NCBI GenBank assembly: GCA_903888515.1
Contig: CAISTY010000128.1
Span: forward strand, 1-41,374
DNA length: 41,374 nt
Direction: 5' to 3'
DNA from: Akkermansiaceae bacterium
GTDB lineage: Bacteria; Verrucomicrobiota; Verrucomicrobiia; Verrucomicrobiales; Akkermansiaceae
Below are positions 1 through 41,374 of the stretch, piece by piece; position 1 is the stretch's first letter; each line of letters opens with the position of its first letter. The position numbers were made by a program, and so were the translations under genes. Below the pieces are notes generated by a model that ran no database searches, had not been told where the DNA came from, and was given only the letters and a program-made list of their open reading frames with translations.

Positions 1-4
1 ATAC

Positions 5-724
5 ATGATCACTGGCAATCATTGGCATCTGGTTTGCGCATTCCTGCTGTCCGCATTGGCGCACGCTCAGGATGCCAAGCCGTCCGCCGCACCGCTGAGT
101 GTGCGGGCTTTCCTGCATGATCCATCCCGTGGCGTGGCGGACCTGTATGTGAAGGATGTGAAAGGAAATGTGGTTAAATTGTGCCTGGTGCCCGAGGAAA
201 TCGGCAAAGCGCAAGCAACGGTTCCCGTGAATGGATCGTTGGTCCTTTTCAACACTGCGGCGGTGGATCCGAAAAATCCGGAACCCAGCATCGCCGCAAG
301 CATTGCCGTCCCGAAAAACATGCAGCGGGCGATCATTATCATCTTACCCGGCCCGGCGAACTCCAAGCCTGCTTATCGCATGGTCCTGATAGATGATTCA
401 TCTGCGGCGTTTCCACCGGGGGAATCCAGGATATTGGCGTTTGTGCCGTTCGAAACGGCGGTTGAGGCGGGTGAGCACAAGCTGCTCTGCAAGCCGGGTA
501 TCATCACCCGTATGGCAGCGGTCAGAAAACTCAACCCATACAACATGGCACAGACCAACTTCTACTACAAAAAGAATGATGCCTGGCTGGTATTCGATGA
601 GTGCAAGATGAAATATATCGACGCATTCCGCCAGGTTTTCATTGTCCATATCAGACCCGGCGGCACGGCTCCGCTGCTCACAACACTCGTCGATCAGGTG
701 CCGAAACCGGCACCTGCAAAGTAA
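5..724 (+). CDS. Secreted protein of unknown function
   Basis: This 239-residue protein is not a family I recognise. The first ~21 residues look like a Sec signal peptide: a short start, a hydrophobic stretch CAFLLSALA, and an AHA-Q cleavage context. The mature part is a mixed alpha/beta-looking sequence with a hydrophobic strand AIIIILPG near residue 110, a second strand RILAFVPFETAVEAGEH, and a Pro/Ala-rich tail ending PKPAPAK. I see no catalytic motif and no membrane helix beyond the signal. Start choice: the ATG is only four bases into the window, so an upstream start or a ribosome site cannot be judged. It stands alone; the next gene on the same strand begins 258 bases later, with no feature I can name between them. 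Export is inferred only from the N-terminus. Confidence 0.7.
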   Translation: MITGNHWHLVCAFLLSALAHAQDAKPSAAPLSVRAFLHDPSRGVADLYVKDVKGNVVKLCLVPEEIGKAQATVPVNGSLVLFNTAAVDPKNPEPSIAASIAVPKNMQRAIIIILPGPANSKPAYRMVLIDDSSAAFPPGESRILAFVPFETAVEAGEHKLLCKPGIITRMAAVRKLNPYNMAQTNFYYKKNDAWLVFDECKMKYIDAFRQVFIVHIRPGGTAPLLTTLVDQVPKPAPAK

Positions 725-982
725 ACCCAAATGCGAAAATGGAACCGGCTGAAGCGGCATGTTCCACCACTGAGTTCACGAACCCGGCTTGAGTTTTCCC
801 GCAATGCGCCCGCGCGATCGCCGCGATGATCCACAGGAAAAGGAATCCACGTGCGCTTGCTCATACGGCCAACAGGAGAGCCATGAGATGTTCTTCCGGG
901 ACGGGAAGTCAATCGTTCTGCTCCCACCCGGCACCCGCAAATCTTTTTTGCCTTCCGACGGCACACGGGTTATACTGGATGG

Positions 983-2467
983 ATGAAAAAGGTTTTATTG
1001 CTGTATCCGGAATTTCCGGATACTTTCTGGAGTTTCAAGCATGCGCTTAAATTCGTGCGCAAGCGTGCCGCTTTGCCGCCTCTCGGCTTGCTGACCGTGG
1101 CGGCGATGTTGCCAACCGATTGGGAAACACGCTTGATCGACTTGAATGTGGCGCCGTTGCGCGACGCGGATCTGGCGTGGCCGGACCTGGTGTTCGTGAG
1201 CGGGATGATCGCACAACGGGACTCGGCGCGGGCCTTGATCACACGTTGCCGGGCGGCGGGCAAAACCATCGTGGCCGGCGGCCCCCTGTTCACCAGCGAA
1301 CACGCGGAATTCACCGACGTGGATTATTTTGTGCTGGGCGAGGCGGAAGTGACACTGCCGGAATTCCTGCGCGATTTTCTAGCAGGAAAAGCCCGGCGCA
1401 CCTACACCACGACAACCCTGCCTGACTTGCTGCACACACCGGTGCCGCTGTGGCGGTTGGCGGACCTGCGGCGCTATGGATCAATGTGCATCCAGTATTC
1501 GCGCGGCTGTCCGTTTGATTGCGAGTTTTGCGACGTCACCGCGAAGTTCGGGCACCGCAGCCGCACCAAATCGACCGTGCAGGTGCTGGCGGAACTCGAC
1601 GCCCTGGCCGCCGCAGGTTGGCGCGGGTCGGTGTTCTTCGTCGATGACAACTTCATTGGCAACAAACGCAAATTGCGCGAGGATTTGCTGCCGGCCCTCA
1701 TCGCCTGGCAGCACGCGCACCGGCAACGGTTCTCCTTCTATACCGAAGCCTCGATCAATCTGGCCGACGATGAGGCATTGACCCGGCAAATCGTCAGCGC
1801 GGGATTCGACTCCGTGTTCATTGGCATCGAAACCCCGGTGGAAGCCGGCCTTGCGGAATGCAATAAACGCCAGAACCGCGGACGCGATCTGTTAGGTGAC
1901 ATCAGGCGTTTGCAACATGCCGGTCTGGAAGTACAGGGTGGCTTCATCGTCGGTTTCGACTGCGACACGCTATCGATTTTCCGCAAACAGCTCGAATTCA
2001 TTCAAAGCAGCGGCATCGTCACGGCGATGGTCGGCATACTCACCGTACTGCCGGGCACCAAGTTGTTCGCGCGGCTGCAGAGCGAGGGACGTCTGCTAGG
2101 TCCGTCCAGTGGGAACAACAGCGACGGAACCACCAATTTCCTGCCACGCATGGACGTGCAGGCCTTGCGCGACGGCTACCGCAACCTGATCGCCACGATT
2201 TACGCGCCGGGCCCGTATTACCGGCGCGTGCGCACCTTCTTGCGCGAGTTTCATCCGCCCAAGGTGCCACCGTCCTTCAATCTCAAAAACCTTGCCGCAT
2301 TTCTCCGCTCGGCGGTGGGCCTCGGGGTCATCGGTCGTGAACGGTTCCAATATTGGCGTTTGCTAGTGTGGACCTTGTTTCGCCGCCCGCGACTGCTGCA
2401 AATAGCCGTCAAACTGGCCATCTACGGCCATCACTTCCGCCGCTGTGCCAAGGCCGTCGCGGACTAA
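983..2467 (+). CDS. B12-binding domain radical SAM protein (HpnP-like architecture)
   Basis: A 494-residue radical SAM enzyme. The N-terminal ~140 residues look like a cobalamin-binding Rossmann domain (LPPLGLLTVAAMLP near 31-44, then AGGPLFTSEHAEF and YFVLGEAE). The radical SAM core carries the CxxxCxxC cluster motif as RGCPFDCEFC, with cysteines at 176, 180 and 183. It is followed by SVFFVDDNFIGNK, an IGIETP strand and GGFIVGFDCD, as in B12-dependent radical SAM enzymes with a DUF4070-type tail. The same architecture occurs in hopanoid C-2 methylase HpnP and in many methylases of unknown substrate, so the reaction is probably a SAM/cobalamin methylation or related C-C chemistry; the substrate cannot be read from sequence. 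The last ~60 residues are basic and hydrophobic and may touch the membrane. The gene is monocistronic and followed by repeat-rich DNA. Confidence 0.9.
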   Translation: MKKVLLLYPEFPDTFWSFKHALKFVRKRAALPPLGLLTVAAMLPTDWETRLIDLNVAPLRDADLAWPDLVFVSGMIAQRDSARALITRCRAAGKTIVAGGPLFTSEHAEFTDVDYFVLGEAEVTLPEFLRDFLAGKARRTYTTTTLPDLLHTPVPLWRLADLRRYGSMCIQYSRGCPFDCEFCDVTAKFGHRSRTKSTVQVLAELDALAAAGWRGSVFFVDDNFIGNKRKLREDLLPALIAWQHAHRQRFSFYTEASINLADDEALTRQIVSAGFDSVFIGIETPVEAGLAECNKRQNRGRDLLGDIRRLQHAGLEVQGGFIVGFDCDTLSIFRKQLEFIQSSGIVTAMVGILTVLPGTKLFARLQSEGRLLGPSSGNNSDGTTNFLPRMDVQALRDGYRNLIATIYAPGPYYRRVRTFLREFHPPKVPPSFNLKNLAAFLRSAVGLGVIGRERFQYWRLLVWTLFRRPRLLQIAVKLAIYGHHFRRCAKAVAD

Positions 2468-3151
2468 CACCGCACCCTGATGGAGAACTGTGGTTTCCAT
2501 CCGCAAGCTGTAACCGTGTGCCGTTCCGCCCTGGCAATCCATCCGATCACCCGCCCGGGACTTGCGCTGTGTCACGGTCCGGGAAAGTCACGAATGAAAC
2601 CGCGATTGAGGATTGAGGATTGTGGATTGTGAATCGTGGATTGAAGAGGAAGAGAAGAATTTCTAACCGCCAAGGCGCCAAGCACGCCAAGGAAGAGTTT
2701 TTCTGTTGGAAGAGGAAGAGGATTTGAACAGAAGGTAACGGAGGGTGACAAATGGAGGGATTTTCAAGCAGACTTTTGACGATTTTTTTGCTTTAGAGAG
2801 GATTTTCTAACCGCCAAGGCGCGAAGGACGCCAAGGAAGAGTTTTTTGTTGGAAGAGGAAGAGTTGAACCACGAAATTCACGAAACTTCACGAAAGGTTT
2901 TTGTGCTGAAGAGGAAGAGTTGAACCACGGATTTCACGAATTTTCACGGATGAAGAAGAGTCAGAGGTCAGAACGCGGTGTGAGCATTAGCGAACTCAGA
3001 AAACCCCGGCGCAGCCCTGACTGGCATAGCCGAAGGCAAGCCAGAGGTCGGAAGAGGCGGTGGCGTCAAGGAGCGCGGGAATCCTGATAAATAACCCGGC
3101 GGCTTGAAATTCCTGCTTTTCTTGCGCCGGTGGCTGGGCTAGGATTGCGCC
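2468..3151. repeat. Gene-free repeat mosaic A
   Basis: I find no convincing gene in these ~680 bases. From about 2605 the DNA is iterated: GGATTG/TGGATTG microsatellite at 2605-2646; a TTTCTAACCGCCAAGG-type repeat at 2660-2697 and again at 2802-2840; between them a ~100-bp block (2718-2820) that recurs at 7553-7660 and, inverted, at 11320-11386; and ACCACGAA/ACCACGGATTTCACG-type repeats at 2865-2950. Purine-rich spacers (GAAGAGGAAGAG) separate the units. The stretch 2960-3151 just before the toxin-antitoxin pair is non-repetitive and holds no recognisable promoter. Confidence 0.85.
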
Positions 3152-3376
3152 GTGAGCATTGATCAGATTGCACCAGAGGCCCTTCGCCTTCCGACCAGGG
3201 AGCGGGCGCTGCTTGCCGCCTCCCTATGGGAAAGCATTGAGGATCCCTACGTTCTTGCGGTGGATCGTAGCGACGAGGACGCGATCGTGCTGGCGCTGGC
3301 TCGTGACGCCGAACTGGAATCGGGGAAGGTCAACCCGCTTTCACATGCAGAACTGATGACGCGTCTGAGGGAATGA
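3152..3376 (+). CDS. Type II antitoxin, addiction-module component family
   Basis: A 74-residue acidic protein. Its opening, PEALRLPTRERALLAASLWESIEDP, is typical of the small addiction-module antitoxins (TIGR02574-type) that sit before ParE/RelE toxins. The C-terminal half, ending LSHAELMTRLRE, would be the toxin-embracing helix. It starts with GTG. The stop codon overlaps the toxin start (ATGA at 3373-3376), which implies translational coupling and the usual antitoxin-first order. Antitoxins of this class usually bind their own promoter with the toxin, but I see no clear operator in the 150 bases upstream. The pair sits in a repeat-rich accessory region, which fits mobile or stabilising roles. 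Confidence 0.82.
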   Translation: MSIDQIAPEALRLPTRERALLAASLWESIEDPYVLAVDRSDEDAIVLALARDAELESGKVNPLSHAELMTRLRE

Positions 3377-3666
3377 GGATTGACTACCATCCCGCGATTG
3401 CAGCGGAGCTTGAAGAGATTCGGGATCACTACGAATCATGTTCGTTAGGTCTGGGTTCCGATTTTATTGACGAGTTTGAACGGCAGATTTTGAAGGTGGC
3501 GGCAATGCCGACTCGCTGGATGGTGGTGCAGGGCGATATTCGGAGATGCCTGATGAAGCGGTTTCCCTACGCGATCTTGTTCCGGCTTATCGGGAACGAT
3601 TGGATACGCGTCACTGTGGTCAAGCATGAGAAACGGCACCCTGCCTTCGGACTACACAGGAGGTGA
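3373..3666 (+). CDS. ParE/RelE family type II toxin
   Basis: A 97-residue protein with the RelE/ParE fold signature: an N-terminal strand MRIDYHPAIAAELEEIRDHY, a long helix SDFIDEFERQILKVAAMP, the block GDIRRCLMKRFPYAILFRLIGND (strand-turn-strand with basic residues), and the closing VTVVKHEKRHPAFGLHRR. ParE members poison gyrase and RelE members cleave mRNA on the ribosome. The KRFPYAILF block and the terminal His/Lys-rich strand fit the ParE-like branch better, but this is inference. The start ATG overlaps the antitoxin stop. Both genes appear intact, so the module may be active. About 35 bases after the stop, repeat copy A begins. Confidence 0.85.
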   Translation: MRIDYHPAIAAELEEIRDHYESCSLGLGSDFIDEFERQILKVAAMPTRWMVVQGDIRRCLMKRFPYAILFRLIGNDWIRVTVVKHEKRHPAFGLHRR

Positions 3667-3700
3667 CGGTTCATTTCCTTTGCGCCACTTGGCGATCTTC

Positions 3701-3910
3701 GCGGCTTGGCGGTAAATCCTCATACGCTGAAAAAAGCCGAAGAATTCTCTTGCGGCAATGCTGCGGGGCCGATAGACGGGGATTGTCTGACGACGCTTTA
3801 CGGCGGAGGGGGACGCAGTCCGCACTTCCGGGCGGCATTTGTACCTTCTTATACCGCACGCTGTATAATAAGGACAATTGCCGCGCACGGCTTAATAAAA
3901 CTGTTGGCAG
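3701..3910 (+). repeat. Palindromic element, copy A
   Basis: A ~210-bp segment that recurs, inverted and diverged, at 10955-11162. It opens with a GGCTTGGCGGTAAATCC block, continues through GAAGAATTC and CCGATAGACGGGG, and contains a long hairpin at 3832-3884. The arms GCGGCATTTGTACC... and ...GGACAATTGCCGC pair over about 22 bases around an 8-base loop. The core is TTATAC-N8-GTATAA. It ends ten bases before the start of the next gene, and the other copy also ends shortly before a gene start in the same relative orientation. Confidence 0.75.
3839..3869 (+). promoter_or_regulatory. Candidate promoter inside the palindrome
   Basis: TTGTAC (3839-3844) and TATAAT (3864-3869) are spaced by 19 bases and lie within the two arms of the palindrome. 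Copy B has the same two hexamers at the same spacing. If real, the dyad would act as an operator over its own promoter and drive the gene beginning at 3920. The spacing is a little long for a housekeeping promoter, so this is a proposal from sequence only. Confidence 0.35.
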
Positions 3911-3919
3911 GAGAAGATT

Positions 3920-4336
3920 ATGAGAAGAGTAACCGCAATCCTTATCGCAACGATTTTCTCGGTCTCGGCGATGGAGGACAGTCCAGCGGTGGGGTTCTGG
4001 CTAGTCGCAACAAGGAGTCTGACGAACGCAGTAAATCAGGCGGGAGGACTGTCCAAGATCGACCAGGCCACGCTGGTTGGCATAGCTGAATGTCACGGTC
4101 ACTTCAACGGCCCTTGCGACCTTGTACTTCAAGCAGGCACCGCGCAGTTTCGGATCAAGGCAACAGACGACGGCAGAACCGTTGACTACGCCGTCACTTA
4201 CTCTTGGCCACAAGTCAAGGTTCAGGCACGACAATCCAGTGGCCGTGTCGAAGTGGGGCAGGATTTTGTCGCGAAGGCTGGATGGGAGAAGGACGACTTC
4301 GTTTTGGTCATGAACAGACTGAATCTGAAACAATGA
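3920..4336 (+). CDS. Small exported protein of unknown function
   Basis: A 138-residue protein I do not recognise. The N-terminus MRRVTAILIATIFSVSAMED looks like a signal peptide. The rest carries a single Cys pair (AECHGHFNGPCDL), which could form a disulphide after export, then a strand-rich half (AQFRIKATDDG, VDYAVTYSWPQVKVQ, DDFVLVMNRLN). An AGGAG ribosome site at 3908-3912 is well placed for this ATG. It follows palindromic element copy A directly and is followed by a hairpin resembling an attC site, so it may be a gene cassette. No enzyme motif is visible. Confidence 0.65.
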   Translation: MRRVTAILIATIFSVSAMEDSPAVGFWLVATRSLTNAVNQAGGLSKIDQATLVGIAECHGHFNGPCDLVLQAGTAQFRIKATDDGRTVDYAVTYSWPQVKVQARQSSGRVEVGQDFVAKAGWEKDDFVLVMNRLNLKQ

Positions 4337-4341
4337 GGACT

Positions 4342-4390
4342 TGCCAACCAGCAAATGCTCGGTACGGCTTCGCCGCCCGAGATTTGAGGC
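4342..4390 (+). other. attC-like hairpin, degenerate
   Basis: CAAATGCTCGG (4352-4362) pairs with CCGAGATTTG (4377-4386) if one G is extrahelical, around a CGGCTTCGCCG loop. This is the inner layout of an integron attC site. TGCCAAC (4342-4348) could be the outer box, but the matching GTTRRRY box is poor (TTGAGGC at 4384-4390). It sits between two small genes exactly where a cassette recombination site would be. It is either a decayed attC or an unrelated hairpin. Confidence 0.35.
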
Positions 4391-4405
4391 GCTGAGAGGA
4401 TAAAT

Positions 4406-4873
4406 ATGATTATGATTGATGAAGCAATCTCTGCGCTGAAAGCAATAAGTATAGCTGAACCGCGAATTGGCCCTCCGCCTTCCGCCGATCTAATCGCTGC
4501 AGCTGAGACTAAACTCAGTTGTAAATTCCCTCCGAGTTTTCTCAAGTTCCTGGCGGTTGCCGGCTCTTACCAGCTGTCTTTCTGGGAGACATACTGGGTC
4601 GGGCCATGCGATCGTGACGACATTGTTGAAATGAATCGGCAAGAACGAGAAGAAGCATCGTCTCCGTTGCCTTCATACCTTGTTGCGTTCTTTAATAATG
4701 GCATGGGAGACCAGATTTGTTTTGACACTCGCACCATTGACGACAATCGAGAATACCCGATTGTGTTTTGGAATCATGAACTGTCGCAAGAAGAGAACCT
4801 TAAACAACTCGAACAGATTGCTCCAAATTTTGCAGAATGGTTAATGGATGAAGTTAAAGCAAGCGACAGCTAA
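4406..4873 (+). CDS. SMI1/KNR4 (SUKH) family protein
   Basis: A 155-residue SUKH-superfamily protein. The hallmark is an N-terminal ADLIAAAETKLSCKFPPSFLKFLAVAGS segment at ~28-55 (helix, short turn with FPPS, helix ending in a small residue), followed by a strand-rich middle (SFWETYWVGPCDRDDIVEMN) and the late block SYLVAFFNNGMGDQICFDT. SUKH proteins often serve as immunity proteins against contact-dependent or polymorphic toxins; no such toxin is seen nearby, so the role here is open. GAGAGGA at 4394-4400 is a good ribosome site. The gene is visibly more AT-rich than the housekeeping genes of the window, which suggests transfer. Its stop codon lies inside the attC-like site, the normal arrangement of an integron gene cassette. 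Confidence 0.85.
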   Translation: MIMIDEAISALKAISIAEPRIGPPPSADLIAAAETKLSCKFPPSFLKFLAVAGSYQLSFWETYWVGPCDRDDIVEMNRQEREEASSPLPSYLVAFFNNGMGDQICFDTRTIDDNREYPIVFWNHELSQEENLKQLEQIAPNFAEWLMDEVKASDS

Positions 4874-4936
4874 CCAAGCACTCCATGTTATTTTTCAACC
4901 AGGCGGTTGAAAAAAACATGAGTGCAATCGTTAGGC
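4868..4936 (+). other. Integron attC-like recombination site
   Basis: All attC parts are visible in 69 bases. R'' is AGCTAAC (4868-4874) and R' is GTTAGGC (4930-4936, a perfect GTTRRRY). L'' is GCACTCCATG (4878-4887) and L' is CATGAGTGC (4917-4925); they pair fully if one C of L'' is left out, matching the extrahelical base that orients attC. A central stem TTTTTCAACC/GGTTGAAAAA closes on an AGGC loop. R'' deviates from RYYYAAC at one position. It follows the SMI1/KNR4 stop codon, and the next gene starts 18 bases after R'. No integrase gene is in the window, so this would be a cassette without a nearby intI. Confidence 0.72.
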
Positions 4937-4954
4937 CGACACCCCCGTCACACG

Positions 4955-5317
4955 ATGACCACCACCGAAGCACGAAAGATTGTTGAGTCACTGGCGGATG
5001 GTCGTTGCCCCCAGAACGGCCAGAAGCTACCGACGGACAGCGCGTATCAGCAGGCCGATGTTGTTCGTGCCCTGCTCATCGCAGCGAGGGCGCTTGAGCG
5101 AGTCGAGCGCATTGAGCGTCGCGCCGGTGAGTTGCCGGAGCACGCTGGCAGGGGTTGGGACGTTGCAGAGGAGCAGCGGCTTTGCGAGGATTTCGCCGCA
5201 GGCAAGTCGGTGGCAGAGCTTGCGCAGTTGCACCGGCGCACGCGAGGAGCGATTCAGTCGCGCTTGGAGCGCCTCGGCAAGATTCAGGCAAGAGAAGACT
5301 CAGGCAGGAATGCCTGA
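4955..5317 (+). CDS. Small protein with C-terminal helix-turn-helix-like segment
   Basis: About 120 residues. The N-terminal half (EARKIVESLADGRCPQNGQKLP, then SAYQQADVVRALLIAARALE) resembles a widespread uncharacterised bacterial family with a DG-P-G-LP pattern. The second half (EEQRLCEDFAAGKSVAELAQLHRRTRGAIQSRLERLGKI) is a clear helix-turn-helix-like unit of the kind that ends in SRL-KLG, so DNA binding is plausible. I chose the ATG at 4955, 18 bases after the attC R' box, because the similarity begins there. The last residues and the TGA stop come from an inserted hairpin repeat (5299-5318), so the natural C-terminus may have been replaced. Confidence 0.68.
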   Translation: MTTTEARKIVESLADGRCPQNGQKLPTDSAYQQADVVRALLIAARALERVERIERRAGELPEHAGRGWDVAEEQRLCEDFAAGKSVAELAQLHRRTRGAIQSRLERLGKIQAREDSGRNA

Positions 5318-5357
5318 GCTCCATTATGAAGAAAAGACTCAGGCAGGAAAGCCTGAG
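5299..5357. repeat. Tandem CAGGCAGGAATGCCTG hairpin repeats
   Basis: Two units of an AAGACTCAGGCAGGAA(T/A)GCCTG-type repeat. Each forms a 7-bp stem CTCAGGC/GCCTGAG over a 6-base AGGAAT or AGGAAA loop (5299-5318 and 5338-5357). A third copy at 11459-11478 has stem CACGGGC/GCCCGTG with the same loop, so the stem changes are compensatory. The first hairpin supplies the stop of the plus-strand gene and the second the stop of the minus-strand gene, so the pair could act as a bidirectional terminator. Confidence 0.8.
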
Positions 5358-6313
5358 CTCCCGTGGCGGATGACGCGGAGGTTTTTGCCGTGGACCTTGA
5401 TGTCTAGCAGAGGGTCGGCGGGGGTGGCGTGCTTGGTCATGCCGTGGCGGGTGACGGAGCCGTGCAGGATGACTTCCATGATGGTTCCGCGTCCGGCGTC
5501 CTGGCCGTAGAGCACGGGTGCCCAGCGCACATCCGCGCCGGGTTCCCACTCGGGCACGGCCATGGCGGCGAAGCAGACGTCGTCCATCATGGAGGCTTTG
5601 AGGTCGATGATGCGGGCGTTCTTTTTCTCGGCCGGGTTGGGGGTGTAGCCGACGCCGCGGAACGGCACGGTCCCCGACTCCCCGCCTGCGGCCAAGGCGA
5701 ACTGCACGCCATCGACCTTGCCGATCTGGAGGCCGTTCTCCTTGTGCAGGGACAACAACTTCGGATAGAGTTCGGCGGCGGCGGTCATGGCGATGATGGA
5801 CGCGTCGCGCGGGTCATAGACCGCGAGGTCGCCCATGGTGGTGCCCACCTCGATGGACACGGATTGCTTCTGGCGGGCGGAGGTGTGGTTGCCTAACAAA
5901 TCCTTGACCCCCTACGCCGCCTTGTAGATCACGGCGACCACGTCGAGGTATTGGGCGGCATCGGCAGTGGCGGCGATGACTTGTTTGGACGAGCGCTGGA
6001 GATTGGCCACCGAGACGCCCACGACATGGCCGATGATGCGGTCGCGGTAAGCTCCATACGCCTTGAGCATGTGACCGAGATTGGTTTGCTGGTGGAGCAG
6101 CGAGCGAAACGAATTGACAAGCACCTGCGGGTGGAAGCCGAAAACCCGGCCATGCATCTCCGGGCCGATGAGCGCCGGGAACGCGGTGGCCACACGGAAC
6201 CGCACGTAAGCCTTGAAGTCGTCGGGCTTGAGATCGGAAAAAACCGGGTCGTTGGCAGCCAGGAACGAAACCTCCGACTCCTCGGAGACGATGAAGGATA
6301 GGGAAGAAGTCAT
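5339..6313 (-). pseudogene. Gene of unknown function interrupted by an in-frame amber codon
   Basis: Reading minus from ATG 6313, a protein of 133 residues ends VAVIYKAA and meets TAG at 5914-5912. The same frame then continues GVKDLLGNHTSARQKQ... for ~190 residues to a TGA at 5339. The join reads as continuous protein, so one ~325-residue protein has probably been cut by a single substitution (CAG or GAG to TAG); readthrough cannot be excluded. I recognise no family. The N-terminal part is helical (VRFRVATAFPALIGPEM, LVNSFRSLLHQQTNLGHMLKAYG). The C-terminal part is strand-rich, with IIDLKASMMDDVCFAAMAVPEWEPGAD and a final DIKVHGKNLRVIRHG. The upstream edge abuts a TCATTGG microsatellite and the downstream edge a hairpin repeat, so flanking DNA has been replaced. 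A neighbouring broken gene (6797-7341) may belong to the same lost operon. Confidence 0.6.
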
Positions 6314-6738
6314 GGGTCATTGGTCATTGGTCATTGGTCATTGGTGAAGAGGAAGAGAAGAGGTCATTGGTCATTGGTCATTAGTCATTGGTGAAGAGAA
6401 GAGGAAGAGATTGTGGATTGGAGATTGTGGATTGTAGATTGAGGAAAGAATTTCTAACCGCCAAGCCGCGAAGGACGCCAAGGGACGCGGAGGGGGAAGA
6501 GATTGATGATTGATGATTTTTGATTGAAGAGGGAGAGAAGAGCATCTAACCGCAACCGAAGCGAAGCGTAGATGGCCGAACACTCGATTTCTGATAATGA
6601 GGCAAATAAACAGGATTTACGCAGATGGGAAGAGATGAAGAAATTGTTATTGGGCTGGAGGTGGAAAAAACAAAATTCCAATTCTTATCCTTTCTATCAT
6701 CTGCGTGCATCTGCGTCCATCTGCGGTTAAATTTCTCT
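6314..6738. repeat. Gene-free repeat mosaic B
   Basis: No gene is visible. The stretch holds TCATTGG tandem units (6314-6345 and 6363-6392), GGATTG/TGGATTG units (6409-6443), an AACCGCCAAG-type repeat at 6450-6490, and an ATCTGCGT tandem block at 6690-6735 with TGCGGTTAAAT and TTTGCGGTAAAT endings, which are the reverse complements of TTAACCGC-type repeat starts. Only 6545-6680 looks non-repetitive. Confidence 0.8.
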
Positions 6739-6796
6739 TCATTTCCTTTGCGCTACTTTGCGGCTTTGCGGTAAATCTGCATGTTCTCTTTCTGAG

Positions 6797-7341
6797 TTAG
6801 GCGGCAGCCGGGCGACCCGGCTTGCCGGGGAGTTTGGCTTTGGCGGGTTTGGTGGTGGCGGTTTTTTTGTCAAGTGGCTTGACGGGATCGGCGGCAGGAG
6901 CGGGAGCGGCGGGGGTTTCCTGCTGGTAATCCGCGGGGAAGAGTGAGGGCAGGAGACCTTGGCGCGGTTCGTAGGGCGGGGTGTAATCCTCGCGGGCGGC
7001 GTGGGCGGCCTGCATTCTGGCGGACTCCGCCGCGTCATCGATGCCGAAGAGTTCGCGGATGGAGGGCGGTGAGAGGATGCCGTAGGTGGCGGCAAAGGTG
7101 GCGTACTCATGCAGGATGTCGTCGTGGATGCGCTTGAACGGATAGGTGCCCTCCGCCGCCCACTTGCGGGCGGCAGCGTCCTTGAGTTGGAAACCGCCGC
7201 CATAGAGGCATTTGTTGAACCGGTGGACGGGCGCGGCAAATCAATCGCCCGGGATAACAAGCGCTCCGCGGCGGAATTATCCTTACGGGCGGACGCCGCC
7301 GCCGACAGCGGGGCAGATCGGGAGATTTTCTTCGCGGGCAT
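6797..7341 (-). pseudogene. Frameshifted gene of unknown function
   Basis: From ATG 7341 the minus strand reads MPAKKISRSAPLSAAASARKD, continues NSAAERLLSRAIDLPRP, and then becomes low-complexity. Shifting frame near 7220-7232 restores a sensible protein: VHRFNKCLYGGGFQLKDAA, RKWAAEGTYPFKRIHDDIL, HEYATFAATYGILSPPSIR, then a Pro/Ala/Lys-rich tail ending GKPGRPAAA. A stop codon lies just upstream in the second frame, so one base has been lost or gained. Together the parts make ~180 residues. No family is recognised. The Lys/Pro/Ala tail resembles a disordered, possibly nucleic-acid-binding end. Repeats flank both sides. Confidence 0.55.
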
Positions 7342-7381
7342 CAACAGCGAGGCGGACCACCGCCGCGCTCATTCGTCAAGG

Positions 7382-7946
7382 GTTTGTTTTGCGTAGAGAG
7401 ACAGAAGAGAAGAAGACAGAAGACAAGAACAGAAGATTTTCTAACCGCCAAGGCGCCAAGCACGCCAAGGGAAGAGTTTTTTATTGGAAGAGAAGATTTT
7501 CTAACCGCGAAAAGCGCGAAGGAACGCGAAAGGAAGAGGAAGAGGAAGAGAAGAGGATTTGAACAGAAGGTAACGAAGGGTGCCAAATGGAGGGATTTTC
7601 AAGCAGACCTTTGACGATTATTTTGCTTTAGAGAGGATTTTCTAACCGCCAAGGCGCCAAGCACGCCAAGGGAAGAGTTTTTTGTTGGAAGAGGAAGAGG
7701 AGGTCACTGGTCATTGGTGAAGAGAAGAGGAAGAGATTGGGGATAGTGGATTGTGGATGATCTTCGATCTTCGATCCACGATCTCCGAGGGGAGGATAGC
7801 CGTCCCGGCTGTCACGGCCAACGGGCGTCCCCGCCTGTTGTTTGCCGCCACCGAAACGGCTTTATGATTTCTGGCGCAGAACGTCGCAGGTCAAACGCGT
7901 GATTGCCAATTCAAGAGAATTGCTACTATGCTAAGTCCCCATTAAG
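7382..7946. repeat. Gene-free repeat mosaic C
   Basis: No gene is visible. Repeats in order: CTAACCGCCAAGGCGCC (7437-7475), CTAACCGCGAAAAGCGCG (7497-7535), the ~100-bp block shared with 2718-2820 (7553-7660), another CTAACCGCCAAGGCGCC unit (7636-7685), a CATTGG unit, and a GATAGTGG...GATCTTCGATC block (7735-7786) that has a near-identical inverted copy at 11541-11590. 7790-7946 is unique sequence and contains nothing I can name. Confidence 0.8.
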
Positions 7947-8507
7947 TTATTTTGTCTCCTGAACACGTATAAGCTGCCGAAAAACCTCGACGATTTTTTC
8001 ATCCTCGCTAAGCACTGGCGAACTTGGGGACTTCAGAGTAAAAACCTTGAACACCCCCCTGTCCACAATGAGATCGGCCCTAAACAAACTCACGCTAGTT
8101 CCATATATTTTCAACAATATCCATGTATTTCTATGAAGGATCATGAAATTATGATATTTTATCTCAAGGCCCACAGGCTGGTTGCTCATGGGTTTAAGTG
8201 ATTTCTTTTTCCATTGATCAATCTTTGTCAATGTGTCGTCTACACTTTTCAAAGTTAAGCTTTGGAAGGCAAAGACATCATCAGTAATGTATAATTCTGT
8301 CATACCTCTATGCAGACGATCGAGAGCAACACCTTTATTGTCATCCAAACCATCCGGAAGTATTGTGATATTACTAATTGGCACATATTCAGCCTTACAT
8401 TTCAATATAACGTATTTCCCCACTGAATCAGTACCCCCATAACTAGAACTAGTAAGGCACCCGAACAAATAAATTGCAAAGCAACAAAGTATATACTGAG
8501 GTTTCAT
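7947..8507 (-). CDS. Putative lipoprotein of unknown function
   Basis: A 186-residue protein. Starting from ATG 8507, residues 1-17 (MKPQYILCCFAIYLFGC) form a lipoprotein signal with a lipobox ending at Cys17, so it is probably lipid-anchored in the cell envelope. An upstream in-frame start would add eight residues before the signal and is less likely. The mature part has alternating strands (VGKYVILKCKAEYVPISNITILP, VGLEIKYHNFMILHRNTWILLKIYG) and no known motif. The gene is markedly AT-rich compared with the rest of the window, which suggests recent acquisition. It has no operon partner. Confidence 0.68.
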   Translation of the reverse strand: MKPQYILCCFAIYLFGCLTSSSYGGTDSVGKYVILKCKAEYVPISNITILPDGLDDNKGVALDRLHRGMTELYITDDVFAFQSLTLKSVDDTLTKIDQWKKKSLKPMSNQPVGLEIKYHNFMILHRNTWILLKIYGTSVSLFRADLIVDRGVFKVFTLKSPSSPVLSEDEKIVEVFRQLIRVQETK

Positions 8508-8781
8508 GGATCGAATTTCGTGCTCTCCCACCTTTTTGTTTTAGTGTGCCCGGGGTTTTGACCGCCTACGGAACGCCAGGCGGACACCGGAAAGGTGCAG
8601 GCGCTTGGGGTTGGCAGGGCGGTAGTCATCGCTGGATCGGTGCATAGCAGGGCGGCAGCCCCGTGGCGAGCGGAAAGTTCCGGCCATGACCAACCGGGAA
8701 CGACATTGGCGTCCTGCCGCCCTCCGATGGATACCGGCAACGGTCGTCAGAGCCGCCCTCGCTGCTGCCGTGCAAGTCGCC

Positions 8782-9024
8782 TCTCTGGAATCAGTCCGCG
8801 CATTGCAACAATTCAACCAGCTCATTGACTCTCACAGCCGCTTCAGAAAAACCAAGCGGTCATCGTCGGTTCAACCACCATCTTCCCGCTATCGCCACGG
8901 GCCATGACATGATACAACGCTCCCGGATACTGGAATCTCAACGGCCTCGCCATGCCTGCTTCTCTTCCATTGCCGCTCCCGCGTCTATCCTCATTTGTCG
9001 CAATGCGCGGACTGGTTCCAGAGA
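8782..9024. repeat. 25-bp inverted repeats around a transposase relic
   Basis: GCAATGCGCGGACTGGTTCC with GAGA following at 9000-9024 matches the reverse complement of 8782-8806 at 24 of 25 positions. The pair brackets a truncated RAYT gene, as expected for the ends of a small transposable or REP-type unit. The 270 bases from 8508 to 8781 hold no gene I can support. Confidence 0.6.
8835..8953 (-). pseudogene. RAYT (REP-associated tyrosine transposase) relic, N-terminus
   Basis: Minus from 8953 reads MARPLRFQYPGALYHVMARG then DSGKMV, the unmistakable start of a Y1/RAYT transposase. A frameshift near 8880 then gives TDDDRLVFLKRL, which continues the family sequence, before a stop. Only ~40 of the expected 200-300 residues remain; the HUH motif and catalytic Tyr are missing. 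It is distinct from the intact transposase at 25018, which starts MRRARW. Confidence 0.75.
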
Positions 9025-9044
9025 TGTCGCGTCCTGTTCGGCTT

Positions 9045-9383
9045 TTATTTCGGTGTGCGAGCCAATAAAGACTGACGACCAAAAAGCATGAATGGAGCGC
9101 CCACGAATATAGAAATCAGCAATACTAGCGGCCATGCACGAACAGGATTAAGGGGATAGGGACCATCCCGTAGAGCTTCCATATACGTTTTGTATGCGCC
9201 AGCAGCATCATCTACATCTAAGTCATCAACGACAACACGGACGCCTCCAATCGTATTGCTATAACACCAAAAAAGCTGCACGAAATACTCATCATTCAAG
9301 GACGCATCGATTCCTTGATCTCCCAAATAGGCTCGAAACAGGTGTGCATCCTCCGGTGTCGTAAATGTTGCGATTGTCGTCAT
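9045..9383 (-). CDS. DUF2007-like protein with a C-terminal membrane segment
   Basis: A 112-residue protein. Residues 1-65 (MTTIATFTTPEDAHLFRAYL, then GIDASLNDEY and GGVRVVVDDLDVDDA) match the DUF2007 pattern: strand, helix starting with an acidic residue, strand, and a VxVxxxDxxxA ending. Such domains are thought to act in signalling or regulation but are uncharacterised. A hydrophobic segment AWPLVLLISIFVGAPFML near 84-101 should anchor it in the membrane. The order on the minus strand is a membrane protein (10931), a SecD-like lipoprotein (10391), then this gene, all unrelated housekeeping-like fragments on an accessory island. Confidence 0.72.
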   Translation of the reverse strand: MTTIATFTTPEDAHLFRAYLGDQGIDASLNDEYFVQLFWCYSNTIGGVRVVVDDLDVDDAAGAYKTYMEALRDGPYPLNPVRAWPLVLLISIFVGAPFMLFGRQSLLARTPK

Positions 9384-9488
9384 GAGTATTTCTGCCGTCG
9401 ATGTGTTCCTACGGGAGCCAAAGGAAGGAGAACGGAATGAAATAGAAAAGTAGCAGCCCGTTAGGAGCCACGTCTTGTGCGCTTCTCT

Positions 9489-10391
9489 TCATTTGTTCTT
9501 GGGGTCTGATTGTGGTGCTACTAGCGGCGGCGCCTGTGACGAATTCGGTGGCACTGAGCCGAGAGTGGGAGATACGTTGCGTATCTCGTCGATTCTCAAG
9601 ACGGTTTCTAGCGGGTTCATCAACGCGTTGGCAAGGCTTTGCACCTCACCGGGTTCACGCAGCCCTTCCAAAATGAAGTATTTGCCCAGGGGCACCTGAT
9701 TGACTACCGGCGCGCACATCACCACGCCGTCCAGCACGATGGCAATGCGATCCCGTCCTGGGGTCATGTCCTTTGTGAGGGCGATCAACTTGTTGGTGCC
9801 TTCGCCATTGAGCGTGATGGAGACCGCATCGGCTTGCTGGGGCGAGGGCACGGCCAAGGCGATATCGTTGCCGCCGAGGGCGACGCGACGGTTCAGCAGA
9901 ATCGGAGTTTGGATTTCGTTGCCATCCGCATTCTTGTGTTTGTACATGTAGGCCTTGTAACCCGGGACGATTTCCGCACCGGCGGCGACGCGAGCGGCGA
10001 GACTCTTGCTATCGTGATTGCCAGGTTCGTCGTTGCGCGGGCTGACCTCACGCAGTTCGAGCTTGCCGATCTTTTCGAGGGTTTTCTTGATTTTGTCGAA
10101 CTCTTCCGGCGTGACGCCGGGAATTTGTAACAGGATGCCGTCGACTCCTTGGCGGGCGAGGATCGGTTTGGCCGTGCCCAAGCTGTTGAGGCGCTTCTTA
10201 ATGACCATGATCGCCTGGTCCACTTGGTGCGGAGTCACCGGCATCGTAGCGCCCGTATCATCGGTGCGCGGCTGGACGTGCAGGGAGAGTGCCGCGCCAC
10301 CGCGGATGTCAATACCACCCTCGCTGTCCGACTCCTTTTTGCAGGAAGGCAGAAGAACTAGAATGAAAAATGTCGTTAGGATGTATTTCAT
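9489..10391 (-). CDS. SecD-like periplasmic domain lipoprotein
   Basis: A 300-residue protein. From ATG 10391 it starts MKYILTTFFILVLLPSC, a lipoprotein signal with Cys17. The body resembles the large periplasmic part of SecD: HQVDQAIMVIKKRLNSLGT, then GILLQIPGVTPEEFDKIKKTLEKIGKLELREV (P1 domain), and NGEGTNKLIALTKD plus VVNQVPLGKYFILEG (head and base region). The six-helix membrane half of true SecD is absent, so it cannot be a translocase motor by itself. It may be a free accessory factor or an anchored domain with a changed role. An in-frame ATG nine codons upstream would destroy the lipobox position, so 10391 is preferred. The C-terminus is Pro/Ser-rich. It follows a small membrane protein gene on the same strand. 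Confidence 0.72.
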   Translation of the reverse strand: MKYILTTFFILVLLPSCKKESDSEGGIDIRGGAALSLHVQPRTDDTGATMPVTPHQVDQAIMVIKKRLNSLGTAKPILARQGVDGILLQIPGVTPEEFDKIKKTLEKIGKLELREVSPRNDEPGNHDSKSLAARVAAGAEIVPGYKAYMYKHKNADGNEIQTPILLNRRVALGGNDIALAVPSPQQADAVSITLNGEGTNKLIALTKDMTPGRDRIAIVLDGVVMCAPVVNQVPLGKYFILEGLREPGEVQSLANALMNPLETVLRIDEIRNVSPTLGSVPPNSSQAPPLVAPQSDPKNK

Positions 10392-10508
10392 ATGCTTGAA
10401 TTCTTGGCGGAACGCCATTGGTTGGCGCGCGGGTTCATGTTACCTTTCCAATTGTCGTGGGGGAAACTCCAATTGGTTGGTGCGCGGGACACGCGTGAAA
10501 GGGTGGAG

Positions 10509-10931
10509 TTAGTGGGGTGACGGAGGAGCTTCTGGTGTCTTGCCATCCGCGACTTCGGCAATTGCATTCCTAAGTATGAATAGCGAAATCAAAGTAATGA
10601 CAACAAACATCCCGGACAGAAACGATCCAAAAACTAATGGCTGCAAGCATTCTGCTGCTCCGGCCTGCCACGGCGATGGATCAAGCACACCCGACGAAAG
10701 CATATTCGTGAGAACCCTCTGCAAGTTGGAGGAGCAACCGTAGATGCCCAAAATGATTGGTAGCACGGAAGATGGCAGCAGTAATCGATTGAATAACACT
10801 GGACGCTTGAATGTAGCGCAAAGCGCACCAATGAAAAGGATCACGGAAAGCGCAATGAAATGCGCACTGCTTCCACATTCCATGTAGTAGTCAAGGAAGG
10901 TCTTTTGAACCATGGATGATATTGTAGCCAT
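10509..10931 (-). CDS. Small integral membrane protein
   Basis: A 140-residue protein with three likely membrane helices: AHFIALSVILFIGALCATF (~23-41), LLLPSSVLPIILGIYGC (~50-66) and LVFGSFLSGMFVVITLISLFIL (~98-119). The tail is short and Pro-rich. The layout faintly recalls MotA/TolQ/ExbB proton-channel subunits, but no diagnostic residue supports that. Palindromic element copy B ends about 24 bases upstream of this start, in the same relative orientation as copy A before the 3920 gene. It is followed by the SecD-like lipoprotein, 117 bases downstream, and may be cotranscribed with it. Confidence 0.65.
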   Translation of the reverse strand: MATISSMVQKTFLDYYMECGSSAHFIALSVILFIGALCATFKRPVLFNRLLLPSSVLPIILGIYGCSSNLQRVLTNMLSSGVLDPSPWQAGAAECLQPLVFGSFLSGMFVVITLISLFILRNAIAEVADGKTPEAPPSPH

Positions 10932-10954
10932 ACAAACGCGGGTCTAATCTATCG

Positions 10955-11162
10955 GCCGACAGTTTTAATATACAGCGCGCGGCAATCGTCCTTATTATAC
11001 GGCGTGCGGTATAATAAGGTACAATTGCCGCCCGGAAGTGCGGACTTCGTCCAGCGCCGCCGCAAAGCGGCGTTAGACAACGCCCCGTCTATCGGACCAG
11101 CGGCGTTTCCGCAAGGGAATTCTTCGGTTTTCTTCACCGGCATGGATTTACCGCCAAGCCGC
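10955..11162 (-). repeat. Palindromic element, copy B
   Basis: Inverted relative to copy A (3701-3910) and similar over nearly the whole ~208 bp. Its hairpin at 10979-11031 is better preserved: CCTTATTATAC and GTATAATAAGG form a perfect 11-bp dyad around an 8-base loop, and outer arms GCGGCAAT/ATTGCCGC extend the pairing to ~22 bases per side. TTGTAC and TATAAT again lie 19 bases apart on the minus strand. It also contains CGCCGCAAAGCGGCG followed by GTTAGAC. A GCCAAGCC-type repeat follows immediately. Confidence 0.75.
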
Positions 11163-11733
11163 CAAGCACGCCAAGGGATGCGGAAGAGATTGAGGATTGA
11201 GGATTGAAGAGGAAGAGATTTACCGCCAAGCCGCCAAGATCGCCAAGTGGCCAAAGGGGAATGAACTGCGAATAAGAGTGTTTTAACAGGGGCGGACGGA
11301 GGGAACGGAGGATAAAGAAATCGTCAAAGGTCAGCTTGAAAATCCCTCCATTTGGCACCCTCCGTTACCTCCTGTTCAAATCCTCTTCATCTTCCAACAA
11401 AAAAGCTCTTCCTTGGCGTGCTTTGCGCCTTGGCGGTTAAAAATTCCATGAAGAAAGACACGGGCAGGAATGCCCGTGCTCCGTTGTCTTCTTCCTCTTC
11501 ACCAATGACCAATGACCGATGACCAGTGACCAAGATAGGAGATCGAGGATCGTGGATCGAAGATCGAAGATCATTCCCAATCCACTATCCACAATCCACA
11601 ATCCACTATCCACTATCCACTATCCACTATCCACTATCCACTATCCACTATCCACAATCCTCAATCCACAATCCTCAATCCTCAATCCACAATCCACAAT
11701 CCTCAATCCTCAATCCTCAATCTCTTCCCCCCC
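11163..11733. repeat. Gene-free repeat mosaic D with microsatellite
   Basis: No gene is visible. It holds GCCAAGCC units (11147-11250), an inverted copy of the ~100-bp block (11320-11386), an inverted GCCAAGG unit (11408-11445), the third GGGCAGGAATGCCC hairpin (11459-11478), ATGACCA units (11501-11531), and the inverted copy of the 7735-7786 block (11541-11590). About 150 bases of CCACTATCCA/CCACAATCCTCAAT tandem repeats (11578-11728) follow. The tandem tract is open in more than one frame, but its His-Tyr-Pro-Leu-Ser-Thr-Ile repeats are an artefact of the DNA repeat. Confidence 0.85.
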
Positions 11734-12101
11734 TCACCCCATAGCCATGCAGTGGCTGGCGGATTCTTCCTCCTCGTGGAAGTCGGGGTCCATGAGGAGG
11801 GCGAGCAGGGCGGTGAGGCCGTAGGGGGCGGCGTAGGCGAGGTCTTTCTTTCAAGAAAGGTTTTGCAGAAGAGCTGGTTGGTGGCATCGGAGAAGAAGCG
11901 TTTTTCAAACTCGCGCTGCTTGAATGCCTCCTTCTGGTCTTCGCCCTCGTCATCCTTGAACTCGACGACGAAGCCATCGTCCGAGAGGAGCTGGGTGGTC
12001 ACCTCGCTGCGGGCGTCCACGACGATGGGATTGATCAGGAAGCCATCCTTCACGCCATCCAGCAGGGAGTAGCGGAAAGTGGGTTGGCTCCAAGAAAGCA
12101 T
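11734..12101 (-). pseudogene. Type I restriction HsdR (EcoEI-like) fragment joined to an unknown C-terminus
   Basis: Minus from about 12101 the sequence reads FRYSLLDGVKDGFLINPIVV, then DARSEVTTQLLSDDGFVVEF, a charged stretch, and REFEKRFFSDATNQLFCKTFLE. This matches the middle of type I restriction R subunits of the EcoEI family, in the DEAD-helicase region. Both the N-terminal nuclease part and all later helicase motifs are missing. Near 11845 the frame breaks at a CTTTCTT...AAGAAAG inverted repeat. A second frame then gives DLAYAAPYGLTALLALLMDP with an acidic, Ser/His/Cys-containing end and a TGA at 11734, which looks like the genuine C-terminus of another gene. This is a chimeric relic of at least two genes. 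Confidence 0.6.
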
Positions 12102-12220
12102 GCCGCGCTTCTAACCCACGGGTGGCCGTCCTAGCAACAGCAAACGCCCGCACACTCGCCCGCTGGACCTTGAGATGTCGCTATCCGCACCGCGGTCCTC
12201 CAGGCGGAGGCGCTGGCGGC

Positions 12221-12260
12221 TGGGGCGACGTGGGGCGACGTGGGGCGACGTGGGGCGAGG
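12221..12260. repeat. Decamer tandem repeat
   Basis: TGGGGCGACG occurs three times head to tail, plus a fourth unit ending AGG. The surrounding 12102-12483 holds no supported gene. On the minus strand 12412-12275 a short open frame (MISRLGKKPDAVIAGSSGIA...) looks protein-like and could be a remnant, but it is too short to call. Confidence 0.8.
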
Positions 12261-12483
12261 CACCGCTGCGGGTTTTACCGGCAGGTTGTTCCGCTCACTT
12301 CTTCCGCCAGCCCGGAATGCCCAGGGTGTTGCGCTTGCAGACCCGCGCGGAAGGCAATTCCGGAAGAACCGGCGATCACGGCATCGGGTTTCTTGCCCAG
12401 CCTTGAGATCATGGTTCGTGTCCAGCGCGTTTATGGTTTTGGGAGAGGGGGGATTCCCAGCCTGCGCTGAGAGATACGCCTGT

Positions 12484-12747
12484 TCATGAGAGCTTCGCGG
12501 TGATCATTGCCGCCAGGGATCGCGGGGTCGCCAGATTGACCCGCGTCAGGTCGGCGGGATCGAATACGATCCCGTAATAATCCTCCAAGGCGGCCGCCAC
12601 CGCGCGCATCACCGGCACGGCTTCCAGACCGGCGGCATACAAATCCCCGTCCTCCGGAAAATCCCAATCCAAATCCAACAACCCCTCGGCATTCAACCAA
12701 TCGATCAGCTCCGTGGGCCCGGGTGATGTGCGCTTCGTGAGTCCCAT
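12484..12747 (-). CDS. Acyl-carrier-like protein lacking the expected serine
   Basis: An 87-residue protein with the length and helix pattern of an acyl carrier protein: LIDWLNAEGLLD, DGDLYAAGLEAVPVMRAVAA, LEDYYGIVFDPADLTRVNLATPRSLAAMI. In carriers the second helix starts with (L/I)DS(M/L), the serine taking 4'-phosphopantetheine. Here the same position reads GLEAVPVM, so the serine is absent and Glu-Ala takes its place. The late LTRVNLATPRSLAAMI block is typical of DltC-like stand-alone carriers. Either it is a degenerate carrier or it works without the cofactor as a binding partner. It sits 129 bases downstream of the BaiN-like gene on the same strand and is the last gene before the accessory region; no ligase or acyltransferase is beside it. 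Confidence 0.65.
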   Translation of the reverse strand: MGLTKRTSPGPTELIDWLNAEGLLDLDWDFPEDGDLYAAGLEAVPVMRAVAAALEDYYGIVFDPADLTRVNLATPRSLAAMITAKLS

Positions 12748-12876
12748 GCGGGGAAACGGTGCAACGACATCCCCGCACTCATCAAGAGAAAATATTTACA
12801 GCCCTGCAATAAGCGCAATGGTCCGTCGCCAGGTCGCACGCAATGCCCGGGCTGGAGCCACGCTTGCCGCCGCAAC

Positions 12877-14139
12877 TCAGCAGCGGGACATCGCACACGC
12901 TTCGGCTGCCAGCCAGGCGGTGGAGAAGGCGATCTGCAGGTTGAACCCGCCGGTATCGGCATCGAGATCGATCATTTCACCGGCAAAATACAGGTGATTG
13001 ATGAGTTTGGATTCCATGGTGGCCGCATCCATCTCTGATGTCACCACTCCCCCGGCGGTGATGATGGCTTCCTTGAACGGACGGCAACCGGTGATGGTGA
13101 ACCTGAAATCCTTCAACAATAACAGAATGGCGCGTCTTTCCGCCGACGTCAATTGATGCCCCTCCTTGCGGCCTGCAATACCGGTTGCCTCAAGAAAAAC
13201 CGGGATCATGACGGCTGGCAGCCATTTGCGAAAAATGGAATCCATGCGCGTTTTCCCGTGCGCGGTGAGGTCGCGGACCAAGCGGGCATCCAGCTTTGCT
13301 TCGTCCAGTGCGGGCTTCAGGTCCACCGCAAGCTCAACCCTATGGCACTGGCGCAGCGCATCCACCATGCACCGGCTCAGCGTCAGAATGATAGGCCCGG
13401 ACAGCCCGAAATCGGTAAATAGCATCTCACCAAAGGCTTCCCTAACATTTTCCCCATCGACCCAAACCCTCGCCCTGACATTTTTCAGGCTCAATCCCTG
13501 CAGGCGTTGGGCGCGATTTCCCGCAGTCTCCATCGGGACCAGTGCCTGCCTTGGGGTTGCAATGGCATGTCCCACCGAAGATGCAAACCGGTAACCATCA
13601 CCATCCGAACCGGTGGCGGGATAGGACATCCCTCCGGTACATAAGATGATGTTGCGCGCGCGAATGATACGGTTGCCGTTCCGAGAGCGAACCTTCAAGC
13701 CTTCCACCATGCCTTCCCGCACGACAATATCCAATACCTTGTGCTGATAGCGGATTTCCACCCGGTGATGCAGCACCCATTGCATCAGGGCATGGACCAC
13801 ATCGGCGGATTTGTTGGAAACCGGGAACACGCGGCCTCCGCGTTCCACCACCGTGGCGCAGCCGTGGTCATGCAACAAGCGGATGATGTCGTCGGCAAAA
13901 AAGGTGGCAAAGGCATGCTGCAGGAACCGGCTGTTAGGATGGATGTGTTGGAAGAATTCACTTTGCGGGGCATCATTGGTGATATTGCATCTTCCCTTGC
14001 CGGTGAGCAGGAGTTTGCGCCCCGCCCGCTCCATTTTCTCCAGCAGCAGCACCTGGCACCCCAGTTCCGCCGCCCTGCCTGCCGCAATCAATCCCGCAGC
14101 CCCGGCACCCACCACGATGACATCATACATTTTCTCCAT
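12877..14139 (-). CDS. BaiN/HI0933 family FAD-dependent oxidoreductase
   Basis: A 420-residue flavoprotein of the HI0933/BaiN family, whose members are about this size. It has the dinucleotide-binding VVGAGAAGLIAAGRAAELG at 9-27, the family signature GRKLLLTGKGRCNITN (~40-55), GGRVFPVSNKSADVV, the second nucleotide motif CTGGMSYPATGSDGDGY, and the C-terminal TAGGVVTSEMD and LYFAGEMIDLDADTGGFNLQ blocks that bind FAD. BaiN members reduce C=C bonds in steroids in gut bacteria, but most of the family has no known substrate, so a specific role is not claimed. The start ATG is 12 bases after the hemB stop, so the two are probably cotranscribed. Confidence 0.92.
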   Translation of the reverse strand: MEKMYDVIVVGAGAAGLIAAGRAAELGCQVLLLEKMERAGRKLLLTGKGRCNITNDAPQSEFFQHIHPNSRFLQHAFATFFADDIIRLLHDHGCATVVERGGRVFPVSNKSADVVHALMQWVLHHRVEIRYQHKVLDIVVREGMVEGLKVRSRNGNRIIRARNIILCTGGMSYPATGSDGDGYRFASSVGHAIATPRQALVPMETAGNRAQRLQGLSLKNVRARVWVDGENVREAFGEMLFTDFGLSGPIILTLSRCMVDALRQCHRVELAVDLKPALDEAKLDARLVRDLTAHGKTRMDSIFRKWLPAVMIPVFLEATGIAGRKEGHQLTSAERRAILLLLKDFRFTITGCRPFKEAIITAGGVVTSEMDAATMESKLINHLYFAGEMIDLDADTGGFNLQIAFSTAWLAAEACAMSRC

Positions 14140-14151
14140 CGATACGACGGG

Positions 14152-15135
14152 TCAGTCATCCCTGAGCCAGCAGGCCGCTTGCCTGGCGAAATAGGTTAGA
14201 ATCATCGACGCTCCCGCACGCTTGATGGCCATCAGCGACTCGAGCACAATGGCACGTTCATCCAGCCAGCCGCCGGCGGCGGCGCTCTTGAGCATGAGAT
14301 ACTCGCCGCTCACCTGATAGGCCGCCACCGGCAGCGTGGTGGTGGCCCGGACGCGGGCAATGACGTCAAGATAGGGGCCGGCCGGCTTGACCATCAGCAT
14401 GTCCGCACCTTCGGACTCGTCCAGCAGGGTTTCCCTAACAGCCTCGCGCGTGTTGGCCGGATCCATCTGATAGGTTTTCTTATCGCCTTCCTTGGGTGCG
14501 GAATCGAGCGCCCCGCGGAACGGCCCGTAGAAGGCGGAAGCGTATTTCGCGGTATAACTCATGATCAAGACTCCGGTGAAATCCTCCGCGTCGAGAGCAT
14601 CGCGAATCGCGGCGACACGGCCGTCCATCATGTCGGAGGGTGCGACGATGTCCGCGCCGGCGCGGGCATGGCAGATCGCCTGCTGGCAGAGTACATCCAC
14701 GGTTTCATCGTTGAGGATGGTCAGGCCGCCACGCGCGTCGCGCCTGACGATGCCATCGTGACCGTCGGAGTTATAGGGATCGAGCGCGACGTCGGTGATG
14801 ACACAAAGCGTCGGATGGGCGGCTTTGAGCGCACGGATCGCTCGCGGCACGAGACCTCCACCATGACAGGCTTCCGCCGCTTGTGGCGACTTGAGAGTTT
14901 CCTCGATTTTCGGGAAAAGCACCACTGCCGGGATGCCCAGAGCATGGGCTTCTCCCGCCTCACGCACCAGGCTGTCGAGCGACCACCGGGTTACTCCCGG
15001 CATCGAGTCGATGGGTGTATCCACCGCGTCCTCGTGCAAAAACATGGGCAGGATGAAATTGGCGGGATCCAGTGTGGTCTCGCGGACCATCGAGCGGATC
15101 GCCGGCGATTGGCGGTTGCGGCGTGGGCGGTGCAT
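14152..15135 (-). CDS. hemB: Porphobilinogen synthase (delta-aminolevulinate dehydratase)
   Basis: A 327-residue HemB, normal length. It joins two 5-aminolevulinate molecules to porphobilinogen, the second step of tetrapyrrole synthesis, in the cytoplasm. Both Schiff-base lysines are present: K197 in SYTAKYASAFYGP and K250 in ADMLMVKPAGPYLD. The metal region reads ITDVALDPYNSDGHDG, with Asp/Ala where zinc enzymes have a cysteine triad, so it should be of the magnesium-dependent class. APSDMMDGRV and AYQVSGEY are further family blocks. The start follows the usual Arg-rich N-terminus (MHRPRRNRQSPAIRSMVRET). On the minus strand it lies between the M48 peptidase (133 bases upstream) and the BaiN-like gene (12 bases downstream). 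Confidence 0.96.
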   Translation of the reverse strand: MHRPRRNRQSPAIRSMVRETTLDPANFILPMFLHEDAVDTPIDSMPGVTRWSLDSLVREAGEAHALGIPAVVLFPKIEETLKSPQAAEACHGGGLVPRAIRALKAAHPTLCVITDVALDPYNSDGHDGIVRRDARGGLTILNDETVDVLCQQAICHARAGADIVAPSDMMDGRVAAIRDALDAEDFTGVLIMSYTAKYASAFYGPFRGALDSAPKEGDKKTYQMDPANTREAVRETLLDESEGADMLMVKPAGPYLDVIARVRATTTLPVAAYQVSGEYLMLKSAAAGGWLDERAIVLESLMAIKRAGASMILTYFARQAACWLRDD

Positions 15136-15268
15136 GGGAGGATGAGTGTGGCGGGGTGGATCGTGACCGACGGGGCGGTGATGCTTGCGTTGATTGCATG
15201 GACATTCTGGCGTTTCCGGGCTGCCGGGTCAACGCATCATCGCGCATCCCGCGGAACGGAATCATCTC

Positions 15269-16543
15269 TCAAACACGCACCGTCTTCTCCAGTGCCCGCA
15301 GGCGTTGCAGCAGCGGCGGGTGGGAATAATCGAGCCATACGCGCAGGGCTCCCGGCGTCGGGTGGGAGAGGTGGTCGGCGGTCATCTTTTTCAAGGCGGC
15401 GGCGAGCGGGGCACTGTCGCCGGTGGCGTCGGCGGCGTAGGCGTCGGCCTCGAATTCGTGGCGGCGCGACCAGGCGTTGAGCACCACGCCCAGTAGTTTG
15501 CCAACGGGTTCCAGCAGGATGCTGAAGAGCACCAGCCCGACGTGCGGGGAGATGAGCGGCACGCCGAACGCGTCGAACAGCAGGCGGGCAAAGTGGCCGT
15601 GGGGATCAGTCGCCAGACCTAACAAATAGAAGATCGCGGCGGTTTGCAGGATGCCGGCGGCGAGCCGTTGTTTGATGTGTCCGCGGCGGAAATGGCCGAT
15701 CTCATGGGCGAGCACGCCGAGCAGTTCCGGGGTGCTGCATTTTTCCAGCAGCGTGTCGAAGAGCGCGATTTTCTTTTGTTTGCCGAAGCCGGTGAAGAAC
15801 GCATTGGCCTTGGTCGAGCGCTTCGAGCCGTCCATCACGAAAACCCCGGCCAGCGGAAACCCGCAACGCGCACCGAGCGCTTCGATTTCCTGTTTGAGAT
15901 CGCCATCAGGCATTGGCGTGAACTTGTTGAACAACGGCATGATGAGCGACGGTGCGAGCCAGGCAAGTAACAGTTGGAAGGAGGTCACCACCACCCACGC
16001 CCAGAGCCATGCGTGGCTGACGTTGGCGAAGATCCAGAGCACCGCCGCAGCGAGTGGCAGACCTATCCCCGCGGCTAACAGGATGGCTTTCACGCGGTCC
16101 ATGATGAAGGTGGCGGGGGTGGTTTGGTTGAAGCCGAATTTGCGCTCGATGACGAACGTTTCGTATATCGAAAACGGCAAGCCAACGAGCCAAGTGGCTG
16201 ACATCAATGCTGCTAGAAAAACCAGTCCAGTCGTCACTTCGCCGGTGGCGCGCGCGCGTGTCCATGCGTCCAGCCAACCAAAGCCGCCTGCAAACCAGAA
16301 TACCAGCAGGATGCCGAGCGAGGTGCAGGAATGCACAACGTCGAGGCGGGCGTTCACCCTCAGGTATGCGCGTGCCTGCTCGAGTTTGGGCGCGTCCATC
16401 ACGTCGGCGAGTTCGTCGGGAACGGTCGTGGGGAAGGCTTTCAGGTTGAGCAGAGTGGCTGCGAATTCCAGCTTCCAGAGCACGAATAACGCCACCACAA
16501 TGATCACTGTCATCAAGTTCCAATCGCTCATCGCGCCCATCAT
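15269..16543 (-). CDS. M48 family (Ste24-type) membrane metallopeptidase
   Basis: About 424 residues, matching CAAX-protease-type M48 enzymes. Several membrane helices precede the active site: MTVIIVVALFVLW, LGILLVFWFAGGF, LVFLAALMSATWLVGLPF, ILLAAGIGLPLAAAVLW and WAWVVVTSFQLLLAWLAP. The conserved FVIERKFGFNQTTPATFI block and MDGSKRSTKANAFFTGFGKQKKI come before the zinc motif HEIGH (~280-284). The third ligand is in EFEADAYAAD. Bacterial Ste24 homologues process or degrade membrane proteins; they do not act on prenylated proteins. Three close ATGs (16543, 16540, 16531) are possible starts with no clear ribosome site. The gene diverges from trpE, and the two promoters must share the short gap. 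Confidence 0.93.
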   Translation of the reverse strand: MMGAMSDWNLMTVIIVVALFVLWKLEFAATLLNLKAFPTTVPDELADVMDAPKLEQARAYLRVNARLDVVHSCTSLGILLVFWFAGGFGWLDAWTRARATGEVTTGLVFLAALMSATWLVGLPFSIYETFVIERKFGFNQTTPATFIMDRVKAILLAAGIGLPLAAAVLWIFANVSHAWLWAWVVVTSFQLLLAWLAPSLIMPLFNKFTPMPDGDLKQEIEALGARCGFPLAGVFVMDGSKRSTKANAFFTGFGKQKKIALFDTLLEKCSTPELLGVLAHEIGHFRRGHIKQRLAAGILQTAAIFYLLGLATDPHGHFARLLFDAFGVPLISPHVGLVLFSILLEPVGKLLGVVLNAWSRRHEFEADAYAADATGDSAPLAAALKKMTADHLSHPTPGALRVWLDYSHPPLLQRLRALEKTVRV

Positions 16544-16638
16544 GCACGGTTGCGGCCATGCGGCAAGTGCCACGCGGTGCTATTAACGTCGATTCCCGGG
16601 TTCCGCGCTCCGGGCTTGCCCTGCGCGGATTCCCGGGC

Positions 16639-18153
16639 ATGCTGGGCGGCGTTGTGAGTTCCATTCCGGTCGAACCATCATGGGAAGTTTTCGTCGAACT
16701 GGCGAAACGGGGCAATGTCGTGCCCGTTTACACCCAGCTTGCCGCCGACTTCGAAACTCCGCTTTCCGCCTACCTCAAACTGCGGAATCATTGTCCCTCG
16801 TTTCTGCTGGAAAGTGCGGAGAGCACGGACAAGGGCGGACGATGGTCGATTCTCGGCTGTGGCCCGCGCATGGTGTTCGAAGCCCGCGACCGCGAAATTA
16901 CCATCCGTGAGGGCTCGCAAATCCGCACCTTCACCGCCGGAATCGATGTGTTAGCCGCGCTGGAAAAGGAAATGTCCATCTACCAGCCGGCCACCCACGG
17001 CGGCTTGCCGATTTTTTCCGGCGGCATGGTCGGCTATCTTGCCTATGACGCGGTACGCCAGTTCGAGCCGACTTTGGGGCCGTCACCTCCAGATCCGTTA
17101 GGGATTCCGGATGCCATGTTCGTGTTGGCCGACACCTTGTTGGTTTTCGACCATCGGCTGCGGCGGCTGCAGGTGGTGGCGAATGCCTTCATGGACGATT
17201 TTCCAGCGCCCGAAGACGCCTATGCCAAGGCTCGCGAAAAAATCGCCGCGATGGTGGAAATCCTCAACCGGCCGCTGCATGTTCCGGCGCTCAACGGGCT
17301 GGTGCGCGTCGAAGCGGTCGATGCCCGGTGCAACACGACGCAGGAGGAATATGAGGGCATGGTTCGCGCCGGCAAGGAGTTCATCGCCGCCGGTGACATA
17401 TTCCAGTTTGTCCCCAGCCAGCGGTTTGAAACGGACTTCAACCTGCCGGCGGTGGATCTCTATCGGGCGCTGCGCCTGGTGAATCCCTCGCCTTATATGT
17501 TCATCCTGGAACTCGGCGATTTCGCGCTGGTCGGCAGTTCACCCGAAGTCCATGTGCGCTCGATCCACGGACGCATCGACATCCGGCCGATCGCCGGTAC
17601 CCGCTGGAGGGGTAACACCCCGGAGGAGGATGACGCCCTCGCCGCCGACTTGTTAGACGACCGGAAGGAACGCGCCGAGCACCTGATGCTGGTGGATTTG
17701 GCGCGCAACGATGTCGGCCGCATCGCCAAACACGGTACGGTGAAAGTGGATGATTTCATGAGCGTGGAGCGTTACAGCCACGTAATGCACATCGTATCCA
17801 ACGTGACCGGAGAACTGGATCCCTCGCACAGCGCCTATGACGTGTTGCGCGCCACCTTTCCGGCGGGCACCGTGAGTGGCGCGCCGAAAATCCGTGCCAT
17901 GCAAATCATCAATGCATTGGAAATCCACAAACGCTGCGCCTACGCCGGCGCCGTCGGGTATTTCGGCTTCGACGGCTCGCACGATTCCTGTATCACGCTG
18001 CGCACCTGTCTGCTCAAGGACGGCAAAGCCTTTGTCCAGGCCGGTGCCGGTGTGGTCGCCGATTCCGATCCCACCTACGAATACAACGAAACCGTCAACA
18101 AGGCGAAAGGCATGCTGCGAGCCATCGCACTGGCCAGAACACTGGCAGACTGA
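16639..18153 (+). CDS. trpE: Anthranilate synthase component I
   Basis: About 504 residues. It converts chorismate to anthranilate, using ammonia delivered by the glutaminase subunit, in the first step of tryptophan synthesis. Motifs: FLLES at 55-59, part of the tryptophan feedback site; [70 protein letters not shown]; and [15 protein letters not shown], all standard chorismate-binding blocks. Start is uncertain: ATG 16639 or GTG 16654 fits the family N-terminus; an upstream ATG at 16558 would add an unconserved Arg-rich stretch. The matching glutaminase gene follows after 58 bases. All three TTA leucine codons I noticed here are followed by G. Confidence 0.95.
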
Positions 18154-18211
18154 TTCCCAATCTCAAATCTCCAATCTCAAATCTCAAATTTCAAATCTCC
18201 AATCCAAAGAG
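18154..18211. repeat. AATCTCAAATCTCC repeat between trpE and trpG
   Basis: The whole gap consists of short direct repeats of AATCTCAAATCTCC with variants, resembling the CAATCC/CTATCC microsatellites of the accessory region. It contains no obvious terminator, so trpE and trpG may still be cotranscribed. Confidence 0.75.
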
Positions 18212-18775
18212 ATGCTCCTCATCATCGACAACTACGATTCCTTCACCTACAACCTCGTGCAATACTTTGGCGAACTCGGGGCGGAGATGAGGATTTTCCG
18301 CAACGACGTGATCACCGTGGACGAGATCAAGGCGCTCAAACCCGCGCGCATTTGCATATCTCCAGGCCCCTGCACGCCTAACGAAGCGGGCATCTCCTGC
18401 GCCCTCATCCGTGAACTCGGCCCGCACATCCCGATCCTCGGCGTCTGCCTCGGTCACCAGGCGATCGGCCAGGTTTACGGCGGCGACGTCGTCCGTGCCG
18501 AGCGTCTGATGCACGGCAAAACCTCGCCGATCCATCACTCGGGCAAAGGTCTGTTTGTCGGCATGTCGAATCCTTTCGAGGCGACGCGCTATCATTCGCT
18601 CATTGTGAAGCGCGAGACGTTGCCGGATTGTCTCGAAATCACCGCTTGGACCGAAGAGGGTGAAATCATGGGGCTGATGCACAATCAACACCCGGTCCAT
18701 GGCGTGCAGTTCCACCCGGAATCGATCCTCACACTGGAAGGCAAGCATCTGTTGGAAAACTTTTTGAACCTGTGA
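18212..18775 (+). CDS. trpG: Anthranilate/aminodeoxychorismate synthase glutaminase subunit
   Basis: A 187-residue class I glutamine amidotransferase, standard length. It opens [23 protein letters not shown], the TrpG/PabA signature, and carries [11 protein letters not shown] (oxyanion region), the nucleophile in [13 protein letters not shown], and the His-Glu pair in [11 protein letters not shown]. It releases ammonia from glutamine for TrpE; in many bacteria the same subunit also serves PabB in folate synthesis, and no pabB is seen here. The ATG is preceded by AAAGAG. An in-frame extension upstream runs through the intergenic repeat and is rejected because the family starts at MLLIIDN. Confidence 0.95.
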
Positions 18776-18799
18776 CAACCATCCGTTAGAATTGACAGG

Positions 18800-19147
18800 A
18801 TGAAAGAAGAGCCCGCAGTCCTGAATCCCGTGCGGTTCATCAAAATGGCGCGTGGGGATACTGCGGGATTGATCGCCATCGCAGGCGATTATTTCATTGA
18901 AACGCGCCGCTTGATACCCGCCTGGATGGCGCTGTTGGAGGCGGGGGATTTCGGGCGATTGCGGGAGGATCTGCATCGCTGCAAAGGAGGCGCCGCCATT
19001 TTCGGCTTGGATCGACTCACGGCGATGATCATTGACCATGAAAGGCCAATGGCAATTGAAACCCATGGCTTCGACGTTGCCGCATTCGAATCCGAGTTGC
19101 GCGCGGCTGAGTGTGCGGTGACCCGAATGATGGAACCCGTTGCATGA
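18800..19147 (+). CDS. Orphan HPt (histidine phosphotransfer) domain protein
   Basis: A 115-residue protein that is essentially one HPt domain. The motif DLHRCKGGAAIFGLDRL has the phosphorylatable histidine at residue 59 and the conserved lysine (62) and glycine after it. Before it lie the usual helices (TAGLIAIAGDYFIETRRLIPAWMALLEAGDFGRLRED). It would relay phosphate between a hybrid histidine kinase and a response regulator; neither is in the window. It starts 24 bases after trpG and overlaps the next gene (ATGA-type overlap at 19144-19147), so those two are coupled. Its position in a tryptophan operon is probably fortuitous. Confidence 0.78.
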   Translation: MKEEPAVLNPVRFIKMARGDTAGLIAIAGDYFIETRRLIPAWMALLEAGDFGRLREDLHRCKGGAAIFGLDRLTAMIIDHERPMAIETHGFDVAAFESELRAAECAVTRMMEPVA

Positions 19148-19632
19148 TGGCCGCACCCGTGCAATCACCGGATATGGAACTGCGCTTCACCCGCTCACGA
19201 CAGGCCGTCATGTTCTGGATTGTCAGCGCGGTCTTCGCCACGGTCGCCATCACGCTGGGCGCAACCTCTTTCTATCGGGACAGCAACCCCCAACTGCCCC
19301 ACCCGGCATGGATGCTCGTGCCGCTGGCGCTGGCGGTCATGGCCGCGCGGTTGGCGGTGCGCTTGACGCGTCACGCCTATCTGATTCTAACACCGCTCGG
19401 TATAGAGATATTCCCGTTTTTCCGTCCCGCAGCGGAAATGCGCCTGGTCGTCTGGCAGGAAGTGGCCGCCGCCGAGGTGAACACGCGGACAACTGTGTTG
19501 ACCCTCCACCACGACGCGGCAAAAACCTCGGGCATTCATTTGTCGCTCAAGCCGATCCGCGCGGACCGGCGGCGGCTGTTAGCCGGGGCGGTCATCGGGC
19601 GGGTCGGGGGCGGCTCAATGCGCGACACGTGA
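19144..19632 (+). CDS. Small membrane protein, PH-like domain possible
   Basis: A 162-residue protein coupled to the HPt gene by overlap. Two membrane helices are likely: AVMFWIVSAVFATVAITLG and WMLVPLALAVMAARLAV. After them a strand-rich cytoplasmic part (YLILTPLGIEIFPFFRP, MRLVVWQEVAAAEV, TVLTLHHD, IHLSLKPI) resembles the small PH-like domains of bacterial membrane proteins that follow two helices, though no diagnostic motif is present. The tail is Arg/Gly-rich. The second ATG (19147) is an equally good start. Function unknown; coupling with HPt suggests a signalling link. Confidence 0.65.
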   Translation: MMAAPVQSPDMELRFTRSRQAVMFWIVSAVFATVAITLGATSFYRDSNPQLPHPAWMLVPLALAVMAARLAVRLTRHAYLILTPLGIEIFPFFRPAAEMRLVVWQEVAAAEVNTRTTVLTLHHDAAKTSGIHLSLKPIRADRRRLLAGAVIGRVGGGSMRDT

Positions 19633-19749
19633 ATGTGAATGGAAGGCTGTCCCGGATATCAGGATTCGCTCTGCCGTATTGAGCCCATGGAAGCATTGTC
19701 GCGGCTCGACGACAGGCTCGCGAATTAGGCCATTGACCTGCGGGATGGA

Positions 19750-21333
19750 GTGAAGTTCCAATGGGGCATGGTTACGCAAACGCATGGGATGATGTTAGGG
19801 CGGATCACCGCAGCGGCGTGGTTCATGGGGGGCGCGGCAGCGCTGCCGGTACCGTCGCAGGCCCAGAATCTGCTGGAGGGCAAAGCGGTGCAGGTGACCC
19901 TTGAAAAATCCCCCGCCGCCAAGGATTGGGCCGCTTCGGTTAGTTTTGAGAAAGCGGCCCGCTACGAATTGCGCCTGCGGGTGGAATTCGAGATCAAGGC
20001 GATGCCCGCCACCCCGGTGCTCACCCTGAGGAAACCGCCGGATATGGGCGGCTTCACCTTGAACGGTCAAGCACTCATCGGACCGCCCAAAGACATGTTC
20101 TATCCGGAATTGGAAGGCATTCCGACCGCAGCGCTCAAGCCCGGCAGGAATGTGTTAGAGGCCGCGTATGCGGTCAACGTCCGCCTACAGGACGGCAAGT
20201 TGAACCCTGCGACCACCGGCGATATCCGGCTCGATCTGCAGCCCGGCGACGTGCGAAAATTCGAAATCCGCACCGGCCCGGTCCTCGGTGCCGCCGGCAC
20301 CGATTATTTCACGGTCGGCTGCCGCACCCGCATGCCGGCCACGGTCACCTTGCTGTGTGACGGTCGCACATGGACGAGCAAGCCGGGAGTGATCCACCTG
20401 TTGCGGGCCGACGGCTTGAAGGCCGGGCGTGAATATGAATACAAGTTGCTGGCCGAATTGGCGGGCGGCAAGGCCACCGCGGCGTCGCTGCCCTACAAAG
20501 TGAAAACATTGCCGGACAAAGGACCGGTGACATTCGTGGCCTTGGGGGATGCCCGCAACAATCCGAAGATCTGGGGCCGTATCGTCGCCGAGGCGATCAC
20601 CTTCCAACCGGCGTTTGTGATGCACACCGGCGATATCATCGGCAATGGCAACGATTACGAGGCATGGGACCGCGAGTTCTCCAAACCGGCGGAAAAATTC
20701 CTCGCCACCATCCCGTGCTTCTATACCTTCGGCAACCATGAGAACAATGTGCAGATGATCTATCAGATGTTTGGTTTTCCAGAACAAGGGCGTGGCAACT
20801 ACAATCAGGTCATCGGTCCGGTCCAGTTGTTTGCCATGAACCGGTTTGAAAACTGGGGCAAGGGGTCGCCAGCCATGGTGGCCATGGAAAATAAACTCGC
20901 CGCCAGCAAGAGCCCGTTTGTTTTTGCCTTCACGCATCCACCCGCATGGTCCTCGGGCAGTCATGGCAATGACAAACTCGGCCAGGAAATCCATTTCCCG
21001 ATTTTTAACAAGTATGGGGTGACCGCCCTGCTTGCCGGGCACGACCATTGTTACGAACGCTCGGAACCCGGCGGCACCACCATGCTGATCACCGGCGGCG
21101 GCGGCGCCGGCCTCTACAGCCAGGATCATCTCAAGGATAACCCGCACTCGAAAATCTATCGGTCGGAATACAATTTCCTCGTCTTTCGCGCCGATGACCG
21201 GAAATGCGAAATGAAGGCTTATACCTATGGCGGAGTGAAGACACCCGACAACGAACGCAAACTCGAAATGGTCGATAGCCGCGTCTGGGAACCCCGTACC
21301 CAGGCGGACGGCAAAGGCAACAAACGACCGTGA
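19750..21333 (+). CDS. Secreted calcineurin-like/purple-acid-phosphatase-like phosphoesterase
   Basis: About 527 residues. An N-terminal signal sequence (MMLGRITAAAWFMGGAAALP...SQAQ) is followed by a beta-sandwich-like region (~40-240) and a metallophosphoesterase domain. Metal-binding blocks in order: LGDARNN, HTGDIIGNGNDYE, TFGNHENN, FTHPPAW, and AGHDHCYERSEPGG. The GNHE block and the GHDHCYER block are typical of purple acid phosphatase-like enzymes with a fibronectin-type front domain. It should hydrolyse phosphomonoesters outside the cytoplasm. Start is ambiguous between GTG 19750, ATG 19768 and ATG 19789; the last gives the best signal peptide. The gene converges on another metallophosphoesterase only 14 bases away. 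Confidence 0.9.
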   Translation: MKFQWGMVTQTHGMMLGRITAAAWFMGGAAALPVPSQAQNLLEGKAVQVTLEKSPAAKDWAASVSFEKAARYELRLRVEFEIKAMPATPVLTLRKPPDMGGFTLNGQALIGPPKDMFYPELEGIPTAALKPGRNVLEAAYAVNVRLQDGKLNPATTGDIRLDLQPGDVRKFEIRTGPVLGAAGTDYFTVGCRTRMPATVTLLCDGRTWTSKPGVIHLLRADGLKAGREYEYKLLAELAGGKATAASLPYKVKTLPDKGPVTFVALGDARNNPKIWGRIVAEAITFQPAFVMHTGDIIGNGNDYEAWDREFSKPAEKFLATIPCFYTFGNHENNVQMIYQMFGFPEQGRGNYNQVIGPVQLFAMNRFENWGKGSPAMVAMENKLAASKSPFVFAFTHPPAWSSGSHGNDKLGQEIHFPIFNKYGVTALLAGHDHCYERSEPGGTTMLITGGGGAGLYSQDHLKDNPHSKIYRSEYNFLVFRADDRKCEMKAYTYGGVKTPDNERKLEMVDSRVWEPRTQADGKGNKRP

Positions 21334-21335
21334 TG

Positions 21336-21352
21336 CCTAACAATAAGTTAGG
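21336..21352. terminator. Short palindrome between convergent genes
   Basis: CCTAAC and GTTAGG flank AATAA, forming a symmetric 17-bp palindrome in the 14-base gap between two convergent phosphoesterase genes. The minus gene's stop codon lies inside it. The stem is only six pairs without a T run, so a strong terminator is unlikely; the arms are the GTTAG motif that recurs through this window. Confidence 0.4.
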
Positions 21353-22358
21353 AATGGGGCGGGGTGGGCGTTGGCACCACAGGCGGTGCCACGGGTGGGG
21401 CCACAGGCGGTGCCACAGGTTGCGCGGCCGCCGGGTCGCCCGGCAGGAAACGCACGTCCTTGAAGTCGATCTTGCCGCTGCGGCCGCCGTCTAACTCCTT
21501 ATTGAGTGTTGGCGAGTAGGAACGACTGGAAATGGTTCCCGCGGCCGGATCAATCGTGATGATGGCGAAGTAGCTGTTGAAGTCGGGGTCCACGTCGTTC
21601 TGCCAGTCGAAGAGCATTTCGCAAACGGTGTTGCCTTTGTCGCCATCGGCGCGCGCGTGGACGGTCGAGAGATGTCCGCAAAACACCATCGACATGTTAG
21701 GATTGCAGCGGACGAGTTGTTCCCAGAGGATCTTGCCGGCCACATCGCGTTCGGTATGGGTCAGGTAGCTGTGGGTGAGCAATATGATCTGGTGGCCGGG
21801 GTGCTTGCCGACCACCTCATTGCCCCACGCGATTTCCTCTTTCGATGGCATGAAGTTCAGGCTCAAAATCAGCCATTTTTTTTCACCGGCATCGAAGGTG
21901 TGATAGCTGTTATCGTTGCGGCCTTCGGGAAAGCTGCCGCCGAATCCGGGCATTTTTTGGAAGCGTGCGACCGGGAAAAACCGGTTGAACATGACGGTGC
22001 TCCTGCGCGGTTGGATGCGGTCGTAGTCGTGATTGCCCACAGCCATGATGTAAGGAACCTTGCCATCCAACGTCTTCATCGCGGCATCGATGTTCTGCCA
22101 CTCGGTTTCGCTGCCGCCATTTTGCACCGAATCCCCCACCTCCAGTACGTAGCGGATGTTCTCCTTGTCGCGGTTGGCCACAATCCATTCGGTCATTCTT
22201 TTCGTCACTTCCGGCCATTTCAGGCTCGCCCACTGAACGTCGGGAATCACGATGATGCGGAACGGCTCGGCAACGGCGGGCAACCCGCCGGCGAGCAGCG
22301 CAATGACAATGGCCGCCGGGCGAAACCAGACGCGCATGAGTGAGGTGGTGCGATGCAT
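21348..22358 (-). CDS. Secreted metallophosphoesterase
   Basis: About 336 residues. A signal peptide (WFRPAAIVIALLAGGLPAVAEP) leads to a calcineurin-like fold with all metal blocks: IPDVQWAS, EVGDSVQNGG, AVGNHDYDR, LLTHSYLTH, and FCGHLSTVH. It is a smaller, different branch from the neighbouring plus-strand enzyme, lacking the front sandwich domain. The C-terminus is an unusual Pro/Val repeat (PVAPPVAPPVAPPVVPTPTP), probably a flexible linker or wall-spanning tail. Starts at 22358 (MHRTTS) or 22337 (MRVWFRP) both give good signals. Two converging secreted phosphatases suggest phosphate scavenging. Confidence 0.88.
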   Translation of the reverse strand: MHRTTSLMRVWFRPAAIVIALLAGGLPAVAEPFRIIVIPDVQWASLKWPEVTKRMTEWIVANRDKENIRYVLEVGDSVQNGGSETEWQNIDAAMKTLDGKVPYIMAVGNHDYDRIQPRRSTVMFNRFFPVARFQKMPGFGGSFPEGRNDNSYHTFDAGEKKWLILSLNFMPSKEEIAWGNEVVGKHPGHQIILLTHSYLTHTERDVAGKILWEQLVRCNPNMSMVFCGHLSTVHARADGDKGNTVCEMLFDWQNDVDPDFNSYFAIITIDPAAGTISSRSYSPTLNKELDGGRSGKIDFKDVRFLPGDPAAAQPVAPPVAPPVAPPVVPTPTPPHS

Positions 22359-22496
22359 GTGCATAAAAAACCAACAATCCACGCTGCGCGCAACCGCCAA
22401 TTGCGAACGCCCATCGCGTGTGGGCGTGAGCGCGCACCATCAAACCAAGCGCTCTGGCAGGAACGCTTTTCAGTATTTCACCTTCGCAATTCCGGC

Positions 22497-23318
22497 TCAA
22501 CGCGGCGGCACGGCGAAGGGCTGGGCGGTGATGCGGCGGTTGACTTCGTCGGGCATACAAGTCCATGGGTTGACGCCCTTTTGGGTGAACACGGCCAGCC
22601 CGATTACCCCGACGTTGCGGGTGTCGCCGTGACGGAGGTTGGCATAGGAGTTGGCCACACTGGAGAACTTGAACGCGGCCACGCTGCTATGACTGGTGCG
22701 GAAGCCATCGATGTCGAGGGTCTTACCCGCAGCGATCAGATAGCCGCGCTTGCCATAAGAGGCGGCGGTGCCGTCCATCACATCAAGGCCGTCCACACTG
22801 GCCACCACTTCCAAGGTGCTGCGCGAACGGTTCTTGATCTGAATCGAATACATGCTGTCGGCGGTGCCCTCCACCAACCTGCGGCCACCACCCCATTCCT
22901 TGTAGGCGGTGAGCAGGCCCTTGCGACCCTTGATCCCCCACTCGACCAGGCCGCCAGCAGTGCTCTGCATGCCACCGACCCTCTCGGGTGCCTGCGCCAT
23001 CGCTCTGATCCCTTCCGGGTTGTTGTAATAAATCGCATCCATCCCGGCCGGCTTGGAGGATGCTCTAACAAATGACTGGCCGTATACGGGAGAACTTTTC
23101 TCATGCCCCCAACCGGTGGCCAGACCCGGCCGCTCCGCAGGGGTGTTTAGTATGCCATCAATACTGTTGCGGGAAATTGCGGAATCTCCCGAGCGCATGC
23201 CGCTGGTGGCTTCCGGGACTGCGGCCCGATGTGCCTCGCTTGGCATCTGTGGGCTGCATGAATAAAGTCCGCCAATTGCCAGAATGCCCGCCAATGCATC
23301 AATGAGGTTGCGTTTCAT
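22497..23318 (-). CDS. Putative lipoprotein divergent from a BlaI-type repressor
   Basis: A 273-residue protein of unknown family. From ATG 23318 it starts MKRNLIDALAGILAIGGLYS and Cys21, a lipoprotein-type signal. The mature part has a strand-rich C-terminal half (DSMYSIQIKNRSRSTLEVVASVDGLDVMDG, then YLIAAGKTLDIDGFR) resembling proteins that sense or bind through a beta-sandwich. No catalytic motif. It diverges from the BlaI-like gene, and the 104-base gap carries repeated candidate operator sites, so it is probably a target of that repressor. A longer in-frame extension upstream overlaps the repressor gene and is rejected. Confidence 0.7.
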   Translation of the reverse strand: MKRNLIDALAGILAIGGLYSCSPQMPSEAHRAAVPEATSGMRSGDSAISRNSIDGILNTPAERPGLATGWGHEKSSPVYGQSFVRASSKPAGMDAIYYNNPEGIRAMAQAPERVGGMQSTAGGLVEWGIKGRKGLLTAYKEWGGGRRLVEGTADSMYSIQIKNRSRSTLEVVASVDGLDVMDGTAASYGKRGYLIAAGKTLDIDGFRTSHSSVAAFKFSSVANSYANLRHGDTRNVGVIGLAVFTQKGVNPWTCMPDEVNRRITAQPFAVPPR

Positions 23319-23320
23319 AG

Positions 23321-23386
23321 TGCTGGAAAAACAGCATTTTGGGACGCCTGCGTCAAGCGTCAAATGCGAAAAAAACAGCATTTCGG
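23321..23386. promoter_or_regulatory. Candidate BlaI-type operator repeats
   Basis: GAAAAACAGCATTTT (23326-23340) and AAAAACAGCATTTCGG (23371-23386) are direct repeats 45 bases apart in the gap between the divergent lipoprotein and repressor genes. Each half can also be read as a dyad: TGCTG...CAGCA at 23321-23336 and AAATGC...GCATTT at 23362-23383. BlaI/MecI repressors bind dyads of this size, so these are plausible operators controlling both directions. Confidence 0.5.
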
Positions 23387-23422
23387 TTGATTTTTTTTCA
23401 GAGCCAGGTAAAATTGCCGCCG

Positions 23423-23794
23423 ATGAAGCGTTTTGAACAAGATCAACTATCGCGGCGGGAGCGGCAGGTGATGGACATTTTGTTCCGGGTGGGGCAGGCG
23501 ACGGCGCAAGACGTGCTGGACGCATTGCCGGATCCGCCGGGTTATTCGGCGGTGCGGGCCTTGCTGGCAACCTTGGAGGAAAAGGGCCTGGTGCATCACG
23601 CGAAGGACTCGCGACGCTATGTTTATACGGTCGCGGTGCCGGAGAAGCGGGCCAAGCGGACCGCGCTCAAGCAACTTTTGGCGACGTTTTTCGAGGGCAG
23701 GCCGGAGAAGTTGGTGGCCTCGTTGCTCGATCCGCAGGATCAGCACTTGAGCCATGAGGAGATCGATAAAATTCGCAGGCTGATAGAACCATGA
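23423..23794 (+). CDS. BlaI/MecI/CopY family transcriptional repressor
   Basis: A 123-residue winged-helix repressor of standard size. LSRRERQVMDILFRVGQATAQDVLDALPDPPGYSAVRALLATLEEKGLVHH is the DNA-binding domain, with the family's typical ARALLATLEEKGLV recognition and wing region; HAKDSRRYVYTVAVPE follows. The C-terminal helices LKQLLATFFEGRPEKLVASLL form the dimer, and cleavage by a partner M56 peptidase normally occurs there. The M56 gene begins 10 bases downstream. A divergent lipoprotein gene shares its promoter region. Confidence 0.92.
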   Translation: MKRFEQDQLSRRERQVMDILFRVGQATAQDVLDALPDPPGYSAVRALLATLEEKGLVHHAKDSRRYVYTVAVPEKRAKRTALKQLLATFFEGRPEKLVASLLDPQDQHLSHEEIDKIRRLIEP

Positions 23795-23804
23795 CCGGAA
23801 ACCG

Positions 23805-24734
23805 ATGATTGCGATGCTGATATTTTCCGGGCTGATATTTTCCGGGCTTGCGGCGGTGGCGGTGTGGCTGGCGGGACGGCGTGATGCGGCGCTGGATCCG
23901 CGCCTTACGACGCTGTGCTTGGTCTTGGTGATGGTGTTTCCACTGCTCGGCGTATGGCTGCCGAAGCTGGCGTTGTTACCTGCGGCGACGGTGGCCGATG
24001 CGAGCGGCAAGGTTGGCTTTGCGTGGCTGAAACTGCTGTGGGTGTTGTGGGTGATTGGATTTGTGATAGCGGGGTTGCGGTTGTTGCTGGCGCAGCGCGA
24101 GGTCGCGCGTTGGCGAGCGCACTCGATGCGCGTGGCAGTTGTGGCCGGGGTGGAAATTCGTGAATTGACGGGATTGCGGGGACCGGTAGCTGCAGGCGTG
24201 TGGCGGCGGGTTGTGTTTGTGCCCTATGTCTGGCACGATTGGACCGCGAGCACGCGCCAGATGGTGTTAGATCATGAACTCACGCACCATCGCCGCCGTG
24301 ACCCGCTCTGGCGATGGGTGGCTGAGTTGGCGTGTGCGGTCAATTGGTTCAATCCAGCGGTTGCATGGATGGCGAGGCGCCTGTCCATGCAATGCGAATT
24401 TGCCTGCGATGCCGCGGTTTTGTGCAACGGTGTGGCAGTCGAGGATTACGCCCGATTGTTGTGCGATTGTGCCGAGCAACGGGTACCGCGCACTCCGCTG
24501 CTGGCCATGGCCGACTGCGCCACACTGGAGTCCCGGGTGCGGCGCTTGGTGAAGCCTGCGGTCCCGGTGAGCACTTGGGTAGTGGCCTGCCTCATCGCCT
24601 TCACCCTGGCCGCCGCAGCAACCTTGGCATTGCTTGGACCCGAAAAATCCCCAGATCTAGCACCCAAGGAAGTGTTCACGCCGCAGGAAGTTGAAACGAG
24701 ATGGTCGGCGAATCCGTTCCCGGGGGAACGCTGA
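23805..24734 (+). CDS. M56 family (BlaR1-like) membrane peptidase without sensor domain
   Basis: A 309-residue protein. Membrane helices near 5-22, 36-60, 73-95 and 254-275 frame a zinc protease domain with HELTHH at 157-162 and the second acidic ligand region around FACDAAVL. This matches the antirepressor half of BlaR1/MecR1, which cleaves the BlaI-type repressor. The penicillin-binding sensor domain of BlaR1 is absent; the tail ends soon after the last helix. So the stimulus must come from another protein, possibly the divergent lipoprotein. A 15-bp direct duplication near the start (ATATTTTCCGGGCTG twice) encodes IFSGLIFSGL in the first helix. Confidence 0.88.
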   Translation: MIAMLIFSGLIFSGLAAVAVWLAGRRDAALDPRLTTLCLVLVMVFPLLGVWLPKLALLPAATVADASGKVGFAWLKLLWVLWVIGFVIAGLRLLLAQREVARWRAHSMRVAVVAGVEIRELTGLRGPVAAGVWRRVVFVPYVWHDWTASTRQMVLDHELTHHRRRDPLWRWVAELACAVNWFNPAVAWMARRLSMQCEFACDAAVLCNGVAVEDYARLLCDCAEQRVPRTPLLAMADCATLESRVRRLVKPAVPVSTWVVACLIAFTLAAAATLALLGPEKSPDLAPKEVFTPQEVETRWSANPFPGER

Positions 24735-24796
24735 GGCATGACAAGAGGTTCCACTCGAGGCACATGAAAGAAGTTTGGGTCATGGGTCACGTATCC

Positions 24797-25077
24797 AAAA
24801 AGGGACAGGCCCTTTTTAGGATTATGCTTGCGCTGGCGGGAGGCTGGTGTATGCTGCACACACTATGAGACGCGCACGCTGGATTATTCCGCCGAGATTG
24901 GAGTCGCCTAAGCCGGTGATCTATTATCCATAAAAAGGGACATATCCATAAAAAGGGACAGGCCCTTTTTAGGATTATGCTTGCGCTGGCGGGAGGCTGG
25001 TGTATGCTGCACACACTATGAGACGCGCACGCTGGATTATTCCGCCGAGATTGGAGTCGCCTAAGCCGGTGATCTAT
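24797..25077 (+). repeat. 128-bp tandem duplication of the transposase 5' end
   Basis: 24797-24924 and 24950-25077 are the same 128 bases, offset by 153. Each starts with an AAAAAGGG...CCCTTTTT hairpin, includes the leader, and runs into the coding start MRRARWIIPP. The first copy reads 22 codons from ATG 24865 and ends at TAA; only the second continues into the full gene. An extra ATCCATAAAAAGGGACA unit lies between them. Confidence 0.9.
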
Positions 25078-26136
25078 CACTGTATCAGCCGGGCGGTGAA
25101 CCGGGAGTTTGTGTTTGGAGATTTGGAGCGGGAACAACAGCGGATGTTCATGCGGATGTATGAGAATTTTTCGGGTTGCCGGGTTCTTGCCTACTGTTTC
25201 ATGTCCAATCACTTTCATATTCTGCTGGAAGTCACGCCGATGGCGGCGTGCGGGCTATCAGACGATGAGTTGCTGAAGCGGTTGCACGCGATCCATCACG
25301 AGGCGCAGGTTGAAGAAGTGGCGGTGGAATTGGAGGAGGCGCGGAAAAAGATTCGGGCGGGCATGGCCGAGATCTCGCTGGCGGAGCGGATTCACGAGCG
25401 GTTCACGTATCGGATGCATGATTTGAGCGAGTTCATGAAGGGCTTCATGCAACGCTACACACAATGGCATAACCGGATCCACCAGCGCACGGGCCGACTG
25501 TGGGAGCACCGCTTCAAGAGCGTGATCGTCGAGGACGGTGTGGCGTGCAAGACGATGGCGGCCTACATAGACCTCAATCCGGTGCGTGCGGGGATGGTGA
25601 AAGATCCGGCGGATTACCGGTGGAGCAGTTATGGTGAGGCGATCGGCGGCGGAGCCAAGGGCAATGGCAAGAAAGCGCGTGGCGGCCTGGTGCGGGCGAT
25701 GCGGGCACATCAGGGGGTGACGGCGGATGCGGATCTGTGGCCGCACGATGTGTCTCGCGAATATCGGAAAATTTTGTTAGCTGGAGCGGTCGAGAGGGAG
25801 GAAACGCGGGTGGGCCGGAGCGGGGAAACCGCAGTGCAACGGACGCGCAAGGGGATGAGCGCCGAGGATGTGAAACAGGAACAGGAAGGAGAACAAGCAT
25901 GTTCCGATAGACGATTGGGAGAAATTCCGTTTGGGAAAATGTTACGCTGCCGGGTGCGGTATTTCACGGATGGCGCGGTGATTGGCAGCCGGGAATTCGT
26001 GAACGAGGCGTTTGCGGGAGCGCGCGAGCGCTTTGGCTCGCGGCGCAAGGACGGTGCGCGCAAGATGCGTGGCAGTGGTGCGGCGGCAGCGGGAATGCTG
26101 TGGAGTGCGCGGGATTTGCACCAGGGGATCGGGTGA
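25018..26136 (+). CDS. RAYT / Y1 (IS200-like) transposase
   Basis: A 372-residue HUH transposase. The HUH motif is HFH at 65-67 (YCFMSNHFHILLEV) and the catalytic tyrosine is probably Y147 in FMQRYTQWHN. LWEHRFKSVIVED and AAYIDLNPVRAGMVKDP,YRWSSYGEA are standard RAYT blocks. It is longer than minimal RAYTs because of a ~35-residue charged insertion after LLEV and a basic C-terminal extension (AGARERFGSRRKDGARKMRG). RAYTs cut and move REP-type hairpins in single-stranded form; the AAAAAGGG hairpins upstream and a GGGACAC...GTGTCC repeat downstream are likely substrates. ATG 25018 is preferred to an upstream GTG because the duplicated leader shows the conserved start there. The gene appears intact. 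Confidence 0.92.
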   Translation: MRRARWIIPPRLESPKPVIYHCISRAVNREFVFGDLEREQQRMFMRMYENFSGCRVLAYCFMSNHFHILLEVTPMAACGLSDDELLKRLHAIHHEAQVEEVAVELEEARKKIRAGMAEISLAERIHERFTYRMHDLSEFMKGFMQRYTQWHNRIHQRTGRLWEHRFKSVIVEDGVACKTMAAYIDLNPVRAGMVKDPADYRWSSYGEAIGGGAKGNGKKARGGLVRAMRAHQGVTADADLWPHDVSREYRKILLAGAVEREETRVGRSGETAVQRTRKGMSAEDVKQEQEGEQACSDRRLGEIPFGKMLRCRVRYFTDGAVIGSREFVNEAFAGARERFGSRRKDGARKMRGSGAAAAGMLWSARDLHQGIG

Positions 26137-26173
26137 GGTCATGCATCGTGGAGGTCGCTTGAATTCGTAATAA

Positions 26174-26211
26174 GGGACACGAAAAAAGAGCCCCTGTATA
26201 GTGAAGTGTCC
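26174..26211. repeat. Inverted repeat downstream of the transposase
   Basis: GGGACAC (26174-26180) and GTGTCC (26206-26211) flank an AAAAAAGAGCCCC segment. AAGGGACA recurs from the upstream hairpins, so the two ends of the transposase unit share a short motif. It may also act as a terminator. Confidence 0.5.
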
Positions 26212-26274
26212 GGGAGAATGAGATACCCATGCAAGTCAGCGCCGTTCATAGAGCGCTGCCTGTAATTGATCGCG

Positions 26275-28563
26275 TCAGCGGCGCTCTGTGGGTGCTGCGG
26301 GAGATCCGTAGATCTTGAACTCGGCGAGTTTCGGGCGGACTTGCGGTTCCTTGCCGCCAGTGGGAGTCAGCAGGGTGAGTTTCATGTAGCGGGCCTTCAC
26401 CGCGCCGGAGTGCGGATAGGACCTCGCGGCTTTATTGTTAGATGATTGGTCGTCGTAGGTTTTCCATGACTGGTTGTCGCTGGAGGATTCCACGGTGTAG
26501 GGGTAGGCGACTTTGTCCTTGATGTCTTCATCGGCAAGGAACCATTCGGTGCCGGTGATCTGGTGTTCCTGGCCGAGGTCCACGGTGATCCATTGCGGAG
26601 CCATGCCGTTAGGGAACCATTTGACATACCAATCGTCCGAACCGCCGTATTGGCCGTCCACCGCCTTGCCCGAGCGCATGAAGCATTCCACGTTGACGCC
26701 CGGGGGATTGGGGGAGGAGCAAAGCGTCTGCTTGCCCAAGGCCAGGTTGTGGTCGTCCGGCATCGTGGATGTCTTCACGAGATCCCAGTAACCGGTGAAG
26801 AATTGTTCGCCGCCGACCTGATAGTACGGCTTGAAGCGCAACGTGCGACCGGCCCCGTCGCGGGCGGTGAAATGGAGTTTTTCGCCTTTCACTGGAGTAA
26901 ACCAGACATCGAGCTTGCGGAGAAAGCTGTTAGAATCTTCCGGATCGCCGACCAATTCACCGAGCCATGGCCGCGCGCCGTTGCCCACCATCACCAGCGG
27001 GCCATATAGGAACGCGAGTTGGGTCTTCTTGTCGGGCATCGGATAGGTGGTGAAGGACATCGGCAGCTTGCAATCGATCCGGTCACCGGTCTTCCACGTG
27101 CGCTTGATCACCGCATAACTGCCGGGCTTGGCAGCGACGGTTTGAGCCGTTCCGTTGACCGCGATGGTGAATCCTTTGGTGCACCATGCCGGGACGCGGA
27201 TGCCGATTTCCAGTGCCACTGCCTGTTTGGCCTTCACGATCCAACTGCTGGTATCCTCTTCCGGGAAGCGGGTGACTTGTTTGAATTGAAGGCCTTTTTC
27301 CGGCCAGTCGACGGTGGAAGCGATGAACAAATTCACGCGGATGCCGGCATCGTCATGGGAATAGATCGTGTTGCCATATTGCGCCGGGTTTTCCAGTCCG
27401 GTGCCGTTGCAACAGTAACAACCGGTTAGGTGCGAGCGAAAATCCTTCAGGGTGTTGGCATTGAGCGGTTGATAGTAGGTCTTCCATCCGCTCTCCGGGT
27501 CCTGGCTGCCGAGGATCGCATTGAACAGGGAGCGTTCGTAGTAATCCAGGTATTTCGCATCCCCCGTTAGATGGAACAAACTGCGGGTGACCTTGAGCAG
27601 GTTGTAACTCACGCACGTTTCCTGCGACATGCGCGACTGGGTGTTGGCCAGCGCTTTCACCCCGGGCATGCCCTCGTGGACGCTGGTGCCGCCGGTGGCA
27701 TAGGTCTTTTGACCCGAGCCCGCGACGAGGTCCCAGAAATTCTCGCACGCCACCCGGTGGTATTCGTCTTTTCCGACTTCGGCGATGCGTGCGGCGCCGA
27801 CCATTTTCGCCAGCAGGGTGTTGGCGTGTTCGGTGAAGTCCTCATGTTTGTGAAAACGGTCGAGCATGAGTGCGCGTTGTTCCCATGCGATGGCCATCTC
27901 ATGGTGGCGCGGATTTTTGGTGATGGAATATAGGTTTTCCAAGGCTTCCGTCATGCCGCCGTATTCGACTTTTTTCACGGCTTCAAGTTGGTCTCCATAA
28001 GTCTTCATTTTGGTGTCGATCCAATCCGCCAGTTTGTTGAGTACTACCAGCGCCTCGGCGTTGCCCGCGTGACGGTGGGCCGCTAACAAACCTTCCATCA
28101 GTTTGTGCATCCGGTACCAAACCACGCCGTCGAGGCGCTTCGGATCGAATTCCTCCTGCGGCGAGGCAAACAGATAGGTGCCGCCAAGCGCCTGCTGGCA
28201 CTTCGCCAATTCCGCTACCATGTAATTCACCTGCTCGCGCAATTTGGCATCGCCGGTCTGGGCGGACATCAGGGAAATGGCGGACAGATAGTGGCTTTCA
28301 TAAAATCCGGGGAAGGCTCCGTTAGGTTCGGGCGTTGCCCAACTGGCCAGTGGTTTCGCATCGCCGGTGGGCAGCTTGGCGTTGAAGCGAAAGCAATAGA
28401 GGGCACGCTCCACACCGATTTCATCGAGCACGCGGCGGTTGACGTCCATGCTGTCCTTGAAAATGCCGTCGCCGATGCGCACTTGCGACAAGGGGAACGG
28501 TTGCATGGGCGAGGCGGATGCGATGGCGGCAAGGCATAGGAAGATCGATGGGAATTTTGTCAT
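26275..28563 (-). CDS. GH127-type beta-L-arabinofuranosidase (DUF1680) with C-terminal discoidin-like domain
   Basis: A 762-residue secreted enzyme; the first ~18 residues are a signal peptide. The GH127 (alpha/alpha)6 domain has the zinc/thiolate site of this family: Glu315 and Cys317 in SQETCVSYN, and Cys384-Cys385 in GCYCCNGTG, one of these cysteines being the usual nucleophile. GGTSVHEGMPGVKALANTQ and YYERSLFNAILGSQDPESG are further family blocks. A beta-sandwich follows, then from ~620 a discoidin/F5-8-type-C-like domain (SGKAVDGQYGGSDDWYVKWF, PQWITVDLGQEHQITGTEWF) for carbohydrate binding. It should release L-arabinofuranose from plant or algal arabinans or arabinogalactan proteins. It diverges from the GH95 gene with 234 bases between. 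Confidence 0.9.
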   Translation of the reverse strand: MTKFPSIFLCLAAIASASPMQPFPLSQVRIGDGIFKDSMDVNRRVLDEIGVERALYCFRFNAKLPTGDAKPLASWATPEPNGAFPGFYESHYLSAISLMSAQTGDAKLREQVNYMVAELAKCQQALGGTYLFASPQEEFDPKRLDGVVWYRMHKLMEGLLAAHRHAGNAEALVVLNKLADWIDTKMKTYGDQLEAVKKVEYGGMTEALENLYSITKNPRHHEMAIAWEQRALMLDRFHKHEDFTEHANTLLAKMVGAARIAEVGKDEYHRVACENFWDLVAGSGQKTYATGGTSVHEGMPGVKALANTQSRMSQETCVSYNLLKVTRSLFHLTGDAKYLDYYERSLFNAILGSQDPESGWKTYYQPLNANTLKDFRSHLTGCYCCNGTGLENPAQYGNTIYSHDDAGIRVNLFIASTVDWPEKGLQFKQVTRFPEEDTSSWIVKAKQAVALEIGIRVPAWCTKGFTIAVNGTAQTVAAKPGSYAVIKRTWKTGDRIDCKLPMSFTTYPMPDKKTQLAFLYGPLVMVGNGARPWLGELVGDPEDSNSFLRKLDVWFTPVKGEKLHFTARDGAGRTLRFKPYYQVGGEQFFTGYWDLVKTSTMPDDHNLALGKQTLCSSPNPPGVNVECFMRSGKAVDGQYGGSDDWYVKWFPNGMAPQWITVDLGQEHQITGTEWFLADEDIKDKVAYPYTVESSSDNQSWKTYDDQSSNNKAARSYPHSGAVKARYMKLTLLTPTGGKEPQVRPKLAEFKIYGSPAAPTERR

Positions 28564-28797
28564 GGCTGTGGGGATGAATCGAAGCGGAACGCAGTCTCAC
28601 CCCGGCGGAGCCGCAGGGCAATCATTTTGCTGAAGCAACATCGGGGCACGTGGATTTTTTAGAACCGTCCCGAGGAACATTGGTGCTGGATTCACACCAA
28701 GTGTCGTGCAAGATCGTGTAGGTTCAGATTCGTAATGAACGGCCCTATTCTTCAACGCACGGGTGGAAATGCACTCCTTTCCCAATCGGATTCCATC

Positions 28798-31335
28798 ATG
28801 AAAACACACCTCCTTCACCTGACAATTCTCACAAGCATTTGCACCATTCGCCTGTCGGCGGCGCAACCGCCTGGCGGCATCCCGGACATCGAACACTCGG
28901 CGGTATCCACCGTTCCTCTCAAGGACTGGACTTCCGGGTTCCTGACGGGCAATGGCAACATGGGCGTCATCATGTGCGGCAACCCATGGGACGAGTCGCT
29001 GGTCGTCACGGGCAAGCTCTATTTGCCCACGGGCTCCAAGGAGATCCTGCCGGATCTATCCGCATTTCGCGATGAGTTCAAGCAGGCCGGTCTGGCCGCG
29101 GGCAAGGATGGTCCGGCCCGCGTGCATCAACTGATGCTGGAGAAATGCGGCCACGTGTTGGTGAACACCGATCCGCTCCATCCGGCCTGTTTCCTGCAAT
29201 TGAAGATGAAGGAAAAATCCGAATCATTTGCCAACTACCGCATGACCGAAAATTTCGCCACGGGCGAACTGCAAGTCCGCTGGTCCAATGCTCAGGGCGA
29301 GTGGTCCCGCAAACTTTTTGTCTCGCGGACGGATGATGTGGCTGTCCTGTCGCTCACCGGCCCCAAAGGCAAGGTGGACTGCGAGGTTGCGATGCGGGTC
29401 AGTCATCCGCTGGTGAAGAGCGAGTTGTCCGCAGAGGCCGGTTGGTTGACCGCACATAACACATATCTCAAAGGCAAGGGCGGCTATGACAACCTCATCC
29501 GCGTGATTCCTTCCGGCGGTGAAATGTCGGTCAACAATGACAAGCTCTCGATTCGCGGCGCGGACAGCCTGGTGATGATCTTGCAGGTGAAGCGTTGGAA
29601 AGAGCCACTGCCCAGGACGCAAAGTGAAGCGTGGACTTCGTCGCCCGAGAATCCCATCTATCGGGATCCGCGGCAGGCGAACCCGTTACCCGAGATGAAA
29701 AAATTCCTATCCGGGCTGTCTGCCGATTACGCGAAGCTGTTAGTCCCGCACGCCAAGGCGCATGGCATGTTGTATGGCAGGGTGGCCATCGACCTCGGCG
29801 GCGGCCAGGACCGCCAGATCACGTCCGAAGAACTGCTGGCCCGCGCCGCGAAGGAAAACAAGATGTCCAAGGCCCTTGCTGAACGTCTCTACAACGGCTG
29901 CCGTTATCTGATCATCTGTAGCACCGGCGACACCCCGCCCAACCTCCAGGGAATATGGTCCGGCACGTGGAGTCCCGCATGGAGCGGCGACTATACCACG
30001 GACTCGAATCTGCAACTGGAAGTGCAATCCATGATGAGTTGCAATATGCCGGAACTCATGCATTCCTACTTCAACCTGGTGGATTCCTGGATGCCCGATT
30101 GGCGTCTCAACGCCAAAAAAATCTATGGCTTTCGCGGTGCCGTGTCCAATACCCGTGCCTCCGACAACTGCCTATTGGTGCACTGGGGTGGCGAATGGCC
30201 GGGCGAGCAGTGCGCCATCGGCCTCGCGGGCTGGATGCTGCATTTCTACTACGACTACTATCAATTTACAGGTGACCGGAAATTCCTTGCCGACCGCTTC
30301 GTTCCCATGGCGAAGGAAATCGCGGTTTTTTACGAGGATTTCCTATCAGGCACGGAGGACGCCAGCGGAAAATTCCGTTTCTACATGGGCTACTCACCGG
30401 AACACGGCATGAGCGCCAACACGACCTTTGACATTGCCATCGCGAAAAATGTCTTCACCACCTTGATCGCTGCCTGCAAGGTGCTGGGCAGCGACCAGGA
30501 CAAGCTGCCGCAGTGGCAGTCCATGCTCGACAAGATGCCGCCGTACCTGTGCAACGAACGCGGCGAGCTCCAGGAATGGTCGTGGCCCGGTGTCGGCGAG
30601 GATTACAACCAGCGCCACCACTCGCATTTCCTCCCGCTCTATCAGTTCTGTGAGTTTTCCAGGGACCGGACGCCCGGGTTGTGGAAAGCAAGCGGGTTGG
30701 CTTTCGAACAGAAGACCAAGCACTGGCTGTGGAACGCTGCGAACTCTAACAGCAATCACATCACCCATGGCATGATGAATCAAGGCCAGTGCGCCGCCCG
30801 TCTTGGCAGGAGCGATGTGGTTTATGATGTGTTGGAGCGGATGACCACCCGGTGTTATGTCTATCCGAGCTTCATGATCTCCTACTGGCCTGGCCTCAAT
30901 GGTTTTGGCTTCGACCCGGTCGGTACGATCCCCGACGTGCTCAACAACGCGCTGATATTCGCCTGGAACGACACCGTGGACCTGCTACCCGCGATTCCCA
31001 GGGAATGGCCGCAAGGTTCCATCAAGGGTGTTCTGGTGCGCGGCAGGATCCAGGTTGAGGAATTGACATGGGACATCCCGGCCGGCAAGGTCGGCCTGAG
31101 CCTAACCAGCGGTCAAAAACAAACCGTCACCTTGCAACTGCCGCCCGGCGTGCGCATCCAGTCCGCCAGGATGGACGGTCAGGATGCCGGCAATGTGGTC
31201 GATAGTGCCCGGCCGTGTGGCATCAAGCTTGCATTGCCAGAGAACAAAATCGTGCGGATTGAACTCACGTTTGCGCCCGGGGATTTTGCCGCGGTCTGGG
31301 ATGCGGTGGCGGTAGTGTCCGCTAGGAGCAGGTGA
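28798..31335 (+). CDS. GH95-like glycoside hydrolase (alpha-L-fucosidase/galactosidase family)
   Basis: An 845-residue secreted protein with signal MKTHLLHLTILTSICTIRLS followed by AAQ. GNGNMGVIMCGNPWDESLVV resembles the GH95 N-terminal GNG-GAMVFG block. The catalytic (alpha/alpha)6 region has NLQGIWSGTWSPAWSGDYTTDSN, corresponding to the conserved LQGIWN...Y-N segment, then WGGEWPGEQCAIGLAGWMLHFYYDYYQFTGDRKFL and the late MNQGQCAARLGRSDV. Members remove alpha-L-fucose or L-galactose; the exact sugar is not predictable. A beta-sandwich ends the protein. I chose ATG 28798, since the in-frame ATG 28735 would precede the signal peptide with an unneeded extension. With the divergent GH127 it forms a small polysaccharide-use locus, but no transporter or regulator is beside it. 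Confidence 0.85.
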   Translation: MKTHLLHLTILTSICTIRLSAAQPPGGIPDIEHSAVSTVPLKDWTSGFLTGNGNMGVIMCGNPWDESLVVTGKLYLPTGSKEILPDLSAFRDEFKQAGLAAGKDGPARVHQLMLEKCGHVLVNTDPLHPACFLQLKMKEKSESFANYRMTENFATGELQVRWSNAQGEWSRKLFVSRTDDVAVLSLTGPKGKVDCEVAMRVSHPLVKSELSAEAGWLTAHNTYLKGKGGYDNLIRVIPSGGEMSVNNDKLSIRGADSLVMILQVKRWKEPLPRTQSEAWTSSPENPIYRDPRQANPLPEMKKFLSGLSADYAKLLVPHAKAHGMLYGRVAIDLGGGQDRQITSEELLARAAKENKMSKALAERLYNGCRYLIICSTGDTPPNLQGIWSGTWSPAWSGDYTTDSNLQLEVQSMMSCNMPELMHSYFNLVDSWMPDWRLNAKKIYGFRGAVSNTRASDNCLLVHWGGEWPGEQCAIGLAGWMLHFYYDYYQFTGDRKFLADRFVPMAKEIAVFYEDFLSGTEDASGKFRFYMGYSPEHGMSANTTFDIAIAKNVFTTLIAACKVLGSDQDKLPQWQSMLDKMPPYLCNERGELQEWSWPGVGEDYNQRHHSHFLPLYQFCEFSRDRTPGLWKASGLAFEQKTKHWLWNAANSNSNHITHGMMNQGQCAARLGRSDVVYDVLERMTTRCYVYPSFMISYWPGLNGFGFDPVGTIPDVLNNALIFAWNDTVDLLPAIPREWPQGSIKGVLVRGRIQVEELTWDIPAGKVGLSLTSGQKQTVTLQLPPGVRIQSARMDGQDAGNVVDSARPCGIKLALPENKIVRIELTFAPGDFAAVWDAVAVVSARSR

Positions 31336-31343
31336 TACCGGAT

Positions 31344-31520
31344 CACTTCGCCAGTTCCGAGGTGAATTCGGTTTCCACGTTTTCCAGGAACAGTCCTTGA
31401 AACTGGCCGGGTTGCGGGCCGGCCGGGACGCTCTTAGGCAGGGACGCCTTTGCCATCGCTTCGCTCAGGCCATGCCAGAGTGCGCTTCGCAATGAACTGG
31501 CCGCCGTTTTGCAAACGGCT
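31344..31520 (-). pseudogene. C-terminal fragment of an unknown gene
   Basis: Minus strand, ending at TGA 31344, reads AAVCKTAASSLRSALWHGLS, then EAMAKASLPKSVPAGPQPGQ and FQGLFLENVETEFTSELAK. It looks like real protein without a start or an upstream body; 31521-31613 shows nothing. The family is not recognised. Confidence 0.4.
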
Positions 31521-31613
31521 GCCGCGTTCCGAGGAGTCCGGGAGAATGGTTAGCAAATAACTAGCCGGAACCTCATCTCATTCCCACCTCATTCTCACGG
31601 AGTATCAAGCAAA

Positions 31614-31666
31614 TGTTACCATGCGCGGACTGACACCAAAACGGGTGAATTGTTACCATGCGAGGA
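31614..31666. repeat. TGTTACCATGCG direct repeat
   Basis: TGTTACCATGCGCGGA (31614-31629) and TGTTACCATGCGAGGA (31651-31666) lie 37 bases apart in the ~540-base gap between the GH95 gene and the kinase gene. The rest of the gap to 31876 holds no gene I can support. Confidence 0.55.
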
Positions 31667-31876
31667 CCCCATCGAAGGGCGGGGAAATGGGGGTTGATTG
31701 GCGCTTCTGATGGAACGATGTCCAAGGCAAAGAGTGTGTCAAGGTCTTCGGCACGCCACGCGCGTCACCGGATGGATGATGCCGTGCGGCATGCGAGCGA
31801 TGGATTCAAAAACACAATTACTGGCCGCAAAGACGGGGGCATGAGCGGAACAACGCGTCCTTGGAGATGGGTGGTT

Positions 31877-34492
31877 TCACCGTGCCCGGAGCCGCACTCC
31901 GTAAAGGCTGCCGGGCACATTTCTCCAATCAAATGCCAGGGTGCCTTTGCCCGCCGTTTGGTCTTCGGCCTCGACCATGAGAACGCCCTTGCGGAAAACA
32001 CGCACCCAGGTACCGCGCACTTCGACGGCATAAGGCACCGGTTGCACCGCCATTTCGGGGTCGGTTTCGCACAAGAAACGGCCTAGGGTAAGGAGTGGTG
32101 CGCCAGGTTTCTGACGCAAGATCTGCACTCCCCCATAGCCGATATTTACTGCCGAAAAGTCCGCCGGACTTGTAAACCGATACGCGATCTGCACAGTCTT
32201 GCAGCAGATTTCCCACGCTTGGCCCGCGGGCAGGTCCGGGGCTATCTGGAATTCCAACAGCCAGTCACGCGGCAGGCCGGGCTTCTTCCATGCGAGCCAA
32301 GTGTCAAGCAGCGAGTTCACCCTCGGGGTGCCATCGGTTTGGGCGAGACGCTCCGGCGTGACCCGCCAGGTGCCCATTCCGTCGTGCCAGTCCCCGGCGG
32401 TGGCGTTAACCAACAGGTTTTCCCCCGGTTGGTGGCGCACCAACGCGCAGCGGAAGCCAATGTTGGGATAGCGCCACGCCTTGGGGCACCCGAGCAACCG
32501 GTTTGCCGAGGCCAGATCACTGCGTTCGGAAGTGCCCCAACTGGATCCCCGCACGGTCATGTATTCATAGCGTGTTTTGGTGGTACTGGCGGGATCAACA
32601 CACCACTCGCCCACGTTGCCAACCATGTCGTGGAGGCCGAACTCACCCGCCGGAAAGGAGCCAACCGGAGCTGTAAATAGGTAGGGATCCCGGTAGCCGG
32701 CCACACCATCCGCAGCGAGATTGCCGCATTGCGGCGGCGGTGGCCATGCCGAACCCCAGGGAAACCCGTCGCCGCGTTCTTCGAAGACGGCCTGAGCAAC
32801 GGCCGCCCGGACGTCCGGGGTAGCACCGAACTCGTATCGCAAGCCGACGGCAACGCTCCACTCGAGGTCAGTCGGGAGTCGATAGAAATCGTGCGGGCCG
32901 ATGATCTTCGAGTGCCGTTCTCTTTCGGTTAGCCACTTGCAAAACGCGGTGGCATCATTCCAACTCACGCAAACTGCGGGGTGATCGTCGGCCTGCTTGA
33001 ACCCTGGCTTCTCCCAGGTGATTTCGCGTGGCTGATAGTAGGTGGAAATGCCCGCAGGCGGGCTCATGTCGTGACTGGTTTCACGGAGGAAGGTGGCAAA
33101 ATCACTGCGGCGGGTTTCATATGTGGACAGCCACAACCCGGCGAGACCGGCGGGGTCGTCGCTGGTGTCGCAAGCGAGAGTGACCGGTTGGAAAGGCAAA
33201 CCCAGCGAATTGACAAAAGGCGGCGCATTCTGCGGATGGCGCAGCGAACGTGCGGCGAAGCGAAGACGGTGGTTCTCAACAATCGCCACGGCGGCAATTC
33301 CGAGCGCGACCAACACCACGGCCGCCGCCACTGCGGCGACGCGGCGGCGGTGCAGGAACCGCCACACCTTGCGCGGCCAGGGCGAAGGCCTGGCGAGCAC
33401 CGAGCCGTCGCGCAGGTAGCGCTCGATGTCCGCGGCGAGTTCGCTCGCCGTCTGGTAGCGGTGGCGCGGATCCTTCTCCAAACAGCGCATCACCAGCCAG
33501 TCGAGTTCCCCACGCAGGATGCCGGGCAGGTATTGCACCGCAGTGCCGCGCTGTCGGGCCACCGTGGCACGTCGGCCTGCCGCCAATGATGTGATCCGGC
33601 GCGACGGCGGTGTCGGGTCTTCTTCGCGTACCCGTCGCAAAACCGCGGCAAAGGCGGCTTGCGCAAAGCCCTCTTCATCGAGCGGCGGCACGCCTGTTAG
33701 CAACTCGTAAAGCACCGCGCCCAAGCCATACACATCGCTGCGGCCGTCGGCGGCACCCAGCCGCGGATCGAGTTGCTCGGGACTCATGTAGCCCGGGGTG
33801 CCGATCACCTGCTCGATCCGGGTGTGCAAGGTCTTGTCTGTTAGCTGGCCGGCGGCAGCCTTGGCCACACCGAAATCGATGACCTTCGGGAACGCTTCGC
33901 CATCCTGGTCACTTACGAGAATGTTAGACGGCTTGAGGTCGCGGTGGACCACGCCCTTGGCATGGGCGTGCTGGACGGCCAGGCAGATTTGCCGGAACAG
34001 GCGCAAGCGGGCAAGGACGTCGAGTTCGCGGGAATCGCAGTAGTCGGTGAGCGGATCACCCGGCACCAACTCCATCACGAAGAACGGTCGCCCCGTGGCT
34101 GTGGCACCGGCGTCGAAGACTTTGGCGATGTTGGGGTGGTCCATCATGGCCAGCGCCTGGCGTTCCTGCTCGAAGCGGGCGATGAACTCGCGGGTGTCCA
34201 TACCCGCCTTGAGAATCTTGAGTGCCACCTGCCGCCGCAACGGTTGCGTCTGCTCCGCCAGCCAGACAACCCCGCAGCCGCCGACACCGAGGCATCGCAC
34301 CAAAGTATAGCGCTCGATCACGTCGCCGCTGCGTTCGATGCCCGCGGATTGAAGCAGATCTTCCGCGGCAACTTCGTCGGGTGTGCCGCTGTTGGGCTCC
34401 AGCGCGACGTCAAACAGGCCCACAGCCTCGGCCGGCGAGGGCTTGGTCGCTGGGATGGTTGGCGGCGGGTCGGGCGGGATTTGCGGATTCAT
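31877..34492 (-). CDS. Ser/Thr kinase fused to a membrane helix and an FGE/SUMF1-like domain
   Basis: 871 residues. A Pro-rich N-terminus leads to a Hanks-type kinase domain (~60-370): GVGGCGVV loop at 69-76, catalytic Lys92 (VALKIL), HRDLKPSN with Asp185, DFG at 206-208, and GTPGYMSPEQL. A single helix (VAAVAAAVVLVALGIAAVAIV, ~385-405) follows. Residues ~430-690 match the formylglycine-generating-enzyme/sulfatase-modifying fold: HPAVCVSWNDATAFCKWLTE, FYRLPTDLEWSVAVGL, LHDMVGNVGEWCVD, VRGSSWGTS and NIGFRCALV. A final ~170 residues look like a lectin-type sandwich. Such kinase-FGE fusions are common in Planctomycetes and Verrucomicrobia; the outer domain is more likely a sensor than a true FGE. 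It overlaps the sigma factor gene by ATGA, so they form a coupled signalling unit. Confidence 0.9.
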   Translation of the reverse strand: MNPQIPPDPPPTIPATKPSPAEAVGLFDVALEPNSGTPDEVAAEDLLQSAGIERSGDVIERYTLVRCLGVGGCGVVWLAEQTQPLRRQVALKILKAGMDTREFIARFEQERQALAMMDHPNIAKVFDAGATATGRPFFVMELVPGDPLTDYCDSRELDVLARLRLFRQICLAVQHAHAKGVVHRDLKPSNILVSDQDGEAFPKVIDFGVAKAAAGQLTDKTLHTRIEQVIGTPGYMSPEQLDPRLGAADGRSDVYGLGAVLYELLTGVPPLDEEGFAQAAFAAVLRRVREEDPTPPSRRITSLAAGRRATVARQRGTAVQYLPGILRGELDWLVMRCLEKDPRHRYQTASELAADIERYLRDGSVLARPSPWPRKVWRFLHRRRVAAVAAAVVLVALGIAAVAIVENHRLRFAARSLRHPQNAPPFVNSLGLPFQPVTLACDTSDDPAGLAGLWLSTYETRRSDFATFLRETSHDMSPPAGISTYYQPREITWEKPGFKQADDHPAVCVSWNDATAFCKWLTERERHSKIIGPHDFYRLPTDLEWSVAVGLRYEFGATPDVRAAVAQAVFEERGDGFPWGSAWPPPPQCGNLAADGVAGYRDPYLFTAPVGSFPAGEFGLHDMVGNVGEWCVDPASTTKTRYEYMTVRGSSWGTSERSDLASANRLLGCPKAWRYPNIGFRCALVRHQPGENLLVNATAGDWHDGMGTWRVTPERLAQTDGTPRVNSLLDTWLAWKKPGLPRDWLLEFQIAPDLPAGQAWEICCKTVQIAYRFTSPADFSAVNIGYGGVQILRQKPGAPLLTLGRFLCETDPEMAVQPVPYAVEVRGTWVRVFRKGVLMVEAEDQTAGKGTLAFDWRNVPGSLYGVRLRAR

Positions 34493-35244
34493 AATGATTC
34501 GCGGATTGCGTGCTGAAGACAGCGGATTTCCTCTTTGATTGCCTCAGCAGTGGGCGTGGCCAGCGATTCGGCCACCTGCTCTTCTAGCAATGATCGAAAT
34601 CTTGCGCGCAGGCGGAGGAGTTTTTGGCGCAAGTTGTCTGCCGAGATTCCAAGCCCGTGGGCGGCGTCCTCGGTCGAGGCCGCGCCGATACCGGACACGC
34701 TGAGGAAGGGCCGCAGCACGGCGAACTCCTGCTCTTTCCCCTCTTGGACCATCCGGGCACCCAGGCGGTCAAGGCAGCGCTCCAACACGGTGAGCGCCCA
34801 CTGCCGGTCAAACCAGTGCTCAGGCGTTAAGCCGGGATCCACCGGTTCGCTGGCCAGCCAACCCTCGGCCGCCTCGCGGTCCAGTTCCACGATCTCCGCT
34901 TCGCCGCCGCGCTTCGCCGCGCGCTCGCGTTCCCGCGAATTGACCAACTGGCGGCTGAAAACCGTTAGGAACAACGTCCGCAACTTACCCTTGGCCGGGT
35001 CCGCCTGTTTCAACAAGTCGCCACCCGCAAGCAGTCCGAAGAACTCCTGGGTCAGGTCCGCGGCGTCCTCGGGCGGATGGCCCTTGCGGCGCGCAAAGCC
35101 GTAGAGCGGATACCAATACGCCTGGCAGAGCCACGAAAACTCGTGCATGGCCGTGGCGCGCTCGCGGAAATCCAAGGCCGCCTTGACCACCGACCAACGG
35201 GTGTTAGGAAACACACTCTCGGCTCGCTCGGGGTCTGTCTTCAT
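34489..35244 (-). CDS. ECF-type sigma factor (kinase-associated subgroup)
   Basis: A 251-residue sigma factor starting MKTDPERAESVFPNTRWSVV. Region 2 is visible as FSWLCQAYWYPLYGFARRKGHPPEDAADLTQEFFGLL, and LRTLFLTVFSRQLVNSRERERAAKRGG covers the melting and linker part. Region 4 is the C-terminal EDAAHGLGISADNLRQKLLRLRARFRSLL helix-turn-helix. This longer subgroup, coupled to Ser/Thr kinases, lacks a classical anti-sigma factor; phosphorylation by the adjacent kinase is the probable control. Its stop overlaps the kinase start (TGA within ATGA at 34489-34492). A longer in-frame start (35403) is rejected because it adds unconserved sequence before the MKTDPERAE block. Confidence 0.88.
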   Translation of the reverse strand: MKTDPERAESVFPNTRWSVVKAALDFRERATAMHEFSWLCQAYWYPLYGFARRKGHPPEDAADLTQEFFGLLAGGDLLKQADPAKGKLRTLFLTVFSRQLVNSRERERAAKRGGEAEIVELDREAAEGWLASEPVDPGLTPEHWFDRQWALTVLERCLDRLGARMVQEGKEQEFAVLRPFLSVSGIGAASTEDAAHGLGISADNLRQKLLRLRARFRSLLEEQVAESLATPTAEAIKEEIRCLQHAIRESL

Positions 35245-35442
35245 GGCTGATGCGGGTTGTGGCCACTCACTTCTTGCGGTTTGTTGAAACCACATCGTGA
35301 AGGTTGTCAACCCTTGGATAGGGATCCCCGCTGTCATTGGCAAGCTCATTCTAAAATATGTTATTTGTACGCCCGACTTCCGCCGGGGTTCTTCCGACTT
35401 CACTGCATTTTGCCATCCGCCGTCACCCCGTGCCGCGACTCG

Positions 35443-37818
35443 TCACTGCCCGGTAGCAACGACACGCACGAATAATCTTGGCGCGGCTAACAAGGCCGAA
35501 CTCAGGGTCACCTCTGCTGTCTGCGTGTCGCCCACGGCATCGATGACATGCTGGACCGCGCCGGTATCGGTACACCACAAGCCGGGTCCAAGCGTGGTGG
35601 AGGTTTCAATCGAGAAAGTCACGCCGGTGACGGTCGGGTCGCGGCGCGTGTAATTGAAGTGGCCGGTTGCCCTGACGAGCCCGCTGGTGATCGGCGTGAC
35701 GGAGGCGGCGTTCGTCGGGTTCAAGGCGAAGAAGTATTCAGCTTGGTTGGTCATGCCGTCCTTGTCGGGATCGCTGCCAGTCCGTCCGTCGCACGCCGGA
35801 TCGCCGTCGGTCCACTGCGGATCGAGCCCGCACTCACCTGCCCAAACGCCGTAATCATCTGCGGGCCGTTCGCCCGTGAAACGGAGCGTCCACGTCTGCC
35901 CAGACGTCAGGCTCGCCTCGCCGTCGTGCCAGATGTTGACCAAAACCATGTCATCCACCACATCGAGCGTCCGGCCGCCACCGTCAGTCACTCGGGGATT
36001 TCGCACGTGGAAGGGCAGGCGCGCGATGACAGGACGCGCCACGTTCACAGCGCGGTTCATCCGAATCGTGAGCGTGAAGCTGGTCACGCCGGCAGCGGAC
36101 GTGTATTGCAGATCCTGCGCGTAGTCCGGCTGGGTTGCCGGCTCCATGCGCGAGACGTAGGCGGGGTCACCATACAAGACGAACACGTCGCGATCATGAT
36201 CGAGTGCGGTGGCACTAACCCCGGGCGTGTCGTGGACATCATCAAACAACAGCGCCTGGTTGTTGAGGTGGCAACTCTCCGCGAAAGTCCAACGATCTTG
36301 GAGCTTCACGAAATATTCGGCCACTCCCCATCCCATGTAGCCGTATGCGGTGGTGACCGTATAGCCCGCCATTTGCACGGCTCCGCCGGTGTTGAGCCAA
36401 GCCAGGCTCATGCTGTTGCCCCGGCTGCCGTCTTCCGGAATGTGGGCGATCAGGCAGTTCCCCGGCGCGTAGTAGATCTTGGCATTTGCCGAATTGATGT
36501 CGTGCCGCGCCCCACCGGCGTCCTGCCCGTAAAGCTGTCCATTGGTTGCCAAAAAGTAACCCTCGGGACTTGCTGATGGATAGTGCAGTTGCCAGTTGTA
36601 CTCGCTGGCATGACCCGAGGTGACCACCATGTCCACATCGCCCGCATTCAGGGCGTTCACCAGCGGCACCGTGTCGTCGAGCGGGCCGTCGCTTCGCTTG
36701 TCGATGGCACCGCCGCTCGTCCGGGTCCACCATGTGCCGCTGTCGGTTTCAGAGTGATAGGTGCCGGCGCGGAGGTACCCAAGCCAATCTCCCGCAGTCT
36801 TCATCAGCGCGTTGCGCACGGTCAACGGGCCGGCAACTTGGGCCAGTCGCATCGCCTGGACGCTGTCCGCACCGGTGACGATACCCCAGATTGCGTCGCC
36901 ATAAAGGTCCGCATCCAGCTTGCGCAACATCTGATGGGCCGCTTGAACGAATGCGGCTGTCGCTTCCTGCGGCTGCGCGACGAAACACACATAGTCGGGC
37001 ATCTGGTCGGCAAGTGTCGCGCGGAGCGCCTCAGGAAAGGCGGAGCCGCTGAACATAATCAATCGGCCATGATGTTTGCGGCACAAGCTCTCGGCCACAT
37101 CCCGCCAGGCACTCGACGCCCAGGTCACGTCGGACACGACCACGGCATAGCGCCAATCAGGCCCCTTCGCTGTGATCTGGACATCGTCCAGTAGCACCCG
37201 GCCCCGGTTGTCAAACGAAACATAGCCGAAGTCGGACTCACGGAAGTCTTCAGTCACCTGAGTCGCCGCACTGCCTGCTTGGACCCCATCCAGCCAGAGC
37301 GTGGATGTGACAAGGGTGCCGACCCGCGTCCGGCGGATCTTCACCGAATACCACCGGTCGAACGAAAAATCCGCCACCGCGACGTCGCTGAACTTGGTTT
37401 TCATGTCACTCCGATCAAACCCGACGATCCCATATCCCGGATATAACCAATTCGGGCCGCTTCTGGCAACCAGTCCCAGGACACCGACCTGGCCGTCGAA
37501 CGAATCATCGATATAGACCCTGAACTTGAGTTCCGTATCCGCTGTCAGGGTGCATGCACGGAACGCGAGGGATGACCAATTGAAGGAATCGCTGCCGAAC
37601 AGTTGAAGCATTTTGTTCGCACCGTCGCTGATCACCTTGTTGTTGTCCGGATTCGATTCGGCGTTCGCATCCGGGATCCACGGCGGCTGGGGAAACGCAC
37701 CGGCTCCATACGCCTCGAAATCATCACTCATGAGCAGCGTGTCGGCCTTGCCCGCTTGGAGCGACACAAGCGCAAGCGCACATGCCAATCCTATCATGTT
37801 ATTCGTTCGTCTTATCAT
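35443..37818 (-). CDS. Secreted multidomain protein with possible C25/caspase-like peptidase
   Basis: 791 residues starting MIRRTNNMIGLACALALVSL (signal ending QAGKA). Residues ~30-215 look like a LamG/concanavalin-type domain (FEAYGAGAFPQPPW, KFRVYIDDSFDGQVG, RVLLDDVQI). Residues ~220-560 resemble the gingipain/caspase fold: VVVSD strand, DYVCFVAQPQE, GDAIWGIVTGADS, a candidate catalytic His403 in VVTSGHASEYNW and Cys455 in APGNCLIAHIP, and FVLYGDPAYVSRM as in C25 proteins. The C-terminal part has DPDKDGMTNQAEYFFALNP, a calcium-binding motif common in Verrucomicrobial secreted proteins, then a final sandwich. The peptidase assignment is by pattern only. It lies upstream of the sigma-kinase pair on the same strand. 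Confidence 0.7.
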   Translation of the reverse strand: MIRRTNNMIGLACALALVSLQAGKADTLLMSDDFEAYGAGAFPQPPWIPDANAESNPDNNKVISDGANKMLQLFGSDSFNWSSLAFRACTLTADTELKFRVYIDDSFDGQVGVLGLVARSGPNWLYPGYGIVGFDRSDMKTKFSDVAVADFSFDRWYSVKIRRTRVGTLVTSTLWLDGVQAGSAATQVTEDFRESDFGYVSFDNRGRVLLDDVQITAKGPDWRYAVVVSDVTWASSAWRDVAESLCRKHHGRLIMFSGSAFPEALRATLADQMPDYVCFVAQPQEATAAFVQAAHQMLRKLDADLYGDAIWGIVTGADSVQAMRLAQVAGPLTVRNALMKTAGDWLGYLRAGTYHSETDSGTWWTRTSGGAIDKRSDGPLDDTVPLVNALNAGDVDMVVTSGHASEYNWQLHYPSASPEGYFLATNGQLYGQDAGGARHDINSANAKIYYAPGNCLIAHIPEDGSRGNSMSLAWLNTGGAVQMAGYTVTTAYGYMGWGVAEYFVKLQDRWTFAESCHLNNQALLFDDVHDTPGVSATALDHDRDVFVLYGDPAYVSRMEPATQPDYAQDLQYTSAAGVTSFTLTIRMNRAVNVARPVIARLPFHVRNPRVTDGGGRTLDVVDDMVLVNIWHDGEASLTSGQTWTLRFTGERPADDYGVWAGECGLDPQWTDGDPACDGRTGSDPDKDGMTNQAEYFFALNPTNAASVTPITSGLVRATGHFNYTRRDPTVTGVTFSIETSTTLGPGLWCTDTGAVQHVIDAVGDTQTAEVTLSSALLAAPRLFVRVVATGQ

Positions 37819-38089
37819 TTTCGTCTGTTGCGTGTTTGTTTGTTTGGCGACCGCTTTGAACCAGCGACCTGGATCTGCTTTGAAATGGATTGCTGCGCCG
37901 CTGTCGGGTCCCCTGGGATCATGATTCGTGGCCATGTGCCCGTGGGCGGAGTCCGGCGGCGGCCGGTGCGCTGGGTCTCCATGACGGTTCTTCAGGAAAC
38001 CGTTGGCTCGCGTGACCGGAAAAAATGTTTTTCTGAGGTTGACACACATGAGGCAGCCAAAGTGGGGGCTTCGCTGCGCAACGCCCGCC

Positions 38090-38350
38090 CAAGGGGAGCG
38101 GTGAGCAGAGCACCCGGCACATGCTCCACCACGAAATACCGGCCCCCGGCGGCAGTGGCGTGGTCCGCGGCCTCCTCAGCCGGATGCCCCTTGCGGCGTG
38201 CGAAGCCAGGGCGCGGATACCAATGCGCCTGGCACCGCCATGAGAACACCTCCTTTGCGTTTCACGTTCGCGGAAATCCCGCTCCACCCTGACTCTTGTC
38301 CAACAGGGCAAGGGCAACACCCTTTCGGCTCTCTCGGGATCTAGCAACAT
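38090..38350 (-). pseudogene. Fossil: sigma factor 5' end fused by deletion to a kinase segment
   Basis: From 38350 the minus strand reads LLDPERAERVLPLPCW...DFRERE, the start of a sigma factor like that at 35244. A frame change near 38250 then gives FSWRCQAHWYPRPGFARRKGHPAEEAAD, clearly sigma region 2. Immediately after comes ATAAGGRYFVVEHVPGALLT, which matches the kinase segment ATATGRPFFVMELVPGDPLT at residues ~131-149 of the intact kinase. Everything between, ~600 bases of sigma gene and the kinase P-loop, is gone. The unit is a decayed second copy of the sigma-kinase operon. Confidence 0.7.
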
Positions 38351-38549
38351 GATCGGCGCTTCTACGCGCCCACTCCAACGCTTCCGCCCCCGCCCGTCAA
38401 GTCGGCATGCCGGATGCGCAAAATATTTTTCCGAAGTCTGTCACGCCAGCCTCCGCCTTCCTGAAGACTCCCTGTGAAGGTCGCTGACCGGATCACCAAC
38501 GAATCCTCCGGTCTACGAATACAACCACCACATTCACAATCTCAATCTC

Positions 38550-41374
38550 ATGAAAAACATCATCAACAGTCCTGCCCTTTTTGTGATGATTGCTGCTATC
38601 ACTTGCGCCAGCAGAATGGTGATTCGGTTGGTATATGCGCTTGCGCTTGTGCCGCTACAAGCGAGCAGAGTCAACACGATTCTCACGAGGAATTGGCGGG
38701 AGGGCAAGGGAGCAGGAATTCAGGAAACCCCATTTCTCAGATCGGTCATCATCAGCGACGATGGCAGTCACCGCCTCACCCATGTTTCCCACATGGCCCG
38801 GGCTGTCAGGCTGGTCCTCCGGGGTCTATCTTATGTTCTTCGAAATTCTACCGACCTTGATAGTCTTAGCGAAGGAGGCAGCGAAGAAGAAAACTCATCT
38901 TCCTTCCCCTTGCTCCTCAGGCCAACACTCGCCTCGCTCTCCGACCGGTGCATTCGCGGTCCGCAGCGTCATCACTCTCAAGGCAAATTTCTAGCAAATC
39001 TTGTGGCGTGTGCCCTAGCCACCACGCTGTCATGGAGTCCATGCCTAGGAGGTATTGTCGGTTTCATCGGTGGCAACGGAGCAAATGGAACAAAATGGGT
39101 GTACTACAATGGTATTCTCTATCTTCCGACCGATCATGGCGTCCCCTTTGGCGGTTGTCCCGCGTTCACTATTCCTGTTAAATCATATTTGACAGACGAG
39201 TATTACATAAAGATAGCACAGGAGCCATTTTGGTTTAATCCGTTCTTCACTACTATCGCCATAAACACTTCGCCGGAACAGGAAATCTTGATCAATCAAC
39301 AAAAGAATTTTACCATGGGTGTCGTTGTCCCAAGCACAGGGCAAGTGGGCAACCAGACACTCAGGCTTGAACTTTGGAGAAACACCCTTGGTCCCGATAC
39401 TCTTGATGAAACGGTTGAGGTGCAAATGTATGCAGATTCGGCAGCACCATCCTCTTCGGCCACATCTCCTGCCTCGGCAAGCGGCACTTCGTTCGGTGTG
39501 AGTTGGAGTGGCACAGACAGCGGGTCCGGTGCTTCCGGAATAGAGGCGTATGAAGTCCAAGTCAGAGTCGATTCGGGAAGCTGGCAATCGTGGTATTCTG
39601 GCCCCCTTACTGCTGCAACTGCTACCGGAGTGGTAGGAGGTCACACTTATGATTTCAAGGTGCGTGCATGTGACAGGGTTGGTCACTGGGAAGCTTGGCC
39701 GACTGATTATGATACCCGTACTCTGGTGCTCCCTCAAACGCCTGTTGTTAGCAGTTCCGCCACCGCGACGGGACAGGTTGGCGCTGCTTTCAGCTACCAG
39801 ATTACGGCGTCCAACAGCCCGACGAGCTACGGCGCGAGCGGATTCCCTGGCGGGCTTTCGGTCAATGCCTCGACCGGTGTCTTGTCAGGGATACCAACCG
39901 CTGCTGGGACCTACAACGCCACGGTGACCGCAACGAATGCTGGCGGCACTGGCAGCAAGACGGTGACCATCACCATCAACCCGACGGCTCCGGTGGTGAG
40001 CAGCGCGGCCACGGCGACGGGCCAGGTGGGAGTTGCGTTCTCCTACCAGATCACAGCATCCAACAGTCCAACCAGCTATGGCGCGAGCGGACTGCCGTCT
40101 GGACTTTCGGTGAACGTCTTGACTGGGTCGATCTCCGGCACGCCCACGGCCGCAGGAACGTCCACAGCGACTGTCAGTGCGACCAACGGAGGCGGTACGG
40201 GTTCCAAGGCGGTCACCATCACCATCAGTCAGCCCCCTGCGCCGGTGGTCAGCAGTGGAGGCACGGCAACGGGCCAAGTGGGCGTGGCCTTCAGCTACCA
40301 GATCACGGCCTCCAACAGCCCAACCAGCTACGGCGCTATCGGACTGCCGTCTGGACTTTCAGTCAACACTTCGACCGGGCTGATCTCCGGCACGCCTACG
40401 CTTGCGGGAACCTCGACTGCAACGGTCAGTGCGACCATCGGAGGTGGCACGGGCAGCAAGACGGTGACTATCACCGTCAGTCCGGCAACCCCGGTAGTGA
40501 GCAGCGGGGCTGCGGCGACGGGCCAGGTGGGCGTAGCCTTCAGTTACCAGATCACGGCTTCCAACAGCCCGACCAGCTACGGCGCGAGCGGGCTGCCGTC
40601 TGGACTTTCGGTGAACATCTCGACCGGCTTGATCTCTGGCACACCTGCGGTTGCGGGAACCTCGGCGGCGACGGTCAGCGCGACCAACGCGGGCGGCACC
40701 GGCAGCAAGACGGTGACCATCACCATCAACCCGGCAACCCCGGTGGTGAGCAGCGGGGCCACCGCGCCGGGCCAGGTGGGAGTTGCCTTCAGCTATCAGA
40801 TCACGGCGTCCAACAGCCCGACCAGCTACGGGGCGAGCGGACTGCCGTCTGGACTTTCGGTGAACACTGCGACCGGGCTGATCTCCGGCACGCCGACGGC
40901 CGCGGGAACGTCCACGGCGACTGTCAGTGCGACCAACGGAGGCGGCACGGGTTCCAAGGCGGTCACCATCACCATCAGTCAGCCTCCCGCGCCGGTGGTC
41001 GGCAGTGGAGGCACGGCAACGGGCCAAGTGGGCGTGGCCTTCAGCTACCAGATCACGGCCTCCAACAGCCCAACCAGCTACGGCGCTTTCGGACTGCCGT
41101 CTGGACTTTCAGTCAACACTTCGACCGGGCTGATCTCCGGCACGCCTGCGCTTGCGGGAACCTCGACTGCAACGGTCAGTGCGACCAACGGAGGTGGCAC
41201 GGGCAGCAAGACGGTGACTATCACCGTCAGTCCGGCAACCCCGGTGGTGAGCAGCGGGGCCGCGGCGACGGGCCAGGTTGGCGTCGCCTTCAGTTACCAG
41301 ATCACGGCTTCCAACAGCCCGACCAACTACGGCGCGAGCGGGCTGCCGGGCGGGCTGTCGGTCAACACCTCGAC
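38550..41374 (+). CDS. Large surface protein with FN3-like domain and He_PIG-type Ig repeats (partial)
   Basis: An open frame without stop runs from ATG 38550 off the window end, at least 941 codons. The opening MKNIINSPALFVMIAAITCA is signal-like. Residues ~30-200 are unlike known domains, and the first ~150 look poorly composed, so the true start could be later. From ~170 (GGIVGFIGGNGANGTKWVYY) the sequence is well behaved. Residues ~295-395 resemble an FN3 domain (SFGVSWSGTDSGSGASGIEAYEVQV, GHTYDFKVRACDRVGHWEAW). Then at least seven ~83-residue repeats of the He_PIG type follow (PVVSSSATATGQVGAAFSYQ...ISGTPTAAGTSTATVSATN). Such proteins are secreted adhesins or cell-surface enzymes. The middle section, 39000-39700, is less GC-rich than the repeats. 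The 3' part is outside the window. Confidence 0.8.
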   Translation, partial: MKNIINSPALFVMIAAITCASRMVIRLVYALALVPLQASRVNTILTRNWREGKGAGIQETPFLRSVIISDDGSHRLTHVSHMARAVRLVLRGLSYVLRNSTDLDSLSEGGSEEENSSSFPLLLRPTLASLSDRCIRGPQRHHSQGKFLANLVACALATTLSWSPCLGGIVGFIGGNGANGTKWVYYNGILYLPTDHGVPFGGCPAFTIPVKSYLTDEYYIKIAQEPFWFNPFFTTIAINTSPEQEILINQQKNFTMGVVVPSTGQVGNQTLRLELWRNTLGPDTLDETVEVQMYADSAAPSSSATSPASASGTSFGVSWSGTDSGSGASGIEAYEVQVRVDSGSWQSWYSGPLTAATATGVVGGHTYDFKVRACDRVGHWEAWPTDYDTRTLVLPQTPVVSSSATATGQVGAAFSYQITASNSPTSYGASGFPGGLSVNASTGVLSGIPTAAGTYNATVTATNAGGTGSKTVTITINPTAPVVSSAATATGQVGVAFSYQITASNSPTSYGASGLPSGLSVNVLTGSISGTPTAAGTSTATVSATNGGGTGSKAVTITISQPPAPVVSSGGTATGQVGVAFSYQITASNSPTSYGAIGLPSGLSVNTSTGLISGTPTLAGTSTATVSATIGGGTGSKTVTITVSPATPVVSSGAAATGQVGVAFSYQITASNSPTSYGASGLPSGLSVNISTGLISGTPAVAGTSAATVSATNAGGTGSKTVTITINPATPVVSSGATAPGQVGVAFSYQITASNSPTSYGASGLPSGLSVNTATGLISGTPTAAGTSTATVSATNGGGTGSKAVTITISQPPAPVVGSGGTATGQVGVAFSYQITASNSPTSYGAFGLPSGLSVNTSTGLISGTPALAGTSTATVSATNGGGTGSKTVTITVSPATPVVSSGAAATGQVGVAFSYQITASNSPTNYGASGLPGGLSVNTS
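39741..41374 (+). repeat. He_PIG repeat array with 750-bp higher-order period
   Basis: Units begin at 39741, 39990, 40242, 40491, 40740, 40992 and 41241 (spacings 249, 252, 249, 249, 252, 249), each encoding PVV(S/G)S...GQVG(A/V)AFSYQITASNSPT. Units 2, 3 and 4 match 5, 6 and 7 more closely than their neighbours (for example SQPPA ends units 2 and 5, SPAT ends 3 and 6). So a three-unit block of 750 bp has been duplicated. The seventh unit is cut by the window end. Confidence 0.92.

Follow-up and report, generated by a model that had tools for sequence, protein, structure and literature searches.

How gene cassettes come to stand in a bacterial chromosome without an integron integrase beside them is the question raised by a short segment of the 41,374-nucleotide contig analysed here (contig C128, hereafter the window), which belongs to the 5.3-Mb, 309-contig and 93% complete assembly of an Akkermansiaceae bacterium. 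A first-pass annotation, made from the letters of the sequence, had described an attC-like site attached to an SMI1/KNR4 gene and had suggested a chromosomal cassette cluster devoid of integrase. Integrons normally have a single attI beside their integrase. There is no IntI match anywhere on contig C128, as the annotation had stated for the window, and a complete integron (intI, attI and cassettes) is therefore absent from this locus. Clusters of attC sites lacking an integron integrase are known as CALINs (IntegronFinder, PMC9024848) and their origin is debated, off-target insertion, loss of intI and rearrangement all having been proposed (PMC8618304).

The segment at 4868-4936 on the plus strand (attC2) carries the complete anatomy of an attC site. 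Its R'', L'', L' and R' boxes all lie where the first-pass annotation had placed them, as does the extrahelical C at 4883; a second canonical extrahelical base, the A at 4890, is added here. The site reads as R'' (AGCTAAC, 4868-4874), an N8 spacer (CAAGCACT, 4875-4882), the extrahelical C, CATGTT (4884-4889), the extrahelical A, a stem strand (TTTTTCAACC, 4891-4900) followed by the loop AGGC and by GGTTGAAAAA, then AACATG (4915-4920), the partner of CATGTT, an N9 spacer (AGTGCAATC, 4921-4929) and R' (GTTAGGC, 4930-4936). The R' box fits the GTTRRRY motif perfectly and R'' pairs with it at nearly all positions. The reference geometry, R''(..AAC)-N8-extrahelical base-6 bp-extrahelical base-variable stem-6 bp-N9-GTTRRRY, was derived from the attCs of annotated plasmid integrons, among which it is the only one found, and attC2 has the same spacing (R''-N8-extrahelical C-6 bp-extrahelical A-stem-6 bp-N9-GTTAGGC). 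In a scan for this geometry attC2 scored 29.1 on the plus and 22.3 on the minus strand, a bias also seen with known attCs. Plasmid-integron attCs score 21.8-30.2 on their right strand, and the maxima in random sequence generated by two Markov models (9.55 Mb each, one strand, 19 Mb in total) were 24.1 for window composition and 23.3 for local composition. The bottom strand folds with -21.4 kcal/mol (z = -5.9), a value equalled by 0 of 200 shuffles.

The first-pass annotation had proposed an attC covariance model as a check. With a model of our own, R1, for which 13 attC cores of plasmids and 18 of relatives were used, and none of the window, attC2 ranked first in an unfiltered search of the window (20.7 bits, E = 0.011). 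This outcome is favourable in rank and modest in E-value, probably because R1 is biased to other attC families. The filtered R1 search of stretches of its own genome left attC2 unlisted, as did the whole-genome search, in which 150 of the 2641 candidates were scored, and the unfiltered search was needed. A pattern search for R''..R' that ignored structure returned 87 matches vs 227 in a reversed control and, showing no enrichment, proved useless. Judged by its sequence and predicted fold, 4868-4936 is a real attC site, of which the bottom strand is predicted to be recombined by IntI.

The gene preceding attC2 (4406..4873, plus strand) encodes a 155-aa protein which was correctly recognised as SMI1/KNR4 (SUKH), with Pfam matches to PF14567 (1.7e-18) and PF09346 (8e-18), and forms a cassette covering about 4392-4930. 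In an array on another contig of the genome (C17) the R'' of each of the three testable cassettes is the exact reverse complement of the R' at its 5' boundary. The SMI1 cassette does not obey this complement rule: its R'' is AGCTAAC and its 5' boundary GCTGAGA, a mismatch for which decay of the junction is the sole explanation that we can offer. The next gene (4955..5317, plus strand, 120 aa) begins with an ATG 18 nt past attC2, as described earlier, and is not followed by an attC, which leaves it a candidate cassette gene only; GCCTAAC at 5891 was rejected as its R'' because it lies inside a minus-strand coding region. Neither the SMI1 protein nor the 120-aa protein has a match in 58 relatives, which is the expectation for acquired cassettes. 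A relative of the SMI1 gene occurs in Anaerolineae (51% identity), and no attC was seen after it. Two tandem hairpins (gactcaggcaggaatgcctgagctcc) at 5290-5365 represent a short repeat also present near other cassette arrays of the genome, and a minus-strand reading frame at 5339-6313, with a single in-frame stop near 5912, appears pseudogene-like.

A second hairpin of similar design had been noted at 4342-4390. The resemblance holds for its 8/9 spacing, which is that of attC2, but the element is better bounded at 4342-4397 (plus strand) and is degenerate (attC1). It consists of R'' TGCCAAC, extrahelical G 4357 and A 4364, and R' GCTGAGA; its fold is modest (z = -1.7), R1 gives it 12.0 bits (E = 1), and its geometry score of 18.2 lies at a level that null sequence reaches about 60-77 times per Mb and strand. 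Its R'' (4342-4348) is the exact reverse complement of GTTGGCA at 3903-3909 (plus strand), which lies directly before the ATG (3920) of a gene for a 138-aa protein (3920..4336, plus strand). This exact complementarity implies that the 138-aa gene is a cassette, of about 3904-4391, and that the hairpin, whose position is the one predicted by the complement rule, is a decayed attC. The protein has a signal-peptide-like N-terminus and belongs to no Pfam family. The window thus holds two attCs, one canonical and one degenerate, 0.5 kb apart; for a CALIN, two or more attCs within 4 kb of each other and no intI nearby are required.

The box at 3903-3909 is also where a dispersed repeat ends, which was recognised when the window's flanks were set against those of relatives. 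The copy in question occupies 3667..3905 (plus strand); its last ~170 bp are common to most copies and its left part is variable, the flanks further left being unrelated or made of other short repeats. Within it lies a conserved core of ~80 bp (81 bp here, 3825..3905, plus strand), whose conserved left half ends at G 3903, with the crossover placed at G|TT. Twelve copies of the core, 94-100% identical, are present in the genome; a dedicated search for the repeat returned 28 own-genome matches including secondary ones, and 12 copies were aligned. Their near-identity stops at ..ATAAAACT|GTT, beyond which the copies continue into different first cassettes (GTTGGCA, GTTAGCC, GTTCGCC, GTTCGGT, GTTCTGC, GTTAGGC, GTTGTCT), with a start codon 12-37 nt further on. 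The repeat is found upstream of attC arrays, in the right orientation, on contigs C137, C42, C126, C271, C37, C118 and C146. A second core in the window (10959..11038, minus strand) has GTC in place of GTT and is probably decayed; a 140-aa ORF (10509..10931, minus strand) directly follows it, after which no attC was found. The window also has a short gene and then a ParE-like toxin gene (PF05016, just below cut-off) at 3154-3666, directly upstream of the first attI copy, and a minus-strand gene at 9489-10418 whose 309-aa product matches SecDF P1 domains.

In three relatives this core adjoins an integrase gene. Of 72 other genomes of the genus, 10 have the core, mostly in one or two copies, and in G006, G087 and G074 it follows intI on the same strand at a distance of ~115-130 bp; the G074 gene is broken by frame changes. 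On contig C118 of the genome under study, the core follows by ~110 bp a relic of this intI type which is 96% identical over the last 28 residues; the window and the other own copies lack such an adjacency. The end of the core, AATAAAACTGTT, is close to the published attI2 core, AATAAAATGTTRRRY / AATAAAATGTT (PMC12901181). Direct repeats inside the site are strong in one variant family only and moderate in the main family, and are given no weight here. A scan of 3600-4000 revealed no sigma-70-type site at 16-18 nt spacing, so that a cassette promoter (TTGTAC-N19-TATAAT by eye) is to be considered as a possibility only. The core includes an 11-bp inverted repeat (CCTTATTATAC / GTATAATAAGG in most copies) and, in most copies, the palindrome CCGCGCGCGG. 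Further attI-like families with other palindromes are present on C113, C135, C245, C240 and C111 (L168-L170, L172, L046); some of them end in AACACT or AAAACT before GTT, and the one on C111 follows an intI relic. Group II introns are known companions of integrons, and a sequence starting GTGCGCCGAGCC..AAGCAAGGCGCTTCTT, whose start looks group II intron-like, follows the last attC of L120, L124 and L126 as well as the GTT of the L046 site.

If the repeat is an attI, the R' past the crossover belongs to the first cassette, and the R'' of that cassette should complement it. An exact 7-mer complement of R' was present within 1100 nt downstream in all 12 testable own copies, two of which are variant-family sites, and in 20 of 23 when the copies of relatives were included. 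When R' boxes were shuffled 20,000 times among copies, the means were 1.9 (own) and 3.0 (all) and the maxima 8 and 10. Among the 12 own copies, 9 have an unmistakable native-type attC at the predicted place; so do at least six of the eight copies of relatives in which the 7-mer is present. The own exceptions are the window, with its degenerate attC, L158, without an unmistakable attC, and L157, where the 7-mer, at +1010, falls outside any attC and the nearest attC matches at 6 of 7 positions. The first-cassette genes after these attI copies (L156-L169) mostly encode a signal-peptide-like or membrane N-terminus. By its conserved left side, its diverging right side, its place in relatives and the complement test, 3825-3905 is, as far as sequence comparison can tell, an attI-like site, and IntI is predicted to bind and prefer it. 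The cluster is therefore not the bare series of attCs first envisaged: it starts at an attI-like site that has at least 12 copies in the genome.

Cassettes, too, are spread over many contigs. With 150 of the 2641 candidates scored, the whole-genome R1 search gave at least 45 attCs at E <= 1 on about 25 contigs, and 52 attCs were obtained from the own-genome stretches searched with R1. In the main attC family of the genome the sites are 83-99 bp long and start with AACAAG, and the first extrahelical base is mostly G; attC1 and attC2 fall outside this family. At C17:541 and C17:1287 the full sites (C17:505-598 and 1243-1335) are native attCs. The relatives have long attC arrays, one of which, in G004, comprises dozens of attCs adjoining intI. 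A search for intI elsewhere in the assembly, also advised by the first-pass annotation, identified a sole full-length IntI at C138:238-1545, which has the IntI-specific insertion and scores 225 bits against the IntI1 model; the gene has its 5' end at the end of the contig, on which no attC was detected. The idea of a chromosomal cassette cluster without integrase has thus held up, with attC2, attC1, about 50 further attCs in arrays and the IntI on another contig, and the same hairpin was not encountered at non-cassette positions, an observation that would have spoken against it. In relatives this attI is accompanied by another IntI type, the cognate one, with which the C138 enzyme shares only 37-38% identity and of which the assembly has C-terminal relics only (C111, C118, C5, C185 and some weaker matches). 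The cognate intI may lie in the part of the genome that the assembly lacks, it may have been lost, or the C138 enzyme may serve the attI copies. Several integron integrase genes per genome are found in G044, G051 and G004.

Taken together, 3825-4936 is very probably an array of integron cassettes that lacks an integrase and is anchored on an attI copy of its own, and the best reading of the window is that it holds one of many such arrays. An integron integrase would have recombined circular cassettes with the attI-like site at 3903, crossing over between the G and TT of the R' box of folded attC hairpins, and the product would be attI, the cassette of the 138-aa secreted-type protein with its degenerate attC, and the SMI1/KNR4 cassette with its canonical attC. 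Most attI copies have cassettes and none adjoins a complete integrase, which implies that the integrase acted, or acts, in trans. We infer that the recombining enzyme is an IntI, and any continuing activity of the sites, like the choice of the IntI serving them, would have to be read in the same way. Synteny with the radical-SAM neighbour provided no clean empty site.

As to the origin of the copies, we favour spread of attI itself. According to Hansson 1997, as cited in PMC12901181, attI sites recombine with each other and with secondary targets, and recombination between attI sites would be one route for such spread. The strongest competitor holds that each copy is a former complete integron minus its intI, so that the genome would contain CALINs produced by repeated integrase loss with no independent spread of attI; we regard this as possible, if on the doubtful side. 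It draws on C118 and C111, where the 3' end of intI survives immediately before attI, on other C-terminal intI relics (C5, C72, C140, C185) and on the presence of more than one cognate-type intI in both G006 and G074. Yet 11 of 12 family copies have no intI relic in the left flank examined, most copies share a leader of ~90 bp that is absent from C118 and is not the intI-attI spacer, and the cores are as similar as expected of recent copies while their left flanks are unrelated. Repeated loss of intI can explain C118 and C111 but not easily the other family copies.

The repeat could instead be a small dispersed element of MITE- or REP-like type, used as a secondary, attG-like cassette target and not as attI. 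Its multiple copies, its inverted repeat and its company of other short repeats would suit such an element, but its position just downstream of intI in three relatives and the likeness of its end to the attI2 core make this improbable. Still less probable is insertion of the SMI1 cassette alone at an off-target attG site: the absence of this and the following gene from the relatives and the mismatched 5' boundary would agree with it, but the sequence directly upstream holds, in the same orientation, a first cassette anchored on attI and a degenerate attC, and the attI core 500 bp upstream disfavours it. That the hairpins are chance structures or ordinary terminators, a reading to which only the weakness of attC1 taken alone lends anything, can be practically discounted, being refuted for attC2, which exceeds all null sequence, and at odds with the predicted position of attC1.

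Spread of attI as the favoured origin invites a broader and more tentative proposal, to which we would give a little less than even weight: that attI is here a dispersed, copied element and that the genome, rather than one locus, is the integron. One integrase acting in trans would then load cassettes, and permit their expression, at a dozen or more places in the chromosome, every one of them equipped with an attI and perhaps a promoter of its own. If the copies do work in trans, parallel expression could extend to the cassettes beside each attI, where a single array would allow expression of its first cassettes only. Clusters of cassettes without an integrase are common; in this genome many of them are traceable to copies of a single attI sequence, which offers a concrete and testable route to their formation. 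Since attI is less conserved than attC (PMC3607928), other clusters may hide attI sites that have escaped recognition.

Integrons in Verrucomicrobiota are already known (PMC8618304), and so are integrase-less clusters and reverse-layout integrons; for a dispersed multi-copy attI we found no report in the open-access literature, which is not proof of absence as subscription papers mostly lie outside it. The window resembles a CALIN in having attC-bounded chromosomal cassettes and no intI nearby, but differs in that its array starts at a recognisable attI shared by about a dozen arrays and in that one of its two attCs is degenerate. In the Treponema chromosomal integron intI is transcribed toward attI and each integron has only one attI (PMC3607928), and in archaeal integrons attI is immediately downstream of intI (PMC9668308). 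By its sequence context, the core of the relatives lies where attI lies in integrons with an integrase gene transcribed toward it: intI, core and cassettes run in the same direction, as in the Treponema type, whereas in the genome under study copies of attI stand at many places without intI. Cassettes can also be inserted outside canonical integrons at secondary attG sites (Loot et al. 2024, Nat Microbiol, as cited in PMC11023631), but the target here is a conserved repeat which adjoins intI in relatives. With attI1 and attI2 of mobile integrons the site shares the crossover G|TTRRRY and, for the end of the core that was compared, a sequence near that of attI2, but it is present in many copies and adjoins no complete intI.
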